Shown here piece by piece: positions 1-64,000 of a stretch of 64,000 bases of DNA (within the stretch, counting starts at the first letter, position 1; each line of letters starts with the position of its first letter). The position numbers were made by a program, and so were the translations under genes. Under the pieces are notes generated by a model. That model did no database searches. It was given only the letters and a program-made list of their open reading frames with translations, and was not told where the DNA came from. Location of the stretch: positions 186,001-250,000 of the forward strand of contig WVZY01000022.1 of assembly GCA_011772205.1 (NCBI GenBank), given 5' to 3'. Source of the DNA: Candidatus Latescibacterota bacterium. GTDB taxonomy: Bacteria; Krumholzibacteriota; Krumholzibacteriia; WVZY01.

Positions 1-1471
1 ATGTTTCGTTACCCTCGATGAGCCGTTTGAGATCGGGAACGCTGTCGATCGCTTCCCTCAATGTGGTCCCGGGTTGACCGGGAATGAGCTTTGCGATGCG
101 GTCCACTTCGCTATACGGAATCTTCAGCACACGGCCGACGTCCCGGACCACGCCGCGTGCTGCCATCGTTCCAAATGTGATGATCTGACACACATTCTCC
201 TCGCTGTATCGATCGATCACGTACTTGATGACTTCATCCCGGCGCTCGAAACAGAAGTCGATATCGATATCCGGCATGCTCACCCGCTCGGGATTGAGCA
301 TCCGCTCGAAAAGAAGACCGTGCTCCAGTGGATTCAAATCGGTGATACCCAAGGCGTATGTCACGAGACTTCCAGCCGCGCTTCCCCTCCCCGGCCCCAC
401 TGGTATCCCCATCTTCTTCGCATGGTTCACAATGTCACCGACAATTAGAAAATAGCCGGGGAAATCCATTTTTTCGATGACGGCGAGTTCGTATTCCAAC
501 CGTTCTTTGATTTCGTCCGAGATCACGTCGAACAGCTTTTTAGCCCCTTCATACGCAAGGTGCTTGAGATAATCCGCACTGGAATCGTATCCCTCGGGAA
601 GGGGGAATTCTGGGAGGTGCAGCCGCTTTTTGTCCAATTCAACATGACATCTTTCTGCGATGGCAACAGAGTTTTCGACCGCTTCGGGCATGTCGGAAAA
701 CAGCTCGACCATTTCGGATTCGCTTTTGAAATAAAGGTCCTTCGATTGGAATCGAAACCGCCTCGGATCTTCCAAATCGCTTCCCGTCTGCAGGCATAGC
801 AGTACTTCGTGGGCTTCGGCATCTTCGCGGTTCAAGTAATGGACATCGTTCGTGACAACCAGAGGGATTCCCGTTTTGAGTGAAATCTCCCACAAGGCCT
901 CCCTCAACAGCTTCTGCTCGCGAATCCCGTGATCCTGAATTTCGAGATAAAAATTCTCGTCTCCAAACATCGACCGGAGGCGCTCCGCTTTCGCTTGGGC
1001 GTCACCCAACCCGGATGCCAATGCGGCTTGAGCCACGACTCCCCTCATGCACGATGAGAGTGCGATCAATCCATCAGAATGGGCTTCAAGAGCCTCGAAA
1101 TCGATCCGCGGTTTGTAATAGAAGCCCTCGATATAAGCGGCTGACGCAAGTCGGATGAGATTTCGGTAACCGTGATTGTTCCGGGCGAGGAGAATGAGAT
1201 GATCGATTAGGGTTTGCTCTCCTTTTTTCCTTCCCCTGTCGAAACGGCTTCCTCTCGTGATGTACGTCTCCATTCCGATGATTGGCTTTATGCTGGCGGC
1301 CCTCGCCGTCCGGTAGAACTTGACGGCGCCAAACATATTCCCATGATCGGTGAGGGCGAGGGCATGCATGTCGAGCTTCTTCGCCCTGTTCACTAGATTT
1401 TTTATTTTTATGGAGCCGTCGAGGAGACTGTACTCGGAATGAGTGTGGAGGTGAACGAACCTACTCGGCAT
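1..1471 (-). CDS. dnaE: DNA polymerase III subunit alpha, 5' part (cut by window edge)
   Basis: This is the replicative polymerase catalytic subunit. About 490 N-terminal residues are present and the rest lies off the left edge. My reverse-strand translation begins MPSRFVHLHTHSEYSLLDG, the signature of the N-terminal PHP domain (residues ~5-210, with the HLHTH metal-binding motif). The polymerase active-site motif PDIDIDF, with two catalytic Asp, lies near residue 400, and GPGRGSAAGS precedes it in the palm. The ATG at 1471 lies 11 bp inside the upstream M23 peptidase gene, whose stop is at 1461, so the two are probably translationally coupled. The family is certain. DnaE rather than PolC follows from the PHP domain standing at the N-terminus. 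Confidence 0.96.
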   Translation of the reverse strand, partial: MPSRFVHLHTHSEYSLLDGSIKIKNLVNRAKKLDMHALALTDHGNMFGAVKFYRTARAASIKPIIGMETYITRGSRFDRGRKKGEQTLIDHLILLARNNHGYRNLIRLASAAYIEGFYYKPRIDFEALEAHSDGLIALSSCMRGVVAQAALASGLGDAQAKAERLRSMFGDENFYLEIQDHGIREQKLLREALWEISLKTGIPLVVTNDVHYLNREDAEAHEVLLCLQTGSDLEDPRRFRFQSKDLYFKSESEMVELFSDMPEAVENSVAIAERCHVELDKKRLHLPEFPLPEGYDSSADYLKHLAYEGAKKLFDVISDEIKERLEYELAVIEKMDFPGYFLIVGDIVNHAKKMGIPVGPGRGSAAGSLVTYALGITDLNPLEHGLLFERMLNPERVSMPDIDIDFCFERRDEVIKYVIDRYSEENVCQIITFGTMAARGVVRDVGRVLKIPYSEVDRIAKLIPGQPGTTLREAIDSVPDLKRLIEGNET

Positions 1472-3626
1472 GGCTGCCGCTCCTCTTCGGATGCTTGGAG
1501 AAATGATCCTCGGTGATTCTCAGCTTCGTCCGGAGATGCGACTCGTTACCGGCGCGGTCAACCGCGTCAATTCTGAGCTCGCGATAGCCTATTATATTTT
1601 TCTCCCGCAAAAGTACCAACATCTTTTTGGAGAAGCTATCCCATTGAGCTATCTGCTTTTCGCCATCCAAGAGGACTGCTGTTTCATAGGGATTGAGGCT
1701 TGAGCCATCGTCGAAGAGTTCGATGACGATTTCCGGGAAGATCTTCCCATCTCCGTACATCTGGTGTTTCCGGATGGTGGGGGGCATGATACGTGGAGGT
1801 GTCCGGTCCGAGAAGACCGCGTATAGGCCTGGCTGGCGAGCATGGACGCTCATCGAATCACCTATGGCCAGTGACGGCATGAAAGTCCACTCTCCCTTTG
1901 TACCATCCCAGCGATAGACGGCTTCGCTCCCGTCCGCAGGTTCGCTCAAGCCGAAGCTGATCCCAATGAAGGTTCGAATGGCAAGCGACAGCGGCCCCAA
2001 GCGCAAGATTTGCGATCTGCTCTCCAGTTCTTCGGCTGATGCCGGCGATACATCCGAGACTTCCCATCGCGTGAGATAAATGAACCCATCCCCATAAAGA
2101 GGGCGTATGGGCACACCCAGTGTCACGCCGAGATCCGGGAAGTTCAACACTCTCACCCGTGTATCGCTCAAGGGAACGATGTGCAAGGTGCGCGTGCCGA
2201 AAACGGGTGCAAAAGGCAGGGCAACGACTGAGGTGTTGAGATCCTCACAGGTCAATACGACCTGTGCGCCGTCCGCCCCGCGAGACGACGGCTTGGTGTG
2301 CGGCTCCCGAACTCCCACCGCCGTTTGGAGCTGTGACAACGCATCGCTGCTCAAAGCGCCTTCTCGGACGCTGAGAAGATCGTCGAGGATGAAGACACCG
2401 GGCAGCTCCCCGATTCTATTCCCCTTACTCGCTCTGGCCACCTTTGGCTGCCGAATCCGGCCGGCACCTGAATAAAAAGGCGCCGATAGTATGCTTGTTT
2501 GGCCGTTGTGATCCGTGACCTGGATGGTCGCTTCGTGAAGCCTGGAGCCTTCCGCCCCCCGATGGAGATCCTCCGCATCGATGGCGCCACCACCATGGAA
2601 GTCGCGATTCCAGACGCTTTCCCCCGGACGCTCGAACAACGTCAGGTAGTACTCGCCCAGCGAGAGCGCGCGCTCCATTTCGAACACCAGATCCACTTCT
2701 CTCGACTGAGGGAAGCTGAAACGCTCCATCACGATGCGGGACACCAATTCTCCATCAACGTACAGCTCGATCCGGTATGGGAGCAGCCGACCCGAAGATG
2801 CATCGGTTCTATCGACGATTCTGGCTGCAAGACCGAGCCGGCCTTGAATAGTAACGGTATCCTGCGATACGAACTTGTCCCTTCCGAGCCGCTGACAGCC
2901 GATCTCTCTCGGGAAGGCCCACCCGTCGATCTGGGAGTCTTTCCCCAGAGGGATCCAAACAATACGGTTTATCCGCGGATAAATGGAGTCCTCCAGCACC
3001 CACCCCTGGGAAAGTGGATTCATCGGATGTTCCCCGGAATCGCGGATTTCGAAGTGGAGGTGCGGGGCGCCAGCTCCGGTGCTCCCCGTGTATCCGATAA
3101 TCTCGCCACGCTTGACCGGAAACCGCTCTGGAGGCTCCACCATTATATCGATCTCATAGGAGCCCAAACGCCGCTGCTGATGATAAGCAAAAGACTCGAT
3201 AGAGGGTGAGAACTCGCTAAGATGAGCGTAAACCGCCGTTTCGCCGCTCTGGAGCCCGATGTAAAGCGCCTTGCCATAAGCGTGCGGGGAGGTTCTCACC
3301 CTGGAAATGTAACCATCATCGACAGCCCGGCACGGCACTCCCTCCTTCCCGAATGTTCTTATGTCAATGCCGGCGTGAAGGTGACCCTCGCGGTATTCTC
3401 CGAATGAAGAGCTGAGATTAGGGCTCATAGCGACCGGCCAAAGTCTCTTGGAATTGGCTTGGGCCCACACCAGGCCTGTTAGTCCAGAGAGCAGAACAGG
3501 GACTAAGACAAGAAACAGCAACATAAACGGGGGATTGGAGGCGGCTGAACGGCCGCTCCAATCGCGATGGACTGTACCGCCGCAGCTTGGCGCCACACAT
3601 ATTGAATGTTTGAACGGAACACGCAT
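1461..3626 (-). CDS. M23 (LytM-type) metallopeptidase, exported or membrane-anchored
   Basis: Probable peptidoglycan endopeptidase of 721 residues. I chose the ATG at 3626 because GGGAG lies 6 nt upstream; the longer frame to 3677 has no ribosome site. A hydrophobic segment at residues ~35-54 ends in WAQA, either a signal peptide after a long n-region or an anchor. The M23 domain has HxxxD (H84, D88), H135 and HLH (H189, H191), so zinc and catalytic ligands are intact. The 500-residue remainder looks beta-rich; the last ~80 residues (LDGEKQ..., IDAVDRAGN) resemble an Ig-like fold. It overlaps the dnaE start by 11 bp. An activator role like that of EnvC/NlpD is less likely because the metal ligands are complete. 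Confidence 0.85.
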   Translation of the reverse strand: MRVPFKHSICVAPSCGGTVHRDWSGRSAASNPPFMLLFLVLVPVLLSGLTGLVWAQANSKRLWPVAMSPNLSSSFGEYREGHLHAGIDIRTFGKEGVPCRAVDDGYISRVRTSPHAYGKALYIGLQSGETAVYAHLSEFSPSIESFAYHQQRRLGSYEIDIMVEPPERFPVKRGEIIGYTGSTGAGAPHLHFEIRDSGEHPMNPLSQGWVLEDSIYPRINRIVWIPLGKDSQIDGWAFPREIGCQRLGRDKFVSQDTVTIQGRLGLAARIVDRTDASSGRLLPYRIELYVDGELVSRIVMERFSFPQSREVDLVFEMERALSLGEYYLTLFERPGESVWNRDFHGGGAIDAEDLHRGAEGSRLHEATIQVTDHNGQTSILSAPFYSGAGRIRQPKVARASKGNRIGELPGVFILDDLLSVREGALSSDALSQLQTAVGVREPHTKPSSRGADGAQVVLTCEDLNTSVVALPFAPVFGTRTLHIVPLSDTRVRVLNFPDLGVTLGVPIRPLYGDGFIYLTRWEVSDVSPASAEELESRSQILRLGPLSLAIRTFIGISFGLSEPADGSEAVYRWDGTKGEWTFMPSLAIGDSMSVHARQPGLYAVFSDRTPPRIMPPTIRKHQMYGDGKIFPEIVIELFDDGSSLNPYETAVLLDGEKQIAQWDSFSKKMLVLLREKNIIGYRELRIDAVDRAGNESHLRTKLRITEDHFSKHPKRSGSHAE

Positions 3627-3647
3627 GCGCAACTCCCGGAATCGGAA

Positions 3648-3677
3648 AAGGTAACACCGGGTGTCAAACCATGTCAA
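3648..3677 (-). promoter_or_regulatory. Possible sigma70-type promoter for the M23 peptidase-dnaE pair
   Basis: Read on the minus strand, TTGACA (3672-3677) is followed after 18 nt by TACCTT (3648-3653), about 20 nt before the chosen start codon. The -35 matches the consensus fully and the -10 is weak (3 of 6). A second TTGACA lies 10 nt further downstream. The untranslated leader would be short. Confidence 0.3.
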
Positions 3678-3726
3678 CGGCGGAAACGTCTATCGGCCAC
3701 CCTTCCTAGAAGCTTTCAGCAGATGG

Positions 3727-3755
3727 TTGCACATAACCAGAAGAAGTGTTAAATT
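3727..3755 (+). promoter_or_regulatory. Weak candidate promoter for the PpiD/SurA-like gene
   Basis: TTGCAC (3727-3732), a 17-nt spacer and TAAATT (3750-3755) lie about 50 nt upstream of the plus-strand start at 3806. Both hexamers are imperfect. The placement in a divergent intergenic region is the main support. Confidence 0.25.
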
Positions 3756-3805
3756 AAAGCGTTAATTGATCATGCCAGCGGATTTGAAAAGGAGATGATC
3801 TCGCC

Positions 3806-5596
3806 ATGATGCGGCAAATGCGACAGAACACGAAAATTATTCTATGGATCGTCGTGGTTTCCTTCGTGTTGACGATCTTCGCCGTGTGGGGTATGGATCT
3901 CCGCACAGGTTCTTCCGGTCAAGATCCCAGCATTCTCGGAAGAGTCAACGGCGTTGCAATCACCCGGGCCCATTACCAGGCCGTGTACGAGCAGCTGGCA
4001 AGTGAGTACCGGGCTCTTTCCCCCGACGGACAGCTGAGCTATTCTCAGCTCGATCTCATCCAGAAGCAGACCTGGGATAACATCGTCATCGCAATCCTCA
4101 CTGATCAGCAGATCGAGAAGCTAGGAATCACCGTCACGGATGAGGAGATTCTCAACTTTCTGAGAACTACGCCTCCACCGGAGATTCAGCAGTATTTCAT
4201 GGATGAAGAAGGCAATTTCGACTATCAAGCCTACCAGAGAGCGCTCAATAATCCCGAAGCCGACTGGACGAGTCTCGAGAACCTCGCCAGACAGCGAATT
4301 CCTCGGCTAAAGCTCAACCAGTACCTCGCAGTGCAGGTTCATGTGAGCAACGACGAAATCCGACAAGCTTACGAAGAAGAATACACAAAAATCACATTCC
4401 AGTACGTCGAGATTCCCATCGAAACCGAAGACGTTGAAGGATACGAGCCCACGGAGGAGGAAATTCAGACCTACTACAACGAGCACCTCGACGAATACAC
4501 TGATGACGAGAAGGCTTCTCTCGAGATCGTCAAGATCGACATTACCCCGAGCCCATCGGACGTGGATGACATCCTCTATACGCTCGGCGTCATCCGAAGC
4601 CAGATTCTGTCCGGAGAGGAATTCGCCACGCTGGCGCAAACATACTCCGAAGCACCAACCGGAAAAGAAGGCGGGGCCACCGGTTGGATCGGCGAAGGCC
4701 AGCGAGATCCGAAAGTCATTGAGACGCTCGCCTCTCTCGATGATGGCGGCATCAGCGAGCCCGTTGAGGCGGCGGACGGTTACTATATCTTGCAGCGCAT
4801 CGAAGCCCGGACGGGAGAAGATGGATCCTCTGAATTCAGTGCCAATGAGATCTTTATCAAGCTCCGCGCCGGTTCCGCCACGACTGATTCACTCCTAGTT
4901 CTCGCCAATGATTTGCAGGAAAAAGCACAATCAGTCGGTCTCCGCGAGGCTGCAAAAGCCAATAACCTTGAGGTGCTTGTTCCCAAACCCATCTACCAGA
5001 ACTTTCCACTGGAGGACATCGGTTTCGTCCCCGCGATCAATGAATTCGCGTTCTCCAACGAAAAAGGATCGCTGAGCAGGGTTTTGAGGGACGAAACTCA
5101 CTACTATATCTGTCAGCTCATGGATAGGATTCCCGCAACTCCAAAACCGATTGCCGAAGTAAGAGAGGGCATCTCCAAAACAATGGCTAACGAACACAAA
5201 AAGAAAATCGCCTGGCGCAAGGCGGATGGGTTGCACCGGCAATCGGGAATTATCGGATTCGCTGCGGCCGCCGAGGCTCACAATCGAGAGAGCCAGACTA
5301 TCGATTCTTTGCGGGTAAACGATAGCGGGGAACCATTCGGCCCAAGAAGCGCGATAGCTAAAACAGCTCTTTCCCTCAATTTAAGGGAAATTTCTCCTCC
5401 CATCGAATGGATAGGAAGCTACTACGTCGTCCAGCTAATGAGTCGATCGGCCGTTGATGAGGATGATTTTCGGAAGAACGCGCCTACGATCAGCAACAGG
5501 CTTTATCAGGAAAAAATCCAGAGATACATAGCTTACTGGTATGAGAATCTGGAGAAGAGCAGCAACATAGAGGATTACAGAAGCAGCTTATTATGA
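3806..5596 (+). CDS. PpiD/SurA-like periplasmic peptidyl-prolyl isomerase, membrane anchored
   Basis: This 596-residue protein probably helps fold exported and outer-membrane proteins. It has a short cytoplasmic N-terminus (MMRQMRQNTK), one transmembrane helix at residues ~11-32, and a SurA_N-type helical region (GRVNGVAITRAHYQAVYEQL). A parvulin domain follows around residues 236-340 (FATLAQTYSEAPTGKEGGATGWIG, then GYYILQRIEAR). The ~250-residue C-terminal part may hold a second, degenerate parvulin-like unit. This SurA_N-plus-parvulin order matches PpiD. GGAG at 3791-3794 serves the start; two adjacent ATGs (3806, 3809) are possible. It is a monocistronic plus-strand gene between minus-strand operons. 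The symbol is withheld because orthology to ppiD is not proven. Confidence 0.85.
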   Translation: MMRQMRQNTKIILWIVVVSFVLTIFAVWGMDLRTGSSGQDPSILGRVNGVAITRAHYQAVYEQLASEYRALSPDGQLSYSQLDLIQKQTWDNIVIAILTDQQIEKLGITVTDEEILNFLRTTPPPEIQQYFMDEEGNFDYQAYQRALNNPEADWTSLENLARQRIPRLKLNQYLAVQVHVSNDEIRQAYEEEYTKITFQYVEIPIETEDVEGYEPTEEEIQTYYNEHLDEYTDDEKASLEIVKIDITPSPSDVDDILYTLGVIRSQILSGEEFATLAQTYSEAPTGKEGGATGWIGEGQRDPKVIETLASLDDGGISEPVEAADGYYILQRIEARTGEDGSSEFSANEIFIKLRAGSATTDSLLVLANDLQEKAQSVGLREAAKANNLEVLVPKPIYQNFPLEDIGFVPAINEFAFSNEKGSLSRVLRDETHYYICQLMDRIPATPKPIAEVREGISKTMANEHKKKIAWRKADGLHRQSGIIGFAAAAEAHNRESQTIDSLRVNDSGEPFGPRSAIAKTALSLNLREISPPIEWIGSYYVVQLMSRSAVDEDDFRKNAPTISNRLYQEKIQRYIAYWYENLEKSSNIEDYRSSLL

Positions 5597-5644
5597 GATC
5601 TCGTGATCCGGGCATTCCCGCGCCGCCACGTCCTGTGAAATCAG

Positions 5645-5863
5645 CTATTTCTTGAGATTTTTCTCTTCCTTTTCGTTACTATCGAGATTGACTTCAATTT
5701 CCTCGCGCGCCTCACGTGAAGCCTTTTTGAATTTCTGGATCGATTTTCCAAAGGCCTCGGCGACTTCCGGAAGCTTCCTCGGTCCAAAAATAATGAGGAT
5801 AATGAAGAAAAGGATGAGAAGTTCCGACCAGCCTAAGGGACCGATCAAGGCGAAATATTGCAT
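5645..5863 (-). CDS. tatA: Twin-arginine translocase subunit TatA/TatE family
   Basis: Small Sec-independent export component of 72 residues. It shows the family plan: one N-terminal transmembrane helix (LGWSELLILFFIILIIF), the FGP hinge with KLPE after it, then an amphipathic helix (VAEAFGKSIQKFKKASREA) and an acidic/basic charged tail. It is the last gene of the long minus-strand operon, 16 nt after the DUF4321 gene. No tatC is seen in the window. TatB is a less likely reading, because TatB usually has a longer helix and tail. Confidence 0.9.
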   Translation of the reverse strand: MQYFALIGPLGWSELLILFFIILIIFGPRKLPEVAEAFGKSIQKFKKASREAREEIEVNLDSNEKEEKNLKK

Positions 5864-5879
5864 TCCAAACGCCCCTTTC

Positions 5880-6152
5880 CTACCAATACCAGCGGAGTAA
5901 CAGCGACACCAAAACGATCCCGATCGCGCTCATAAGATTGACCTTGAGCGAGAATCCAAAAGTGAAGCTGAAAACAACGAGATCCAGGTTGAGAGGGCCA
6001 ACATACAAATCGGTTGAATTGACGAAGACATCGCGGATGATCTTTCCTTCCGGGAGAATGATCCCGATTACTTCACCCAGAACCGTGCCTACAACGATTC
6101 CGAGAAAAAGGATCAATGCGACCACCGCAACGGGCCGTCTCCTTGGCGCCAC
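5880..6152 (-). CDS. DUF4321 family small membrane protein
   Basis: Ninety-residue protein of unknown function with two hydrophobic segments (residues ~8-32 and ~58-88). The pattern GEVIGIILPEG...LDLVVFSFTFGFSLKVNLMSAIG matches my memory of the DUF4321 family, whose hallmark is the FGFSLKLN stretch before the second helix. Translation probably starts at GTG (6150-6152), with AAGGAGG 5 nt upstream. It lies between the LytR_C protein gene and tatA, which suggests an envelope role, but nothing more specific can be said. Confidence 0.75.
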   Translation of the reverse strand: MAPRRRPVAVVALILFLGIVVGTVLGEVIGIILPEGKIIRDVFVNSTDLYVGPLNLDLVVFSFTFGFSLKVNLMSAIGIVLVSLLLRWYW

Positions 6153-6185
6153 TACAACCTCCTTTATAATAATAGATGAAAAAAA

Positions 6186-6686
6186 TCATTTAATCAAGCG
6201 AGCGCGAGCACTCAGATCCAGTTTGAGCTCATTATAATCGGCCCCGAGAATCAGTGTGGCGTCGACGATTGCGTTTTTTTTGAGCTGCCTAACAGTACAA
6301 CCACAACCCAATACGCGGCTCAGGCGCTCGAACTGGGGATTCTCCCTCCTCGCGATGAGGATGGACTCACTGTACGTGAAGCGCTCTGCATTACCAGTTC
6401 TGAAGACATCGATTCCTTTTTTCATCAGGGCATCAGCCGCCACCTGAGCCAGACCGGTTTCGCCGGTTCCATTTAGTACTTCGATGCGGATGGGATGCCA
6501 GTCTTCGTGAATCCGCCCGGAGTGCCGAAGATAGAATCCAAATGCGATGGAAGCTGCACAGAGCACCAACACGATGCAGGACAGGGCCAGCAGAGATTTC
6601 TGCAGCACGCCGCTCTCACGTTTCTTTCTGCGTTTTCCCAACCTCACCCTCCTTTCCTGCGCGTACCGGAAGGGGACTTTCATCAA
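6186..6686 (-). CDS. LytR C-terminal (LytR_C) domain membrane protein
   Basis: A 166-residue protein. A basic N-terminus (LGKRRKKRES) is followed by one transmembrane helix (residues ~31-52) and an extracytoplasmic LytR_C domain from residue ~66 to ~153 (IRIEVLNGTGETGLAQVAAD...FTYSESILIARR...DATLILGADY). LytR_C is found at the C-terminus of LytR-CpsA-Psr wall-polymer ligases. Here it stands alone, without the catalytic LCP domain, so any role in wall-polymer attachment is only suggested. Its start overlaps the HIT gene stop by four bases (ATGA). Confidence 0.8.
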   Translation of the reverse strand: MMKVPFRYAQERRVRLGKRRKKRESGVLQKSLLALSCIVLVLCAASIAFGFYLRHSGRIHEDWHPIRIEVLNGTGETGLAQVAADALMKKGIDVFRTGNAERFTYSESILIARRENPQFERLSRVLGCGCTVRQLKKNAIVDATLILGADYNELKLDLSARARLIK

Positions 6687-7159
6687 AAGGAGCTCTTTAA
6701 TTTCTCGTAAGATTCCTCAAGATCTTCCGAAACGACGCGCGTTTCTCCGATCGCCGTCATATAATTCGTGTCGCCGTGCCACCGAGGGACGAGGTGAATA
6801 TGAAGATGCCCGACGATCCCGGCGCCGGCGCTCCTGCCCAGGTTCGCTCCGACGTTGATCCCATGCGGCCGGTACGCTTTCTTTATCGCTTTCTCGCTGC
6901 GCGACATGAGACCCATGAATTCGGTATTCTCTTCCGGAGTGAGCTCGCTGAAGCTCTCGATGTGGCGGTTGCAGACGACCATTATGTGACCACTTGTATA
7001 AGGGTATATGTTCAAGACCACGTACCACAGCTTGCCTCGATGCAGGATCCATTTGCTTCTGACGTCTCCGCCCTTCGCGAGCTCGCAGAAAAGACACTCG
7101 TCTTCCTTTTTGGCACTTATCAAATACTCGTACCTCCATGGAGCATAGATGCGTTTCAC
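6683..7159 (-). CDS. HIT-family nucleotide hydrolase/phosphorylase
   Basis: Histidine-triad protein of 158 residues. The active-site motif is HLHIH (H118, H120, H122) followed by LVPRW. An N-terminal CxxC (C22, C25) with downstream His residues suggests the zinc site seen in the branch that includes mycobacterial Ap4A phosphorylase-like proteins. It probably acts on dinucleoside polyphosphates or nucleotide adducts; the substrate is not readable from sequence. It overlaps the GlmU-like gene upstream and the LytR_C gene downstream by four bases each. Confidence 0.9.
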   Translation of the reverse strand: MKRIYAPWRYEYLISAKKEDECLFCELAKGGDVRSKWILHRGKLWYVVLNIYPYTSGHIMVVCNRHIESFSELTPEENTEFMGLMSRSEKAIKKAYRPHGINVGANLGRSAGAGIVGHLHIHLVPRWHGDTNYMTAIGETRVVSEDLEESYEKLKSSF

Positions 7160-7893
7160 AGCTTCGTTCCTTCGAAGTGCTTCCTCATACTTTCGAGTTC
7201 CTCATCCGTATTGACACCGGCCACTTCTCCACAGTCTTCGACACAATACGCGCCGACTCGCAGACCGTTCTTTTTCATTACTGCGATCACATCCGTGAGA
7301 TAGTACTCGTTTTGGACGTTGTCACGATTTACTTCGCCAAGGGCCCGAAACAGTTCGCTTTTTTCGAAACAAAAGAGGCCTGAGTTGATCTCCCGGATTT
7401 TTCGTATTTCCGGTGACGCGTCCTTTTCCTCGACGATTTTCAGAAGTGCTCGACCTTCATCACGTACGATCCTCCCGTAACCGGTTGGATCGCTTATCAT
7501 GGCGGTGAGAACTGTAGCGGAGGCGGATAGAGCCTGATGGTGGCCGATAAAGCTCCTTATCGTACTCGACCTGAGCGCAGGCACATCGCCGTTGAGCACG
7601 ATCATTGTGCCTTCAAAATTTTCGAGTGCTTTCTTGCATTGGAGAACCGCATGACCCGTACCAAACTGCTGCTCCTGCAGAACGAACTCGACGCCAGTTT
7701 CCTTGCATGCATCTTCCACCATCTCCGCTTTGTATCCAACCACCACACAAATACGGTCGGCAGGGATCTCCTTCACCGTGTCGATGACGTGCGAGACTAT
7801 TGGCTTTCCGCCGACGCTATGCAGGACTTTGGGAAGATCGGACGTCATTCTAGTCCCCTGCCCTGCGGCAAGTATAACTGCAGCAAGTGCCAA
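7156..7893 (-). CDS. GlmU-type UDP-HexNAc pyrophosphorylase domain protein (single domain)
   Basis: Nucleotidyltransferase of 245 residues homologous to the N-terminal uridyltransferase half of GlmU. It has LAAGQGTRM-x5-PKVLH at the nucleotide site, QFGTGHAVLQ, LNGDVPAL, GYGRIVRD, EINSGLFCF, NEYYLTDVIAVM and VAGVNTDEEL. The C-terminal left-handed beta-helix acetyltransferase domain of bifunctional GlmU (~200 residues) is absent; the frame simply ends and overlaps the HIT gene by ATGA. Translation starts at TTG (7893), with GGAGG 8 nt upstream. It could make UDP-GlcNAc if acetylation is done by another enzyme, or may use another sugar phosphate. Confidence 0.85.
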   Translation of the reverse strand: MALAAVILAAGQGTRMTSDLPKVLHSVGGKPIVSHVIDTVKEIPADRICVVVGYKAEMVEDACKETGVEFVLQEQQFGTGHAVLQCKKALENFEGTMIVLNGDVPALRSSTIRSFIGHHQALSASATVLTAMISDPTGYGRIVRDEGRALLKIVEEKDASPEIRKIREINSGLFCFEKSELFRALGEVNRDNVQNEYYLTDVIAVMKKNGLRVGAYCVEDCGEVAGVNTDEELESMRKHFEGTKL

Positions 7894-7957
7894 CTATCTA
7901 TCCTCCGGTAATAGTACCATTCTCTACCTCGAGCAAATCCAGTGCAAATACAACCTT

Positions 7958-8848
7958 TCAAAAAAGAAGCGTCTCCCTCACACTTCCATCCGCCAGCAGT
8001 TCCAGCACGAGGTTATCTATCAACCGAGTGGTATCCAACCTGGCAGCAAGTGCCAGAATCACTTTGCCCTCCGCACGCTCGAGGATCGATAGATCATCCG
8101 CCCTGAGCAGCTCCGCATATTCCACATCGCGGATTCCATGCTCGATCATGCGATCGCGAACGGCGCCCGTCACACTTTTGGGATCTCTTTCTCCGCCCTC
8201 GAGAAGCGCCCGGCCGGCAAGAAGGCTGTCATACAATCCTCCCGCTTGCTTACGCTCTTCCGGATTCAAGTAAGCATTTCGCGAGCTCACGGCAAGGCCG
8301 TCCGGCTCGCGCACAATCGACGACAGAACGAGACGGACACGAAAGTTCAGCTGACGCACCATTTCGCGGATGACAACGGCTTGTTGCGCGTCCTTCTGTC
8401 CAAAGACGGCCACATCGGGATCCACAATATTGAAGAGTTTGGCCACAACGGTGGCTACTCCTCTGAAATGCCCCGGTCTGGTTCTCCCGCAAAGCGGCTC
8501 TGCAAATCGCTCCACCGTCACCCAGGCGTCCTGGGATGCCGGATACATTTCTTCATCGTCTGGGACGAAAACCACATCGCAGCCCATACGCTCGCAGAAT
8601 TCAAGATCCTTTTCGAGCATTCGTGGATATCTCGAAAGGTCTTCGCTGGGTCCGAACTGTTTGGGATTTATATAAATCGAGACGACCAGAATATCCCCTT
8701 CGTTACCAGCGATTTCCATACAGGATCTGTGGCCGTCGTGGAGGGCACCCATCGTTGGTACGAGCGAGATTGTCTTTCCCTCCAACCTCTTCTCAGCAAG
8801 CATTTTCCTAACTGAAGCAATGCATTCCGCCATCATCATGCTTGCCAT
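7958..8848 (-). CDS. panC: Pantothenate synthetase
   Basis: Joins pantoate and beta-alanine using ATP in the cytoplasm (vitamin B5 synthesis). The 296-residue length is normal. The HIGH-type motif PTMGALHDGH is at residues 31-40. VSIYINPKQFGPSEDLSRYPR, the pantoate/ATP stretch VFGQKDAQQ and the KMSKS-like VSSRN are all present. Several Met codons lie near the start (8848, 8839, 8836, 8833), so the exact N-terminus is uncertain. The gene follows panB by 9 nt, a classic pair. A 64-nt spacer separates it from the glmU-like gene downstream. Confidence 0.97.
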   Translation of the reverse strand: MASMMMAECIASVRKMLAEKRLEGKTISLVPTMGALHDGHRSCMEIAGNEGDILVVSIYINPKQFGPSEDLSRYPRMLEKDLEFCERMGCDVVFVPDDEEMYPASQDAWVTVERFAEPLCGRTRPGHFRGVATVVAKLFNIVDPDVAVFGQKDAQQAVVIREMVRQLNFRVRLVLSSIVREPDGLAVSSRNAYLNPEERKQAGGLYDSLLAGRALLEGGERDPKSVTGAVRDRMIEHGIRDVEYAELLRADDLSILERAEGKVILALAARLDTTRLIDNLVLELLADGSVRETLLF

Positions 8849-8857
8849 ACCGATCGC

Positions 8858-9679
8858 CTACCGTTTTTCGTCCGAATAACTGTGATCGAGATCGGGGAAC
8901 CGCCCTTCCTTTATATCCCGAACATACTCGGAGACAGCATCCACGATCACCCTCCCCGTTTCTGCGTACCGTTTGACGAATCTCGGCGCAGCTTCATCGA
9001 GCATTCCGAGCATATCGTTCACCACAAGTACCTGTCCATCGCAGTGAATGCCGGCGCCGATCCCGATGGTTGGGATGGAAACCGAACCAGTGATTTTCTC
9101 CGCAAGCCTCCAAGGGATCCCTTCGAGCACCACGCTGAAGCATCCAACGTCCTCAAGGAACTTGGCATCGTCGCAGAGTTGCTCCGCTCCCTTGGGATCT
9201 TTTCCCTGGACGCGGTAGCCGCCGAACTGATGCACGGACTGGGGCGTAAGCCCGATGTGGCCCATAACCGGAATGTCCGCATCCCTAATCGCTTTGATCA
9301 CGGGACCCATCCGTCGACCGCCTTCTAGTTTAACCGCCTCCGCCCCGCCCTCTTTTACCATCCTGCCGGCATTTCGCACGGCATCCTCCATGCTCGCCTG
9401 GTAACTCATGAAAGGGAGATCTCCAACCACGAGAGCTCGCGGCTTTGCTCTCGTCACCGCTTTCAAATGATGGATGACTTCTTCCACCGTAACCGGAAGC
9501 GTATTCTCGTACCCGAGAACGACCATGCCAAGACTGTCGCCAATGAGGATTATTTCGATGCCCGCCTGATCTTCGAGGAGTGCCATTTGATAATCGTATG
9601 CGGTTAGCATCGCAATCTTCTCGCCTTTTGCTTTCATATCGAGAAGCGTTCGAATCGTTATCTTTTTCCCCCTACTCAT
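8858..9679 (-). CDS. panB: Ketopantoate hydroxymethyltransferase
   Basis: Makes ketopantoate from 2-oxoisovalerate and methylene-tetrahydrofolate, the first committed pantothenate step. The ~273-residue protein carries the family motifs [51 protein letters not shown] and [19 protein letters not shown] chose the ATG at 9679, with GGGAG 5 nt upstream and an ATGA overlap with the kinase gene stop; a GTG at 9691 would add four residues. Linkage to folB and folK fits its folate-derived co-substrate. Confidence 0.97.
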
Positions 9680-10374
9680 GATGTCTCCCACGATGGAACG
9701 TAATATTCCGTCCCCCGAACCGGTTGCGTGATGCGCCGAACGACGTCGGCGAACTGTTTCTCATCGCTCACAAAGTCCAACGCATCCGTATTGACAACGA
9801 GAAGCGGTGTTTCGGCGTAGTTGAAAAAGAAATGGTTGAAGGCATCGTTCAGAACATCGAGATATTCGCGTGAAATGCTCCGTTCGAATCGCCGGCCCCT
9901 GCGCTGAATCCTCTCGAATAGCACATTGGGAGATGCCTGGAGGTATATAACAAGATCGGGTTTTATGATCTTTGCTTCTAGCTCTGAAGCGATCCGGTTG
10001 TATAGCATGAGCTCGTCGTCGCTCAAGTTGATATGAGCGAAGATCCGGTCGCGCGCAAAGATGTAATCGATCGCCGTAAAATCGTCGAAGAGATCTTTTT
10101 GGGTGAGGGTCATTTGCTGCTTGTATCTATTCATCAGAAATACGAGCTGCGTCTGAAACGCATATGCACCCATATCCTCATAGAATCTTTCTAGAAATGG
10201 GTTGTCATCCACCTTTTCTTCGATGAGTCTCCCCCGAAGCCGATCTGCTAGTAGCCTGGCAAGCGAGGTCTTCCCCACTCCGATATTGCCTTCGACGGCA
10301 ATTGCGGAGATGCCGTTTTCCCTGATGCTTAGCTTGTATTTGGCGTATATTTCGATAACGGATGAATTATCCAT
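9676..10374 (-). CDS. Deoxynucleoside kinase family protein (dAK/dGK/dCK-like)
   Basis: Probable salvage kinase that phosphorylates purine or cytidine deoxynucleosides. It has a P-loop ([11 protein letters not shown]), the core Q-x-F-x-x-NRYKQ, [20 protein letters not shown] with the DR pair, and the LID-type [13 protein letters not shown], followed by [15 protein letters not shown]. The ATG at 10374 (MDNSSVIEI) overlaps folK by 8 bp; a longer frame to 10407 is less likely. Length (~232 residues) fits bacterial dNKs. Preferred nucleoside cannot be told from sequence. It is placed between folK and panB in one operon. Confidence 0.88.
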
Positions 10375-10900
10375 GCACTGCCCACCTCGTACTGGCCAAG
10401 GAAACAAACTGCCCGGGAGGCAGGTCCTCGATCATTTCGGCCACAGGTCGGCCTGTTTTCGGACAGCGAAATTCAGGTGCGATCTCCCGGAGCGGAACGA
10501 GGACAAAAGCGCGTTCAGCATACCTGGGGTGCGGGAGCGTCAACAGTTCTGTCCGCACAATCCACCCACCCAGCGTGACAATGTCGATGTCGATCTCCCT
10601 GGCCTCGTTGTGCCCGCTCGTTCTCCCCATTTCTTCCTCGACCGCTTTCAACCGCAATAGCAAATCTGTAGGGCAAAGTAAAGACTGAACTTCCAGGACC
10701 GAATTGATGAAGTAACCACCGGGAACGCCTTCAACGGGCGCTGTTTCAAACAGTGAACTGCATCGTCGAACCGTTAATCCTTCTTTCTTCTCGATGAAAC
10801 GCACCGCTGCGAGCACTGCAGCTTCCCTGTCCCCCACGTTTGACCCTACGCTGAGATATCCCAGGTGCGCCTCTATATCGTCGCTTCTCTGGTTAGGCAT
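10367..10900 (-). CDS. folK: HPPK, folate pyrophosphokinase
   Basis: Transfers pyrophosphate from ATP to 6-hydroxymethyl-7,8-dihydropterin in folate synthesis. It is 177 residues long, with YLSVGSNVGDREA at the N-terminus, the magnesium-binding REIDIDIVTLG (two Asp) and LPHPRYAERAFVLVPL. The strip between GR and the Asp pair is short, as in many non-enterobacterial HPPKs. It overlaps folB by 28 bp upstream and the kinase gene by 8 bp downstream. Confidence 0.95.
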   Translation of the reverse strand: MPNQRSDDIEAHLGYLSVGSNVGDREAAVLAAVRFIEKKEGLTVRRCSSLFETAPVEGVPGGYFINSVLEVQSLLCPTDLLLRLKAVEEEMGRTSGHNEAREIDIDIVTLGGWIVRTELLTLPHPRYAERAFVLVPLREIAPEFRCPKTGRPVAEMIEDLPPGQFVSLASTRWAVHG

Positions 10901-11238
10901 ACTTCCACGTATGAGAGGTTGTTGGGGAAAGGAAGGTTCAGCTTGCGCAGGTTGATCGTCACTTTCGAAATCGGAAATTCTCTCAGCAGCTCATAGCAAA
11001 TGTCCTCACCGAGAGACTCTATGAGCCGATGTTTCCGCTCAGATACAACCTCCATGACTTTGCTGTAGACGGACTCGTAATTGATCGTATCTCTGAGGGA
11101 GTCACTGGTGCAGGCTGCTTGAAGGTCTGCTTGGAGCTCGAGATCGACCTGAATCTTTTGCCCGACCTCCCTTTCCTGAGGGGAGACACCGTAAAAACCG
11201 AATACTGTGATTCCTTTGAGCCGGATGACGTCGGTCAA
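10873..11238 (-). CDS. folB: Dihydroneopterin aldolase
   Basis: Converts dihydroneopterin to hydroxymethyl-dihydropterin, one step before FolK. The 121-residue protein contains GITVFGFYGVSPQEREVGQKIQVDLEL, DTINYESVYSKV and a LIESLGEDICYELL helix with the family's Glu and Lys/Arg positions. The start is TTG (11236-11238), with AGGAG 6 nt upstream. It is the first gene of a ten-gene minus-strand run ending with tatA. Confidence 0.93.
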   Translation of the reverse strand: MTDVIRLKGITVFGFYGVSPQEREVGQKIQVDLELQADLQAACTSDSLRDTINYESVYSKVMEVVSERKHRLIESLGEDICYELLREFPISKVTINLRKLNLPFPNNLSYVEVCLTREATI

Positions 11239-11313
11239 TGCATACTCCTTTTAAATGGTCGAGCGTCTCATGTGGACGCTTACTCCCAGACTGTATCACA
11301 GCCAGAAAAGGAT

Positions 11314-11350
11314 GAAAAGAAAAGGTTCCGGAGGCGAAAGCCCCGGAACC
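11314..11350 (-). terminator. Rho-independent terminator of the lipoprotein gene
   Basis: The stem GGTTCCGG/CCGGAACC (11324-11331 with 11343-11350) is extended by GGC/GCC after a one-base bulge and closed by a 4-nt loop. On the minus strand it is followed by TTTTCTTTTC (11314-11323). It lies 36 bp after the lipoprotein stop and just upstream of folB, separating the two transcription units. Confidence 0.88.
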
Positions 11351-11385
11351 CTTTATGGATTGCAAATCTTCAGCTGAAATGCTCG

Positions 11386-13017
11386 CTAGGGTAACGCGCC
11401 GGTGAGGTCCAGCTTTATCATTCTAGGACTCGATCTGTCGAAATGCAGGAGGAAGACTTCCCCTCCGGCACCCCACTGGGGTTTCGTGAACATAATACCT
11501 AAATAATCCTCGATATCGCCTATGGGGACGGCCGGCGCAACGATCACTGGAGCTTCCAACCCGATGTTTCCTGCTATATCAGCGAATTCGAACCAACAGC
11601 TCACCGCACGAGTAACTCGGTAGATCAGATAGTCACTATCCTCAGACCAGGCAATATCCGTGATCTTATCGCCGGAAGCGGCTTCTTTCACCAGGTTGAC
11701 GTTCCCCACCTGCCCGAGGCTAAAGTCGAGGACGTACAACCTCCTCGTGGCTGCAATGGCCAGCGATTCGCCGTTGGGAGCCCATACCAGCTCTCCCGGC
11801 GCGTCCGGAACCGCAACGGTGATATCACTCGGCCCGTCAGGATCCACAATGTGAAGCTGTCCGTTGGCGTCGACAATGGCGAGAACCGAAAAAATGGCAT
11901 TTGGATTCCACGTCTGCAAAGGTTTTGTCGGAATGAGGTTCGCGGAGATTGAACCGCCGGTATTAGTGATTCGGACAGTGGAAGCCGAATCCAGCGGAAC
12001 CGTACCTCCAGAAACGGGGAGGCCGTACAGCTCCCACAGAATCTGCCCCGTCCGATTGGAGACGAATAAGAGCCAGTTGCCATCCGTAGAAAATGTTGGA
12101 TAGAAATTCTTTCGGAATTTCCCATGGCTCCCCGTCGCGTTGATTTCGCTTGCGAGAGTTCTGTTGTAAAAAGCCACGTCGAAGGTGTCCACCTGGCCCG
12201 GAGCTGGGAAGGGTCGGAACACCTGATAGCCAATGAGATTGTTATCGGGTGAAAACACGATCTCGGTATACTGGGTGTGACGTATATCAAAGGGTGTCAT
12301 TTGGTCAAAGGTGATCTGCTCCTGCACCCCGGTTTGCAGATCATCGAGGATAATGTTAATGGGATTTTCAATCGTTGCGCCACCAGGCCTGGTCTCGACC
12401 GTGTGGGCCGAAAACGTGCGATCCGTCGAGAATACATAACCCAATCCCCGGAAATCGATATCGGTCGTCACCGGTGTAACGCCTCCCCCTCTCTGGTACA
12501 AGTTGATAAGAAATCCACGAAAGCCCGAATGCGAAGGAGTTCGGTTAGAAGTAAGAAAATAAATCGAATCCCCGGATATGGTCGTGTGCAGCTCTCCAGC
12601 TTGATATGAAACAATCTCCTCGATTGAGTTCACGAAAACATCCACCGATCGGCTGGAGGTTGATACGCTGTTCTCCACTGTGACGGAAATCGTATAGATA
12701 TCTGAAGTCTGAGGAGCAACCCAACGCACGGATAATTGATCCGATTCCAGGAACGTTCCTCCGCTGGCGGACCAGGAATATCTCGGGAACTCGAAATTCA
12801 GCGTATCACTGGTAACTACTGCGGTCACTTGGACGGTATCGCCTGGGGCAGGCGATTTTGGGGACAGGATGATCATCGACACATTGATCGGAAGAATCTG
12901 CCCGTCCACATCGGCAGGCCCGTCTTCTCCGCAGCCGCTAACAGTAAAGAAAGCCACAGACATGGAAATCAAGATTGCTATCAGTGATAAGCGCATATCT
13001 CGAAAGGACTTTTCCAA
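11386..13017 (-). CDS. Lipoprotein with Ig/PKD-like and TolB-like beta-propeller regions
   Basis: About 543 residues. A lipoprotein signal peptide ends in VSGC (lipidated Cys ~29). A PKD/Ig-like domain follows (residues ~40-125: PAPGDTVQVTAVV...YSWSASGG...YTISVTVEN). After it come repeats such as IVFSPDNNLIGYQVF, FYPTFSTDGNWLLFVSNRTG, ELVWAPNGESLAIAA and DIAWSEDSDYLIYRV, the blade pattern of TolB/WD40-like propellers. I prefer the TTG at 13017, with GGGAGG 7 nt upstream; an ATG at 12996 is possible. It is probably surface or periplasmic; the binding partner is unknown. It has its own terminator and lies downstream of groEL, beyond the groEL terminator. Confidence 0.8.
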   Translation of the reverse strand: MEKSFRDMRLSLIAILISMSVAFFTVSGCGEDGPADVDGQILPINVSMIILSPKSPAPGDTVQVTAVVTSDTLNFEFPRYSWSASGGTFLESDQLSVRWVAPQTSDIYTISVTVENSVSTSSRSVDVFVNSIEEIVSYQAGELHTTISGDSIYFLTSNRTPSHSGFRGFLINLYQRGGGVTPVTTDIDFRGLGYVFSTDRTFSAHTVETRPGGATIENPINIILDDLQTGVQEQITFDQMTPFDIRHTQYTEIVFSPDNNLIGYQVFRPFPAPGQVDTFDVAFYNRTLASEINATGSHGKFRKNFYPTFSTDGNWLLFVSNRTGQILWELYGLPVSGGTVPLDSASTVRITNTGGSISANLIPTKPLQTWNPNAIFSVLAIVDANGQLHIVDPDGPSDITVAVPDAPGELVWAPNGESLAIAATRRLYVLDFSLGQVGNVNLVKEAASGDKITDIAWSEDSDYLIYRVTRAVSCWFEFADIAGNIGLEAPVIVAPAVPIGDIEDYLGIMFTKPQWGAGGEVFLLHFDRSSPRMIKLDLTGALP

Positions 13018-13160
13018 GCACAAACCTCCCAGCCGGTTGCGACCAGCCGAAGCTACTGGCAGCCGCTAATATATGTAACCGTGACGCAAAATGAGTATTT
13101 AGTGGGGTCTAGAAAAAAATATCCCTTACAGGAAAGAATTTCAAGGTTTTTTTCGCGATA

Positions 13161-13199
13161 ACAAAAGCACCGCCGCCGGGGATGCGCCCCGGCGGCGGT
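13161..13199 (-). terminator. Strong rho-independent terminator after groEL
   Basis: A perfect 13-bp GC-rich stem (13169-13181 with 13187-13199) with a 5-nt loop is followed on the minus strand by GCTTTTGTT. It lies 50 bp after the groEL stop. Confidence 0.85.
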
Positions 13200-13249
13200 C
13201 ACTATTCCCGTTCAGGAATTGGATTCCTTCCTGTCGGATCGAGGGGCGT

Positions 13250-14905
<1,656 letters not shown>

Positions 14906-15190
14906 CTATACGATCGCGAGAATATCGCTTTCCCTCAGGATTAGATACTTTTCATCGTCGACGTTGATTTCCGTCCCTGAGTACTTCCCAAACAGAACCT
15001 TATCCCCCTTCTTGACCTCGGGGACAATCCTCTCTCCAGCCTCCGAAATCCGGCCTTTACCCACAGCGAGGACTTCTCCTTCCTGAGGCTTCTCTTTCGC
15101 CGTATCCGGAATGATAATGCCACCCTTTTTCTTTTCGGGCTCGTCGATCGGCCTAACTAAAATGCGATCGGCCAGCGGGGTGATTTTCAT
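14906..15190 (-). CDS. groES: Co-chaperonin GroES (10 kDa)
   Basis: The lid of the GroEL chamber; 94 residues from the ATG at 15190 ([12 protein letters not shown]). AAGGAGG lies 8 nt upstream; the longer frame to 15274 would run into the operator and is not credible. The mobile loop ([20 protein letters not shown]) and the roof loop are recognisable. Confidence 0.98.
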
Positions 15191-15267
15191 AAAGGTCCCT
15201 CCTTTCGGACACCTCTGAGAAACATCTAAACTTTTGGGATACCTATCGGTGACTTGATATAGAAGAA

Positions 15268-15294
15268 TTAGCACTCTTAGTATGAGACTGCTAA
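15268..15294. promoter_or_regulatory. CIRCE operator (HrcA-binding inverted repeat), one mismatch
   Basis: TTAGCACTC (15268-15276), a 9-nt spacer, then GACTGCTAA (15286-15294). The CIRCE consensus is TTAGCACTC-N9-GAGTGCTAA, so 17 of 18 repeat positions match, with C for G in the distal half. It lies 78-104 bp upstream of the groES start and directly downstream of the predicted transcription start, the usual place for HrcA repression. No hrcA gene is in the window. Confidence 0.93.
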
Positions 15295-15303
15295 TTTTGC
15301 ATT

Positions 15304-15332
15304 AACATACAGCTGGCCGCATCGAGTGACAA
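15304..15332 (-). promoter_or_regulatory. Sigma70-type promoter of groESL
   Basis: On the minus strand TTGTCA (15327-15332), exactly 17 nt, then TATGTT (15304-15309). The predicted start near 15297 puts the CIRCE element at about +3 to +29. Vegetative promoter plus CIRCE is the usual heat-shock arrangement outside enterobacteria. Confidence 0.75.
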
Positions 15333-15462
15333 GAGAAAAATGACATTTTCGTGAAATTTATATCGTGAAAAATTCCATATATACACGGTAATAGTGCGTA
15401 AATCATATGTATTCTACCATAATAAATTCTCTTGAAGTGGCGATATTGCTGTTAGATGGGTT

Positions 15463-16230
15463 TTAGGAGGCTAGTCGTGAATTGAGTTTCCATAGCCGAA
15501 ATAATCCCTTGAGCACTAAATGGGGATCATGATGCCAACTCCGGGGCAGAGTTTTCGAAACAGCTTCTGCCGCGCCACCCGTGAGAACCTTTGGGATTCG
15601 TCGACCGGCCTTGCGCTCGAGGAATCGCACGGCTTCCAGGATTCCGCCTGTCGCGCCGATCTCTGCTCCGAGGGCCATTGCACCCTTTGTCGTATCAAAT
15701 TTGGGCTTAGAATGTCGCCTGCTCTTCGAAAACGCGATTTCGGGCAACTGCTCGGTATGGCTGGCGAGTGCCCACAATGCCAAATCAGGACCTGCTAGAA
15801 TGATCCCCCCCTTGTACCGCCCATTAGCTACCAAGTCCACTGTGATAGCAGACCCAATGTCGATCAGGATGGCGTTCCGACGCCGACCGTCAATGAAACC
15901 GGCCGCGCAGCAGAGGCGATCGATTCCCACGCTTTGAGGCCGCGGCACACCCAGTGAGAATGGAAACTTGAGATGTACACCGGCGATAATGGGGCGGTGC
16001 GCCGTGAGGCGGTGGATGGTCCGCTCGACGACAGGTGTGAGCCTGGGGACGACGGAGGCAACAATGGCACCCCGAATCCCCGCCTGTTTCCCAGGCAACC
16101 CCTTGAATGCCGGCGAGTGCCCCTGCCGTCCGGAGCTTACCGCCTCACGGCGCACCGCCCCCATGACCCTGCCATCTTCGAGCAACGCATACTTGATGAA
16201 ACTGTTACCGATATCCACGCAGATGACCAC
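15463..16230 (-). CDS. coaX: Type III pantothenate kinase
   Basis: First step of coenzyme A synthesis from pantothenate. The 255-residue protein has the ASKHA-fold motifs of CoaX: DIGNS at residues 6-10, VASVVPRLT, SVGIDRLCCA, IDIGSAITVDLV (family usually has GTA; here GSA) and GGIILAG, later GATGGILEAV and LTGGAAEAV. The probable start is GTG (16228-16230). It is the last gene of the valS operon, 168 bp before the divergent-reading control region of groESL. Together with panB and panC in the neighbouring operon, most of the route to phosphopantothenate is local. Confidence 0.9.
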   Translation of the reverse strand: MVICVDIGNSFIKYALLEDGRVMGAVRREAVSSGRQGHSPAFKGLPGKQAGIRGAIVASVVPRLTPVVERTIHRLTAHRPIIAGVHLKFPFSLGVPRPQSVGIDRLCCAAGFIDGRRRNAILIDIGSAITVDLVANGRYKGGIILAGPDLALWALASHTEQLPEIAFSKSRRHSKPKFDTTKGAMALGAEIGATGGILEAVRFLERKAGRRIPKVLTGGAAEAVSKTLPRSWHHDPHLVLKGLFRLWKLNSRLAS

Positions 16231-16249
16231 GCGAATCCACGCCTCCCTC

Positions 16250-17047
16250 TTACACGACGGATATTTCCTCTCCGTAAAGCAGGATCATTTTTCCTTTGGG
16301 CGGGGATATCATCAAGGCCCCGTCGGGACGGACGCCGAGAACTTTCCCTTTTGCAACCGTTTCCCCTCTGGTAAAAGAGACGGTTTTTCCAATAATGGAC
16401 AGCTTATCGTTGTAAACATCAACAAACGCTCCGAAACCTTCTTCCCGGAAGCGAAAGTAACAGGACTCCATCGCCGAGAGGACGTTTACCAGCACCTCCC
16501 CCCGATCGAGTGCTTCACCAGACAGCGTCAAGCACGATGCTGCCGTGTCCCGGATCGAAGGATTGAAATCCTCGCTGGCCGCGTTGACGTTTATGCCGAC
16601 ACCCATAATGACAAACATGGACTTTCCCGAGCGGCTCGCGCTCTCGGCAAGCATCCCGCAGAGCTTCCGGCTACCTGCCACCACATCATTGGGCCACTTC
16701 ACCAGAATTTCCTGTCCGAGCATGTCTGAGAGAACATCGCTGATCGCGGTGGAAAATGCGAGCGTCAGGGCCAGAATATCCGCAGGAGCGCCTGTGGGAC
16801 GCAGGATTACGGAAAAGAGCAAGTTTTTCATCGGCGGGCTTTCCCACTTCCGGTCCAATCTTCCCCTGCCCCGCCGTTGATAATCGGCTATTACAACGGT
16901 TCCCTCGGATTCTCCCTGTTTGGCCAGCTCTGAAGCCAGCCGGTTGGTGCTGTCCACCTCGGGAAGGTAGTACATCCGCTGCCCGAAACATATCGTGGAA
17001 AGCCGCTCCCTTACCGCTTGCGGAAGCAGTCGAACAGGTTCATTCAT
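16250..17047 (-). CDS. birA: Biotin-protein ligase (monofunctional BirA type)
   Basis: Activates biotin with ATP and attaches it to carboxylase carrier domains. It is 265 residues long, with VDSTNRLASELA, the biotinyl-AMP loop GRGRLDRKWES, KWPNDVV and MGVGINVNA, and a C-terminal SH3-like domain (GKVLGVRPDGALMI). The first ~25 residues are too short for the DNA-binding winged helix of E. coli BirA, so it is probably an enzyme only, not a repressor. The ATG is one base after the nadC stop. Confidence 0.93.
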   Translation of the reverse strand: MNEPVRLLPQAVRERLSTICFGQRMYYLPEVDSTNRLASELAKQGESEGTVVIADYQRRGRGRLDRKWESPPMKNLLFSVILRPTGAPADILALTLAFSTAISDVLSDMLGQEILVKWPNDVVAGSRKLCGMLAESASRSGKSMFVIMGVGINVNAASEDFNPSIRDTAASCLTLSGEALDRGEVLVNVLSAMESCYFRFREEGFGAFVDVYNDKLSIIGKTVSFTRGETVAKGKVLGVRPDGALMISPPKGKMILLYGEEISVV

Positions 17048-17048
17048 A

Positions 17049-17912
17049 TCAGTCCACCTCGATAGTCATGTTGAGCCCCACGGCGGAATGGGTGAGCGCT
17101 CCGATCGAAATAAAGTCAATTCCCAGGACTGCATAGCGGCCTACATTATCGAGCGTGATCCCGCCCGAGACCTCCACTTCTACGGAAAAGCCCGGATTCT
17201 TATCGGCATATGATGCAATTTTCCGAACTGCATTTCGAACCTCTCCGGGTGAAAAATTATCCAGCATGACGCGGTCGACCGGCGCCCCGAGGATCTTGTC
17301 CAAGCATTCGATTGAGTCCACTTCCACTTCGATGCGTGTGGGTGCCTTTTTGCTGTCCAGCTGCTCGATGAGCGCTTCGATACCGCCGATCGCCCGGATG
17401 TGGTTTTCTTTCACCAACATCATTTCTTTCAGGTCGAACCGATGGTTCTCCCCACCACCCACGCGTACGGCGTACTTTTCCAGCGCTCGGAGCCTCGGGG
17501 TTGTCTTACGAGTGTCCAGGATCTTCACTCCCGTGCCCGATACAGCGTCTACGAATTTCGATGTAAGGGTCGCGATGCCGGACAGCCGCTGCAGAAAATT
17601 CAGAGCCACCCTCTCCGCAGACAGGATTCCGGAAGCCGCTCCCGAAATGTTCGCAACGAGTTTCCCTGCTTCCAACCGTCCCCCGTCCCTCATGGCTGCT
17701 TCGAACGAGACGTGTGGATCCACTTGGCGGAACGCCTCCCTTGCCACATCGAGCCCGGCAAGCACACCCGGAGTCAGTGCCAGCAATTTTGCGGTGATCC
17801 GCCGCTCTCCAATTTCCAAAAATGAAACTGTGACGTCCTCTTTGGCCGCATCTTCTTCGAGCGCGGCCGAGACGGTTCTCCTAACGACATCCCGTTCCAA
17901 TCCGTTCGACAT
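17049..17912 (-). CDS. nadC: Quinolinate phosphoribosyltransferase
   Basis: Makes nicotinate mononucleotide from quinolinate and PRPP in de novo NAD synthesis. The 287-residue protein shows EEDAAKEDVTV, LNFLQRLSGIATLT, KILDTRKTTPRLRALEKYAVRVGGGENHR, MMLVKENHI, EVEVDSIE, VMLDNFSP and EVSGGITLDN. No nadA or nadB is in the window. It is tightly linked to birA. Confidence 0.97.
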   Translation of the reverse strand: MSNGLERDVVRRTVSAALEEDAAKEDVTVSFLEIGERRITAKLLALTPGVLAGLDVAREAFRQVDPHVSFEAAMRDGGRLEAGKLVANISGAASGILSAERVALNFLQRLSGIATLTSKFVDAVSGTGVKILDTRKTTPRLRALEKYAVRVGGGENHRFDLKEMMLVKENHIRAIGGIEALIEQLDSKKAPTRIEVEVDSIECLDKILGAPVDRVMLDNFSPGEVRNAVRKIASYADKNPGFSVEVEVSGGITLDNVGRYAVLGIDFISIGALTHSAVGLNMTIEVD

Positions 17913-17968
17913 CGGTCCCTTCCCTCATTCCAAATGCGCCCGGTAACGAATAACCATTGCACGCGGCT

Positions 17969-20008
17969 CTATTCGTATTTCCGTCCCCGCCGCCCCCTCC
18001 GGCGGCTTCTAATGAATCCCTGCTTCTCCATAGCGAGCTGCATACGGACTTCGTCTAGACGATCCCTCAGGCTCGCCGCCTTTTCGAAATTGAGCGCTTT
18101 CGCCTCCTTGAGCATTTCCTCCTCGAGAGCACGGGCCAGCTCTTCTGTCGGCACATCCTTTTCAAAAATTACATCCGCTCCCTCGAGGTCAGTATATTTG
18201 GCGTCGGCAACAGATGTGCTGAGACGAACTTCATCCAGAGTTTTGATGATCCCCCTGGGAACGATTCCGTGCTTATCGTTGTAATCCAGCTGGAGCGCCC
18301 GTCTCCTGCTCGTCTCCCGGATGGCGCGCTTCATCGAATCGGTAACCTCGTCCGCATAAAAAATCACTTGTCCGGAAACGTGGCGCGCTGCGCGCCCCGC
18401 CGTTTGAATGAGACTTCTTTCGCTGCGCAGGAATCCTTCTTTGTCCGCATCGCACACCGCCACCAGTGACACTTCCGGCAGATCCAGGCCTTCGCGGAGG
18501 AGATTGATTCCGACCAGAACATCGAACTCACCGATCCTGAGGTCTCTGAGAATCTCGACGCGATCGAGCGCGGCAATGTCCGAGTGGAGGTACCGAACCC
18601 GTATCCCGAGCGATGAGAGATAATCCGTGAGTTCCTCGGCCATTCGCTTGGTGAGCGTTGTTACAAGCACGCGATGTTTCTCAGATACACGTTTCCGTAT
18701 TTCCTCCACCAGATCGTCGATCTGTCCGGCGACCGGCTTTACGACGATCTCTGGATCGACGAGGCCGGTTGGGCGGATGATCTGCTCGACGACTTCACCG
18801 CCCGTTTCACCGAGCTCGTAGTCGCCCGGTGTGGCGCTCACGAAAAGCAGTCGCGGTATCATTGCGCGAAATTCTTCGAATCTGAGCGGCCGGTTATCCA
18901 GCGCCGAGGGAAGCCGGAAGCCGTATTCGACCAGGGTTGTTTTCCTCGATCGATCACCGTTATACATTCCACCCAGCTGCGGAACCGTCACGTGCGATTC
19001 ATCCACAATAGTCAGGAACTCATCGGGGAAGAAGTCGATCAATGTTGCCGGTCTTTCGCCTTGTTTCCGCCCGGAGAGGTGCCTTGCGTAATTCTCGATA
19101 CCGGTGCAGTAACCCATTTCTTCCAGCATTTCGAGGTCGTAAAGCGTTCTGGATTCGAGCCGCTGGGCTTCGAGCAGCTTCTCCCGGCTGCGAAGCTCCT
19201 CGAGCCTCGAGGCCAGCTCTTCCCGGATTTCTTCGATGGCTTGCTTCAACACCGGTTCGGGGGTGACGAAGTGCCTCGCAGGGAAAATAGTGAGCCGTTC
19301 GACGGGGCGCTTCACCTTGGCGGTCAGCGGATCGGTAATGGCAATCCGGTCCACTTCGTCGCCAAACAGCTCGATTCGGATCGCCTCTTCTTCATAAGCG
19401 GGGCGAATTTCCACTGTATCTCCTCGTACGCGAAACGTCCCCCTGGTAAAAGCGGCATCGTTTCTCGAGTACTGGATCTCGATCAGCTTCCTCAATAGAT
19501 CATCCCTATCGATCACATCGCCCTGTTTCAATTGAAACGTCATTTGCTTGAACGCCTCTGGCGATCCGAGACCGTAAATGCACGATACACTTGCCACCAC
19601 CACCACATCGCTTCGGCTCATCAGCGCGCTCGTCGCGCGGATCCGAAGCCGGTCTATGTCTTCGTTGATCGATGCATCCTTCTCAATATAGGTGTTGGTG
19701 CTCGGCACATAAGCCTCCGGCTGGTAATAGTCGTAGTAGCTCACGAAATACTCGACGGCGTTCTCGGGGAAAAAGCCTCTGAACTCGCCGTAGAGCTGGG
19801 CGGCGAGCGTCTTGTTATGCGAAATCACGAGGGTAGGAAGGTTCACCTCGGCGATCACATTGGCCATCGTAAATGTCTTGCCGGAGCCGGTTACCCCCAG
19901 AAGGACCTGGGATGGCCGCTTTTCCCGGATGCCTTTGACAAGCCCTTTTATCGCTTGAGGCTGATCACCGGTCGGCTGGTAGGTGGAGACGAGCTTGAAT
20001 TTGTCCAT
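17969..20008 (-). CDS. uvrB: Excinuclease ABC subunit B
   Basis: Damage-verifying helicase-like subunit of nucleotide excision repair, ~679 residues. It has a Walker A GVTGSGKT (residues 38-45), the beta-hairpin [20 protein letters not shown] that threads [12 protein letters not shown], helicase motif VI (QTAGRAARH), and a C-terminal UVR motif (~residues 625-660, [20 protein letters not shown]) that contacts UvrA/UvrC. The ATG at 20008 has GGGAG 6 nt upstream and is preferred over 20032. Confidence 0.98.
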
Positions 20009-20046
20009 TGGCCGCTCCCGGTGAAGAGGCAAAGGAGAGGTAAGCG

Positions 20047-20505
20047 TTAATCGACCTCGACTTGGAGGAGAGCCACCGGTTTCTCCTGGTCCGGTTGCTT
20101 CGCGCGGTTATGCTCTCTGATATAAAGGACCGACAGGATAATGATTATGATCAGCAGGATCGGCACGACGATGCGAGACAGGATTCTAGGTGATTTCAGC
20201 TTTTCCTCCTGCATGGTCTCTTCGATGTCCCAAAGCGTGCCTTTTCCAAGGTTCATCCGCCCCCGCTGTCTGTCGAGGGTGAGGAGTATGACATCCTCAT
20301 CGAGCTTCAGGAACCGGGCGTAGTTTTTCAGAAAACCCTTGAGATACGCCTCGCTCTCGAAAACGTCGATATCATCCTGCTCCAAAGATCGCAGTGTATC
20401 CAGCGAGATCCGTGTATGGCGGTTGACATCCTCGAGCGAAAGCTTGCGGGCTTCGCGGGTCTTGCGCAGCAGCTCTCCAACCGTTGAAGCCGGGGTGTTT
20501 TCCAT
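20047..20505 (-). CDS. RodZ-like HTH membrane protein lacking the periplasmic domain
   Basis: A 152-residue protein. An N-terminal helix-turn-helix region of the Xre/HTH_25 type (residues ~8-70: [35 protein letters not shown]...[14 protein letters not shown]) is typical of RodZ/YmfM. A linker and one transmembrane helix (~112-129) follow, then only ~20 residues. RodZ proteins normally carry a larger periplasmic domain, which is missing. RodZ links MreB to the elongation machinery; here that role is inferred from the N-terminal half only. It lies between valS and uvrB. Confidence 0.75.
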
Positions 20506-20517
20506 GTGGCTCTCCCT

Positions 20518-23208
<2,691 letters not shown>

Positions 23209-23372
23209 CAGCTGGCCTTCCAGGAACTCTATGAGATCGCAATCCGTTCAACGTCCCATGGCTGGAGCCACAAAAGAATCACATGCCGCTGCGAATAGAC
23301 ATGCTCGGCTTCGACATTTCTACCGATCCCAGACCCGCCTCTGCAGCATTAACGAACCGGTACAAACAAAGA

Positions 23373-23401
23373 ATTATATATTTGGTTTATAGAACGGTCA
23401 A
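23373..23401 (-). promoter_or_regulatory. Near-consensus sigma70 promoter for the valS operon
   Basis: On the minus strand TTGACC (23396-23401), exactly 17 nt, then TATAAT (23373-23378). The predicted start near 23366 gives a leader of about 158 nt. I see no T-box core in that leader, and only a 9-codon open frame with a single Val codon and no ribosome site. Confidence 0.85.
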
Positions 23402-23491
23402 CGGGAGAAATCGCGGGATCGTTCCTTATACGCGGATCGCGGACCTCGAAGCGGCGGATTTTGCTAATTCTGAGCGAAGCATGAGGCAGCC

Positions 23492-23599
23492 TCATTCATC
23501 CTGCTTCTTTGAAAAGCGCTTGTACAAAAGATGCGCCATGTAAAATGAAAAAACGAAGACCGCCGCCGGTACCACAATGCCAAAAACGACCGCGTCCAT
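23492..23599 (-). CDS. Tiny single-span membrane protein (35 aa)
   Basis: MDAVVFGIVVPAAVFVFSFY is the start of a 35-residue protein: one hydrophobic helix, then a basic tail (LLYKRFSKKQDE). Its ATG is two nt after the stop of the 40-residue gene, so translational coupling is likely. It is the last gene of the GH92-symporter operon. It may be an accessory subunit of the SSS transporter, by analogy with small proteins known to accompany other symporters; this is inference. No homologue is recognised. Confidence 0.5.
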   Translation of the reverse strand: MDAVVFGIVVPAAVFVFSFYMAHLLYKRFSKKQDE

Positions 23600-23600
23600 G

Positions 23601-23723
23601 TCAGCGACCCACCTTATTGTTCCTTCGATGTTTCTTGTACGAAAAATAAGCGAGCAGCAGACCCGCAAACGAGGTGACATATGCCAGCGACATTCCGATC
23701 ACCATCTTGAGTTCATTACCCAT
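23601..23723 (-). CDS. Tiny single-span membrane protein (40 aa)
   Basis: It begins MGNELKMVIGMSLAYVTSFA and continues through one hydrophobic helix (GLLLAYFSY) into a basic tail (KKHRRNNKVGR). GGAGG lies 6 nt before the ATG, overlapping the end of the upstream 96-residue gene, and the stop is two nt before the next start. The strong ribosome site and the precise packing support a real gene. It is a probable accessory membrane peptide of the adjacent symporter; family unknown. Confidence 0.6.
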   Translation of the reverse strand: MGNELKMVIGMSLAYVTSFAGLLLAYFSYKKHRRNNKVGR

Positions 23724-23724
23724 C

Positions 23725-24015
23725 TCAATCCTCCCATTTCACTTTTTTCTCGAGATCTTCGAGATATTGTTTCTGCTTTTTCTCGTAGTTTTCGGAAATT
23801 GCAGACAGCTTGGGATTGATGAGCCGAACCATCACGATCAGGAGAACTATGCCAACAAATAAAAGGAGGAATCCAAGAGGTATCAGCAGCACACTCAGAG
23901 CGCAGCCGATTGTTAGCAAAATGTAAATTATGGGAGAAATAATGATCGTGATGGTATCCTCTTTGGTCCACGTGTCCGCATGCTCGGGCAACCATTTCTT
24001 CTTCAGTAAATCCAT
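23725..24015 (-). CDS. Small membrane protein next to SSS symporter (96 aa)
   Basis: The N-terminal ~22 residues are charged (MDLLKKKWLPEHADTWTKED). One long or two closely spaced hydrophobic segments cover residues ~23-66 (ITIIISPIIYILLTIGCALSVLLIPLG...), and the C-terminal helix is highly charged (SENYEKKQKQYLEDLEKKVKWED), possibly coiled coil. It starts 10 nt after the symporter stop, in the same operon. The family is not recognised. Position suggests a transporter accessory role. Confidence 0.65.
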   Translation of the reverse strand: MDLLKKKWLPEHADTWTKEDTITIIISPIIYILLTIGCALSVLLIPLGFLLLFVGIVLLIVMVRLINPKLSAISENYEKKQKQYLEDLEKKVKWED

Positions 24016-24025
24016 ATCGCTCCCC

Positions 24026-25591
24026 CTAGATGAGTCCTCTTCTTTGCGCTTCCCTTTTGACTGGACCCCACCATCCGATGGGACGGGACATGGCGTAGAA
24101 CTTTACCAGCCTGTCCATGTTCTCGGGTTTCGTCAAGAACGTGACCGGTATGAAGACCAGTGCGCCAAGGATCATCAAGATCCAGAACTGCTGGTAATCC
24201 CTCAGATGAGGTATCACCTCGAATGCTGGAAGCACCCAGACGACCAGCCATGAAAAAACCAGATTGAAGATCCATGCTGTGAGGTAACCCCACCCATTGA
24301 ACCTCCACCACACAACCTGGAGTATGCCTGGGAGCCAAACGCCGGCGGCCATTATCCACAATGCGAAAATCAACCACTCGGTGATATTTTCCATTATGGA
24401 GCCGAACACGAAAGATCCCAGCAACAGAATCAAAGTGGCAACTCTCCCAATCCATACGAGCTGGGCCTGGCTTGCTCCAGGATTGATATAATGGTGATAC
24501 AGGTCTCTCGTTATATACACGGCGCCCAAATTCAGGTGAGTGGAAATGGTGGAAATATGAATGGCAACGATCGCCGCGAAGAAAAATCCGATCATCCCTA
24601 CTGGCAGATGCTCGAATCCCAAGCGAAACCAGGCCATCTCGTAGTCTTTGACATTTTCCAAGTCCGGATAGAGGACGAAAAAGGCGAGAATGGCCGCTGC
24701 CCACACGGCGTTTCGCATCATTACCAGCGCGGACCCTGCCCAGATGCTCCAGGACGCGTCCTTGACCGTGCGGGCCGATTGAATTCTCTGCGCTTCGGGA
24801 TACCAGTCGATGGCCGTACCCATTCCCAGGCCTCCCAGGATCCCGATGACCAGCATCGTTATGAACCAGGCCACCGGAAACTCACCTTCGAAGAATCCCG
24901 TGAAGCTGAATGGATTGAGCCTGCCCGTTTCTCCCATCGCACTCAATTTGTCGATGATTGCACCCGGGCCGCCAGCCGCATGGACACCTTTCAAGGACAC
25001 AATAATAATGATGATGAACGCGATGATTCCCTGCTGGAAATCGGCCATCACCACTCCCCAGTAGCCTGCTGCGAGAACGTAAAACGCGCACGCGGATGAA
25101 AAAACGATTAGACCGATCCAGGGAGGCCAACCAAAAACATAGTGGCACACCTTGCCCATCGCGATGCCAACCCACCCAAGAATGAACATGTTGAGGAAAA
25201 CCTGCCAGCCCGAAACCCACCCCCTGAGGAGTTCTCCCGAGAGCCCTCCGAACCTCAACGACTGCCATTCGGCTTGCGTGTACGCCAACGACCTCCTGAA
25301 GATCTTCGTGGAAACGAAGGCGCTAATGGCGCACCAGGCGGCATAGAACGTGTACCACAAACCGGAGAATCCGAATCGATACACAACGCCAGACACCCAC
25401 ATCGGAGTGTCCGTCGCCGTATGCGTCGCATAGACCGATGAGGCAGGCAGCCACCAGGGTAGACCCCTTCCCGCGAGAAAGAAATCCGATTCGGAACGTT
25501 TCCCCAGCCGATAGAACCGTATGCCGCTACCGACCATTAGCACGAGGAACGCGCCCAGCCAGAACCAGTCCAAAAAGCCAAATGGAATCAT
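24026..25591 (-). CDS. Sodium:solute symporter (SSS) family transporter
   Basis: Inner-membrane transporter of ~521 residues with 12-13 hydrophobic segments. The N-terminal signature SDFFLAGRGLPWWLPASSVYATHTATDTPMWVSG and the sequence IVAIHISTISTHLNLGAVYITRDLYHHYI match the SSS core, which couples sodium entry to uptake of sugars, amino acids or similar solutes. The ATG at 25591 has GGGAG 6 nt upstream. It follows the GH92 mannosidase gene by 12 nt, so mannose or a mannoside released outside is a reasonable but unproven substrate. Confidence 0.9.
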   Translation of the reverse strand: MIPFGFLDWFWLGAFLVLMVGSGIRFYRLGKRSESDFFLAGRGLPWWLPASSVYATHTATDTPMWVSGVVYRFGFSGLWYTFYAAWCAISAFVSTKIFRRSLAYTQAEWQSLRFGGLSGELLRGWVSGWQVFLNMFILGWVGIAMGKVCHYVFGWPPWIGLIVFSSACAFYVLAAGYWGVVMADFQQGIIAFIIIIIVSLKGVHAAGGPGAIIDKLSAMGETGRLNPFSFTGFFEGEFPVAWFITMLVIGILGGLGMGTAIDWYPEAQRIQSARTVKDASWSIWAGSALVMMRNAVWAAAILAFFVLYPDLENVKDYEMAWFRLGFEHLPVGMIGFFFAAIVAIHISTISTHLNLGAVYITRDLYHHYINPGASQAQLVWIGRVATLILLLGSFVFGSIMENITEWLIFALWIMAAGVWLPGILQVVWWRFNGWGYLTAWIFNLVFSWLVVWVLPAFEVIPHLRDYQQFWILMILGALVFIPVTFLTKPENMDRLVKFYAMSRPIGWWGPVKREAQRRGLI

Positions 25592-25603
25592 TCTCAACTC
25601 CCG

Positions 25604-28603
25604 CTATTCGATGACGATCTCATCCGCGAAAAGCCAGGCCTTTCCGCCCGCGCCGCGGTGCCATTCCGGACAAACTCCGATGTTTTTCGCATGAATCCTT
25701 GCGAACCTGGCGTTTTTGTTCACGTCATCAACGCCGAATACCTTCACCAGGATCCCTTCCCTGTCCCTGGGGATCTCGTTCTTCACTATCCCGATAACCT
25801 CGAAGCGCTCTCCGTCTTCCGAGACCGCATATTCTACCCATTCGGGCATAAATATCCAGGCTCCCATATCCTGCAAAAATCCTGTTGATATGCGGTTGAT
25901 CTTCTGGCTGCGCTCCAGTTCCACGACGGCCTCGAGATCCACGCCCTGAAAACCCTGCCATTCACCACCCTTCCAGAAATGATCGGGCCCCTTTATGTGG
26001 TCGATCAGCGCCATATCACCGCCCGCCGCGTACATCGAGCTGTAAGGTGACTTCAGCTCGATGCTTCTGCCAGACGGTATTTTGAGAAACTCAGCCGCAA
26101 TCATATAACTACGGGGCATGTCTGCCCTGTCAGCGAACGCCTGCAACACTGCCGACTCTTTTATCTCAATCGGTTCGACATATGGATCGGATTCAAGAGT
26201 CGGCTCGCTCCCATCAAGCGTGTAATAGATATTTGCGCCTTCGGTCATCGAAGCCAGCACGATCTCGGTCGAATCCACAAACACCCGATTTCCCGATGCA
26301 ACATAGGGAACGGGTAGAATCACATAGTCGGAAATGGAAGTGCTCGGCGCGTCATCATCCTGTGCGCCCCATTGCCAATTCGGATCCGCCCCCATTTGGA
26401 ACTCCAGCTCACCGCCGTTCACGATATCCGCATGCCTCAAGTAGGATTTTGTATAGGCTCTCCCGTTCAGCGTCGCCGATTGGATGAAGGCATTCGACAT
26501 TGACGCGTCACTTGCCTTGATTACGAATTCCTTCCCATTTTCGAGATGAATGGTTGCTTTCTCGAATAAGGGTGAACCGATCACGTAGATATCCTGCCCC
26601 GGCGTTACGGGGTAAAATCCCAGCGCACTGAAAACGTACCAGGCGGACATTTGTCCACAATCTTCATTCCCGCAAAGGCCGTCGGGCTGGTCGGTATACA
26701 TCTTTTGCATGATCTCCCGCACTCGAATCTGTGATTTCCACGGTTTGCCCGCAAAGTTGTAGAGATAGGCCATATGGTGACTGGGTTCGTTACCGTGCGC
26801 ATATTGACCGATCAACCCGGTGATATCCGGCTGGTGCCTCCCAGTTGTTTCAGATCCGGAGCTGAACAGCTGATCGAGCTTATCGGTGAACGCTTCTTTC
26901 CCGCCCATCAGGTCGATCAATCCCTGGACGTCCTGAGGAACGTAAAAACTATATTGCCATGAATTAGCCTCCGTGTAATTGAAATTCACTTCAGCAGGAT
27001 CGAATGGCGTGTACCAGGTCTCGTTGGTCTTTGCGCGCATGAATCCGGTCGAGGGGTCAAAGATGTTTTTGTAATACTGAGCGCGCTGTATGTATCTTCC
27101 GTAATCCTCCATCCGGCCGAGTTCGCGTGCCATCTGTGCGACACACCAATCGTCATATGCGTACTCCAGCGTTTTCGACACGGAATCACCCTCTCTGTTC
27201 GCAGGGATGTAGCCCTTTTCTTTGTAATGCTTCAGTCCGAGATGATCCTGATCGGCGCTGCGCTTCATCGCTTCGTACGCCTTCCCAACATCGAAGTCAC
27301 GGATGCCTTTGATGTACGCATCCGCGATGACCGATACGGAGTGATACCCGATCATGCACCAGGTCTCGTTTCCGGCGAGTTCCCACACCGGCAGCAGCCC
27401 TCCATGTTCATACTGCCGGATGAATGTTTTGATGAAATCAACCGTTCGCCCACGCTCGATGATCGTAAACAGTGGATGCGTTGCCCGGTACGTATCCCAC
27501 AGTGAAAATACCGTGTAATTATCGGAATCAAATGTTTGGTGCACTTGAAGATCGGTACCCCTGTACCTCCCATCTACATCCATGAAAAGGTTTGGATTGA
27601 GCAGTGTATGATATAGCGCCGTGTAGAATATGGTGCGTTGATTCCAGGATCCTCCTTCGACCTCGATCTTGCCGAGAGCCTTATTCCATTCAGCACTCGC
27701 CGAGTTTCTGATGCGGTCGAAATCCCACCCCGGCACTTCAGCCTCGAGGTTCTTCCTGGCGCCGTTGATATCGACGGCGGAGATGCCGATTTTTACAAGA
27801 ATTTTCTCGCCTTCCTCTGTCGCAAAGGTGAAGTACGCTCTAAGGCTCTTCCCTTTCGCTTCTTCGGGGCCTCTTCTGATCTCATCGCCGACAGCGACGC
27901 CGCAATCGCGGAATGGCTTGGAGAATTTGGCTGCGAAATAGACATGTTGATCTTTTGCCCAATTTTTCGATCTGCGGAAGCCTTCGATTTCAGAACGGTT
28001 GACGATTCGGATGAAAGATTCGATAACGGGGTCTCTATGTTCGAGATCGACGATGATATTGCCCTTTTTGGTTTTGGGAAAAGTATACCTATGGAAGCCT
28101 GCCCGCATCGTGACCGTCAGCTCTACTTGCACCTCGTAATCGTCTAGAAAAACACTGTAATAACCTGGAGACGCTTTCTCTCCTTCGTGACGGAAACGGG
28201 AGCAGTAGCCTGTCTCAGGATGTTGCGGGTCGCCTTTTTTCAGTTGAACGTCGCCGATCGTCGGCATGAACAACACATCGCCGTAATCCGAAACACCGGT
28301 TCCGCTCAAATGGGTATGAGTGAAACCGTAGACTACCGAATCCGAATAATGATACCCGGAGCACCCGTCCCATCCCGTGAGCCTGGTGTCGGGGCTCAGC
28401 TGGACCATTCCGAATGGCATGGCAGCACCAGGATAGGTGTGCCCGTGACCGCCGGTGCCTATGAACGGATCCACATAATCCGATTGAGCTGGCACGTCTT
28501 TAGCGGTGCGTGCGGATCCAGCGCCGTGGGAAGAGTCGATTCTTTGCTTGCATGCTCCCGCTGCCGCAAAAGCAATCATTAAAAATATGATTTTTCGTTT
28601 CAT
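25604..28603 (-). CDS. GH92 alpha-mannosidase lipoprotein with C-terminal accessory domains
   Basis: Exo-acting alpha-mannosidase of 999 residues. The signal peptide ends in AAGAC (lipid-anchored Cys18). The GH92 N-domain starts at VDPFIGTGGHGHTYPGAAMPFGMVQLSPD. The catalytic (alpha/alpha)6 region carries HGNEPSHHMAYLYNFAG (catalytic Glu) and GLCGNEDCGQMSAWYVFSAL (acidic pair and calcium site). Residues ~780-840 (YYTLDGSEPTLESDPY) look like the chitobiase-type C-terminal domain. The last ~140 residues (INRISTGFLQDMGAWIFMPEWV) resemble an F5/8 type C carbohydrate-binding module. Known GH92 enzymes are calcium-dependent and act on alpha-1,2/1,3/1,4/1,6-mannosides; linkage cannot be read here. 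It is first in a five-gene operon with the symporter. Confidence 0.95.
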   Translation of the reverse strand: MKRKIIFLMIAFAAAGACKQRIDSSHGAGSARTAKDVPAQSDYVDPFIGTGGHGHTYPGAAMPFGMVQLSPDTRLTGWDGCSGYHYSDSVVYGFTHTHLSGTGVSDYGDVLFMPTIGDVQLKKGDPQHPETGYCSRFRHEGEKASPGYYSVFLDDYEVQVELTVTMRAGFHRYTFPKTKKGNIIVDLEHRDPVIESFIRIVNRSEIEGFRRSKNWAKDQHVYFAAKFSKPFRDCGVAVGDEIRRGPEEAKGKSLRAYFTFATEEGEKILVKIGISAVDINGARKNLEAEVPGWDFDRIRNSASAEWNKALGKIEVEGGSWNQRTIFYTALYHTLLNPNLFMDVDGRYRGTDLQVHQTFDSDNYTVFSLWDTYRATHPLFTIIERGRTVDFIKTFIRQYEHGGLLPVWELAGNETWCMIGYHSVSVIADAYIKGIRDFDVGKAYEAMKRSADQDHLGLKHYKEKGYIPANREGDSVSKTLEYAYDDWCVAQMARELGRMEDYGRYIQRAQYYKNIFDPSTGFMRAKTNETWYTPFDPAEVNFNYTEANSWQYSFYVPQDVQGLIDLMGGKEAFTDKLDQLFSSGSETTGRHQPDITGLIGQYAHGNEPSHHMAYLYNFAGKPWKSQIRVREIMQKMYTDQPDGLCGNEDCGQMSAWYVFSALGFYPVTPGQDIYVIGSPLFEKATIHLENGKEFVIKASDASMSNAFIQSATLNGRAYTKSYLRHADIVNGGELEFQMGADPNWQWGAQDDDAPSTSISDYVILPVPYVASGNRVFVDSTEIVLASMTEGANIYYTLDGSEPTLESDPYVEPIEIKESAVLQAFADRADMPRSYMIAAEFLKIPSGRSIELKSPYSSMYAAGGDMALIDHIKGPDHFWKGGEWQGFQGVDLEAVVELERSQKINRISTGFLQDMGAWIFMPEWVEYAVSEDGERFEVIGIVKNEIPRDREGILVKVFGVDDVNKNARFARIHAKNIGVCPEWHRGAGGKAWLFADEIVIE

Positions 28604-28869
28604 GTGCTATGCACCAAGCGGAGGATCCTTATTTCAGAAGACCCCGCGGGGATTCCTCACAACACGCCCGCTTCGCTCGGCTTCCCGCCTGCGGCGGGCG
28701 ATCCTCCCTCGCTCCGCGCAATGGTTCATCACCCCCATCACACAGCACTCCCTGCCAGCTCCGCGTCACGGTTCGTTGCCCCCACGGAGCCTTCCTACTT
28801 GCTTCATCGCAATTGTTCTTCAAAGCATGATGATTCATGGCTTGAGGCGTGATTCCTCGAGCTCCTGCA
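28604..28869. other. Intergenic region with GC-rich palindromes
   Basis: No gene seen. The region lies between the UbiA gene stop and the mannosidase start and must hold the promoter of the mannosidase operon. It contains the perfect palindrome CCCCGCGGGG (28642-28651) and a hairpin CCCGCC-TGC-GGCGGG (28684-28698) flanked by GCTTCGCTC and CTCGCTCCGCG motifs. Composition is more C-rich than in the flanking genes. I could not identify convincing -35/-10 boxes. Confidence 0.5.
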
Positions 28870-29709
28870 TCATAATTTCCCCAATCCCACAGCGATGATC
28901 CCGAAAAACAGTTCGATCTTTAATATCCAGCTGACACGGTTCAGAACGACCTGACCTTCGCGGTTGAGAACGAGATACGACGCAACTAGAAGACCGGGAA
29001 CAAAAAAAATCTCCATGAGGGCCGCATAAAATCCCCCATAGTGATCCAAGAGCACAGGCAACGGTGCGACAATGGCACAGAACAGAAGGAAAATGACAGC
29101 AACCAGCACGGTTCTTTCCACACCGAGCCTTACCGGCAGCGTCGAGGCGCCGACTTGCTTGTCTCCTTCCAGGTCTTCGGCTTCCTTCACGAGCTCCCTT
29201 CCCATCATAAACATGAATGCAAAGATAACGGGAAAAGCGATTGGCTTCAACGTACCGGCCACTGCGGCGCCGAATAAAAACGCACTCGAGGCCACGGCGC
29301 TCACGAGCAAGTTCCCAACAAGTGGAAGGCGCTTCGCTTTCCATGAATATAGATAGAGAAGCATCTGCCAAATCACGATAAGGAATGCGAACGTCAAATG
29401 AAGGAAGGCGAACGCTGCGCCGCTCAAAACGATGGATCCGATCCAATAGAGCGAGTGAACGTAGCTTTCAGTAAGCCTTCCGGAAGGGATCGGTCGACGC
29501 GGCTTGTTCACCCGATCGATGTCTGCGTCATGGACATCGTTGATTATGTTGCCCAGCCCAACAACCAGTGCGGTAAATACGAGTGGCAATGTAATATCCG
29601 CCGGCACCCTTCCACCGACAACAAAATACCCCGAAGCCACGCAGGCTGCTGCCGCGATCATATTGTGCGGACGGGCAACCTCTATCGTAGCGGCGAAAGA
29701 TCCGAGCAT
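28870..29709 (-). CDS. UbiA-family prenyltransferase (GGGP geranylgeranyltransferase-like)
   Basis: Integral-membrane prenyltransferase of 279 residues with about 8-9 helices. The first Asp-rich motif is NDVHDADIDRVNKPRRPIPSG (residues ~57-77) and the second is KEAEDLEGDKQVGASTLPVRLG. The NPxRPIPSG-like ending is typical of the geranylgeranylglycerol-phosphate (DGGGP synthase) and related quinone branches. The polar acceptor cannot be assigned. It stands downstream of the decayed barrel gene and shows no operon partner of the same pathway. Confidence 0.85.
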   Translation of the reverse strand: MLGSFAATIEVARPHNMIAAAACVASGYFVVGGRVPADITLPLVFTALVVGLGNIINDVHDADIDRVNKPRRPIPSGRLTESYVHSLYWIGSIVLSGAAFAFLHLTFAFLIVIWQMLLYLYSWKAKRLPLVGNLLVSAVASSAFLFGAAVAGTLKPIAFPVIFAFMFMMGRELVKEAEDLEGDKQVGASTLPVRLGVERTVLVAVIFLLFCAIVAPLPVLLDHYGGFYAALMEIFFVPGLLVASYLVLNREGQVVLNRVSWILKIELFFGIIAVGLGKL

Positions 29710-29718
29710 TTTGCCATT

Positions 29719-30211
29719 CTATTCGAATTGGAGATCCAAGGAAACGGCCAAGCGGAACGCGGAGCTGTTGTCATCTCGACCCGCGATATGATCCTGATTT
29801 TCCACGAATACCCTTGAGAATTCCACTCCCAAATTGGAGGCTCCGCTCAACTCCCACTGAACTGAAGCGCCAATACCGATCGCTCGTTCCACAACACCCA
29901 GCGGAAACGGAGGAAACGGATCCGGAGGTCTTTCCCACTTCCTGAAGTCACTCCCCTTCCCCAACCGTCTAGCGAAAACCTGGAAACCCACGGTCACGTC
30001 ACTTGTCGGAAAACCCTCACGGCGGCCGTCCACTCGTCGGTGTCCGGGCCCAGTGTTCAGGTGGTAGAAACTCGTGGTCCAAAGCATCGGCATTCAGGGA
30101 GATTGGCACAAATAGAAGGAGGATAAGAAGGGAGATTCGACATCCCAACAGGACGCAGGGGGAAGGATCAGGCTGTTTCACTTCGCCTTTCGCTTTTCTG
30201 GAACTTCTCAT
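29719..30211 (-). pseudogene. Decayed outer-membrane-type protein gene (signal peptide and C-terminal strands only)
   Basis: One frame (start ~30211, stop 30017) gives a signal peptide (CRISLLILLLFVPISLNADA) followed by LDHEFLPPEHWA. It then hits a stop. A second frame, down to 29719, gives alternating beta-strand-like sequence (VTVGFQVFARRL, AIGIGASVQWELSG, LGVEFSRVFVENQDH, FRLAVSLDLQFE) ending like a barrel strand. Together they look like the two ends of an exported barrel protein with the middle lost and the frames shifted. The N-terminal part overlaps the TPR gene by 44 bp. The alternative is two unrelated short frames. Confidence 0.5.
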
Positions 30212-31292
30212 CGGCAACCCGATAATTTGCCTTCGCTTCCTCGCTTTGTCCCGCCTTGTCGTAAACAACTCCGAGATAGTAGTACGCCTTTCCGTCTTCT
30301 GGATCGATTTCGGTCACCTTCTTGAGCGGAGGGATTGCCTTCTTGGGCTGGTCCATGCGGTTGTAACAGACGCCGATGTGGTACAGGATCGTCGGATTCT
30401 CGGGATTATTCTGGAGTATCTGCTGAAAGCACTTCAGGGCTTTCCCATAGACCCCTTTCCGAAAATATACCATACCCAAGTAGTACTGGGCCTCTTCATG
30501 GGAGTGATCGATTTTAGTTACCTTCTTGAAAGCCTCGAGGGCGGAATCAAGATCCCCAATCTCATACAGCGATAGGCCCATGTTGAAATGCCCCTCGAGA
30601 CTGTTTGGATCGAGGGCGATGGCTGCTCGGAATTCTTTGATCGCCCTGTTGTGCTGACCGCTTTCGCCGTATATCGCGCCGAGATTGAAGTGGGCTTCGG
30701 CGCTTTGAGGATTGTACTGAACCGCTTTCCTGAACAATCGGAGCGCGGCGTCTTCGTCGCCTTTAAGATCAAGTATCAGTCCAAGATTTGTATACGCCTT
30801 TGCATGCGCCCGGTCTAGTGAAATTGCTTTATGATAGCAGCGCTCCGCCTCCTCTCCCTGCTCATTTCGAGCCAGTGTTACACCATAACGGTAGTAGCAC
30901 TCGGCACTTGAAGGTTCGAGTTCGATCGCTTTCTGGTGCTCGGCTATCGCATCGTTCAGCCGACCCATTTGATCATAAATTCTCCCGAGGTAATAGCGGG
31001 GCAATGCCCGGCGTGGAAACTCCTCGGCCAAACGCTCAAACAGGGGTTTGGCGTCCTCGAATTGCTTGTTTTCGAAATAGAATTTTGCTGTCGCTTCGAG
31101 AATTGTCGGAGGGAGATTCTCCAGCCGGCTGAGAATTCTGCACCGCTCGAACGCTTCCTCCTTCCTGCCAGCGGCAGCGAGGATCTGGACCAGTTCGAAT
31201 GCAGCGAAGCTATCCCTGGGATCCCCCTCAATCCTCTTTTTCAACCGATTGATGTGCTTCTGCTCTTTTTTGCTAAAGGATTTTGTTTCCAA
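30168..31292 (-). CDS. TPR-repeat protein
   Basis: A 374-residue protein made of about eight to nine tetratricopeptide repeats (e.g. PRYYLGRIYDQMGRLNDAIAEHQKAIELEP, AKAYTNLGLILDLKGDEDAALRLFRKAV). No signal peptide or membrane helix is visible, so a cytoplasmic scaffold is likely. Start is TTG (31290-31292), with GGAGG 10 nt upstream. Promoter at 31331-31358. Partners are unknown; the MglA-like GTPase gene is next upstream on the same strand, but separate promoters are likely. Confidence 0.88.
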   Translation of the reverse strand: METKSFSKKEQKHINRLKKRIEGDPRDSFAAFELVQILAAAGRKEEAFERCRILSRLENLPPTILEATAKFYFENKQFEDAKPLFERLAEEFPRRALPRYYLGRIYDQMGRLNDAIAEHQKAIELEPSSAECYYRYGVTLARNEQGEEAERCYHKAISLDRAHAKAYTNLGLILDLKGDEDAALRLFRKAVQYNPQSAEAHFNLGAIYGESGQHNRAIKEFRAAIALDPNSLEGHFNMGLSLYEIGDLDSALEAFKKVTKIDHSHEEAQYYLGMVYFRKGVYGKALKCFQQILQNNPENPTILYHIGVCYNRMDQPKKAIPPLKKVTEIDPEDGKAYYYLGVVYDKAGQSEEAKANYRVADEKFQKSERRSETA

Positions 31293-31330
31293 TAATCCGG
31301 AGCCTCCTCAACGTGATGAGACGAAAGCAA

Positions 31331-31358
31331 ACTATGACAGCTTCGGAAAATGTGTCAA
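31331..31358 (-). promoter_or_regulatory. Promoter of the 374-aa TPR gene (extended -10)
   Basis: On the minus strand TTGACA (31353-31358), 16 nt, then CATAGT (31331-31336) preceded by TGT, an extended -10. Predicted start near 31324, with a ~30-nt leader containing GGAGG. Confidence 0.65.
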
Positions 31359-31546
31359 GGGAATTTAAGGTGGACCAATCGCGAATATGCCGCTTCAGGC
31401 ATGCAGTTTCGAGATATAAGTATATGCGACGCCAATCCATGGCGGCTGAGCCCAGAGCGATTGGAGCAAACGTCGCTCCGTCGCAGCTCAATCGCCCTTA
31501 CTGGAAGCGCGGCCAAGTGGAATGTCTAATGTGATCCCGGGGATTA

Positions 31547-33073
31547 CTAGGTTTTGCTCTCGTCATCCGTAACATGGATTTCCAGGACAAGTTTCAACGG
31601 GATGGTTCTCCTCACCTGTGATCGAGATATCACGACCGGAACCGTGAACGTGAGATCGTCAGGCGTTTTAGAATGAACCTGTACGCTGTCCATGGTAACC
31701 TGGTCATGTTGATCGCTGGTCGGCGCTTGTGCGGTTTGATCATCGCCGACTTTCGCCCGGCACGGGTCAGTAATGAATTCCGCGGCTTCGGTCTCCCCCC
31801 CTTCTTCGGTCTCGGGGGCTTCATCCAATTCGACCACCCTTCCCAACCGGTTTTCCATGTCCATGTCATCCATCGGAGCGAGCTCGCTTTCATCCTCGTC
31901 GCTCTCGGATTTCTGTACCCGGCTTACGGCTTGAGTAATCCTTTCTAGTATTGACTTCGGCCGCTCTGCCGGCTCCTGTTGCGGAAACACTGGGATTTCC
32001 TCTGTTGTCGTCTCTCCTGAACCCTGCTCGTGTTCGGAGGGACTGCCAGGTACCGGCGGGGACGCTGGGGTGCCTTTCTGTGGTGAAGGGACAGATTTCG
32101 CGTCGACCTCCACGGGATCCATCTGTGGGGGAGGAGTTTGCTTCGCTTCGTTCCCCGGAGCTCTGCGAGATGTATCCGCCTGAGGCGAATCAGATGGTTC
32201 GGCGGTGGCTTGCGTCGTCCTCGCCGGCACGTCCAATTCACGGAGGGCCAAATCGATAGCATCGGAAACGGCGCCTCTCTTGCCCGATCTCGAGGCAGAC
32301 GCTGGTTTTGGAGTGGTCGCGGCAGTTTCACTTGGTGAAGACGGTTCCTGCGCGGGCTGCGCGCCCTTTTGTTGAGGTGAATCTGTTGCTTTTTGGTCTT
32401 TGATTGTTTCCAGCGATTGGGATTCCACGGCGACTCGCGGAACTCCCTGTGCTTTTCCCTTTCTTTCGACCCGACGTGCCTCCTCTTCCAACCGTTTTTT
32501 CAGTTCGTTGTACAGCAGGCGCGCGATCCCTTGGAACGTCTCGTAAATTCCCGTGCCATTGGTGGCCACCGCTTCATATGCAGGAACATGAAGGAGATTC
32601 AAATGCTGGTCCAGTTCGGAGAGCGGCATCGCATCTTCGAGATCGCGTTTGTTGTACTGAATAACCCAGGGGATCGTATCCAAGGTTAGGCCATGCTCGT
32701 TCAGGTTCTCTTCAAGGTTGCGGAGGCTTTCGATGTTCTCATTCATTTTCGCACGCGACGAATCGGCAACAAACACCACTGCGTCCGCTCCCTTCAGGAC
32801 GAGCTTCCGAGTGGCGTTGTAGTAAACCTGGCCTGGCACGGTGTACAGGAGGAAGCGCGTACGAAATCCGCTGATATCTCCGAGTTCGAGCGGTAGAAAA
32901 TCAAAGAACAGCGTCCGGTCTGTTCTTGTTTTCATCGAGACCATCTTTCCTTTTACCTGGTCAGGCATTTTGGAATAAATATACTCGAGGTTCGTGGTTT
33001 TGCCGCTCAATCCCGGTCCGTAATAAACAACTTTTGCGTTGATTTCTTCGCCGGAATAATTGAATACGACCAT
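31547..33073 (-). CDS. MglA-like small GTPase with a long disordered tail
   Basis: Residues 1-195 form a complete MglA-type Ras-like GTPase: P-loop GPGLSGKT (19-26), RTDRTLFFDFLPLELG, TVPGQVYYNATRK (switch II), GADAVVFVADSS, and NKRD (141-144). MglA controls polarity and motility in Myxococcus and relatives. Here ~310 residues follow: a Pro/Ser/Thr/Glu-rich, apparently disordered region (~205-465) and a short beta-rich end (LTFTVPVVISRSQVRRTIPLKLVLEI). Canonical MglA stops near residue 195. GGGAG lies 7 nt before the ATG. No MglB (roadblock) gene is seen beside it. Confidence 0.9.
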   Translation of the reverse strand: MVVFNYSGEEINAKVVYYGPGLSGKTTNLEYIYSKMPDQVKGKMVSMKTRTDRTLFFDFLPLELGDISGFRTRFLLYTVPGQVYYNATRKLVLKGADAVVFVADSSRAKMNENIESLRNLEENLNEHGLTLDTIPWVIQYNKRDLEDAMPLSELDQHLNLLHVPAYEAVATNGTGIYETFQGIARLLYNELKKRLEEEARRVERKGKAQGVPRVAVESQSLETIKDQKATDSPQQKGAQPAQEPSSPSETAATTPKPASASRSGKRGAVSDAIDLALRELDVPARTTQATAEPSDSPQADTSRRAPGNEAKQTPPPQMDPVEVDAKSVPSPQKGTPASPPVPGSPSEHEQGSGETTTEEIPVFPQQEPAERPKSILERITQAVSRVQKSESDEDESELAPMDDMDMENRLGRVVELDEAPETEEGGETEAAEFITDPCRAKVGDDQTAQAPTSDQHDQVTMDSVQVHSKTPDDLTFTVPVVISRSQVRRTIPLKLVLEIHVTDDESKT

Positions 33074-33499
33074 CTCGCAGCTCCCTTACGTGGAGATCTC
33101 ACCGGGGCAGTCGACGGACGCGCCGGCCGGACCTTCGAAACCGCGCCGGGTTGACTGATGTAATGGCCAGGGTGAGAAACTCAAGCATCCGAATCCGGCT
33201 ACCCCGGCAACACAAGAAGCCGCAAAGAATGTGCCAACCACCAGCCGCGTTCCTGGGAGCTGGAGAGGTGTAACTCTTTTTTTAGTAGCACGTTATGTGC
33301 ATTCTTCCCGCATTGAACGGCGCTCGCGGACAAGACCGGTCTTGCAATCTGCTGTCTCGCTTGCAAATTTACCGGAACGGCGTTTAGTATCACTCTGCAC
33401 TTACTGCGACTGGCTGTTGATGGAACGGTCACGCATAGGCTCTTGTGATAAGAATTCCCGGTGCCACTCACCGGCTAAGAGATTCGCCAGAATCGCACC
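33074..33499. other. Divergent intergenic region, 426 bp
   Basis: No convincing gene on either strand; two ~90-codon open frames overlap antisense to each other and lack family resemblance. A T7 run (33278-33284) follows two small plus-strand stems (CCAGC/GCTGG and AGAG/CTCT), but no plus-strand gene precedes it. A weak plus-strand promoter, TTGCAA-N18-TAGTAT (33361-33390), could serve the lpxL-like gene. Confidence 0.4.
33361..33390 (+). promoter_or_regulatory. Weak candidate promoter of the lpxL-like cluster
   Basis: TTGCAA (33361-33366), 18-nt spacer, TAGTAT (33385-33390); each hexamer matches the consensus at 4 of 6 positions. It is 110 nt upstream of the start at 33500. Confidence 0.25.
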
Positions 33500-34351
33500 A
33501 TGACCGAAATAGCATTTCAGAAAACCAGAGGTCCTTTCCTGTACAGCCTGACAGCGCGCCTCTTATCCTACACACCACACTGGCTTCTATTCCATGTTTC
33601 CCGGGTAGGTGGTCTTGTTCATTTTCTCGTATCGAGAGAGAAGCGACGATCCTATCTCAGCAATCTCGCAAGTGCAGCGCACATACCTCGAGGATTCAAG
33701 GCGCTGAGAGCATTTCAAAATCATGCGCTGAACGTACTGGAAATATTGAAAGCTACATCCGAGTCTCCGAGTGAGATTATGGAACGCGTAACTATCCAAG
33801 GAAAAGAGCACCTCGACGACGCGCTCAGAACGAGAACAGGTTTGATACTCGTGACGATTCATTCGGGAAATTGGGAACTGTCCGGTCTTGCTCTCGCGCT
33901 CCACGGGTACCCGATCACAACCATTGCTGGCGAACAGCTTCGCGACGACTGGTCCGAATGCGTAAAGGACTGGAAGCGCAAGTACGGAATCCATGTGCTC
34001 TCCCCCGGACGGTCGCTTCGAGACCTGTATAGAGATCTTCAAAACGGGCGCTTCGTTGTTCTCCATATGGATGGGAATCTCTTCTCCGGGGGGACAGAGC
34101 TCACATTCTTAGGCAAGCGCATTCGATTGCCGAGGGGGCCCGCTCATCTCGCTCACGTGGCAGGCGTCCCCATCACTATCGCTGTGTGCAGGCGCAAAGG
34201 GATGAATCACTTGGAGATCTCCGTGAGGGGAACGCTTCCCCCACCTCGATCGGCAGATGCAGAATTCGGAACCACTCACAAGCTTGCTGCAAACGTAGAA
34301 AATTGCATTTTGGAGGACCCCGGGCAGTGGTGTATATTTCGCAGGATGTGA
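33500..34351 (+). CDS. Lysophospholipid/lipid A acyltransferase, LpxL/HtrB family
   Basis: A 283-residue acyltransferase of the LpxL_LpxM family. The catalytic H-x4-E motif is HSGNWE (H121, E126), followed by GLALALHGYPITTIA, a HMDGN block (usually D-Q-R/D-G-N) and TFLGKRIRLPRGPAHLA. In Gram-negatives these inner-membrane enzymes add secondary acyl chains to lipid A. An N-terminal hydrophobic stretch (residues ~25-45) could anchor it. It heads a plus-strand cluster with a GT4 enzyme 21 nt downstream and an MFS transporter. Acylation of another glycolipid (as by PatA with mannosides) is the main alternative. Confidence 0.85.
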   Translation: MTEIAFQKTRGPFLYSLTARLLSYTPHWLLFHVSRVGGLVHFLVSREKRRSYLSNLASAAHIPRGFKALRAFQNHALNVLEILKATSESPSEIMERVTIQGKEHLDDALRTRTGLILVTIHSGNWELSGLALALHGYPITTIAGEQLRDDWSECVKDWKRKYGIHVLSPGRSLRDLYRDLQNGRFVVLHMDGNLFSGGTELTFLGKRIRLPRGPAHLAHVAGVPITIAVCRRKGMNHLEISVRGTLPPPRSADAEFGTTHKLAANVENCILEDPGQWCIFRRM

Positions 34352-34372
34352 GCAAAACTGGGGGAGATTTCG

Positions 34373-35539
34373 ATGAAGATTGCTGTCGTCACTCAATCTT
34401 ACTATCCTCGACCGGGTGGCGTCACTGAACATGCGCATCACACCGCATTGGAGCTTCGAAAACGCGGACACACCGTTTCGATTTTCACAGCTAACTTCGG
34501 CTCGGATCCACATGCGGATCCTGGAGTATTACGTTTCGGCAGGAACGTCCTGGTCCCCCATCACGGGGCTTGGGTTAACATGACCGTCGGCATGCGTCTC
34601 GGCAGACAATTACGAGACGCTCTTAGGGAATTCGATCCAAACATCGTTCACACTCACTGCCCCCTCGTTCCCACTCTTCCGCTGTTTGCCATACACACGG
34701 CCCCTTCGAACGCCGCAATCGTAGGGACCTTCCACGCGGCCGCAGAAACTAGCCCCGGATACAGCCTCTTCAGGCGACCTCTGGCCAAATTCGCCGAGCG
34801 AATCCACACACGAATCGCCGTGTCCGAAGCGGCACGCTGCCTCGCACAGAAATATTTCCCTGGGCGCTATGAGGTCCTGCCCAATGGAATCGACTGCCAG
34901 CGCTTTGCGCCCCGCATTGAACCTTTTGAACGTTTCCAGGATGATGCGTTCAATGTTCTCTTTGTTGGCAGGATGGATAGGCGCAAGGGTCTCAAATACC
35001 TCTTCAGCGCGATCTCGATCGTAGCAAACGCAACCAGCAAACGCGTTCGGCTGATCGTGGTAGGGGAAAACAGCCTTCGGAGATACTTGTTGCCGAGACT
35101 GGACCGCAAGGTTGAACTTCATTTCGCAGGGATCGTTTCGAGAGATATCCTCCCAAGATACTATGCATCCTGTGATATATTCTGCTCTCCCGCCGTAGAA
35201 AAGGAAAGCTTTGGCATCGTCCTGCTCGAAGCAATGGCATCAGGAGTGCCTGTAGTGGGAACATCGATTCCTGGATACCTGAGCCTTCTCGAGCACGGGC
35301 AGAATGCGCTCGTCGTCCCACCGCGGGACCCGCAGTCTTTCGCCGATGCAATTATCCACCTGCTGGAAGATGATTTGCTTAGACTAAAACTGCGGAAGCG
35401 TGGCATCGAATTCGCCGGGCAATTCAGGTGGGATCTGATCACGGCCCGCTTGGAACAGCTTTACCGTGACACGCTTTCGCAAGGTCGAGCTGAGATTCCC
35501 ATCGAAGAAACTTACAAAAGTGCCAACCTAACCGTGTAG
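34373..35539 (+). CDS. GT4-family glycosyltransferase
   Basis: A GT-B fold transferase of 388 residues. N-terminal MKIAVVTQSYYPRPGGVTEHAHHTALELRKRGHTV is typical of the PimA-like GT4 branch. The nucleotide-sugar side has FVGRMDRRKGLKYL and ESFGIVLLEAMASGVPVVGT (the E-x7-E motif). GGGGGAG precedes the ATG by 6 nt. Its pairing with an LpxL-like acyltransferase recalls PimA-PatA, so glycolipid assembly is plausible; acceptor and sugar are unknown. Confidence 0.9.
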   Translation: MKIAVVTQSYYPRPGGVTEHAHHTALELRKRGHTVSIFTANFGSDPHADPGVLRFGRNVLVPHHGAWVNMTVGMRLGRQLRDALREFDPNIVHTHCPLVPTLPLFAIHTAPSNAAIVGTFHAAAETSPGYSLFRRPLAKFAERIHTRIAVSEAARCLAQKYFPGRYEVLPNGIDCQRFAPRIEPFERFQDDAFNVLFVGRMDRRKGLKYLFSAISIVANATSKRVRLIVVGENSLRRYLLPRLDRKVELHFAGIVSRDILPRYYASCDIFCSPAVEKESFGIVLLEAMASGVPVVGTSIPGYLSLLEHGQNALVVPPRDPQSFADAIIHLLEDDLLRLKLRKRGIEFAGQFRWDLITARLEQLYRDTLSQGRAEIPIEETYKSANLTV

Positions 35540-35552
35540 GGACGTTCGGACC

Positions 35553-36794
35553 GTGGCGAGACATCTCAGACTCTGCTTCTATGCATTCGCGCTCGCCCAG
35601 CTGATTTCTATTTTCGGGGATCGTCTCAACCAATTCTCCGTGGTCGGAATGGTGGGGAAGCTCGAACCCGGATCGAGCGTTGAGCTTCTCAAACTATCCC
35701 TCTTCATGCATGTCCCCATCCTGCTTTTCGCTCCGCTTTTCGGTGCACTTCTCGACCGCTGGAGCCGGGCGTGGGTGCTCATCATTGTTGACCTCCTGAG
35801 AGGGATCATCGTCGCACTGATCCCCTCACTTTTTTATCTTGTCGGTAATCTCTACGCCTTCTATGGACCGGTAATGCTCCTCTCCTTGGCGAACCTACTC
35901 TTTTCGCCGGCCAAGTCTGCGATCATCCCAGAAATCGTTCCCGAGAAACAGCTCTTTCAAGTGAATGCGGCGCTCTGGGGATTCGGAATTGTTGCGACGA
36001 TAGCTGGATTCATCATGGGAGGCTGGCTGTTCGATTACCGCTCATGGGAGTGGACCTTTTACTGCGACGCGGCGAGCTACTTGGCTTCCGTCCTTCTGCT
36101 TCTTCCTCTCCTCATGCTTCCCTTTGCTCCGAGACCGGCACCTGCGCAGAAAACGGTTCCGATGGGATGGGGTAATAAAATGCTGTCCGGTATACGAGAG
36201 TTCGCGTTTTCAATAAAAGATGGTGCCGTGCTGATCAAGGAGAGTAGAGTCATCGCTTTGAATCTGATCGCGCAGACATTCATTTTCTCGTTGGCCGGAT
36301 GGTTGTATGTAATTGGCATCGCTCATTTACAAGAAGTATTCCCGCCGGGCCGGACGATCTTCTTGAGTATTGCCGGGGCGGCTGGGACCGTTGGGCTGCT
36401 TGGGGGTTCGATTGCAGCAAGCGTATTTCGGGAACGTCTTGCATATAACCGGACGATATCGGTTGGAGCTTTGCTGATGGGTGTCAGTCTCATCGGGCTT
36501 GCCAAGACCGAAACCCCCATTTCGCTTGCCATTTGGTGTGCTCTCATGGGCGCATCCGTTTCACCTGCTATCATTCTTACAGAAACACTTCTGCAAAAGC
36601 ACATCCCCCTGGAGTTTAGAGGAAGGGTGTTCTCTGCTCGGGAAGCGCTTACAAAAATGGCATTTCTAGGGTTCTCCATCGCCGCAGCCGTGGCAGATGC
36701 ATTCTTCGACAAAGGTCCTATTCTCATTGCTTTAGGCCTGTTTCTTGCATTGTTCGGTGTCGTATTGGAGCGCTCGAAGTGGGCACGAGTCTGA
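35553..36794 (+). CDS. MFS transporter
   Basis: A 413-residue major facilitator protein with about 12 hydrophobic segments. The loop after helix 2 reads GALLDRWSRAWVLIIVDLLRG, matching the MFS A-motif area of the MFS_3/enterobactin-exporter-like drug or lysolipid transporter group. Also seen are LVGNLYAFYGPVMLLSLANLLFSPAKSAIIPEIVP and the symmetrical LEFRGRVFSAREALTKM. Start is GTG (35553), 13 nt after the glycosyltransferase stop. Substrate unknown; a lysophospholipid transporter role would fit the neighbours. Confidence 0.88.
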   Translation: MARHLRLCFYAFALAQLISIFGDRLNQFSVVGMVGKLEPGSSVELLKLSLFMHVPILLFAPLFGALLDRWSRAWVLIIVDLLRGIIVALIPSLFYLVGNLYAFYGPVMLLSLANLLFSPAKSAIIPEIVPEKQLFQVNAALWGFGIVATIAGFIMGGWLFDYRSWEWTFYCDAASYLASVLLLLPLLMLPFAPRPAPAQKTVPMGWGNKMLSGIREFAFSIKDGAVLIKESRVIALNLIAQTFIFSLAGWLYVIGIAHLQEVFPPGRTIFLSIAGAAGTVGLLGGSIAASVFRERLAYNRTISVGALLMGVSLIGLAKTETPISLAIWCALMGASVSPAIILTETLLQKHIPLEFRGRVFSAREALTKMAFLGFSIAAAVADAFFDKGPILIALGLFLALFGVVLERSKWARV

Positions 36795-36894
36795 GTGCCA
36801 AATCGCATCCGAAATGGCGTATTTACAAACTACCGGAAGGTCTCCAATAGCTACGCGTTCCACGATAGTAAATGGTTGAGGTGGTGACACAAAC

Positions 36895-37335
36895 ATGAGC
36901 ATCGTTGAGAAAATGCTGACTGAAATGTTCGTCAGACTCCTCAATATAGAGATCTCCCCAAGAGTCATGGAGAAACTCGTTCCTGTCATCGAAGGGGTAA
37001 CCGAAAAGATCCATGGCACGCTGGATCTCGATACGGTCCAAGGTCAGAACACATTCCGCGCGCTGATTTGCAGCATGGTAGCGCATGGCTGGGGACTTGG
37101 GATGCATCCCGATAACAATCCGGAAACGAACAACGATGGAAAAGCCCTCGAAGTAAAGGTCTGCAAAGATATTCTCGTGCCGATGGAGACGTTAAAGTCC
37201 ATCAGATATGTCAAGAAAGATCAATACGGGCGTGTCAAAAAAGCACTTTTCGAGCCGGACCAGAATGCACGCATCTGGAGCCAAATCGATGGAATGCTGG
37301 AGCAGCTGGCAAAAGAAAAATGGCAGGACGATTAG
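36895..37335 (+). CDS. Uncharacterised 146-residue soluble protein
   Basis: Not recognised. There is no signal peptide or membrane helix. The N-terminal half is helical (MSIVEKMLTEMFVRLLNIEI...VMEKLVPVIEGVTEKI). A Gly/His/Asn-rich middle (MVAHGWGLGMHPDNNPETNN) is followed by a basic segment and a helical end. GAGGTGGTG lies upstream of the ATG. Its stop overlaps the stop of the convergent kinase gene within four bases (37332-37335). Codon use looks like that of its neighbours. Confidence 0.7.
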   Translation: MSIVEKMLTEMFVRLLNIEISPRVMEKLVPVIEGVTEKIHGTLDLDTVQGQNTFRALICSMVAHGWGLGMHPDNNPETNNDGKALEVKVCKDILVPMETLKSIRYVKKDQYGRVKKALFEPDQNARIWSQIDGMLEQLAKEKWQDD

Positions 37336-38231
37336 CCGTTCTTCTGTCTGAGTCCGGGATTCCGTTTTTCCAATTCCACCACCGTCCCACCCTCCTTGAA
37401 GGTAACGCTATCCATGATGCTCTTCATGAGATAGACGCCTCTTCCCGAAGAACGTAGCAAATTTTCTCCTTCAGTAGGATTCTCCACACTCCGTGTATCG
37501 AAGCCGCTTCCCTGGTCCCTCACCCGCATTTTGAAGCGTGAATGGCTGATGTAAACTTGCACGCTGACCTTTTTCTCAGGATCCGAACCGTTGCCATGGA
37601 TGATCGCATTCGTCAGAGCCTCGTCGCAGGCAAGAGGAATGTTTATCCGGCTGTCCGATACGGGAAAAGCAAATTCTTTCAATAGTAGCGAGATGAAGTG
37701 GTTGAATCCCAGAACGTATGAGAGGTCGCCCGGCAAAAGGAAATCGACCCGCATCTGGCCTCTCTTGAGAAGGTCGGGGTGTTTCTTGAACTGAGGTACG
37801 TTTGGGAGGGCCGCGGCGATCTCCCTCGTGATATTCACGTCGGAAAAGGGCGGGAGAAGGATGTTTTGAACGCCCAACGATTGGAGCCTCAACAGGCTTC
37901 GCTGTTCGCAAGTTTCAAGAAGCACAACAAAAAAGATTTGGGGATAGTCGAGCTTGCAGATCCGGAGATCTGGAGCATCCACAGCATCGCCGTCCTTCTC
38001 AACGATCAACACAACGGCAACGCTAAGCTTCCCGATCCTCGAAAGTGCCTTGGCGAGATCGGAAATTGTCGAGAAGACCTCGAATTGCTTCGGAACATCC
38101 TCGCATTCGGCAAGGACGCGATTCATATAACCGCGATCGCTCGATACGATGTATACGGCTGGATTACGGATGCGCGAATTATTAGTCCCTGCACCCGCCG
38201 AAATTGTGCGATCAAAAAACCTTCTGGCCAT
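37332..38231 (-). CDS. RsbW-like serine kinase/ATPase fused to a degenerate receiver domain
   Basis: Residues ~24-140 have the size and pattern of a response-regulator receiver (AVYIVSSDRGYMNRVLAE...LLETCEQRSLLRLQSLGVQNILLPPF). However, the phospho-acceptor strand reads VVLIVEKDG and the conserved Lys is Pro (LLPPF, ~125-129), so it should not be phosphorylated normally. Residues ~160-290 form a GHKL ATPase of the anti-sigma/RsbW type: N-box DEALTNAIIHGNGS (203-216), DQGSGFD (239-245), SSGRGVYLMK (261-270). It overlaps the zinc-ribbon gene by 20 bp. It probably acts in a partner-switching pathway; no anti-anti-sigma gene is nearby. Confidence 0.82.
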   Translation of the reverse strand: MARRFFDRTISAGAGTNNSRIRNPAVYIVSSDRGYMNRVLAECEDVPKQFEVFSTISDLAKALSRIGKLSVAVVLIVEKDGDAVDAPDLRICKLDYPQIFFVVLLETCEQRSLLRLQSLGVQNILLPPFSDVNITREIAAALPNVPQFKKHPDLLKRGQMRVDFLLPGDLSYVLGFNHFISLLLKEFAFPVSDSRINIPLACDEALTNAIIHGNGSDPEKKVSVQVYISHSRFKMRVRDQGSGFDTRSVENPTEGENLLRSSGRGVYLMKSIMDSVTFKEGGTVVELEKRNPGLRQKNG

Positions 38232-38712
38232 CAGCCAAGATCTCGTTCAGTGCTTCTTTGAAAAAGTTGGTCGAGCTTGCGACTTCGGGCCCCACTTTTT
38301 CCTTATAGAGCTCCCACGATTTCTTGATCTCCTCACCGAGTACCGACATCAGGTTGCCATCGATGAGAGCCTGGTCCCTTTTTTCCCGATTATAACAAAG
38401 GATGTCGGATACGAGCACCCTGGCAAGGCGTTTCGCTCGTTCTTCTTTGGTCCGACTTTTGGACTTTTTGGCTTTTGGCGCAGGGGTGGCGGGTGGGACC
38501 TCCACATGAGCAGGGGCTTCTTTGCTGGCTGCGGGTACATCCTGACCGGGCGCTGCAGCCCCCGCCGGCGCCGGAGCGGCAACCTTATGTTTTTGGGGAG
38601 ACAACATGAAGATAGCTTTGCACTTCGGGCACTGCACCTTAATGGGCTTCGGGGGCATCTTCGATTCGGGAAGCAGATACTTCGCGCTACAGCTCTGGCA
38701 TTGGATAATCAT
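38212..38712 (-). CDS. MJ0042-type zinc-ribbon protein with linker and helical C-terminus
   Basis: About 166 residues from the ATG at 38712. The N-terminal zinc finger has four Cys (C5, C8, C28, C31; CQSC...CPKC), the MJ0042/zinc_ribbon_5 pattern often found at the front of regulators in myxobacteria and relatives. An Ala/Pro-rich linker and a Lys-rich stretch (KAKKSKSRTKEERAKR) come next, then an ~80-residue helical domain (LARVLVSDILCYNREKRDQALIDGNLMSVLGEEIKKSWELY) that may be an oligomerisation or binding module. It overlaps the pseudo-receiver kinase gene, suggesting a joint regulatory role. Confidence 0.8.
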   Translation of the reverse strand: MIIQCQSCSAKYLLPESKMPPKPIKVQCPKCKAIFMLSPQKHKVAAPAPAGAAAPGQDVPAASKEAPAHVEVPPATPAPKAKKSKSRTKEERAKRLARVLVSDILCYNREKRDQALIDGNLMSVLGEEIKKSWELYKEKVGPEVASSTNFFKEALNEILADGQKVF

Positions 38713-38867
38713 TCGCAGCCGCCCTTTCTCGTTTCGAGGACCAAATCCGGTCCCCGAACCCAAAAATGCACAGTTACTCCGATAATTCGCAATAGCTTAT
38801 CGCCGCGGTCGGTTTTTCCCGCCACATTCGCTGGAAATAGCAACTATCAAGCCAAATTTCGGTGATT

Positions 38868-40970
38868 TCAGCCGACTGTCCACAAGGCGATTCTCTCTTC
38901 GACGATCTTCTTGAGATAATCCCTGCACCTATTGCCATCGGGTCCTTTCAGCGACGGATCCGCGTCGAGAAGCCTCTTCACATGTTGGCTGGCCGCTTCC
39001 ACCAGATCCCTGTCAACGAGTGGATTCGCCACCTTAAAGCCGGGGACTCCATGTTGCCGCACGCCAAAGAACTCTCCTGGGCCGCGGTGCTTTAGATCCT
39101 CCTCTGCGATTTTAAAGCCGTCATCGAGTCTTGTAAAGATTTTGAGACGCGCATTCGAACTCGCCGACATCCCCTCGTTCTGAACGAGAAAACAATAGCC
39201 TGGATCATCTCCCCGGCCCACCCTGCCCCTTAGCTGATGGAGTTGCGATAGCCCGAACCGTTCCGGATGGTGCACGACCATAATAGTGGCCTCAGGTACA
39301 TGAACGCCCACCTCCACGACAGTGGTCGTCACGAGAAGCCGGGTATTCCCGGATGCGAAATCCTCCATCGCCGCCCTCTTCTCTTCGAACGATTTCTTTC
39401 CATGAAGCAGCCCAAGGGGAATATCTTCGAATACACCCTCCGCCAGCGACTCGTATGCCGATACGGCCGCTTCCAGGTCTTGTTTCTCCGTCTCTTCGAT
39501 GAGGGGGTAGAGAAAATAAGCCCTCGCTTTTTTCCGGATTTCGTCGTGGACGAAGGAATACATCGCTTCGCGCTTCTCTGGTGGAACAAGGCGCGTTCGA
39601 ACCCGTTGCCTTCCCGGCGGCATCTCATCGATTACCGAAAGATCCAGGTCGGCGTACGCCGTCAGGGCCAGCGTCCTCGGAATCGGAGTTGCCGTCATCA
39701 CCAGCATATGCGGGGGGCGCTCTCCCCCGAGCAGAGCGGCTCGCTGTCGAACGCCGAAGCGATGCTGCTCATCGATCACAACCGCGCCAAGGTTCCGGAA
39801 TCCGACCATTTCCTGTATCAGAGCGTGTGTCCCGATAACCACGGGAATATCGCCAGCTTTTATCGATTGATGGAGCTTTCGTTTTTCTGAAGACTTGAGA
39901 GCCCCAATGAGCAGAGCAACGGGCACGCCGACCGCCTCGAAAGGTGCTCGCAGAGTTTCTATATGTTGCACGGCGAGGACTTCCGTTGGCACCATCATCG
40001 CCGCTTGGTAACCCGCCTCGACGGCGGCAAGGAGGGCGGCGCCGGCCACGATTGTTTTCCCAGACCCCACCTCTCCCTGGAGCAACCGGTTCATCCCACG
40101 ATCCCCGCTCAGATCGCCGTGGATGTCATCCAGCACCCTCCGCTGGGCGCGGGTGAGCTCGAACGGCAGCGCCCTCAGGAACTTTTTCTCGAGCTCGAAA
40201 CCGATCCGGATCCTGGGATTCCTCCGCTTATCCGATCGACTCCTTCTCTGAAGGGAGAAAATAAGCTGGAGATAAAAGAGTTCCTCGAGCTTTATTCGCC
40301 TCAGCGCGTTGCCGTAACTGTCCCGATCTTCGGGAAAATGGAGGGTTCGAAGGGCCTCGTATCTGGAGGGGTAACTACCTGAAGAAACGATGGATTCGGG
40401 GAGATTCTCGCAGATCAGCCTCCGGTAATCATGGAGGGTTCTCGAGATAATACCGCGGAGAAACCGCTGGGAGAGCCCGCGCGTAAGTGGGTAGACCGGC
40501 ACGATTCGGCCGGTGCTGAGCAGCTCTTCTCCCAGTGTATCACCCAGCAGCTCGAATTCCGGATTGACCACCTGCCTCGCTCCGCGGTAATAGCTGAGCT
40601 CTCCGCTCATGACAGCTTCCCGACCGGGCTTGACGTGCCTGGCTATGTATGGCTGGTTGAACCATACGACCTGAATGATTCCCGTATCATCACCGACTGC
40701 GGCGGTGACGATCGTTCTCCCGCGTCTCAAGTCTCGCTGAGAGACGGTAAGAATCTGACCGAGGAACGTGGTTTCCTCGCCGGACCGGAGGTCGGCTATC
40801 TTAGAGATGTTGCGCCTATCATAATATTTTCGCGGGAAATGCGTGAGGAGGTTCTCAACGGTCTCGATCCCCAGCCGACGCAGTATCGCGGCGCGGACGG
40901 GTCCGACCCCCTTGAGATATTGGCAGTAGTCAGATATAGAGCGCTGCCTTTTTTCTGTTTGCCCGCGCAC
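38868..40970 (-). CDS. recG: ATP-dependent DNA helicase RecG
   Basis: Branch-migrating helicase for stalled forks and Holliday junctions; 700 residues. The N-terminal wedge/OB domain reads [35 protein letters not shown]. Helicase motifs include GEVGSGKT (Walker A), [14 protein letters not shown] (DEQH box), [52 protein letters not shown] start (40968-40970) with AAGGA just upstream. Divergent from rpmB across 63 bp. Confidence 0.98.
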
Positions 40971-41033
40971 TGGTCCTTGCCTTTTCGAGTCAGCTCTGTT
41001 ATTTTATTCGATACTTTACAGGAGGTCCATATA

Positions 41034-41225
41034 ATGAGCCGAAAATGCGAGGTTTGTGGCAAGGGCCCCATCGTTGGCCACAGAATCAGCCACGCGCACA
41101 ACGTCACGAAGCGGCGGTGGCTGCCCAACCTGCAGAAAATTACCTTCGAATTGAATGGCAAAGTACAAAACGCCTACGTGTGTACGTCGTGCATCCGGAC
41201 GGGGAAAATTCGAAAGGTAGTCTGA
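41034..41225 (+). CDS. rpmB: 50S ribosomal protein L28 (zinc-type)
   Basis: A 63-residue L28: [33 protein letters not shown]... It keeps two CxxC pairs (C5/C8 and C50/C53), the zinc-binding C+ form. GGAGG lies 8 nt before the ATG. Isolated plus-strand gene divergent from recG; the usual partner rpmG is not adjacent. TTGCCT-N17-TATTTT just upstream is a weak promoter candidate. Confidence 0.97.
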
Positions 41226-41436
41226 CCATCTTGCCTCTCCAATCCCTTCCCATTCTGGCACTGCGCGATCAACCGCACTCAGACAAACGCCGTTTACCGT
41301 TAAAAAATAAACTGTGATGCACATCGCTTAAAGTTTTACATCAAGGATTCGTTCAATTCCTTAGTCACGTAACGCATTTCCGGCATGTTTCACAGCCTCC
41401 CCTTATCGATAGCATGCAGCACTGCAGGCCGTGGCG
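41226..41436. other. Intergenic region between rpmB and the RNA promoter
   Basis: No firm gene. On the minus strand a 16-codon frame (41336-41386, MPEMRYVTKELNESLM) has GGAGG 9 nt upstream and might be a tiny protein or chance. No clear terminator for rpmB is visible. Confidence 0.35.
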
Positions 41437-41465
41437 TTGACAACCGTCATTTTTGCGTCTACAAT
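41437..41465 (+). promoter_or_regulatory. Near-perfect sigma70 promoter with no protein gene behind it
   Basis: TTGACA (41437-41442), exactly 17 nt, TACAAT (41460-41465) on the plus strand: 11 of 12 consensus positions. It drives towards the 3' end of a minus-strand TPR gene. The predicted start is 41471-41472, exactly the first base of a long RNA stem. Confidence 0.75.
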
Positions 41466-41470
41466 TACTA

Positions 41471-41580
41471 TTGAAGGATTCTCGGGAAATTGTTCGCCGG
41501 TCTTATCTGGGACAAAATCTTCCCTCTTCCTGAAACCTCGTTCCAAGAAATATCGGATACGTTTCCCTGGGGTCCTTCAA
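41471..41580 (+). ncRNA. Candidate structured small RNA (~110 nt), class unknown
   Basis: Starting at the predicted +1, positions 41471-41490 can pair with 41561-41580 as a helix of 19 pairs with one mismatch (C41483/U41568). TTGAAGGA pairs with TCCTTCAA and GGGAAA with TTTCCC; the bases between pair mostly as U-G wobbles. These wobbles would be A-C mismatches on the other strand, which supports plus-strand transcription. The ~70-nt apical part includes a small hairpin (41490-41495 with 41510-41515). It does not match the SRP RNA GGAA-loop domain, tmRNA or RNase P cores; a short 6S-like rod is possible. No clear terminator; A/T-rich sequence follows. Confidence 0.45.
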
Positions 41581-41619
41581 AAATTTGTGCCCTACAGAGA
41601 TAACAGCCTCCAAACTGCA

Positions 41620-43275
41620 TTAAGCATCCTCTAAATCCATCTTTTCCACAGTACGCAGCGTCCTCGCAACCAGATTGCATGGATATCGCCCAAGGAATTT
41701 CTCAAGGAGTTGGTTTGCCTCGTTAGTGCTCCCTTCTCTCCGGAGCGCAATCACGAGACCGAACACCGCATCAGCGAAATCAGGATTTATTGAAAGACTC
41801 TCCTTGTAAGCATCCTTGGCTCGAGGAACGTCGCCCAGCCTTAAGTATATATCTCCCAATATCTTATGAAGATCCGCATAATCTCTCTGCACCTCGATCG
41901 ATTCCCCAACCAGCTTCTTGGCCCTCTTGAGATCTCCCAACCCTAACCACGCTTGTGCAAGCTTCTTTTTCGCTTCCAAATATTCTGGATTGATTTTCAG
42001 CGCTTGCTCAAAGCACTTCCTCGCAGCCTCCAAGTCACCTGATTCGAGCAACGAACATCCCAAACAACAAAATCCATCTGCGTGGCTCGGGCTGTTCTTG
42101 ACAAACTGCTCGAAGCTTTGAACTGCTTTCGACCAATTCTTCTCCTCCATACTCAAAAGCCCGAAATCGAACTTAGCCTCAGTTAATGTAGGATTGAGAT
42201 CAAGCGCGTTTCTGAACGCCCTGCTCGCATCCTCGCCTCGGCCAAGGGCATGCAAGGTGAGTCCTCGAAGGTAATGCGCTTTCGCGTAAGTCGGAGAAAT
42301 CTCGATTGCCATGTCGAAAGAGGAGAGTGCTTCGCCGAATTCACCAAGCGTGATCTGAACGATGCCATAACAACAACGGATATCGGCATACCCGGGATTG
42401 AGCTCGCAGGAGCGTTCGAGATTCCGCTTGCTTTCGAGATAATCTGCTTTGTAAAAGAGAGCTATTCCTAAATAATATATTGCTTCCATGTAGTTCGGAT
42501 TCAACTTCAGCGCTGCTTTAAATGAAGACTCGGCAGAGTCGCAATTGCCACTTTCCAGGTAGGACAGCGCGAGTTTGCAATGGAGATCCGGATAGTCCGG
42601 TTTGAGATCCACCGCTTTCTTGAAGCTATCGATCGCCGCCGGGAAATCCCCTCGGTTGAAAGCGTTTGTTCCCTCTTTCACAGCCGCTTCGTATGTGGCG
42701 TTCTCGAGCGCAGCTTTCTTGAGATCCTGGAGAACCGGTAAGTCGAACGCTTTCGAGTCGAGATGATCGATTAGGAAATGACTGAATGGATTTGGGCTGG
42801 TTCGACTCAGCTGGACAGCCCGAGAGAAACAATCCTTGGCGTTCTCGAAGTACCCGGCGTCGTGAAAAGCGATGCCCAGATAACATGTCGCTTCGGCATA
42901 ATCAGGATTTAGCTCTGTGGCCCTTCTGAGATGCTCAACAGCTTGGTCGAGATCCCCTTTCTGATGGTGTACAACACCCAGATAATAGAAGAGATCGGGA
43001 TAGTGCGGATTCTCTGCCTTCGATGCGTTGAAGTGGAACAGAGCTTTGTCCAGATTCCCCCTATAGAATTCGGCGATACCGAGCTTGGAGTGGGCCTCGG
43101 CGGCGTAAAACGCACCGAGCTTCGCGATGGGACTCGCACGGCTCTTGGACTCGGTGATCACCTCTTCCAGGGCCTTTACAGCTTTATCGTAGTCCCCTTC
43201 ATTGAAGTATTTAATGCCCTTCCGGTAGTTCTCACTCGCGGCGTTGCGGCGAAATAGTTTTGTCCAGAATGCCAC
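41620..43275 (-). CDS. Large TPR-repeat protein downstream of ftsZ
   Basis: A 551-residue protein consisting largely of tetratricopeptide repeats (about twelve, e.g. PDLFYYLGVVHHQKGDLDQAVEHLRRATELNP, ADGFCCLGCSLLESGDLEAARKCFEQALKINP). There is an N-terminal basic leader (MAFWTKLFRRNAASENYRKG) and no obvious signal peptide, so it is probably a cytoplasmic scaffold. GTG start (43273-43275) with AGGAGG 4 nt upstream. It begins 13 nt after the ftsZ stop and so is the last gene of the dcw operon, suggesting a link to division. Several unpaired Cys are present. Confidence 0.85.
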   Translation of the reverse strand: MAFWTKLFRRNAASENYRKGIKYFNEGDYDKAVKALEEVITESKSRASPIAKLGAFYAAEAHSKLGIAEFYRGNLDKALFHFNASKAENPHYPDLFYYLGVVHHQKGDLDQAVEHLRRATELNPDYAEATCYLGIAFHDAGYFENAKDCFSRAVQLSRTSPNPFSHFLIDHLDSKAFDLPVLQDLKKAALENATYEAAVKEGTNAFNRGDFPAAIDSFKKAVDLKPDYPDLHCKLALSYLESGNCDSAESSFKAALKLNPNYMEAIYYLGIALFYKADYLESKRNLERSCELNPGYADIRCCYGIVQITLGEFGEALSSFDMAIEISPTYAKAHYLRGLTLHALGRGEDASRAFRNALDLNPTLTEAKFDFGLLSMEEKNWSKAVQSFEQFVKNSPSHADGFCCLGCSLLESGDLEAARKCFEQALKINPEYLEAKKKLAQAWLGLGDLKRAKKLVGESIEVQRDYADLHKILGDIYLRLGDVPRAKDAYKESLSINPDFADAVFGLVIALRREGSTNEANQLLEKFLGRYPCNLVARTLRTVEKMDLEDA

Positions 43276-43288
43276 CTTACCTCCTGAC

Positions 43289-44458
43289 TCAATCCAACTG
43301 CTTCCTTACAAATGTCGGCACTCTGAAATTGTCCGTATTGAAAGAACGGATGCAACCATTGTCAATGACGACTCTTTCCTCTTTCTCGGCCGGTGTTTTG
43401 GGCCTGAACTCCACCACGGAGTTCTCGCCCCTGAGTATTTCTGTGAAGTTGATTTCAGGCTTGACCTTCTCTCTTACAACCTCCTTCCCGCCACTCGAAC
43501 CGAAACCGGTCGCGATCACTGTGACGTTGATTTCGTCACTCGGCATGCCACTATTGATCACCGCACCCAGGAACACGTGAGCGCCTTGACCCGCCTCACT
43601 GCTGATGATTGTCGCTGCTTTGCTCACTTGTTTCAAGCCCAGAGAGGAAGACCCTGTGACGTTCACTAGGATGCCGCTCGCTCCCTTGATCGAGATGTTA
43701 TCGAGAAGCGGGCTCGATATGGCCATTCTTGCCGCTTCTTCAGCGGCCTCATCACCTGAAGCCATACCAGTACCCATGATAGCCGAGCCGCCATTGCTCA
43801 TCACGCTTTTTACATCGGCGAAGTCCAGGTTTACAACGCCGGTCTCGGTAATCAAATCGGAAATTCCTCTGGTCGCATTCCCAAGTACCTCATCCGCTTT
43901 GGCAAATGCCTCGAGGATCGTCGTGGTCTCATCGGAAATGTCCAACAGCTTGTCGTTGGGAATGACGATCAGTGTGTCCACTTCTTTCTTCAACTCAAGG
44001 AGACCCTCCTCCGCCTGCTGGAGCCTCTTGCCACCCTCGAAAAAGAAAGGTCTCGTGACGATCCCCACCGTCAGCGCACCGGTTTCCCGTGCGATGGAAG
44101 CGATCACCGGTGATGCCCCAGTTCCGGTGCCACCGCCCATACCGGCCGTGAGAAAAATCATGTCGGCGCCTTGGAGGCTATCCTTGATGATCTCGGCGCT
44201 CTCTTCGGCAGCCAGCCGCCCTACAGCAGGGTCACCCCCGGATCCGAGACCCTGGGTCAACTGGGCGCCGATCTGAATCCGCTGATCCGCCTCACTGGCC
44301 CGCAGGACTTGGAGGTCTGTGTTGATGGCTACGAACTCAACGCCGCTGAAAGCGTTCGCAACCATTCGATTTACCGCGTTGCCGCCGGCACCTCCAACTC
44401 CTACGACTCTGAGCACAGTGAGGTTCTTCTCCTCTTCGAGTTGCAGACGCATAGGCAT
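43289..44458 (-). CDS. ftsZ: Cell division GTPase FtsZ
   Basis: Tubulin homologue forming the Z ring; ~389 residues. It has [13 protein letters not shown], the tubulin signature [12 protein letters not shown] (~residues 107-117), the T7 loop [11 protein letters not shown], a short linker (~50 residues) and the C-terminal peptide [10 protein letters not shown] that binds FtsA/ZipA-like partners. The ATG at 44458 has GGAG 7 nt upstream, preferred over the GTG at 44464. Confidence 0.99.
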
Positions 44459-44479
44459 AACCACGCTCCTTTCTTTCAG

Positions 44480-45721
44480 CTAAATGAAACTTGCTATTGC
44501 CCTTTTGATCTGACCAAGTGAATTTCTCCACCACCCACTGATCGATTTCCGCTCCCGCCCTCTCTGTTCCATCTCCCCATCATATAAAAGAAGGCCGACC
44601 CCCGTTGCGAACATGGGATGGCTGACCACTTCGATAAGCCCATCGACCGAACCGGGAGACCCGATTCGAACCGGAAGGTCGAAAATCTGTTCGGCGAGCT
44701 CCCTCGTGCTCTCCAGCATCGAAGAACCCCCTGTAAGCACGACCCCAGCACCGAGGGATATCTTGAAATCGTTTTTCGTGATCTGCTCGTCTATTAGAGA
44801 AAAAAGCTCCTTCATTCTCGGCTCGATGATCCCCGCTAGAAGCTGTCTTCCCACCACCCGTTTATCCTTGAAACCGATTCCGGGAACCTCGATCGTTTCA
44901 CCGGCAGGTACCATCGTGGACAGCGCGCACCCATGTCTGATCTTGATTTCTTCGGCGGATGTCTGAGCTGTCCGGAGCCCGTAGGCGATATCGCTGGTAA
45001 CGTCGTTTCCCCCCAAGCCAATAACCCCGCTCGCGTGTACTCCTTTTTCGACAATGATCATCACATCGGTAGTTCCACCCCCGATATCGATGAGCATTAC
45101 ACCGAGTTCCTGTTCCTCCTCGGTGAGAACGGCTCTGCATGATGCGAGCGGCTCGAAAATCAAATCTTGAGGCTCAACACCCGCTGACAGAAGCGCCTTA
45201 GCGATATTATCAAGAGCCGCTCGTGAAGCCGTAACCACATGCACGCGCACTTCGAGTCTCGATCCATACATCCCGGCCGGTTGCCGGATCCCTCGTTGCT
45301 CATCCACGATAAATTCCGTTGGAAGCGTGTGAATGATTTCCCGGTCGTAGGGCATCGAGAAGTTCTGCGCGACGGTGATGGCTCTGGACACGTCTTCCTT
45401 CGTGATCTCGGCTTCGAGATTGGGTATGGCCACCACTCCGCTGCTGTTCATGCTCCTGATATGCTCTCCGGCAACGCCGACGCTATAGTACTTCACCGAT
45501 ACTCCTGCCATGCGTTCCGCCTCCTTCACGGCTTTTTCGATCGAGGCGGCGGCTCCGTCGATATCGACGATGACACCATGCTTAAGCCCATCTGAAGCGG
45601 TGGTTCCGACTCCGATGACCCGGGCGATGCCGTTTCTTTTCTCCGCGATCATCGCTGAAACCTTCGTGGTCCCCATATCCAGGCTTGCAATCAAACCCAA
45701 GTCCTTTTTCACTGACGCCAC
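44480..45721 (-). CDS. ftsA: Cell division actin-like ATPase FtsA
   Basis: Membrane tether for FtsZ; 413 residues. Actin-fold motifs: SLDMGTTKVSAMIAE, a 1C domain with the SHS2 region, MLIDIGGGTTDVMII, GAGVVLTGGSSML. The C-terminal amphipathic helix (WWRNSLGQIKRAIASFI) is the membrane-targeting sequence. GTG start at 45719-45721; a second GTG nine nt later is possible. It lies between ftsQ and ftsZ as in many bacteria. Confidence 0.98.
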   Translation of the reverse strand: MASVKKDLGLIASLDMGTTKVSAMIAEKRNGIARVIGVGTTASDGLKHGVIVDIDGAAASIEKAVKEAERMAGVSVKYYSVGVAGEHIRSMNSSGVVAIPNLEAEITKEDVSRAITVAQNFSMPYDREIIHTLPTEFIVDEQRGIRQPAGMYGSRLEVRVHVVTASRAALDNIAKALLSAGVEPQDLIFEPLASCRAVLTEEEQELGVMLIDIGGGTTDVMIIVEKGVHASGVIGLGGNDVTSDIAYGLRTAQTSAEEIKIRHGCALSTMVPAGETIEVPGIGFKDKRVVGRQLLAGIIEPRMKELFSLIDEQITKNDFKISLGAGVVLTGGSSMLESTRELAEQIFDLPVRIGSPGSVDGLIEVVSHPMFATGVGLLLYDGEMEQRGRERKSISGWWRNSLGQIKRAIASFI

Positions 45722-45734
45722 CTGCCTCTCGAAT

Positions 45735-46505
45735 TTAGATTTTGTTCCGGAACACGACCTGGTCCTCGAATCTCAAATCGATGACCTTTGCTGATTGTTC
45801 TTGCTCAGTAATTGAATCCCTCAATAGAAAGTATTTCTTCAAACGATTCTCATAGTCTGAATCTCCAAGGAGCAGTGTGGAATTTTCTTTGAGCGAAACG
45901 ATGGTGATCCCCCCCGTACCGACTTTCAGCTCGGATATATCCTGTGCGAATCGTCCACCGAATCGCTTGCAATATTCGAGAGTCTCAAGCGCATCCTGGA
46001 GCCTCGCGTCCTTGCAGATTCTCCCCTCCGAGGCATCGTCTTTGGATATCCCGGTAATGATAGGAAGATCCAGTACCTGTGATAAATCATCTTCACCCAA
46101 CACCATTCCATATGCATCCACTTCGAAAAAGCGCCCCGCGAAAATCAGCGCCACGGGCTCTCGCTCCTCCACACGGCATACCACGCGATTGGGAAGTACG
46201 CGCCGGATGGTAGCCTCCCGAATTCGCGGGTGGCCAGCAATCCGCTGGGTGTAGCGATCGAGCGAGATTAACAAGATGTTCTGGCCGCGAATGTCGTCGA
46301 GTAACGTTTCGAGGACCGCCGGATTTATCCTGCAAACTCCCTCCAGTTGGATCTCTTCAACAGCCAGCCATTCCGCAGTTGTCAGATAGTTGTAAAGATG
46401 TAGCGATGAAAGGACCAACACACTGAATGCAGCAGCCGCGAGCAGACGTTTGATCGAAGCCCGCACGGCAGTTCGTTTTTGACGCCGCGTCCTGTCAATG
46501 GCCAA
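45735..46505 (-). CDS. ftsQ: Cell division protein FtsQ/DivIB
   Basis: Bitopic division protein of 256 residues. A basic N-terminus (RTRRQKRTAVRASIKR) is followed by one transmembrane helix (~22-42), a POTRA domain (WLAVEEIQLEGVCRINPAVLETLL...ISLDRYTQRIAGHPRIREATIRRVLPNRVVCRVEEREPVAL) and a FtsQ beta-domain. TTG start (46503-46505), with GGAGG 9 nt upstream, inside the last codons of murB. Confidence 0.92.
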   Translation of the reverse strand: MAIDRTRRQKRTAVRASIKRLLAAAAFSVLVLSSLHLYNYLTTAEWLAVEEIQLEGVCRINPAVLETLLDDIRGQNILLISLDRYTQRIAGHPRIREATIRRVLPNRVVCRVEEREPVALIFAGRFFEVDAYGMVLGEDDLSQVLDLPIITGISKDDASEGRICKDARLQDALETLEYCKRFGGRFAQDISELKVGTGGITIVSLKENSTLLLGDSDYENRLKKYFLLRDSITEQEQSAKVIDLRFEDQVVFRNKI

Positions 46506-47403
46506 TGATGATCACCTCCGGCCTCAGCGAAACACCGAATTTCTTTCTGACTTCTCGCTTAGCGAGATCAATAAGCGCCTCGACGTCGCTTGCCTTTGTG
46601 TTTTCACCAACGTTCAAGATAAAATTTGCATGTTTTTTTGAAATCATCGCGCCGCCGCTTCGTGTGCCTTTTAACCCGCAGGCATCTATGAGACGGCCGG
46701 CATGAGCGCCCGGGGGATTGACAAACGTGCAGCCGAAGCTCTTGCTGGAAACAGGCTGAGTTCGTTTCCGTTGCGTCGATTTCGCGAGGATTTCCTTGTT
46801 CACTTCGCCGGGCGGACAGAAAAAAGTGGCCGACAGCACAATTGCGTTGTGCGGTAGCCCGATTCGCCTGTATCCGAACTCGATCTCCCTTGCTTTGATC
46901 ACCCATACCTTGCTGTTTTCGTCGATTACTCTCAGCCGTACCAGCACATTGGAGACTTCGGACCCGTAGGCCCCCGCATTCATCCGCACCGCTCCACCCA
47001 CAGTTCCAGGTATGCCCAGCGCAAACTCGAATCCCGAACGCCCATGACTAAGGGACTTTCTTGCGAGAAGCGAAAAGGAAGCACCGGCTTCTGCGAAGAT
47101 TGTTTGCTTGTTTAACTTGATGCGTGATAAGTTGTGTCCGATTTTGATCACCATTCCTCGATAACCGCCGTCACGCACGAGAAGGTTGGATCCTTTCCCG
47201 ATAACAATGAAATCAAGATCCCTGCCCCTGGCGAGTTTGACCAGCTCGACGACCTCTCTGGAACTGCGAGGAACGGCAAAAAATTTTGCCGGCCCGCCGA
47301 CAGCGATCGTGGTATGCAGGGACATCGGCTCATCCTGTTTTATCCCTTCGCGAGAAATTTTTTCTGCATCTCTCTTGAATCGTTCAATCTCCCCTGCTTT
47401 CAT
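46495..47403 (-). CDS. murB: UDP-N-acetylenolpyruvoylglucosamine reductase
   Basis: FAD enzyme making UDP-MurNAc; ~302 residues. It shows TTIAVGGPAKFF, IGKGSNLLVRDGGYRGMVIKIG, FEFALGIPGTVGGAVRMNAGAYG, GYRRIGLPHNAIVLSATF, and the C-terminal FGCTFVNPPGAHAGRLIDACGLKG. ATG at 47403 chosen for GGGAG 8 nt upstream; it overlaps murC by 20 bp. Confidence 0.97.
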   Translation of the reverse strand: MKAGEIERFKRDAEKISREGIKQDEPMSLHTTIAVGGPAKFFAVPRSSREVVELVKLARGRDLDFIVIGKGSNLLVRDGGYRGMVIKIGHNLSRIKLNKQTIFAEAGASFSLLARKSLSHGRSGFEFALGIPGTVGGAVRMNAGAYGSEVSNVLVRLRVIDENSKVWVIKAREIEFGYRRIGLPHNAIVLSATFFCPPGEVNKEILAKSTQRKRTQPVSSKSFGCTFVNPPGAHAGRLIDACGLKGTRSGGAMISKKHANFILNVGENTKASDVEALIDLAKREVRKKFGVSLRPEVIIIGH

Positions 47404-48808
47404 CCACGGAACTCCCTGCATCCAAACGTTCCTTCTCCTTGAGACGCTCGAGCAGAGCATCACCGACTTTATAGATGTCACCCGCCCCCATCGTCAGCAC
47501 CATGTCGCCCGGCTCAACGGCCTGCGCAGCCTCTTCTATCATTGCTTCGAGCGATGGTACGTAGCGGACATCCACATTGCCTTTTTTCCGAACCTGTTCG
47601 ATAACCGTTTGCGCCGAAATTCCTTCGATCGGCTTTTCTCCCGCCGGGTAAATTTCCGTGATGAACACGCAATACGCTCCCTCGAAGCAATTCCCAAACG
47701 CTTCGGCTACCGCCTGCGTTCGCGTGTAGCGGTGCGGTTGGAACAGAACGAAAAGCCGTTTGCCAAAACTCTCTACAGCAGCCCGGATAGTGGCGGCGAT
47801 CTCCGTCGGATGGTGCCCGTAGTCATCCACAACAACCACACCACCCATGGTCCCTTTGACCTCGAACCGCCTCCCCACTCCCTCAAACGACTCCACACCC
47901 CTCTTAATGGCATCAACCTGGATGTCCATCTCCAGCCCTACAGCGATGGCCGCGAGCGCATTTCGAACATGGTGATCGCCGGGAATTCCATGCTCGACTT
48001 CCATGGTCGGCTCTCCGTGGAGATACACCTCGAATGCGCTTCCCGCACTGTCACGCCTGGAGACTCGCGCGGTGAGGTCGGCTTCGCCGCCGAGCGAATA
48101 CGTCACTTTTCTTCGTTTGATCCGTGCCATCGCATCGCAGATGTTGGGATCATCCGCGCAAAGGATGACCGATCCATAAAACGGTACCTTGTTTGCGTAT
48201 TGGATGAATCCATCCTTGATTGCATCGAGATTCTCGTAAAAATCCAGGTGCTCGAGATCGATCGTCGTAATGACCGCTATGGTCGAGGGCAGCTGGATAA
48301 AACCACCGTCGCTTTCATCCGCTTCAGCAACGATGTACCGACTGCTCCCGAGCCTCGCATTGCTACGGAGCGCTCTGAGCTTTCCACCGACAACGACTGT
48401 GGGATCCAGCCCGCCTTGTGCAAGCACCGAGGCCACGATGGATGTCGTCGATGTTTTGCCGTGGGATCCAGCAACGGTCACTGCGAACTTGAGCCGCATG
48501 AGTTCGGCAAGCATCTCAGCCCTTGGAATGATGGGAATTTCGTTTTTCCGAGCCTCTATGAGCTCAATGTTCGTCGCCTCCACAGCACTCGAATAAACGA
48601 CCACATCGGCACCGCGAATGTTTCTCTCGGCGTGCCCGCCGGCTATCTGCGCTCCCAGATGCTCGAGCCGATCGGTCAAATCGCTTTTTTTGAGATCGGA
48701 TCCGGACACTTCGAAACCTAGATTGAGGAGCACCTCCGCAATACCGCTCATGCCGATGCCGCCTATCCCGACGAAGTGAATGCGTTTTGTTCTTCCGAGG
48801 TAAACCAT
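47384..48808 (-). CDS. murC: UDP-N-acetylmuramate-L-alanine ligase
   Basis: Adds L-Ala to UDP-MurNAc; 474 residues. N-terminal IHFVGIGGIGMSGIAEVL, ATP loop VAGSHGKTSTTS, EADESDGGF, NALAAIAVGLEM, VDDYGHHPTEIAATI. The long plus-strand open frame antisense to it (47186-48721) is a shadow. Confidence 0.98.
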   Translation of the reverse strand: MVYLGRTKRIHFVGIGGIGMSGIAEVLLNLGFEVSGSDLKKSDLTDRLEHLGAQIAGGHAERNIRGADVVVYSSAVEATNIELIEARKNEIPIIPRAEMLAELMRLKFAVTVAGSHGKTSTTSIVASVLAQGGLDPTVVVGGKLRALRSNARLGSSRYIVAEADESDGGFIQLPSTIAVITTIDLEHLDFYENLDAIKDGFIQYANKVPFYGSVILCADDPNICDAMARIKRRKVTYSLGGEADLTARVSRRDSAGSAFEVYLHGEPTMEVEHGIPGDHHVRNALAAIAVGLEMDIQVDAIKRGVESFEGVGRRFEVKGTMGGVVVVDDYGHHPTEIAATIRAAVESFGKRLFVLFQPHRYTRTQAVAEAFGNCFEGAYCVFITEIYPAGEKPIEGISAQTVIEQVRKKGNVDVRYVPSLEAMIEEAAQAVEPGDMVLTMGAGDIYKVGDALLERLKEKERLDAGSSVDESRGD

Positions 48809-48833
48809 GATTGCCGTCTATTCTCTTGTCCCG

Positions 48834-50045
48834 TTATGACTCATTTGATGGACACCGTGCTCCGTTACAGTAGTGATCCGCTATAGCGAGAGTGCCTCGA
48901 TCGCTGTGAGGCGATTTCCGCAGCACATGCATTTCGCTAGGAGCGTTTTTTTTTACGAGGTCCATGATCGCTTCGGCTGCAAGGGACGCAGCGTTCGTTT
49001 TCGCCCACGATCGCATTCGATCAGACATCGCCGCGCGCTCACCTTCGTTGTCCAGCAGCCATTCGATCAACGCGGCAAGCACTTCACCGCTGAGATCAGC
49101 ATCCTCGATTGCCTTTACCGCGGCTATTTTTTCGAGCGCCGCAATGTTCTTCCGCTGGTGATCATCCGCTGCGTATGGGAAAGGTACAAACACCGTGGGA
49201 ATACCGAATGCCGCGAGTTCGAAAACCGAAGACGCCCCCGCTCTTGCCACGGCAACATCAGCGGCAGCGTACGCTTTGTTCATTTCCTCGAGAAACGGGA
49301 TCACCTTTATCCGAGAGGCGAAACTCCCCAGCTCCTGCTGAACCCACTCAAAATCCCTTTCCCCGGAGACGAAAACAAACTGTGCCTTTTCGCCTCGAGC
49401 AAGGATCTTTGCTGCTTCGGCGCCGGCCTCGTTGAGCGAGCGGGCTCCCCGGCTCCCACCAAATATCAAGACCGTTCGCTCCGGTTTGAGGCCAAAGAAT
49501 TCGAGCGCCTCGGACCGGCTGCACGTATGACGGTCCGGATCGAAGCGAAGTGGATTTCCCACAACAACGGAAGGAACACGTTCATTCAAATGCGCGCGGG
49601 ATTCTTCGTACGACAGCAGCACAAGGTTCGCGATACGTGACATCAATCTGTTCGCGAGCCCCGGAACACTGTTCTGTTCCTGGAGAATCCTTGTCTTCCG
49701 ACAGATCGCCGCCGCGGCTACAGCGGACACGCTCGCATACCCCCCCGTTCCCACCACGACATCTGGCTTGAATGAGATAATTGCTCTGATTGCCTGGATG
49801 ACGCTCCACTTGAGGATAAAGGGAGCAGCGATCTTGGATACCGCTGACTTGCCCCGCACACCTTTTCCCGGGAGAAGAACACAGGGCAATCCCAACCTTG
49901 CGAATATCCCGCCCTCGACACCCCCTTTTGCTCCGACAAAGAGCACTTCAACGTCGCCGTGAGCGGCTCTCAACGAGTGGTAAATGGCTATACCTGGATA
50001 GACATGTCCCCCCGTGCCCCCACCTGCGATCATTACGCGCAACAT
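48834..50045 (-). CDS. murG: Undecaprenyl-PP-MurNAc-pentapeptide GlcNAc transferase
   Basis: Makes lipid II at the inner face of the membrane. N-terminal IAGGGTGGHVYPGIAIY, GTGGYASVSAV, LQEQNSVPGLANRLM, IFGGSRGARSLNEAG, ARAGASSVFELAAFGIPTVFVPFPYAADDHQRKNI. At 403 residues it is ~40 longer than usual; the extra is a C-terminal tail (SEMHVLRKSPHSDRG...) of no evident fold, so a recent stop-codon shift is possible. Confidence 0.97.
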   Translation of the reverse strand: MLRVMIAGGGTGGHVYPGIAIYHSLRAAHGDVEVLFVGAKGGVEGGIFARLGLPCVLLPGKGVRGKSAVSKIAAPFILKWSVIQAIRAIISFKPDVVVGTGGYASVSAVAAAAICRKTRILQEQNSVPGLANRLMSRIANLVLLSYEESRAHLNERVPSVVVGNPLRFDPDRHTCSRSEALEFFGLKPERTVLIFGGSRGARSLNEAGAEAAKILARGEKAQFVFVSGERDFEWVQQELGSFASRIKVIPFLEEMNKAYAAADVAVARAGASSVFELAAFGIPTVFVPFPYAADDHQRKNIAALEKIAAVKAIEDADLSGEVLAALIEWLLDNEGERAAMSDRMRSWAKTNAASLAAEAIMDLVKKNAPSEMHVLRKSPHSDRGTLAIADHYCNGARCPSNES

Positions 50046-50175
50046 CCATCCTCCGTGAATACGACCAGGGAAGAATTCGAACCGAAGACAAACATGGACT
50101 CTGCTATTACCGTGGTCCAGCGCCCAGCTGATTGCATTCCAATCAATGTTGGCTTTAGAGCCTTATAGCCGCTCA

Positions 50176-51342
50176 TCAAATCCGTCCCTCTCGAGCCAGC
50201 CGCTGACCCAAACGGGGGCCCCGGCGACGCGTCTTGCCCACCCGTCTCTTGGAAACATTCAACAGAATCCCAGCCGACACCGCATTGACAACCAAAGCGG
50301 ATCCGCCGTAACTCACGAACGGGAGCGGAAGACCCGTCACCGGAAGGACACCCGTTGCAACGGCCATGTTCAGCGTGGCATAAATAAAAATTGAACACCC
50401 AAGACCGGCTGCCAGCACCTCTCCAAACGTATCTCCGCATTGCCGGGAGATCTTGAGTGCCCTCAGCACCAACAGAAGAAAAAGAAGACTCACCAGCACC
50501 GTTCCGATCAGACCGGCTTCTTCCCCTAAGATAGAGAAGATAAAATCCGTATGTGAATCCGGAAGCCAGCTGAGTTTCTGACGACTCCCCCCAAAACCCG
50601 CCCCAAAGACGCCACCGGATCCCAGAGCAATCAGCGATTGATGCACTTGCCAATTCGCAGCATCGAGGTTTTCCCCACGGTTGAGAAATGCCGCCACCCG
50701 CTGCTGAATATATGGCTCGCTCCATACCTTGATGGCCGCGGCTCCTCCCGCAGCGATCACGAGCCCGGCAAGATGAAGGAGCCGTGCCCCCCCCAGAAAG
50801 AGCACCACAACCGCAATGAGCGCGGTTGCCGCGGCAGTCCCATAGTTGGGTTGTGCCGCCATCAATGCAACCACGCTCACGATGGCGATTGCTGCTGGCA
50901 AAAATCCGCTCCTGAACTCCCTAAATTCTTTTCCCTTCCGATTGATCCAGTACGCAAGGAACACTACTAGTGCCAGCCGGGCGAATTCGGATGGTTGAAG
51001 CGTCATGCGGAAGAACTTCACATGGTACCAGCGGACGGAATCGCGGATAGCATATCCATAGATAAAGAGCCCGGCGAGGAGACAAACACCCAAGGCCAGT
51101 GCAAATGGGGAAAACCTCCTGTAAAATCGATAGTCGATATTCAGAGCCAAAACGAGAAATAGAGCTGCAACCAGAATCCTCACCATATGACGCTTCAGAA
51201 GAAAATAGGCGTCAGAGAATTTCGCTGCCGAAAAATAAGAGCTGGACGACGCCACGATGCTTGCACCGATCACCGTGATGAATACAACGATGAGAAGAAC
51301 CCTTTGATCACAATCCAGTTTGAGCTTCCTGAAGCTCTTCAT
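50176..51342 (-). CDS. ftsW: SEDS-family division protein FtsW (lipid II polymerase)
   Basis: Polytopic SEDS glycosyltransferase of 388 residues with about 10 helices. Seen are YQPSEFARLALVVFLAYW-type motif (LQPSEFARLALVVF), QPNYGTAA, GSGGVFGAGFGGSRQKLSWLPDSHTDFIFSILGEE and the terminal LPVTGLPLPFVSYGGSALVVN. Position between murD and murG, with ftsI in the same cluster, argues for FtsW rather than RodA. 130 bp of non-coding sequence separates it from murG. Confidence 0.96.
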   Translation of the reverse strand: MKSFRKLKLDCDQRVLLIVVFITVIGASIVASSSSYFSAAKFSDAYFLLKRHMVRILVAALFLVLALNIDYRFYRRFSPFALALGVCLLAGLFIYGYAIRDSVRWYHVKFFRMTLQPSEFARLALVVFLAYWINRKGKEFREFRSGFLPAAIAIVSVVALMAAQPNYGTAAATALIAVVVLFLGGARLLHLAGLVIAAGGAAAIKVWSEPYIQQRVAAFLNRGENLDAANWQVHQSLIALGSGGVFGAGFGGSRQKLSWLPDSHTDFIFSILGEEAGLIGTVLVSLLFLLLVLRALKISRQCGDTFGEVLAAGLGCSIFIYATLNMAVATGVLPVTGLPLPFVSYGGSALVVNAVSAGILLNVSKRRVGKTRRRGPRLGQRLAREGRI

Positions 51343-51353
51343 CCCTCTTCCCT

Positions 51354-52712
51354 TTACAAAGCACCTACTGAGGCTCTGAACACATCACCCCGATCAGTGT
51401 AATCCCGAAACATATCGAAACTAGCGCACGCAGGAGCGAGTAGTACGGTGTCACCAGGTTCCGCCGTCTCTTTCGCAGCGAGAACTGCTTCCTCCAGACT
51501 GCTGGCGTGCTGGACGGGGCGTTGACCCTGGATCGCACTTTCGATTTTTGCCGCGGCCTCTCCGAGAACGATCACCTTCACAACGTGATCCAAATGCGGG
51601 AGCAACATGCTGAAATCCCCGTTCTTGTCCCTTCCCCCGATGATCAGGATCACCCTGCCATCTATGCTTCTCAGGCTTTTTACTGCGGCATCGACGTTGG
51701 TTGCTTTCGAGTCGTTGATATAAGCTACGCCGCCAGCTACGCGAACGAGTTCCATCCGATGTGGAAGCGGGTGGTAACTTCTTAATGCTTCTGCAATGGT
51801 TTCCTTCTCGATCCCGAAAGGCGTCACGGCAGCTACGGCGGCCAATGCATTCTCCGCGTTATGAATGCCGACCGGCGTAAACTCGCTTCGCTGGATCACC
51901 CGTTCTTTCCTACCGGACCATTCTCGGATGATCATGTCGTCCTCCAGGCATACTCCTTCTTCGAGACTTCGGGCAGAGCTGAACGCAATCTTTCGACCCT
52001 CGAAACCAGCCGCCATGCTCAGGCATGCGTTGTCTCCCGCGTTGTAAACAAAAACCGTTTCGGCATCCGACCGATTGAGAATCCGCGCTTTAGATTTCAC
52101 GTATTCGTCGAACGAGTCGCCATACCGATCCAAATGGTCCGGTGTCACGTTGAGAAGGACTGCTATGTCCGACTTGAAATCGACGATCGTGTCCAGCTGG
52201 AAGCTGCTGACCTCGAGGACCGCGATGTCGAAGGCATCCTCATCGGATACTACAGAGGAAAACGGCGTGCCTACGTTTCCCGCCACAACGGCGCGCTTCC
52301 CAGCCGTTTCCAGTATCCGGCCGATGATGTTCACAACTGTCGATTTGCCATTCGTTCCGGTGACTCCAATCACTTTTGAGGAGCAAAATTGATAAGCAAG
52401 TTCGAGCTCCCCGATCACTTCCACACTGCTTTTTCTTGCTGTGTCGACCAGCGCATGCTCGAGAGGTATCCCGGGGCTGAGAACAAGGCAGTCCGAACGA
52501 CGAACCGACTCGCTCGCGCCGCTTTTATCCACCGCTTTTATGCGGTTTTCGAAACCGGCCGTCTCCGGAGTAGCCATGAAAACCGACAGCACCTCCTTGT
52601 CGTCGTCATAGACCGTAACGGAATAATCCTTACGGGCTAGCAGGAGTGCTGCGGCGGCCCCGCTTTTCGCCATTCCGAACACGAAGAAATTCTTCTTATC
52701 CAACACGCTCAT
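51354..52712 (-). CDS. murD: UDP-MurNAc-L-alanine-D-glutamate ligase
   Basis: Adds D-Glu; 452 residues. FVFGMAKSGAAAALLL at the N-terminus, VLSPGIPLEH, ATP loop GVTGTNGKSTVVN, LEVSSFQLD, NVTPDHLDRYGDSFDEY, HNAENALAA, NDSKATNVDAA, LIIGGRDKNGDF. Confidence 0.98.
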   Translation of the reverse strand: MSVLDKKNFFVFGMAKSGAAAALLLARKDYSVTVYDDDKEVLSVFMATPETAGFENRIKAVDKSGASESVRRSDCLVLSPGIPLEHALVDTARKSSVEVIGELELAYQFCSSKVIGVTGTNGKSTVVNIIGRILETAGKRAVVAGNVGTPFSSVVSDEDAFDIAVLEVSSFQLDTIVDFKSDIAVLLNVTPDHLDRYGDSFDEYVKSKARILNRSDAETVFVYNAGDNACLSMAAGFEGRKIAFSSARSLEEGVCLEDDMIIREWSGRKERVIQRSEFTPVGIHNAENALAAVAAVTPFGIEKETIAEALRSYHPLPHRMELVRVAGGVAYINDSKATNVDAAVKSLRSIDGRVILIIGGRDKNGDFSMLLPHLDHVVKVIVLGEAAAKIESAIQGQRPVQHASSLEEAVLAAKETAEPGDTVLLAPACASFDMFRDYTDRGDVFRASVGAL

Positions 52713-52724
52713 TACTCACTACTA

Positions 52725-53810
52725 TCACTGAAGCTTCAGCGTGCTGAGACTCAGCAGCGCGAGAAGGGCTGCGATGATCCAGAACCGCACGACCACTTTC
52801 GACTCCGCCCAGCCGCAGAGCTCGAAATGGTGGTGGAGCGGAGACATCCTGAATATCCGCTTCTTTCTGAAGCGAAATGAGCCCACCTGTAAGATGACGC
52901 TCAATGCTTCCGCAACGAAAATTCCGCCGATAACTAGGAGTAGGAGCTCCCTTTTCAACAGTACAGCGATCACGCCCAAAGCGCCGCCGAGTGAGAGCGA
53001 TCCTGTATCCCCCATGAAAACTTGGGCCGGGTGGCTGTTGAACCAGAGAAAACCAAGCGATGCGCCTACAGCTGCCATACAGTAGATGCTGAGCTCACCG
53101 CTGCCTTCGAGATACAGAATGTTGAGATAGTTCGAAAAGATTTTATGCCCGCTTAGATAAGCAAGACCTGCAAATGCAAAAAAGCAGAAAGCGCCGAGAC
53201 CCACGGCAAGGCCGTCGATGCCGTCGGTTAGATTTACGCTATTGCTCGTCGCCGTCAAAACCAGCATGACCAGAACGATATAGAACATGCCGAAGTTGAT
53301 GAACAATCCTTTGAAAAACGGGATACTCGTCAATGCCCCCGCACCCTCCAGCAGCGGGCGGAAATAGAGAAAGCACCCGAGTGCCAGTCCGAAGGTAATC
53401 TGACCGATCAACTTGTACCGGCCGACGAGACCCTTCGGGCGTTTCTTCACAGCGTGCAGATAGTCATCGAGAAACCCTATCAGTCCCATCCACAAAGTTG
53501 TAGCGAGCGTGATCAGCACATACGGATTTTTCAAATTGCACCAGAGGAGCGAGGGGATGACGATAGCACTTAGGAGCAGGAGTCCTCCCATAGTGGGTGT
53601 GCCGAATTTCCCCTGATGCGTTTTGGGCCCTTCCTCTCTGATCGGCTGATAGACACCCCTCCGCTCGAGAAACCGTATTAAAACCGGACCCAGCAAAAAA
53701 CTTATGATCAGCGCCGTTACCATGGCGTAAGCGGCGCGAAAGGTGATGTACCTGAAAACGTTTAGTGCGGAGAAGTGGGTATGAAGCGGATAAAGCAAGT
53801 GATATAACAT
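52725..53810 (-). CDS. mraY: Phospho-MurNAc-pentapeptide translocase
   Basis: Makes lipid I on undecaprenyl phosphate; 361 residues, ~10 membrane helices. GKFGTPTMGGLL, GFLDDYLHAVKKR, NLTDGIDGLAVGL, MGDTGSLSLGGALG, and the HHHFELCGWAE histidine loop. AGGAG precedes the ATG, which shares one base with the murF stop. Confidence 0.98.
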   Translation of the reverse strand: MLYHLLYPLHTHFSALNVFRYITFRAAYAMVTALIISFLLGPVLIRFLERRGVYQPIREEGPKTHQGKFGTPTMGGLLLLSAIVIPSLLWCNLKNPYVLITLATTLWMGLIGFLDDYLHAVKKRPKGLVGRYKLIGQITFGLALGCFLYFRPLLEGAGALTSIPFFKGLFINFGMFYIVLVMLVLTATSNSVNLTDGIDGLAVGLGAFCFFAFAGLAYLSGHKIFSNYLNILYLEGSGELSIYCMAAVGASLGFLWFNSHPAQVFMGDTGSLSLGGALGVIAVLLKRELLLLVIGGIFVAEALSVILQVGSFRFRKKRIFRMSPLHHHFELCGWAESKVVVRFWIIAALLALLSLSTLKLQ

Positions 53811-55219
53811 CAGCTCTCCTCCCCCATTTTGGTGGCGGCAAGCAGCCCATCCACCACTCTCTCCAGCCCGCAGGCTCTGGATCCTTTGACGAGAACGGCA
53901 TCCCCCGGGCGAAGTTCTCGTTTCAGTGTTTGAACGAGTTCCTTTAAATCCACGAACACGGACAACGAAGCTTTGCCTCCCTTGAGCTGATAAGCCTCCG
54001 TAACATCGCCGCTGCTCTCACCGATCCAGAAAATGCGGTCCAATGCGATTGTTGCCAGGTACGCGCCTAGATCACTGTGACAACTCTGCGTGTAATCTCC
54101 GAGTTCCTTCATCTCGCCCAGAACAGCAATCCTTCTCTTCGCATCGAATTCCATCAATGTATCCAAAGATGCCCGCATGCTGCTCGGATTGGCGTTATAA
54201 GAGTCGTCGATAACTGTCACACCGGACTCTCGCCGTACTTTTCCCCTCCCGAAGAGCGGCTCCGATTCGAGGAGCCCTTCGCGGGACAATTTGATCTCGA
54301 CCCCGCAAAGATCACCGACGGCCAGTGCTGCTGCAGCGTTCTTCAAGTTGTGCTTGCCTGTCATTCTTACTGCCATCGGTTCTCCGTTGAAACAAAACTC
54401 GGTCCTTTCGGTTCCTCCCTTCACATCAGTGATCCGGTAATTACACGACTCCGAGAAGCCAAACGTGAAGTAGCGGCACTTCGAGCGGCTTTTCAATAGA
54501 GGGAGAAAATCGTCGTCACCGGGAAGCAGTACATATCCATTCGTCCCCATGTGGTCGAGAAGTTCGGCCTTGGCGCTTGCAACGCCTTCCGGGCTTCCAA
54601 AAAAACCGATGTGGGCTTCGCCGATATTCGTAATCACGCTGATATCAGGTTTGAGCAGCGCGGCAAGGAAGTCGATTTCCCCTTTTTGATTTGCGCCTAC
54701 CTCCAAAACGAGATATTCATTTTCCTCCCCCGTTTCGAGTATGGTTAGGGGGACACCGATCCGACTATTGAAGCTGTCCGGGCTGCCATGAACCCTGTAC
54801 TTCCGCTTGAGGATCGATCGCGTGAATTCCTTGGTCGTGGTTTTTCCGCTGCTACCCGTGATAGCGACCACTGTGACGTCCAAAGTGTTCCTGTAGGCTC
54901 TGGCGAGTTCCTGCAGTGCCTGCAGTGTATCTTTAACGAGAATCGAAGCGGCGCCTGTTTGCTCGATCCATCGAGCCGTTTCCTCGTCTTCCACAACTGC
55001 GGCCACGCACCCGCGGGAAATCGCTTCGCCGGCGAAACGATGACCGTTTGTGTTTTCTCCCTTAAAGGCAAAGAAGATCCGCCCCGAGCATTCTTTCCGA
55101 GTGTCCACGGTGGCACCAAACCACATTTCCTTCCCACGGCTGGCAGGGGAGCTTCGTATGACCAGCCCTCCAATATCTTCAAGCGCTTCTACAACCCACC
55201 CGAGCATCCTTACGCTCAT
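53810..55219 (-). CDS. murF: UDP-MurNAc-tripeptide-D-Ala-D-Ala ligase
   Basis: Completes the pentapeptide precursor; ~469 residues. DTRKECSGRIFFAFKGENTNGHRF, ATP loop ITGSSGKTTTKE, EVGANQKGEI, NIGEAHIGFFGS, DDSYNANPSSMRASLD, LGEMKELGD, VLVKGSRACGLE. I place the start at 55219 (GGAG 6 nt upstream, ATGA overlap with murE) rather than 55231. Confidence 0.97.
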   Translation of the reverse strand: MSVRMLGWVVEALEDIGGLVIRSSPASRGKEMWFGATVDTRKECSGRIFFAFKGENTNGHRFAGEAISRGCVAAVVEDEETARWIEQTGAASILVKDTLQALQELARAYRNTLDVTVVAITGSSGKTTTKEFTRSILKRKYRVHGSPDSFNSRIGVPLTILETGEENEYLVLEVGANQKGEIDFLAALLKPDISVITNIGEAHIGFFGSPEGVASAKAELLDHMGTNGYVLLPGDDDFLPLLKSRSKCRYFTFGFSESCNYRITDVKGGTERTEFCFNGEPMAVRMTGKHNLKNAAAALAVGDLCGVEIKLSREGLLESEPLFGRGKVRRESGVTVIDDSYNANPSSMRASLDTLMEFDAKRRIAVLGEMKELGDYTQSCHSDLGAYLATIALDRIFWIGESSGDVTEAYQLKGGKASLSVFVDLKELVQTLKRELRPGDAVLVKGSRACGLERVVDGLLAATKMGEES

Positions 55220-56700
55220 CGCTTGCTCCATTCGCGCAATGCGCGGTCTGCTTCTTCCCTATCGCTGAAATAATGTTTTTTCGTGCCGATGATCTGGTAG
55301 TCCTCATGCCCTTTTCCAATAATCGCCACGATTTCTCCCTCTTCCGCCTGACCCACCGCTGACTGAATCGCCATGCTTCTATCGGCAACGACGTGGAGAT
55401 TTTCTGATCCTTGCTGCATGCCGGAAAGAGTATCTTCCAATATTTGCTGCAGCGATTCAGTTCGCGGGTTGTCTTCGGTTACATAACACGCATCGGAGAG
55501 CTCTTCGACAACCCGCCCCATTAGCGGACGCTTTCCACGATCGCGATCACCACCGCAGCCAAACACTGTGATGAGTCTCTTCGGATTCAACCCGCGACAG
55601 AACGAAAGCGTCATCTCGACACTGTCCGGCGTATGGCAGTAATCGATCACAATTAGCGGACGTTCCCCGCCGCCGAGCGTTTCAAACCTTCCCGGCACCC
55701 GATCCAGCACTTCGAGACCGTGCTTTATTTCCAGCGGCATGATCCCCAGCGCATGCGCCGCTCCAGCTGCGAGCAACGCATTCGAAACGCTGAACCGGCC
55801 GAGGAGCTTCATTTGCACCGGAAAGGAGGATCCATCCGGCATGCATAGAGTGAATCCCGTTCCTCTGAGAGACGTCTCGATGCCTGCCGCTATGATGTCC
55901 GCTCCTCGATCCACCCCCACGGATATTTTTTCGCCGGGAAAACTCTCGCCTATCACCCGCGCCGTCGGATCTTCTCGGGAATAAACCAACGTGCCGCTCC
56001 GTTTTTGGCGAGGCGGACCCGCGAGGGATTCACAAAATTCCCGCTTTGCAGCCACATAATCTTCGAGGCTGTTATGGTAGTCGAGGTGGTCACGGGTCAC
56101 GTTCGTTAGTATCCCGACACTAAAATCAATCCCCGAGGTCCGTTGCTGCCGCACCGCGTGGGAGCTGACTTCCATGACCACCCCGCGACATCCAATGTCT
56201 TTCATTTCACGCAACAACCGATGCAGGGTAACCGGTTCCGGCGTGGTGTGCGCAGCCCTCTCGAGCTGTTGTGCCGTTCCATGCCCGATGGTGCCGATGA
56301 TCCCCATCTCGCCCCAGGAACTGCTCCCTGCTATCGAATTGAGCAAGTGGGCCGTCGATGTCTTTCCGTTCGTGCCGGTCACGCCGCAGACGACGAGCGA
56401 GTCCGCGGGATTCTCGTAGAATCGTGAAGCAACGAGCGCCAGCGCCTTGGCCGAATCTTCGACGACAACATTGGCCACGTTTTCTTCTTCGATCGGCTTT
56501 TCAGTAATACAAGCCACCGCTCCCCGCTCAATCGCCTCGCCGACGAACTCCCGCCCATCGGATTGTGTTCCCTTCACCGCAGCAAACAACCACCCCCTCG
56601 AAACGGTTCTCGAGTCATCGCTGATCCCCAGGATGTCGACCTCTTTGAAGTTCCGGATTTCCGTTGGTTCCAGGGCTTCGATCAGTTTGGACAGTTTCAT
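55216..56700 (-). CDS. murE: UDP-MurNAc-L-Ala-D-Glu-meso-diaminopimelate ligase
   Basis: Adds the third amino acid; ~494 residues. DSRTVSRGWLFAAVKG, ATP loop GVTGTNGKTSTAHLL, EVSSHAVRQQRTSGIDF, NVTRDHLDYH, YCHTPDSVEMTL, FGCGGDRDRGKRP. The specificity motif DNPR (~residues 410-413) indicates meso-diaminopimelate rather than lysine. ATG at 56700 with GGAAG 7 nt upstream; the longer frame to 56922 would overlap ftsI by 178 bp and is rejected. Confidence 0.97.
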   Translation of the reverse strand: MKLSKLIEALEPTEIRNFKEVDILGISDDSRTVSRGWLFAAVKGTQSDGREFVGEAIERGAVACITEKPIEEENVANVVVEDSAKALALVASRFYENPADSLVVCGVTGTNGKTSTAHLLNSIAGSSSWGEMGIIGTIGHGTAQQLERAAHTTPEPVTLHRLLREMKDIGCRGVVMEVSSHAVRQQRTSGIDFSVGILTNVTRDHLDYHNSLEDYVAAKREFCESLAGPPRQKRSGTLVYSREDPTARVIGESFPGEKISVGVDRGADIIAAGIETSLRGTGFTLCMPDGSSFPVQMKLLGRFSVSNALLAAGAAHALGIMPLEIKHGLEVLDRVPGRFETLGGGERPLIVIDYCHTPDSVEMTLSFCRGLNPKRLITVFGCGGDRDRGKRPLMGRVVEELSDACYVTEDNPRTESLQQILEDTLSGMQQGSENLHVVADRSMAIQSAVGQAEEGEIVAIIGKGHEDYQIIGTKKHYFSDREEADRALREWSKR

Positions 56701-56744
56701 CTCGACTCTTCCGGCTTCATGAGCGCTCTGCGTTTTCAATATCA

Positions 56745-58841
56745 TCATGTTCGACCACGATCGCAATAGAGCGTGACTGTGCCCTTTGCTGTCCGCTTGC
56801 CTGGTGGAGGTTTCTGCGAGCGAACGAAGCCGCTGCCAACGAATACGCACTTGAGTCCGGCGTCTGCCGCGCGACGTTTCGCCGCGCGAATGGGCAATCC
56901 CCTTAAGTCCGGGATGGTGCATTTCGCTCCTTTTGCCAATCCAGTGCGTACGTACAAATTCAACACATCGTTCTTTTTCATCGGCACTCCCGGATCCGGA
57001 TCCTGGGCAAACACATTGCCTTCCTCACCATGACAAACCACCTTTGCACCCAGCTTGCGCGCCCTTTCGAGAGCCGCCCAGCGGTTCATGCGGATGAAAT
57101 TGGGAGTTTTGAGCTGCCTTGCCTCCGGCGGCTTCCTTCGAACGACTGTCCCGGCCAACACACCATCGAAAAATGATGACGTGTTGGCAATCGCCCGGTT
57201 CACCCCCGCGAAAGCCGGTGCCGCTGAATCGCTTCCAAATCGTTTTTTCGGATCCGGTTCATCCAGCATCACGAGGCAGGCAATCTTGGGACTATCGAGA
57301 GGAGCAAAACCGATGAAGCTGGCAACGAACTTTCCGGGTAGATAGCCGCGTGGTCGGCAAGCCTTCTGGGCGGTACCGGTTTTACCTGCCACCTCCATAA
57401 AGTCGACGGCTGCACGCATTCCGGTGCCCGACTTCACCACTTCACCACAGAAAGATCTCAGGATTCGGGCCGTTTTTCCCGAAACCACGTTTCGCTTCCA
57501 AATCGGCCGGATGAATTTGGGCTTTCCGGTTTGCCCGTCGACGGTTGCCTTTATGATGCGCGGGATCATCAAAGCGCCGCCGTTGGCCACGGCAGCGAAA
57601 GCGCACAACATCTGGAGCGGCGTAGTGGCGATTTCCTGACCGAATGCCAGCGTGATCTGTGTTCGTTTCGACCAGCTGTCAATCGAAGATATCGATCCAG
57701 GGGATTCACCCGAGAGACGAATCCCCGTTTTGCTTCCGAATCCAAACAGGCGGATCCGTTTGTAGAATTCTTTGGGAGTGAGCAGCAGAGAGGCTTTCGC
57801 CATTGCGATGTTGCTGGAGACGGTAAAAGCTTCTTCGAATGTAACCTCTCCGTGCGGGTGCGGATCGGTTATCCGAGCGCATTTGAAATCCGCTGTTCCA
57901 TTCTCGGCGTCGAAAAGATCCTCGGGCGAAACCTTTCCCTCTTCGAGCAGTGCGGCAGCGGTAATGAGTTTGAATGTCGATCCGGGCTCGTAGATACAGC
58001 TGATCGAACGGATCGTCCAAAGAGAATCATCAGGAGATTTGAATGCGCGATTCTTTGGAGCCGGGTATTCTGCCAGGGCGAGGATCTCACCTGATGCAAT
58101 CTCCATTACGATCAGAGATCCTCCCCTGGCGTGATTCTCGATGACTGCTCGCTCCAGTTCGAACTCTGCAATATCCTGGATCGACGCGTCGATCGTGAGG
58201 AACACATCATTCCCGTTTTTCGGCTCCTTCAACTGATATCTGAAATAACCGCTCGAGCGGTATTCCCCGTTCATCAAAATCTCTTCGAGTCCAGGAACGC
58301 CACCGAGTTCTTCATCGAAGGCCGCCTCCGCCCCAGCCATTCCGTGGTTGTCATACCCCACAAAACCGACGACCTTGTTTCCTACATTCCCATATGGATA
58401 TACGCGATCGGCTTCCCGGTGGACGCCTACTCCAGGGAGCGATGCCAAGACCTTGAGGTCTTTTTCACGCGGGAAACACCTGCGCTTGACCCAAACAAAC
58501 TGCTTGCCGGAACGTAGTTTTCTGCGAACGCTGGACTTCGTTATGCTGAGTGTCCGCGAGAGAACGCTGATAACCTCATTACGGTTCTTGACTTCTTTTG
58601 GATGGATCGATACGGAGTACGAGCGAACACTCAGTGCGAGCGGTCGGCCGTTCCTGTCGAAAATGGCTCCCCTAATCGGAGGAATCTTCTTGTAGGTCCT
58701 CCACTGATCCTCGGCCTGCTCCTTGTAGAATGCATGCGACAGGACTTGCACATGAAACAAGCGCGTCCATAAGCCGAATGTTGCGAGCACGAAGATTGCG
58801 CCGACGGCGTAAACCCGGATGTTGCCTTTTCGTGCTCCCAT
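56745..58841 (-). CDS. ftsI: Division transpeptidase FtsI/PBP (class B) with C-terminal PASTA domains
   Basis: Septal transpeptidase of 698 residues. One N-terminal membrane helix (~10-30), a PBP dimer domain, and the transpeptidase with STFK (S288, K291), SSN (342-344) and KTG (487-489). Residues ~571-698 form about two PASTA-like units (MNRWAALERARKLGAKVVCHG...PDLRGLPIRAAKRRAADAGLKCVFVG). PASTA-bearing class B PBPs are common in Gram-positives (SpoVD/PBP2x) and in some non-proteobacterial Gram-negatives. It sits between ftsL and murE. Confidence 0.96.
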   Translation of the reverse strand: MGARKGNIRVYAVGAIFVLATFGLWTRLFHVQVLSHAFYKEQAEDQWRTYKKIPPIRGAIFDRNGRPLALSVRSYSVSIHPKEVKNRNEVISVLSRTLSITKSSVRRKLRSGKQFVWVKRRCFPREKDLKVLASLPGVGVHREADRVYPYGNVGNKVVGFVGYDNHGMAGAEAAFDEELGGVPGLEEILMNGEYRSSGYFRYQLKEPKNGNDVFLTIDASIQDIAEFELERAVIENHARGGSLIVMEIASGEILALAEYPAPKNRAFKSPDDSLWTIRSISCIYEPGSTFKLITAAALLEEGKVSPEDLFDAENGTADFKCARITDPHPHGEVTFEEAFTVSSNIAMAKASLLLTPKEFYKRIRLFGFGSKTGIRLSGESPGSISSIDSWSKRTQITLAFGQEIATTPLQMLCAFAAVANGGALMIPRIIKATVDGQTGKPKFIRPIWKRNVVSGKTARILRSFCGEVVKSGTGMRAAVDFMEVAGKTGTAQKACRPRGYLPGKFVASFIGFAPLDSPKIACLVMLDEPDPKKRFGSDSAAPAFAGVNRAIANTSSFFDGVLAGTVVRRKPPEARQLKTPNFIRMNRWAALERARKLGAKVVCHGEEGNVFAQDPDPGVPMKKNDVLNLYVRTGLAKGAKCTIPDLRGLPIRAAKRRAADAGLKCVFVGSGFVRSQKPPPGKRTAKGTVTLYCDRGRT

Positions 58842-58845
58842 TCCT

Positions 58846-59286
58846 TCAGTCCTTCTTGCTGTCCTTTTGGATTGTGTAACCGAGAACTTCCGGCACGAGG
58901 CTTCGTCTTACCGTGAACTCTTCATGCTCCTGGTAAGGCCTGTAACCGGAATCGATGGCGACTCTTTTGAGACTCTCGCTGTCAGCTTCGATCATGCCGA
59001 GCCTGTCTTCGCAGTAACCAACAATGCGCTCCCGCGAGGTTAGGGAAGTTATTTCGCTCGTGAGCGTGTGGAGCTTCTCGCGGTATAGGAGCTGCTGTTT
59101 CTCGAGATTGGAGATTCTTTCTGTGAGCACGCTGGAATAAATTTGCGTTGTCACGTATGCCAGGAGAAGGACTGCGCAAACCGAAAAAACGACAATCGTA
59201 ATAGGAACTCCGGCATGCCCTGAGATGACAGAGGCGATGAATTTGCTGAACCGCTTGTATACGCTTCCTTTTAGATATCCACTCAT
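58846..59286 (-). CDS. ftsL: FtsL-like division protein
   Basis: Bitopic protein of 146 residues: cytoplasmic N-terminus (~25), one membrane helix (~27-48), then a coiled coil (SVLTERISNLEKQQLLYREKLHTLTSEITSLTSRERIVGYCEDRLGM), the FtsL/DivIC pattern. Sequence conservation in this family is low, so the call rests on topology and on position between rsmH and ftsI. The ~45-residue tail after the coiled coil is longer than in E. coli FtsL. Confidence 0.85.
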   Translation of the reverse strand: MSGYLKGSVYKRFSKFIASVISGHAGVPITIVVFSVCAVLLLAYVTTQIYSSVLTERISNLEKQQLLYREKLHTLTSEITSLTSRERIVGYCEDRLGMIEADSESLKRVAIDSGYRPYQEHEEFTVRRSLVPEVLGYTIQKDSKKD

Positions 59287-59327
59287 CTCCCCACCAGGTC
59301 TGAAATATACCTTCTCATCCGATTGCT

Positions 59328-60236
59328 TTAGATAACCCTTGCGGCTCTGAGCCGCGCGCTTCTCGCTCGAGGATTTCGCGCGATCTCCTCATTGGCTGTC
59401 TTGATGGCTTTTTTCGTTAAGAGTTCCAGCGCTGGCCGACGCCCACAGACGCACACGGGCGTTCCAGGAGGACAGATACATTCAGCGCTCTCTCTCCTGA
59501 GGAACTCTTTTATCATGCGGTCTTCGAGTGAGTGATAACTGATAAAAACAAGCCTCCCATTCCGGTTTACATAGCGGAGGATCGACCCGAGAAACTCTTG
59601 AAGCAATTCGAGCTCCCTGTTTACGGCGATCCGGAACGCTTGGAATATCCTGCTCAGAAGGCCGGGGGAAACTCTCCTGCCAAACGCATTTTCAACGGCT
59701 GCTTTGAGGTCCGCCGTCGTACGCATCATGTGTTTCTGCGATGCATTCTTTATCGAGCGGGCAATCCTCCGTGGACGCGCCACCTCTCCGTAACGCTCAA
59801 GCACACAGGCGAGCCCCGCCATATCCGTACTCTCGATGAGATCACTCGCCGTTTGACCCGTACCGCTCATTCGCATGTCCAAAGGCCCTTCCCCTGAATA
59901 ACTGAAACCTCGATGGGAGTCCTCGAGTTGCAGACTCGACATGCCATGATCGACGAGGACCCCATCGACGTTGCCGCGCGAGCCCAGGGCAGAATCCAAT
60001 TCCGTGTATGCCCCCATGAAAAAAAATACCCGACCGCTGTACTCTTTCAGCCGTTCGGCAGCAACCTCCAGCGCCATGGCATCTCGATCGATGCCGATCA
60101 CGGTGACGTTTCCCCTCGCATCGAGGATCGCTTTCGCGTGCCCGCCACTTCCGACCGTCGCGTCCAGAATCAACCGGGAACCATCGTGAAGGAGGTAGTG
60201 AAGGGCTTCGGAAAGCAACACCGGCGTGTGGTACAT
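59328..60236 (-). CDS. rsmH: 16S rRNA (cytosine1402-N4)-methyltransferase
   Basis: SAM-dependent rRNA methylase (MraW), 302 residues. YHTPVLLSEALHYL, LDATVGSGGHAKAIL (SAM site), GIDRDAMALEVA, DGVLVDHGMSSLQLEDSHRGFSYSGEGPLDMRM, FQAFRIAVNRELELLQEFL, FISYHSLEDRMIKEFL. The tail holds CxCP/CxCG Cys pairs (CICPPGTPVCVCG). GAGGAGG precedes the ATG. Confidence 0.98.
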   Translation of the reverse strand: MYHTPVLLSEALHYLLHDGSRLILDATVGSGGHAKAILDARGNVTVIGIDRDAMALEVAAERLKEYSGRVFFFMGAYTELDSALGSRGNVDGVLVDHGMSSLQLEDSHRGFSYSGEGPLDMRMSGTGQTASDLIESTDMAGLACVLERYGEVARPRRIARSIKNASQKHMMRTTADLKAAVENAFGRRVSPGLLSRIFQAFRIAVNRELELLQEFLGSILRYVNRNGRLVFISYHSLEDRMIKEFLRRESAECICPPGTPVCVCGRRPALELLTKKAIKTANEEIARNPRARSARLRAARVI

Positions 60237-60314
60237 CGACCTCCTCCAGAGGGTAAGCGCGCGTGCTCAAGTATCTCTAAGAAAACGCCGCCGTTATTCT
60301 GATAAGCGCTCCTA

Positions 60315-60755
60315 TCAGAACAAGCGGTCGTTAATTTCCTTGAACGCTCTTACCAAGTCCGCGTACTTGCGCTCCATGTGCGTAATGTTCCAGACTTCTG
60401 CATAGGATTGCATGTTGATCACTGCCACCGTTGCGTCGAGCTTGCAGAGTTCACAGAGACGCCGGGAAATGCTGACCCTTCCCTGCCCGTCAACGGTTGC
60501 GCGTTCTTGAAACATCATCGCGTACCTGAGAAAGTCCTTCTTTTGATCATTTGACTCTTGCCGGGAGAATTGTTCCTGGTATGCTTTCCACTGTGCTTCG
60601 GTTCGAATTTCGAGGTACTCGGGTTTCGAGAGATTCGGGATCAAGTAGAGCTGATCCCCTTTCCGGATTTTGAATTGCTGCCGAATATCCAATGGCAGGA
60701 GCAGCCTTGATTTGGAATCCAGAGTGTGAAGGTACTTATCGTTAAAGCCATTCAT
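60315..60755 (-). CDS. mraZ: Transcriptional regulator MraZ
   Basis: AbrB-fold DNA-binding protein, 146 residues, with two SpoVT/AbrB-like halves: YLHTLDSKSRLLLPLDIRQQF and ATVDGQGRVSISRRLCELC. The usual DxKGR in the first half is DSKSR here. MraZ represses the dcw operon in E. coli by binding TGGG-type repeats; I see no clear repeat series upstream. No Shine-Dalgarno is evident before the ATG; the leader is A/T-rich. First gene of the dcw cluster. Confidence 0.95.
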   Translation of the reverse strand: MNGFNDKYLHTLDSKSRLLLPLDIRQQFKIRKGDQLYLIPNLSKPEYLEIRTEAQWKAYQEQFSRQESNDQKKDFLRYAMMFQERATVDGQGRVSISRRLCELCKLDATVAVINMQSYAEVWNITHMERKYADLVRAFKEINDRLF

Positions 60756-60830
60756 GGTTTTATAAAAATTATTTAGATTTAGTTTTAAATTGTTTCCTGG
60801 AATTGGGACTGGCTACTTTTTCAGGCGCCC

Positions 60831-60861
60831 ATACTAACATAAATTTGGGATCTGGCGTCAA
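60831..60861 (-). promoter_or_regulatory. Candidate promoter of the dcw cluster (upstream of mraZ)
   Basis: On the minus strand TTGACG (60856-60861), then TAGTAT (60831-60836) after 19 nt or TTAGTA after 18. Predicted leader ~70 nt. -35 is good (5 of 6), spacing slightly long. Confidence 0.45.
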
Positions 60862-60979
60862 GGACAAAAATAACCATTTCCGCTTTTTTTTAAGGGTCAC
60901 CCCTGGGCAGGGGCTCCAGCCTGAGGATCCCACCGCCCGGCATGCCCAGCTGCTCCGTAATCTTCAGAATTTCAAGGGA

Positions 60980-61786
60980 TTACTTTTCCGCAACAAAGCA
61001 GACCGTTGCGGCCAGCCTGTTCAATCCCGGAAGGTTTTCCAGGATCCTTTCGGCCGTTCTCAGTGAGGGGAAAAGAGCATTCGAAGTGTTCTTGAGCACA
61101 AAAAGAAAATATTTGACTTTCAATACGCGAAACCCTGTTTTTTCCAATAGGTTACGGATTTCCCGCTCAGGAACTGGCCTGTGGTACCTGTAGGGGTGGT
61201 ACTCGGCTCGCGGGAGGTCCCCGGCAGGATAGCACATTGCCGGCATCCGTTTGCGAATCCATGGCTTTTTAACCGCAAAACGCTTGAATCTTTCCACGAC
61301 GCTATAGTAGTTGGGCGTGGACAGAACGATCCGCCCCCCCTGCTTCAGTACCCTCCGGCATTCCGACAGGGCGCGAACCCGATCCGAGCTGTAAATATGC
61401 TCGATGGTCTCAACCATCGTCACGCAGTCAAAGCGCTCTTTTTCAAATGGGATATTGGCAGCGTCGCCAGCGACGACGGGGAAACCCACTCCGTTGTGCT
61501 GTGCGATCCTCTGGCCAACTGGGAATTGCTCGACGATGAGGTCCATGCCAACCGGATCATACCCCAGAATCTCCAACGCCATCACATTGAAGCCCCAAGC
61601 CGATCCGATATCCAGAATCCGCGCACCTGGGTGGACACCCATTTCCACATCGACCTCGCGAAATCGTCGCAGCGCCATATGACGCCTCGCCCGAGTCCCC
61701 AAGTACCAATACCTGAGAAGATCGGGCATAACGGCGGGCTCGAGTTCCGGCGGTACTCGAATGTCGGGGAGCTTGAAATCAGCCAT
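60980..61786 (-). CDS. Class I SAM-dependent methyltransferase
   Basis: A 268-residue Methyltransf_11-type enzyme. Motif I is ARILDIGSAWGFNV (~55-68), then GYDPVGMDLI, GDAANIPFEKERFDCVTMVETIEH (motifs II/III) and VLKQGGRIVLSTPNY. The C-terminal half has aromatic/basic stretches (AEYHPYRYHRPV). The start lies 8 bp inside the membrane glycosyltransferase gene, suggesting joint work on a surface sugar or lipid; substrate unknown. Separated from mraZ by 224 bp holding the dcw promoter. Confidence 0.85.
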   Translation of the reverse strand: MADFKLPDIRVPPELEPAVMPDLLRYWYLGTRARRHMALRRFREVDVEMGVHPGARILDIGSAWGFNVMALEILGYDPVGMDLIVEQFPVGQRIAQHNGVGFPVVAGDAANIPFEKERFDCVTMVETIEHIYSSDRVRALSECRRVLKQGGRIVLSTPNYYSVVERFKRFAVKKPWIRKRMPAMCYPAGDLPRAEYHPYRYHRPVPEREIRNLLEKTGFRVLKVKYFLFVLKNTSNALFPSLRTAERILENLPGLNRLAATVCFVAEK

Positions 61787-63290
61787 CTTCCTTGTGCAGC
61801 CTGTAGAGAGTATAGAAATACGGCCCGGGTTTTCGAATGCCGAGATTGTCGATCCGTTGTACGAGAAGGCTCTCGAAACGATATCCTTTCATTCGACGAC
61901 CGTCGAAGCGGTTCGGCTGTTTCTCCATATCGATGAGAAAATCGACTCGGGGGTATTCCTCTATATCGAGAAACAAGCCGTTCTGCACAATTTCATCGTA
62001 AGAATGCTGTTCTCCGATTCTGTTCAGCACCGGATCCACCAATCCCCCCAGATCCATCACCCGCCGGTCCGAATAAAAGGCAACATAGCCGATGTCACGG
62101 GCAGCGACGACGGCTCCCGGCTCCGAATGATCACGCACGTACTCCGCAATTGATCTCAACCGGTGGTTGAGGTCGTAGGCAAACGCTTTCGATGGCGGCA
62201 CCACAACGGAGAAATAGAACACTGCGTTCACAACGAGGATGATGGCAGTGAAAACACCCAGAACAAGCCTGGCCGAGCTCATCCTCAGATCCAGGCGCTG
62301 GACAATCTCCTCGACGGCTAGAAAACCGAAAACGCAGACAAAGGGCGTGGTGAGCAACATGTACCTGGAGAGCACCTGAAAATCGTACAGAACGTACGCG
62401 AGCGGCAGCACGATCGTCCAGAGAAGCACAAATCGAAAAGGCTCAGAGAGAATTCGGCTTTTTCGGTTGAGGAAAACAACTGAACACAAGGCTGCGATTG
62501 CCGGAATCCCTTGCGTGCTACCGATGATTTTTGCGAGCGTTACGATCTGCCGCTTGTACACGCTCACGTCAAAACTCCATCCGCCGCTCTTCGCTGCGGC
62601 TGTATTGGGCATGAGGCTCCCGATATGAAGTTTTGCGAACAGAAGCCATGGAACGATCAGGGCAGCCGACACGAGAATCGTCCTGGCGATGCACTCCTTC
62701 TCCACGCGGCCTGGTCTCAGCACCAGCGCCGCGATATACACCACAAAAAGAAGATAGGCCTCCGGCCGAATTAGGGCGGCGATGGCGATAAAAAATCCCA
62801 TCCTCCATGCGGAGCGGGGATTTTCGTACGCATCGATGGAGGCCATACCGGCCCATATGACCACGAGCACGGCTGCGGAGGTCTCCATGCTCAACGCCGT
62901 CCACCGGGCCAGCCAGGCATCCGAGGCGAATGCCAGCGCCGCGAAAACCGCCGTTTGGGGACTCCCCCCGAGTTTTCGCACCAGCACGTACAGGAACACG
63001 ATCACGAGAAACCCGCAAATCCACGATATCACGCGGCTCGTGTGGACGAGGGCGTCGCCCCCGCCGAAGGGAAAGCCAAGCACTGCCTGCACGAACACCC
63101 ACAATGGACTGGTGGTTCCGAATGAGACCTCGCCGGGATTGAAGCTGTACTCCCCTCGTGTGATGAGGTTATTCGCGTATTGGATATGGATATAGCCGTC
63201 GTCCGTGAAACCGTCTCTCAAAGGCAGGAGAAGGAGCAGAAAGAGTAGAAGCGGAAATACGATTCGCGCACCGTCCCTTGACAGCATCAT
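61779..63290 (-). CDS. GT-C-type polytopic membrane glycosyltransferase
   Basis: A 503-residue protein with ~10-12 hydrophobic helices in the first ~370 residues. A first-loop acidic pair (FTDDGYIHIQYANNL, D30 D31), as in the ArnT/PMT/GT-C group that uses polyprenyl-phosphate sugars. The C-terminal ~120 residues are soluble (VVAARDIGYVAFYSDRRVMDLGGLVDPVLN). No exact family assigned. Starts directly after the GT4 gene stop (zero spacing). Confidence 0.78.
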   Translation of the reverse strand: MMLSRDGARIVFPLLLFLLLLLPLRDGFTDDGYIHIQYANNLITRGEYSFNPGEVSFGTTSPLWVFVQAVLGFPFGGGDALVHTSRVISWICGFLVIVFLYVLVRKLGGSPQTAVFAALAFASDAWLARWTALSMETSAAVLVVIWAGMASIDAYENPRSAWRMGFFIAIAALIRPEAYLLFVVYIAALVLRPGRVEKECIARTILVSAALIVPWLLFAKLHIGSLMPNTAAAKSGGWSFDVSVYKRQIVTLAKIIGSTQGIPAIAALCSVVFLNRKSRILSEPFRFVLLWTIVLPLAYVLYDFQVLSRYMLLTTPFVCVFGFLAVEEIVQRLDLRMSSARLVLGVFTAIILVVNAVFYFSVVVPPSKAFAYDLNHRLRSIAEYVRDHSEPGAVVAARDIGYVAFYSDRRVMDLGGLVDPVLNRIGEQHSYDEIVQNGLFLDIEEYPRVDFLIDMEKQPNRFDGRRMKGYRFESLLVQRIDNLGIRKPGPYFYTLYRLHKEDG

Positions 63291-64000
63291 CTACTCCCTT
63301 CTCCTGTCGAGGAGCGTCTCTAGATATGCGGCCAGTTCTCCCGCTAAGTGCTCCCTCTCGAATTGCGGGAGCAGATCCAAGTTGTACGACTCATCAAGAC
63401 TTCCATCGAGAAACTTTTCGTACATCACCCCGATTTTTTCCGCGATGCGGCTGGGATCCTCCGGCGGAGCTGCTTCGCCCCGATTCAAAGACTCGATCAA
63501 GTCTCTCCCTTCACCTTCGGGTATCAGGCCGAGAACCGGCCTGCAGACTCCCATGTACTCGTAAAACTTGCCAAGAACGATCTCTGAATAGGGATTGATC
63601 AGCAGCAGTATATGGGAGGCCCTTTCCATTTGCAATGTCTCCCGGTGGGATACGGAGTCCCTGAACTCGACGATTCCCCCGAGCCCCAGTCTTTTTGCCG
63701 TCGCTTCGTTTTCATCCTCCCTGGGACCGAGAAAAACTGCCCGGCACCGATCACGGCTCTCCGGTATGCGGTCGCAAAACATTCTCAATGCTTCGAGAAA
63801 AGGAACGGCGCTCCGGTTTTCGCTCAGCATTCCGGCATGCATGATCTGGAAACTGTCCGTGGGTGGTGCTATATCGAAGAGATCCTCTAGCTTGGCTTTG
63901 TCATATCCATTTGAAATTCGCTTCAGGTTCTCGATTCCGGGATGTTTGCTTTTCAGCAATTCTTCGTGCCAGCGGCTTGCTACCACCACCGCAGCCCTCG
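63291..64000 (-). CDS. Glycosyltransferase (GT4-like), 3' part, cut by window edge
   Basis: About 236 C-terminal residues; the N-terminal half lies beyond the right edge. VVVASRWHEELLKSKHPG..., HAGMLSENRSAVPFLEAL, VFLGPREDENEA, GGIVEFRDSVSHRETLQMERASHILLLINPY and KFYEYMGVCRPVLGL follow the GT-B C-domain pattern; the second Glu-type position is in KFYEYMG, as in capsule and O-antigen GT4 enzymes. The open frame continues to the edge, so the apparent GTG start at 63989 is not a true start. Confidence 0.82.
   Translation of the reverse strand, partial: RAAVVVASRWHEELLKSKHPGIENLKRISNGYDKAKLEDLFDIAPPTDSFQIMHAGMLSENRSAVPFLEALRMFCDRIPESRDRCRAVFLGPREDENEATAKRLGLGGIVEFRDSVSHRETLQMERASHILLLINPYSEIVLGKFYEYMGVCRPVLGLIPEGEGRDLIESLNRGEAAPPEDPSRIAEKIGVMYEKFLDGSLDESYNLDLLPQFEREHLAGELAAYLETLLDRRRE

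What the first reader, a model, noticed from the sequence alone, without database searches (positions are those of the whole stretch)
41437..41580. Candidate novel small RNA: near-perfect promoter whose +1 is the base of a 20-position stem
Seen directly: TTGACA-N17-TACAAT on the plus strand with no protein gene behind it. From the predicted start (41471-41472) the sequence folds back on 41561-41580 with 19 of 20 positions paired. Several pairs are U-G wobbles that are only possible on the plus strand, so promoter strand and folding strand agree. The RNA would end antisense-adjacent to the stop of the TPR gene behind ftsZ and may act on that mRNA, or be a rod-shaped polymerase-binding RNA. I could not match it to SRP, tmRNA, RNase P or typical 6S RNA.
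Basis: partly seen in the sequence, partly recalled or inferred. Interest (0 to 1): 0.75.

Follow-up and report, generated by a model that had tools for sequence, protein, structure and literature searches.

The report
Paired small RNAs in Krumholzibacteriota bacteria
The predicted small RNA is real and conserved, and its exposed loop matches, uniquely in the genome and with co-evolving base pairs, a second previously undescribed RNA that looks switched on by a different kind of promoter, so this looks like a two-RNA control circuit in bacteria that appear to lack the usual RNA helper protein Hfq.

Summary
In detail: TTGACA-N17-TACAAT (41437-41465), then 41471-41490 pairing with 41561-41580 at 19 of 20 positions. 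It is not chance. The same RNA ("RNA1"), with a 17-nt-spacer promoter in every case, occurs in all 7 held genomes of its order (Krumholzibacteriota/Krumholzibacteriia by record titles) and was not detected in the other 73 genomes searched. The stem covaries (9 of 28 pairs with changes on both sides, 0/500 shuffles).

RNA1 is not 6S: there is no Rfam match, and these genomes carry a normal 6S elsewhere. It is not a TPR-gene antisense: it stops 39 nt short, and one relative keeps RNA1 but lacks the TPR gene there.

The main result lies outside the given coordinates. RNA1's conserved CU-rich apical loop (CCUCUUCCUG) is complementary over 15-21 bp to a second undescribed, structured ~270-nt RNA ("RNA2", own genome contig C12:~34428-34699, minus). 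RNA2 has a sigma54-type promoter and is present in exactly the same 7 genomes. The intermolecular helix covaries (8 of 23 pairs, 0/500). In the 4.1-Mb genome the 18-mer complement occurs only at RNA2 and RNA1 itself. Hfq was not found; sigma54 is present.

Most likely RNA1 is a constitutive antisense/sponge partner of a sigma54-controlled regulatory RNA. The direction of regulation is inferred.

The parts
41437..41465 (+). sigma70-type promoter of RNA1 (TTGACA-N17-TACAAT)
   Evidence: same 17-nt-spacer promoter (TTGACA/G ... TAnAnT) upstream of all seven orthologues
41471..41580 (+). RNA1, about 110-nt structured non-coding RNA (5' end expected at about 41470-41473; 3' end not determined)
41471..41490 (+). 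5' arm of closing stem P1
   Evidence: 19 of 20 positions paired; 9 pairs with changes on both sides across 7 genomes
41561..41580 (+). 3' arm of closing stem P1; followed by a U run in relatives G003 and G006 and a weaker U-rich stretch in G001, not clearly in the window
41508..41513 (+). 5' strand of apical helix P3 (UGGGAC)
   Evidence: pairs with 41540-41545
41540..41545 (+). 3' strand of apical helix P3 (GUUCCA)
41514..41539 (+). single-stranded CU-rich apical loop; CCUCUUCCUG identical in all 7 genomes; predicted 90% unpaired in the window RNA
41517..41534 (+). pairing region (seed): AUCUUCCCUCUUCCUGAA, 18 contiguous pairs (1 G.U) with RNA2 of the same genome at G000:C12:34621-34638 (minus), which lies outside the window

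Best explanation
RNA1 is a sigma70-transcribed, trans-acting base-pairing small RNA of the order. Its rod-like stem presents a 26-nt CU-rich loop. The loop pairs over 15-21 bp with the GA-rich 5' domain of RNA2, a second, about 270-nt structured RNA that is probably transcribed from a sigma54 promoter and ends in an intrinsic terminator. RNA2's site overlaps the 3' arm of RNA2's own first hairpin. RNA1's loop repeats the 5' arm (UGUGUUC) in most genomes, so pairing would start on RNA2's AGGAAGAGG stretch and displace the hairpin arm. The likely outcome is sequestration or degradation of RNA2, so that the constitutive RNA1 sets a threshold for the sigma54-induced RNA2 (a sponge or anti-sRNA). 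Shown by comparative sequence: both RNAs are conserved, structured and co-distributed, and the intermolecular helix covaries. Inferred: transcription, the actual contact in cells, strand displacement, and the direction of regulation.
For: RNA1 in 7/7 genomes of the order, not detected in 73 others. Stem covariation 9/28 pairs, 0/500 shuffles. RNA2 in the same 7 genomes with strong matches only there; its structure covaries at 19/54 pairs, 0/500. Sigma54-type element TGGMA-N6-TTGC upstream of RNA2 in all 7 and RpoN in all 7. Longest RNA1-RNA2 helix 15-21 bp in every cognate pair at the same aligned site of RNA2. Cognate pairing beats re-assigned partners in all but 4 of 5040 permutations (the 4 include the true one). 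Intermolecular covariation: 8 of 23 pairs changed on both sides, 0/500 shuffles, slid registers 0-4; for example G006 RNA1 CCUGUAUCCCG with RNA2 CGGGAUACAGG, against GUGUUC with GAACAC in most. In the own genome the 18-mer complement (G.U allowed, up to 1 mismatch) occurs only at RNA2 and at RNA1 itself. The loop core is predicted unpaired at 0.59-0.98; estimated net binding -16 to -24 kcal/mol.
Against: No transcript data. Only seven genomes, several of them fragmented metagenome assemblies. The RNA2 site is only partly accessible in predicted folds (core unpaired 0.11-0.63), and full cofold gains are small in G003, G004 and G005. In the window the RNA1 3' end has no clear U-tract terminator. 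Permutation and shuffle tests do not fully remove shared ancestry. Shuffled RNA2 occasionally gives 15-18-bp helices (9 of 700), so single-genome complementarity alone would be weak. The direction of regulation is not tested.
Confidence: 0.7

Rival explanations
1. The regulator is RNA2: a sigma54-induced RNA acts as the sponge that removes RNA1, and RNA1's CU-rich loop normally blocks purine-rich ribosome-binding sites of mRNAs.
For: CCUCUUCCUG resembles an anti-Shine-Dalgarno seed; the pairing evidence is symmetrical.
Against: No other conserved site for CAGGAAGAGG upstream of a start codon was seen across the 7 genomes; numbers are close to the reversed-pattern control. The flanks of the loop co-evolve with RNA2 specifically, as expected if RNA2 is the main partner.
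Confidence: 0.22
2. RNA1 is a short 6S-like RNA that binds RNA polymerase.
For: Rod shape with a long closing stem starting at +1.
Against: No match to any Rfam family up to E = 10; a canonical 6S (RF00013, 72 bits) is present elsewhere in the same genome and in 52 of 58 relatives; the 26-nt apical loop with a fixed CU-rich sequence takes the place of 6S's bubble and apical hairpin.
Confidence: 0.03
3. RNA1 is a cis-acting antisense or terminator element for the TPR/ftsZ operon behind it.
For: It lies tail to tail with the TPR gene; read-through would be antisense.
Against: It ends 39 nt short of the TPR stop codon; G002 has RNA1 but no TPR gene there; the most conserved part is the loop, not the region near the gene; it has its own conserved promoter.
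Confidence: 0.04

Closest known systems
CjNC140 / CjNC110 of Campylobacter jejuni (PMC10470494)
   Same: Two trans-encoded RNAs in a bacterium without Hfq; a CU-rich stem-loop of one binds a GA-rich stem-loop of the other; the GA-rich RNA is suspected to be sigma54-dependent; sponge-type relation proposed.
   Different: No sequence relation tested or expected; different phylum; here RNA2 is a larger structured RNA and the intermolecular helix shows covariation across genera.
Sponge / anti-sRNAs described for enterobacteria (e.g. the leuZ 3' external transcribed spacer against RyhB, named in PMC10470494)
   Same: One RNA titrates another by base pairing.
   Different: That sponge is a by-product of tRNA processing; RNA1 has its own conserved strong promoter and fold. 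Hfq was not found here, though only one family model was used.
6S RNA (RF00013)
   Same: Rod-like, sigma70-transcribed, long closing stem.
   Different: Length, missing bubble and apical hairpin, no model match; a true 6S exists elsewhere in the genome.

Membership tests
6S RNA (RF00013) | Matches the 6S covariance model | tested here: not met
   No Rfam hit up to E = 10 in 41300-41750; 6S of this genome is at G000:C30:92172-92354
6S RNA (RF00013) | Binds sigma70 RNA polymerase and templates product RNAs | not testable with these tools
   needs biochemistry
SRP RNA, tmRNA, RNase P RNA and other curated RNA families | Matches an Rfam model at the gathering score | tested here: not met
   0 of 4227 families in the whole window; no tRNA or tmRNA
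cis-antisense RNA of the TPR gene | Overlaps the gene on the opposite strand and co-occurs with it | tested here: not met
   39-nt gap to the stop codon; gene absent in G002 where RNA1 is kept
trans-acting base-pairing sRNA / sponge pair | Independent promoter and conserved intergenic transcript | tested here: met
   promoter conserved in 7/7; structure covaries; transcription itself not observed
trans-acting base-pairing sRNA / sponge pair | Conserved accessible seed complementary to a trans-encoded RNA, with covariation | tested here: met
   15-21 bp in 7/7, 8 of 23 intermolecular pairs covary, unique in own genome; loop core unpaired 0.59-0.98
trans-acting base-pairing sRNA / sponge pair | Changes level or activity of the partner RNA | not testable with these tools
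   needs expression experiments
Hfq-dependent sRNA | Genome encodes Hfq | tested here: not met
   PF17209 absent from 7/7 genomes, controls positive
sigma54-dependent transcript (RNA2) | -24/-12 element and RpoN in the genome | tested here: met
   TGG[C/A]A-N6-TTGC in 7/7, RpoN in 7/7; the window genome's copy is the weakest (TGGAA)

The most novel reading that the evidence does not exclude
An order-wide, Hfq-independent two-RNA circuit: a housekeeping (sigma70) RNA with a presented loop opens a hairpin of a sigma54-controlled, about 270-nt structured RNA by toehold strand displacement, so the pair compares the output of two sigma factors at the RNA level; RNA2 would itself be a new large regulatory RNA class with an invariant core (GUGAAUCAUAGCCCUUGCCCUUAGC).
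Probability: 0.35. Interest if true: 0.85.

Novelty: new variant of a known kind. Interest (0 to 1): 0.72.

Why it matters
Two new RNA families in a phylum for which the held literature contains no small-RNA study, joined by an intermolecular helix whose co-evolution can be read from sequence alone. Such clear covariation between two separately encoded RNAs is seldom available (my judgement, not a search result). It would show that sponge-type RNA-RNA control linking sigma70 and sigma54 programmes exists far from Proteobacteria and in genomes where no Hfq was found, and it is directly testable with two synthetic RNAs.

Tried and rejected
Rfam at gathering and permissive thresholds for RNA1 and RNA2 (only an implausible snoRNA at E = 0.14). 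6S and TPR-antisense readings (see rivals). First alignment with two relatives in the wrong orientation, corrected. Full-length duplexfold of RNA1 on RNA2 ignores internal structure and was replaced by loop-only and contiguous-helix measures. mRNA targets with CAGGAAGAGG before a start codon: no conserved gene seen, only RNA2. Targets for RNA2's invariant CCCUUGCCCUU loop: no site conserved beyond one pair of congeneric genomes. Genome-wide pattern scan for RNA1 outside the order: of the 36 stretches only those from the six relatives scored as RNA1; one weak extra (L099, E = 0.035) is taken as chance. The apparent second copy in G003 is one locus split over two overlapping contigs.

Full report
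OBSERVATION. The promoter TTGACA-N17-TACAAT is at 41437-41465, and 41471-41490 pairs with 41561-41580 at 19 of 20 positions with one C.U mismatch. The 110-nt RNA folds to -36.8 kcal/mol, z = -2.9. The promoter scan finds only this site in the region. Rfam gives nothing, in the window at gathering thresholds or around the RNA at E up to 10.

CONSERVATION. A nucleotide search in relatives found three clear orthologues in the same family. A covariance model built from four sequences extended this to all six held members of the family and the one other held genome of the order. It found none in the remaining 73 genomes (class and phylum gave the same 80 genomes). The RNA always lies beside recG/rpmB on one side and TPR/ftsZ on the other, with two exceptions in neighbours: G002 lacks the TPR gene (RNA1 between rpmB and ftsZ) and G003 lacks rpmB there. 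All seven have a promoter TTGAC[A/G]-N17-TAnAnT. On the seven-sequence MAFFT alignment the structure is 89% paired; 9 of 28 pairs show changes on both sides (shuffles 3.9 +/- 1.3, 0 of 500), and slid registers give 0-5. Plus-strand U.G pairs conserved in 7 of 7 and CM scores of 116 against 21 bits fix the strand.

ANATOMY. RNA1 is a rod: P1 (41471-41490/41561-41580), a weak middle part, P3 (UGGGAC 41508-41513 / GUUCCA 41540-41545), and a 26-nt loop whose CCUCUUCCUG is identical in all seven. In G003 and G006 the stem is followed by a U run, and in G001 by a weaker U-rich stretch, so the stem may also serve as terminator; in the window this is not evident.

SECOND RNA. I searched the seven genomes for the complement of the loop. 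In four genomes the hit lay in one homologous intergenic region. A nucleotide search with that region found it in all seven genomes of the order, with only weak scattered matches in the other 71 genomes searched. RNA2 begins just after a sigma54-type element (TGGCAC-N5-TTGC and variants, 7/7), ends in a strong hairpin, mostly with a U run, and contains the invariant core GTGAATCATAGCCCTTGCCCTTAGC. Its consensus structure covaries (19 of 54 pairs, 0 of 500 shuffles). It has no credible Rfam match and is not a tRNA or tmRNA. In the own genome it lies on another contig (C12, about 34428-34699, minus), between a small putatively secreted protein gene downstream of a selB-like gene and a convergent NFACT-like gene (gene names from sequence, not tested by a family search). 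RpoN is present in all seven; Hfq was not found in any.

THE RNA1-RNA2 HELIX. In each genome the longest contiguous WC/GU helix between RNA1 and RNA2 is 15-21 bp, and it joins the RNA1 loop to the same aligned site of RNA2. For the window genome it is 18 bp: RNA1 AUCUUCCCUCUUCCUGAA (41517-41534) with RNA2 UUCGGGAAGAGGGAAGAU; with other genomes' RNA2 it drops to 10-14. Loop-site energies of cognate pairs are matched by only 4 of 5040 re-assignments, the identity included. In the concatenated alignment 8 of 23 intermolecular pairs have changes on both sides (shuffles 3.4 +/- 1.4, 0 of 500; slid registers 0-4). Examples: position +2 G-C to A-U in G000 and G006; +4 U-A to C-G in G006; +3 U-A to C-G in G002; -3 U-A to A-U in G001. 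The 18-mer complement with G.U allowed and up to one mismatch occurs in the 4.13-Mb genome only at RNA2 and at RNA1's own antisense. These results are independent of the RNA1 fold. A caveat: the 5' half of the RNA2 site also pairs inside RNA2 (UGUGUUCC/GGAACACA), so part of its variation is shared with that hairpin. In G002, however, the site changed to GGAGCACA while the RNA2 5' arm stayed UGUGUUCC and RNA1 changed to match.

MECHANISM. The loop core of RNA1 is predicted 59-98% unpaired, and net binding after opening both sites is -16 to -24 kcal/mol. In most of the genomes RNA1's UGUGUUC equals the 5' arm of RNA2's first hairpin, so pairing from the AGGAAGAGG stretch could displace that arm (inference). 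The simplest function is titration or destabilisation of a sigma54-controlled RNA by a constitutive partner. The reverse direction is possible. My estimates: real ncRNA 0.95; pairs with RNA2 0.88; RNA1 antagonises RNA2 rather than the reverse about 0.65 given pairing. The overall confidence of 0.7 is for the pair with RNA1 as the sigma70-side partner.

COMPARISON. The closest analogue is CjNC140/CjNC110 in Campylobacter jejuni: a CU-rich loop against a GA-rich loop, no Hfq, and the GA-rich RNA suspected to be under sigma54 (PMC10470494). It works alike; membership is not claimed, as no homology was tested. No paper in the held library combines Krumholzibacter* with small RNA or non-coding RNA.

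Noticed in passing
G000:C12:34428-34699 (minus), in locus L137/L128; outside the window: RNA2, an undescribed sigma54-type-promoter structured RNA with the invariant core GTGAATCATAGCCCTTGCCCTTAGC (hairpin loop CCCTTGCCCTT); the core's own partner (RNA or protein) is unknown.
   Followed up: partly
G000:C30:92172-92354 (minus), locus L050: Canonical 6S RNA (RF00013) of the same genome; 6S was found in 52 of 58 relatives but in none of the four held f5-family genomes (and missing in G016 and G048).
   Followed up: no
L076 (G002) 4592-4769: The TPR gene that follows ftsZ in relatives is missing in G002; RNA1 sits directly between ftsZ and rpmB.
   Followed up: yes
L085 6230-6585 (G003): rpmB is absent from its usual place beside RNA1 in G003; the locus is also split over two overlapping contigs.
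   Followed up: partly
L137 4366-4755 (minus): Small putatively secreted protein (129 aa, ending ...ESGYTEK) between a selB-like gene and RNA2; proteins with a similar C-terminus lie at the same place in the relatives.
   Followed up: no
L088 1820-1890 (G004), downstream of RNA1: A second small hairpin AACTGTTAACCTGACAGTTTTC after the RNA1 stem, possibly the terminator in that genome.
   Followed up: no
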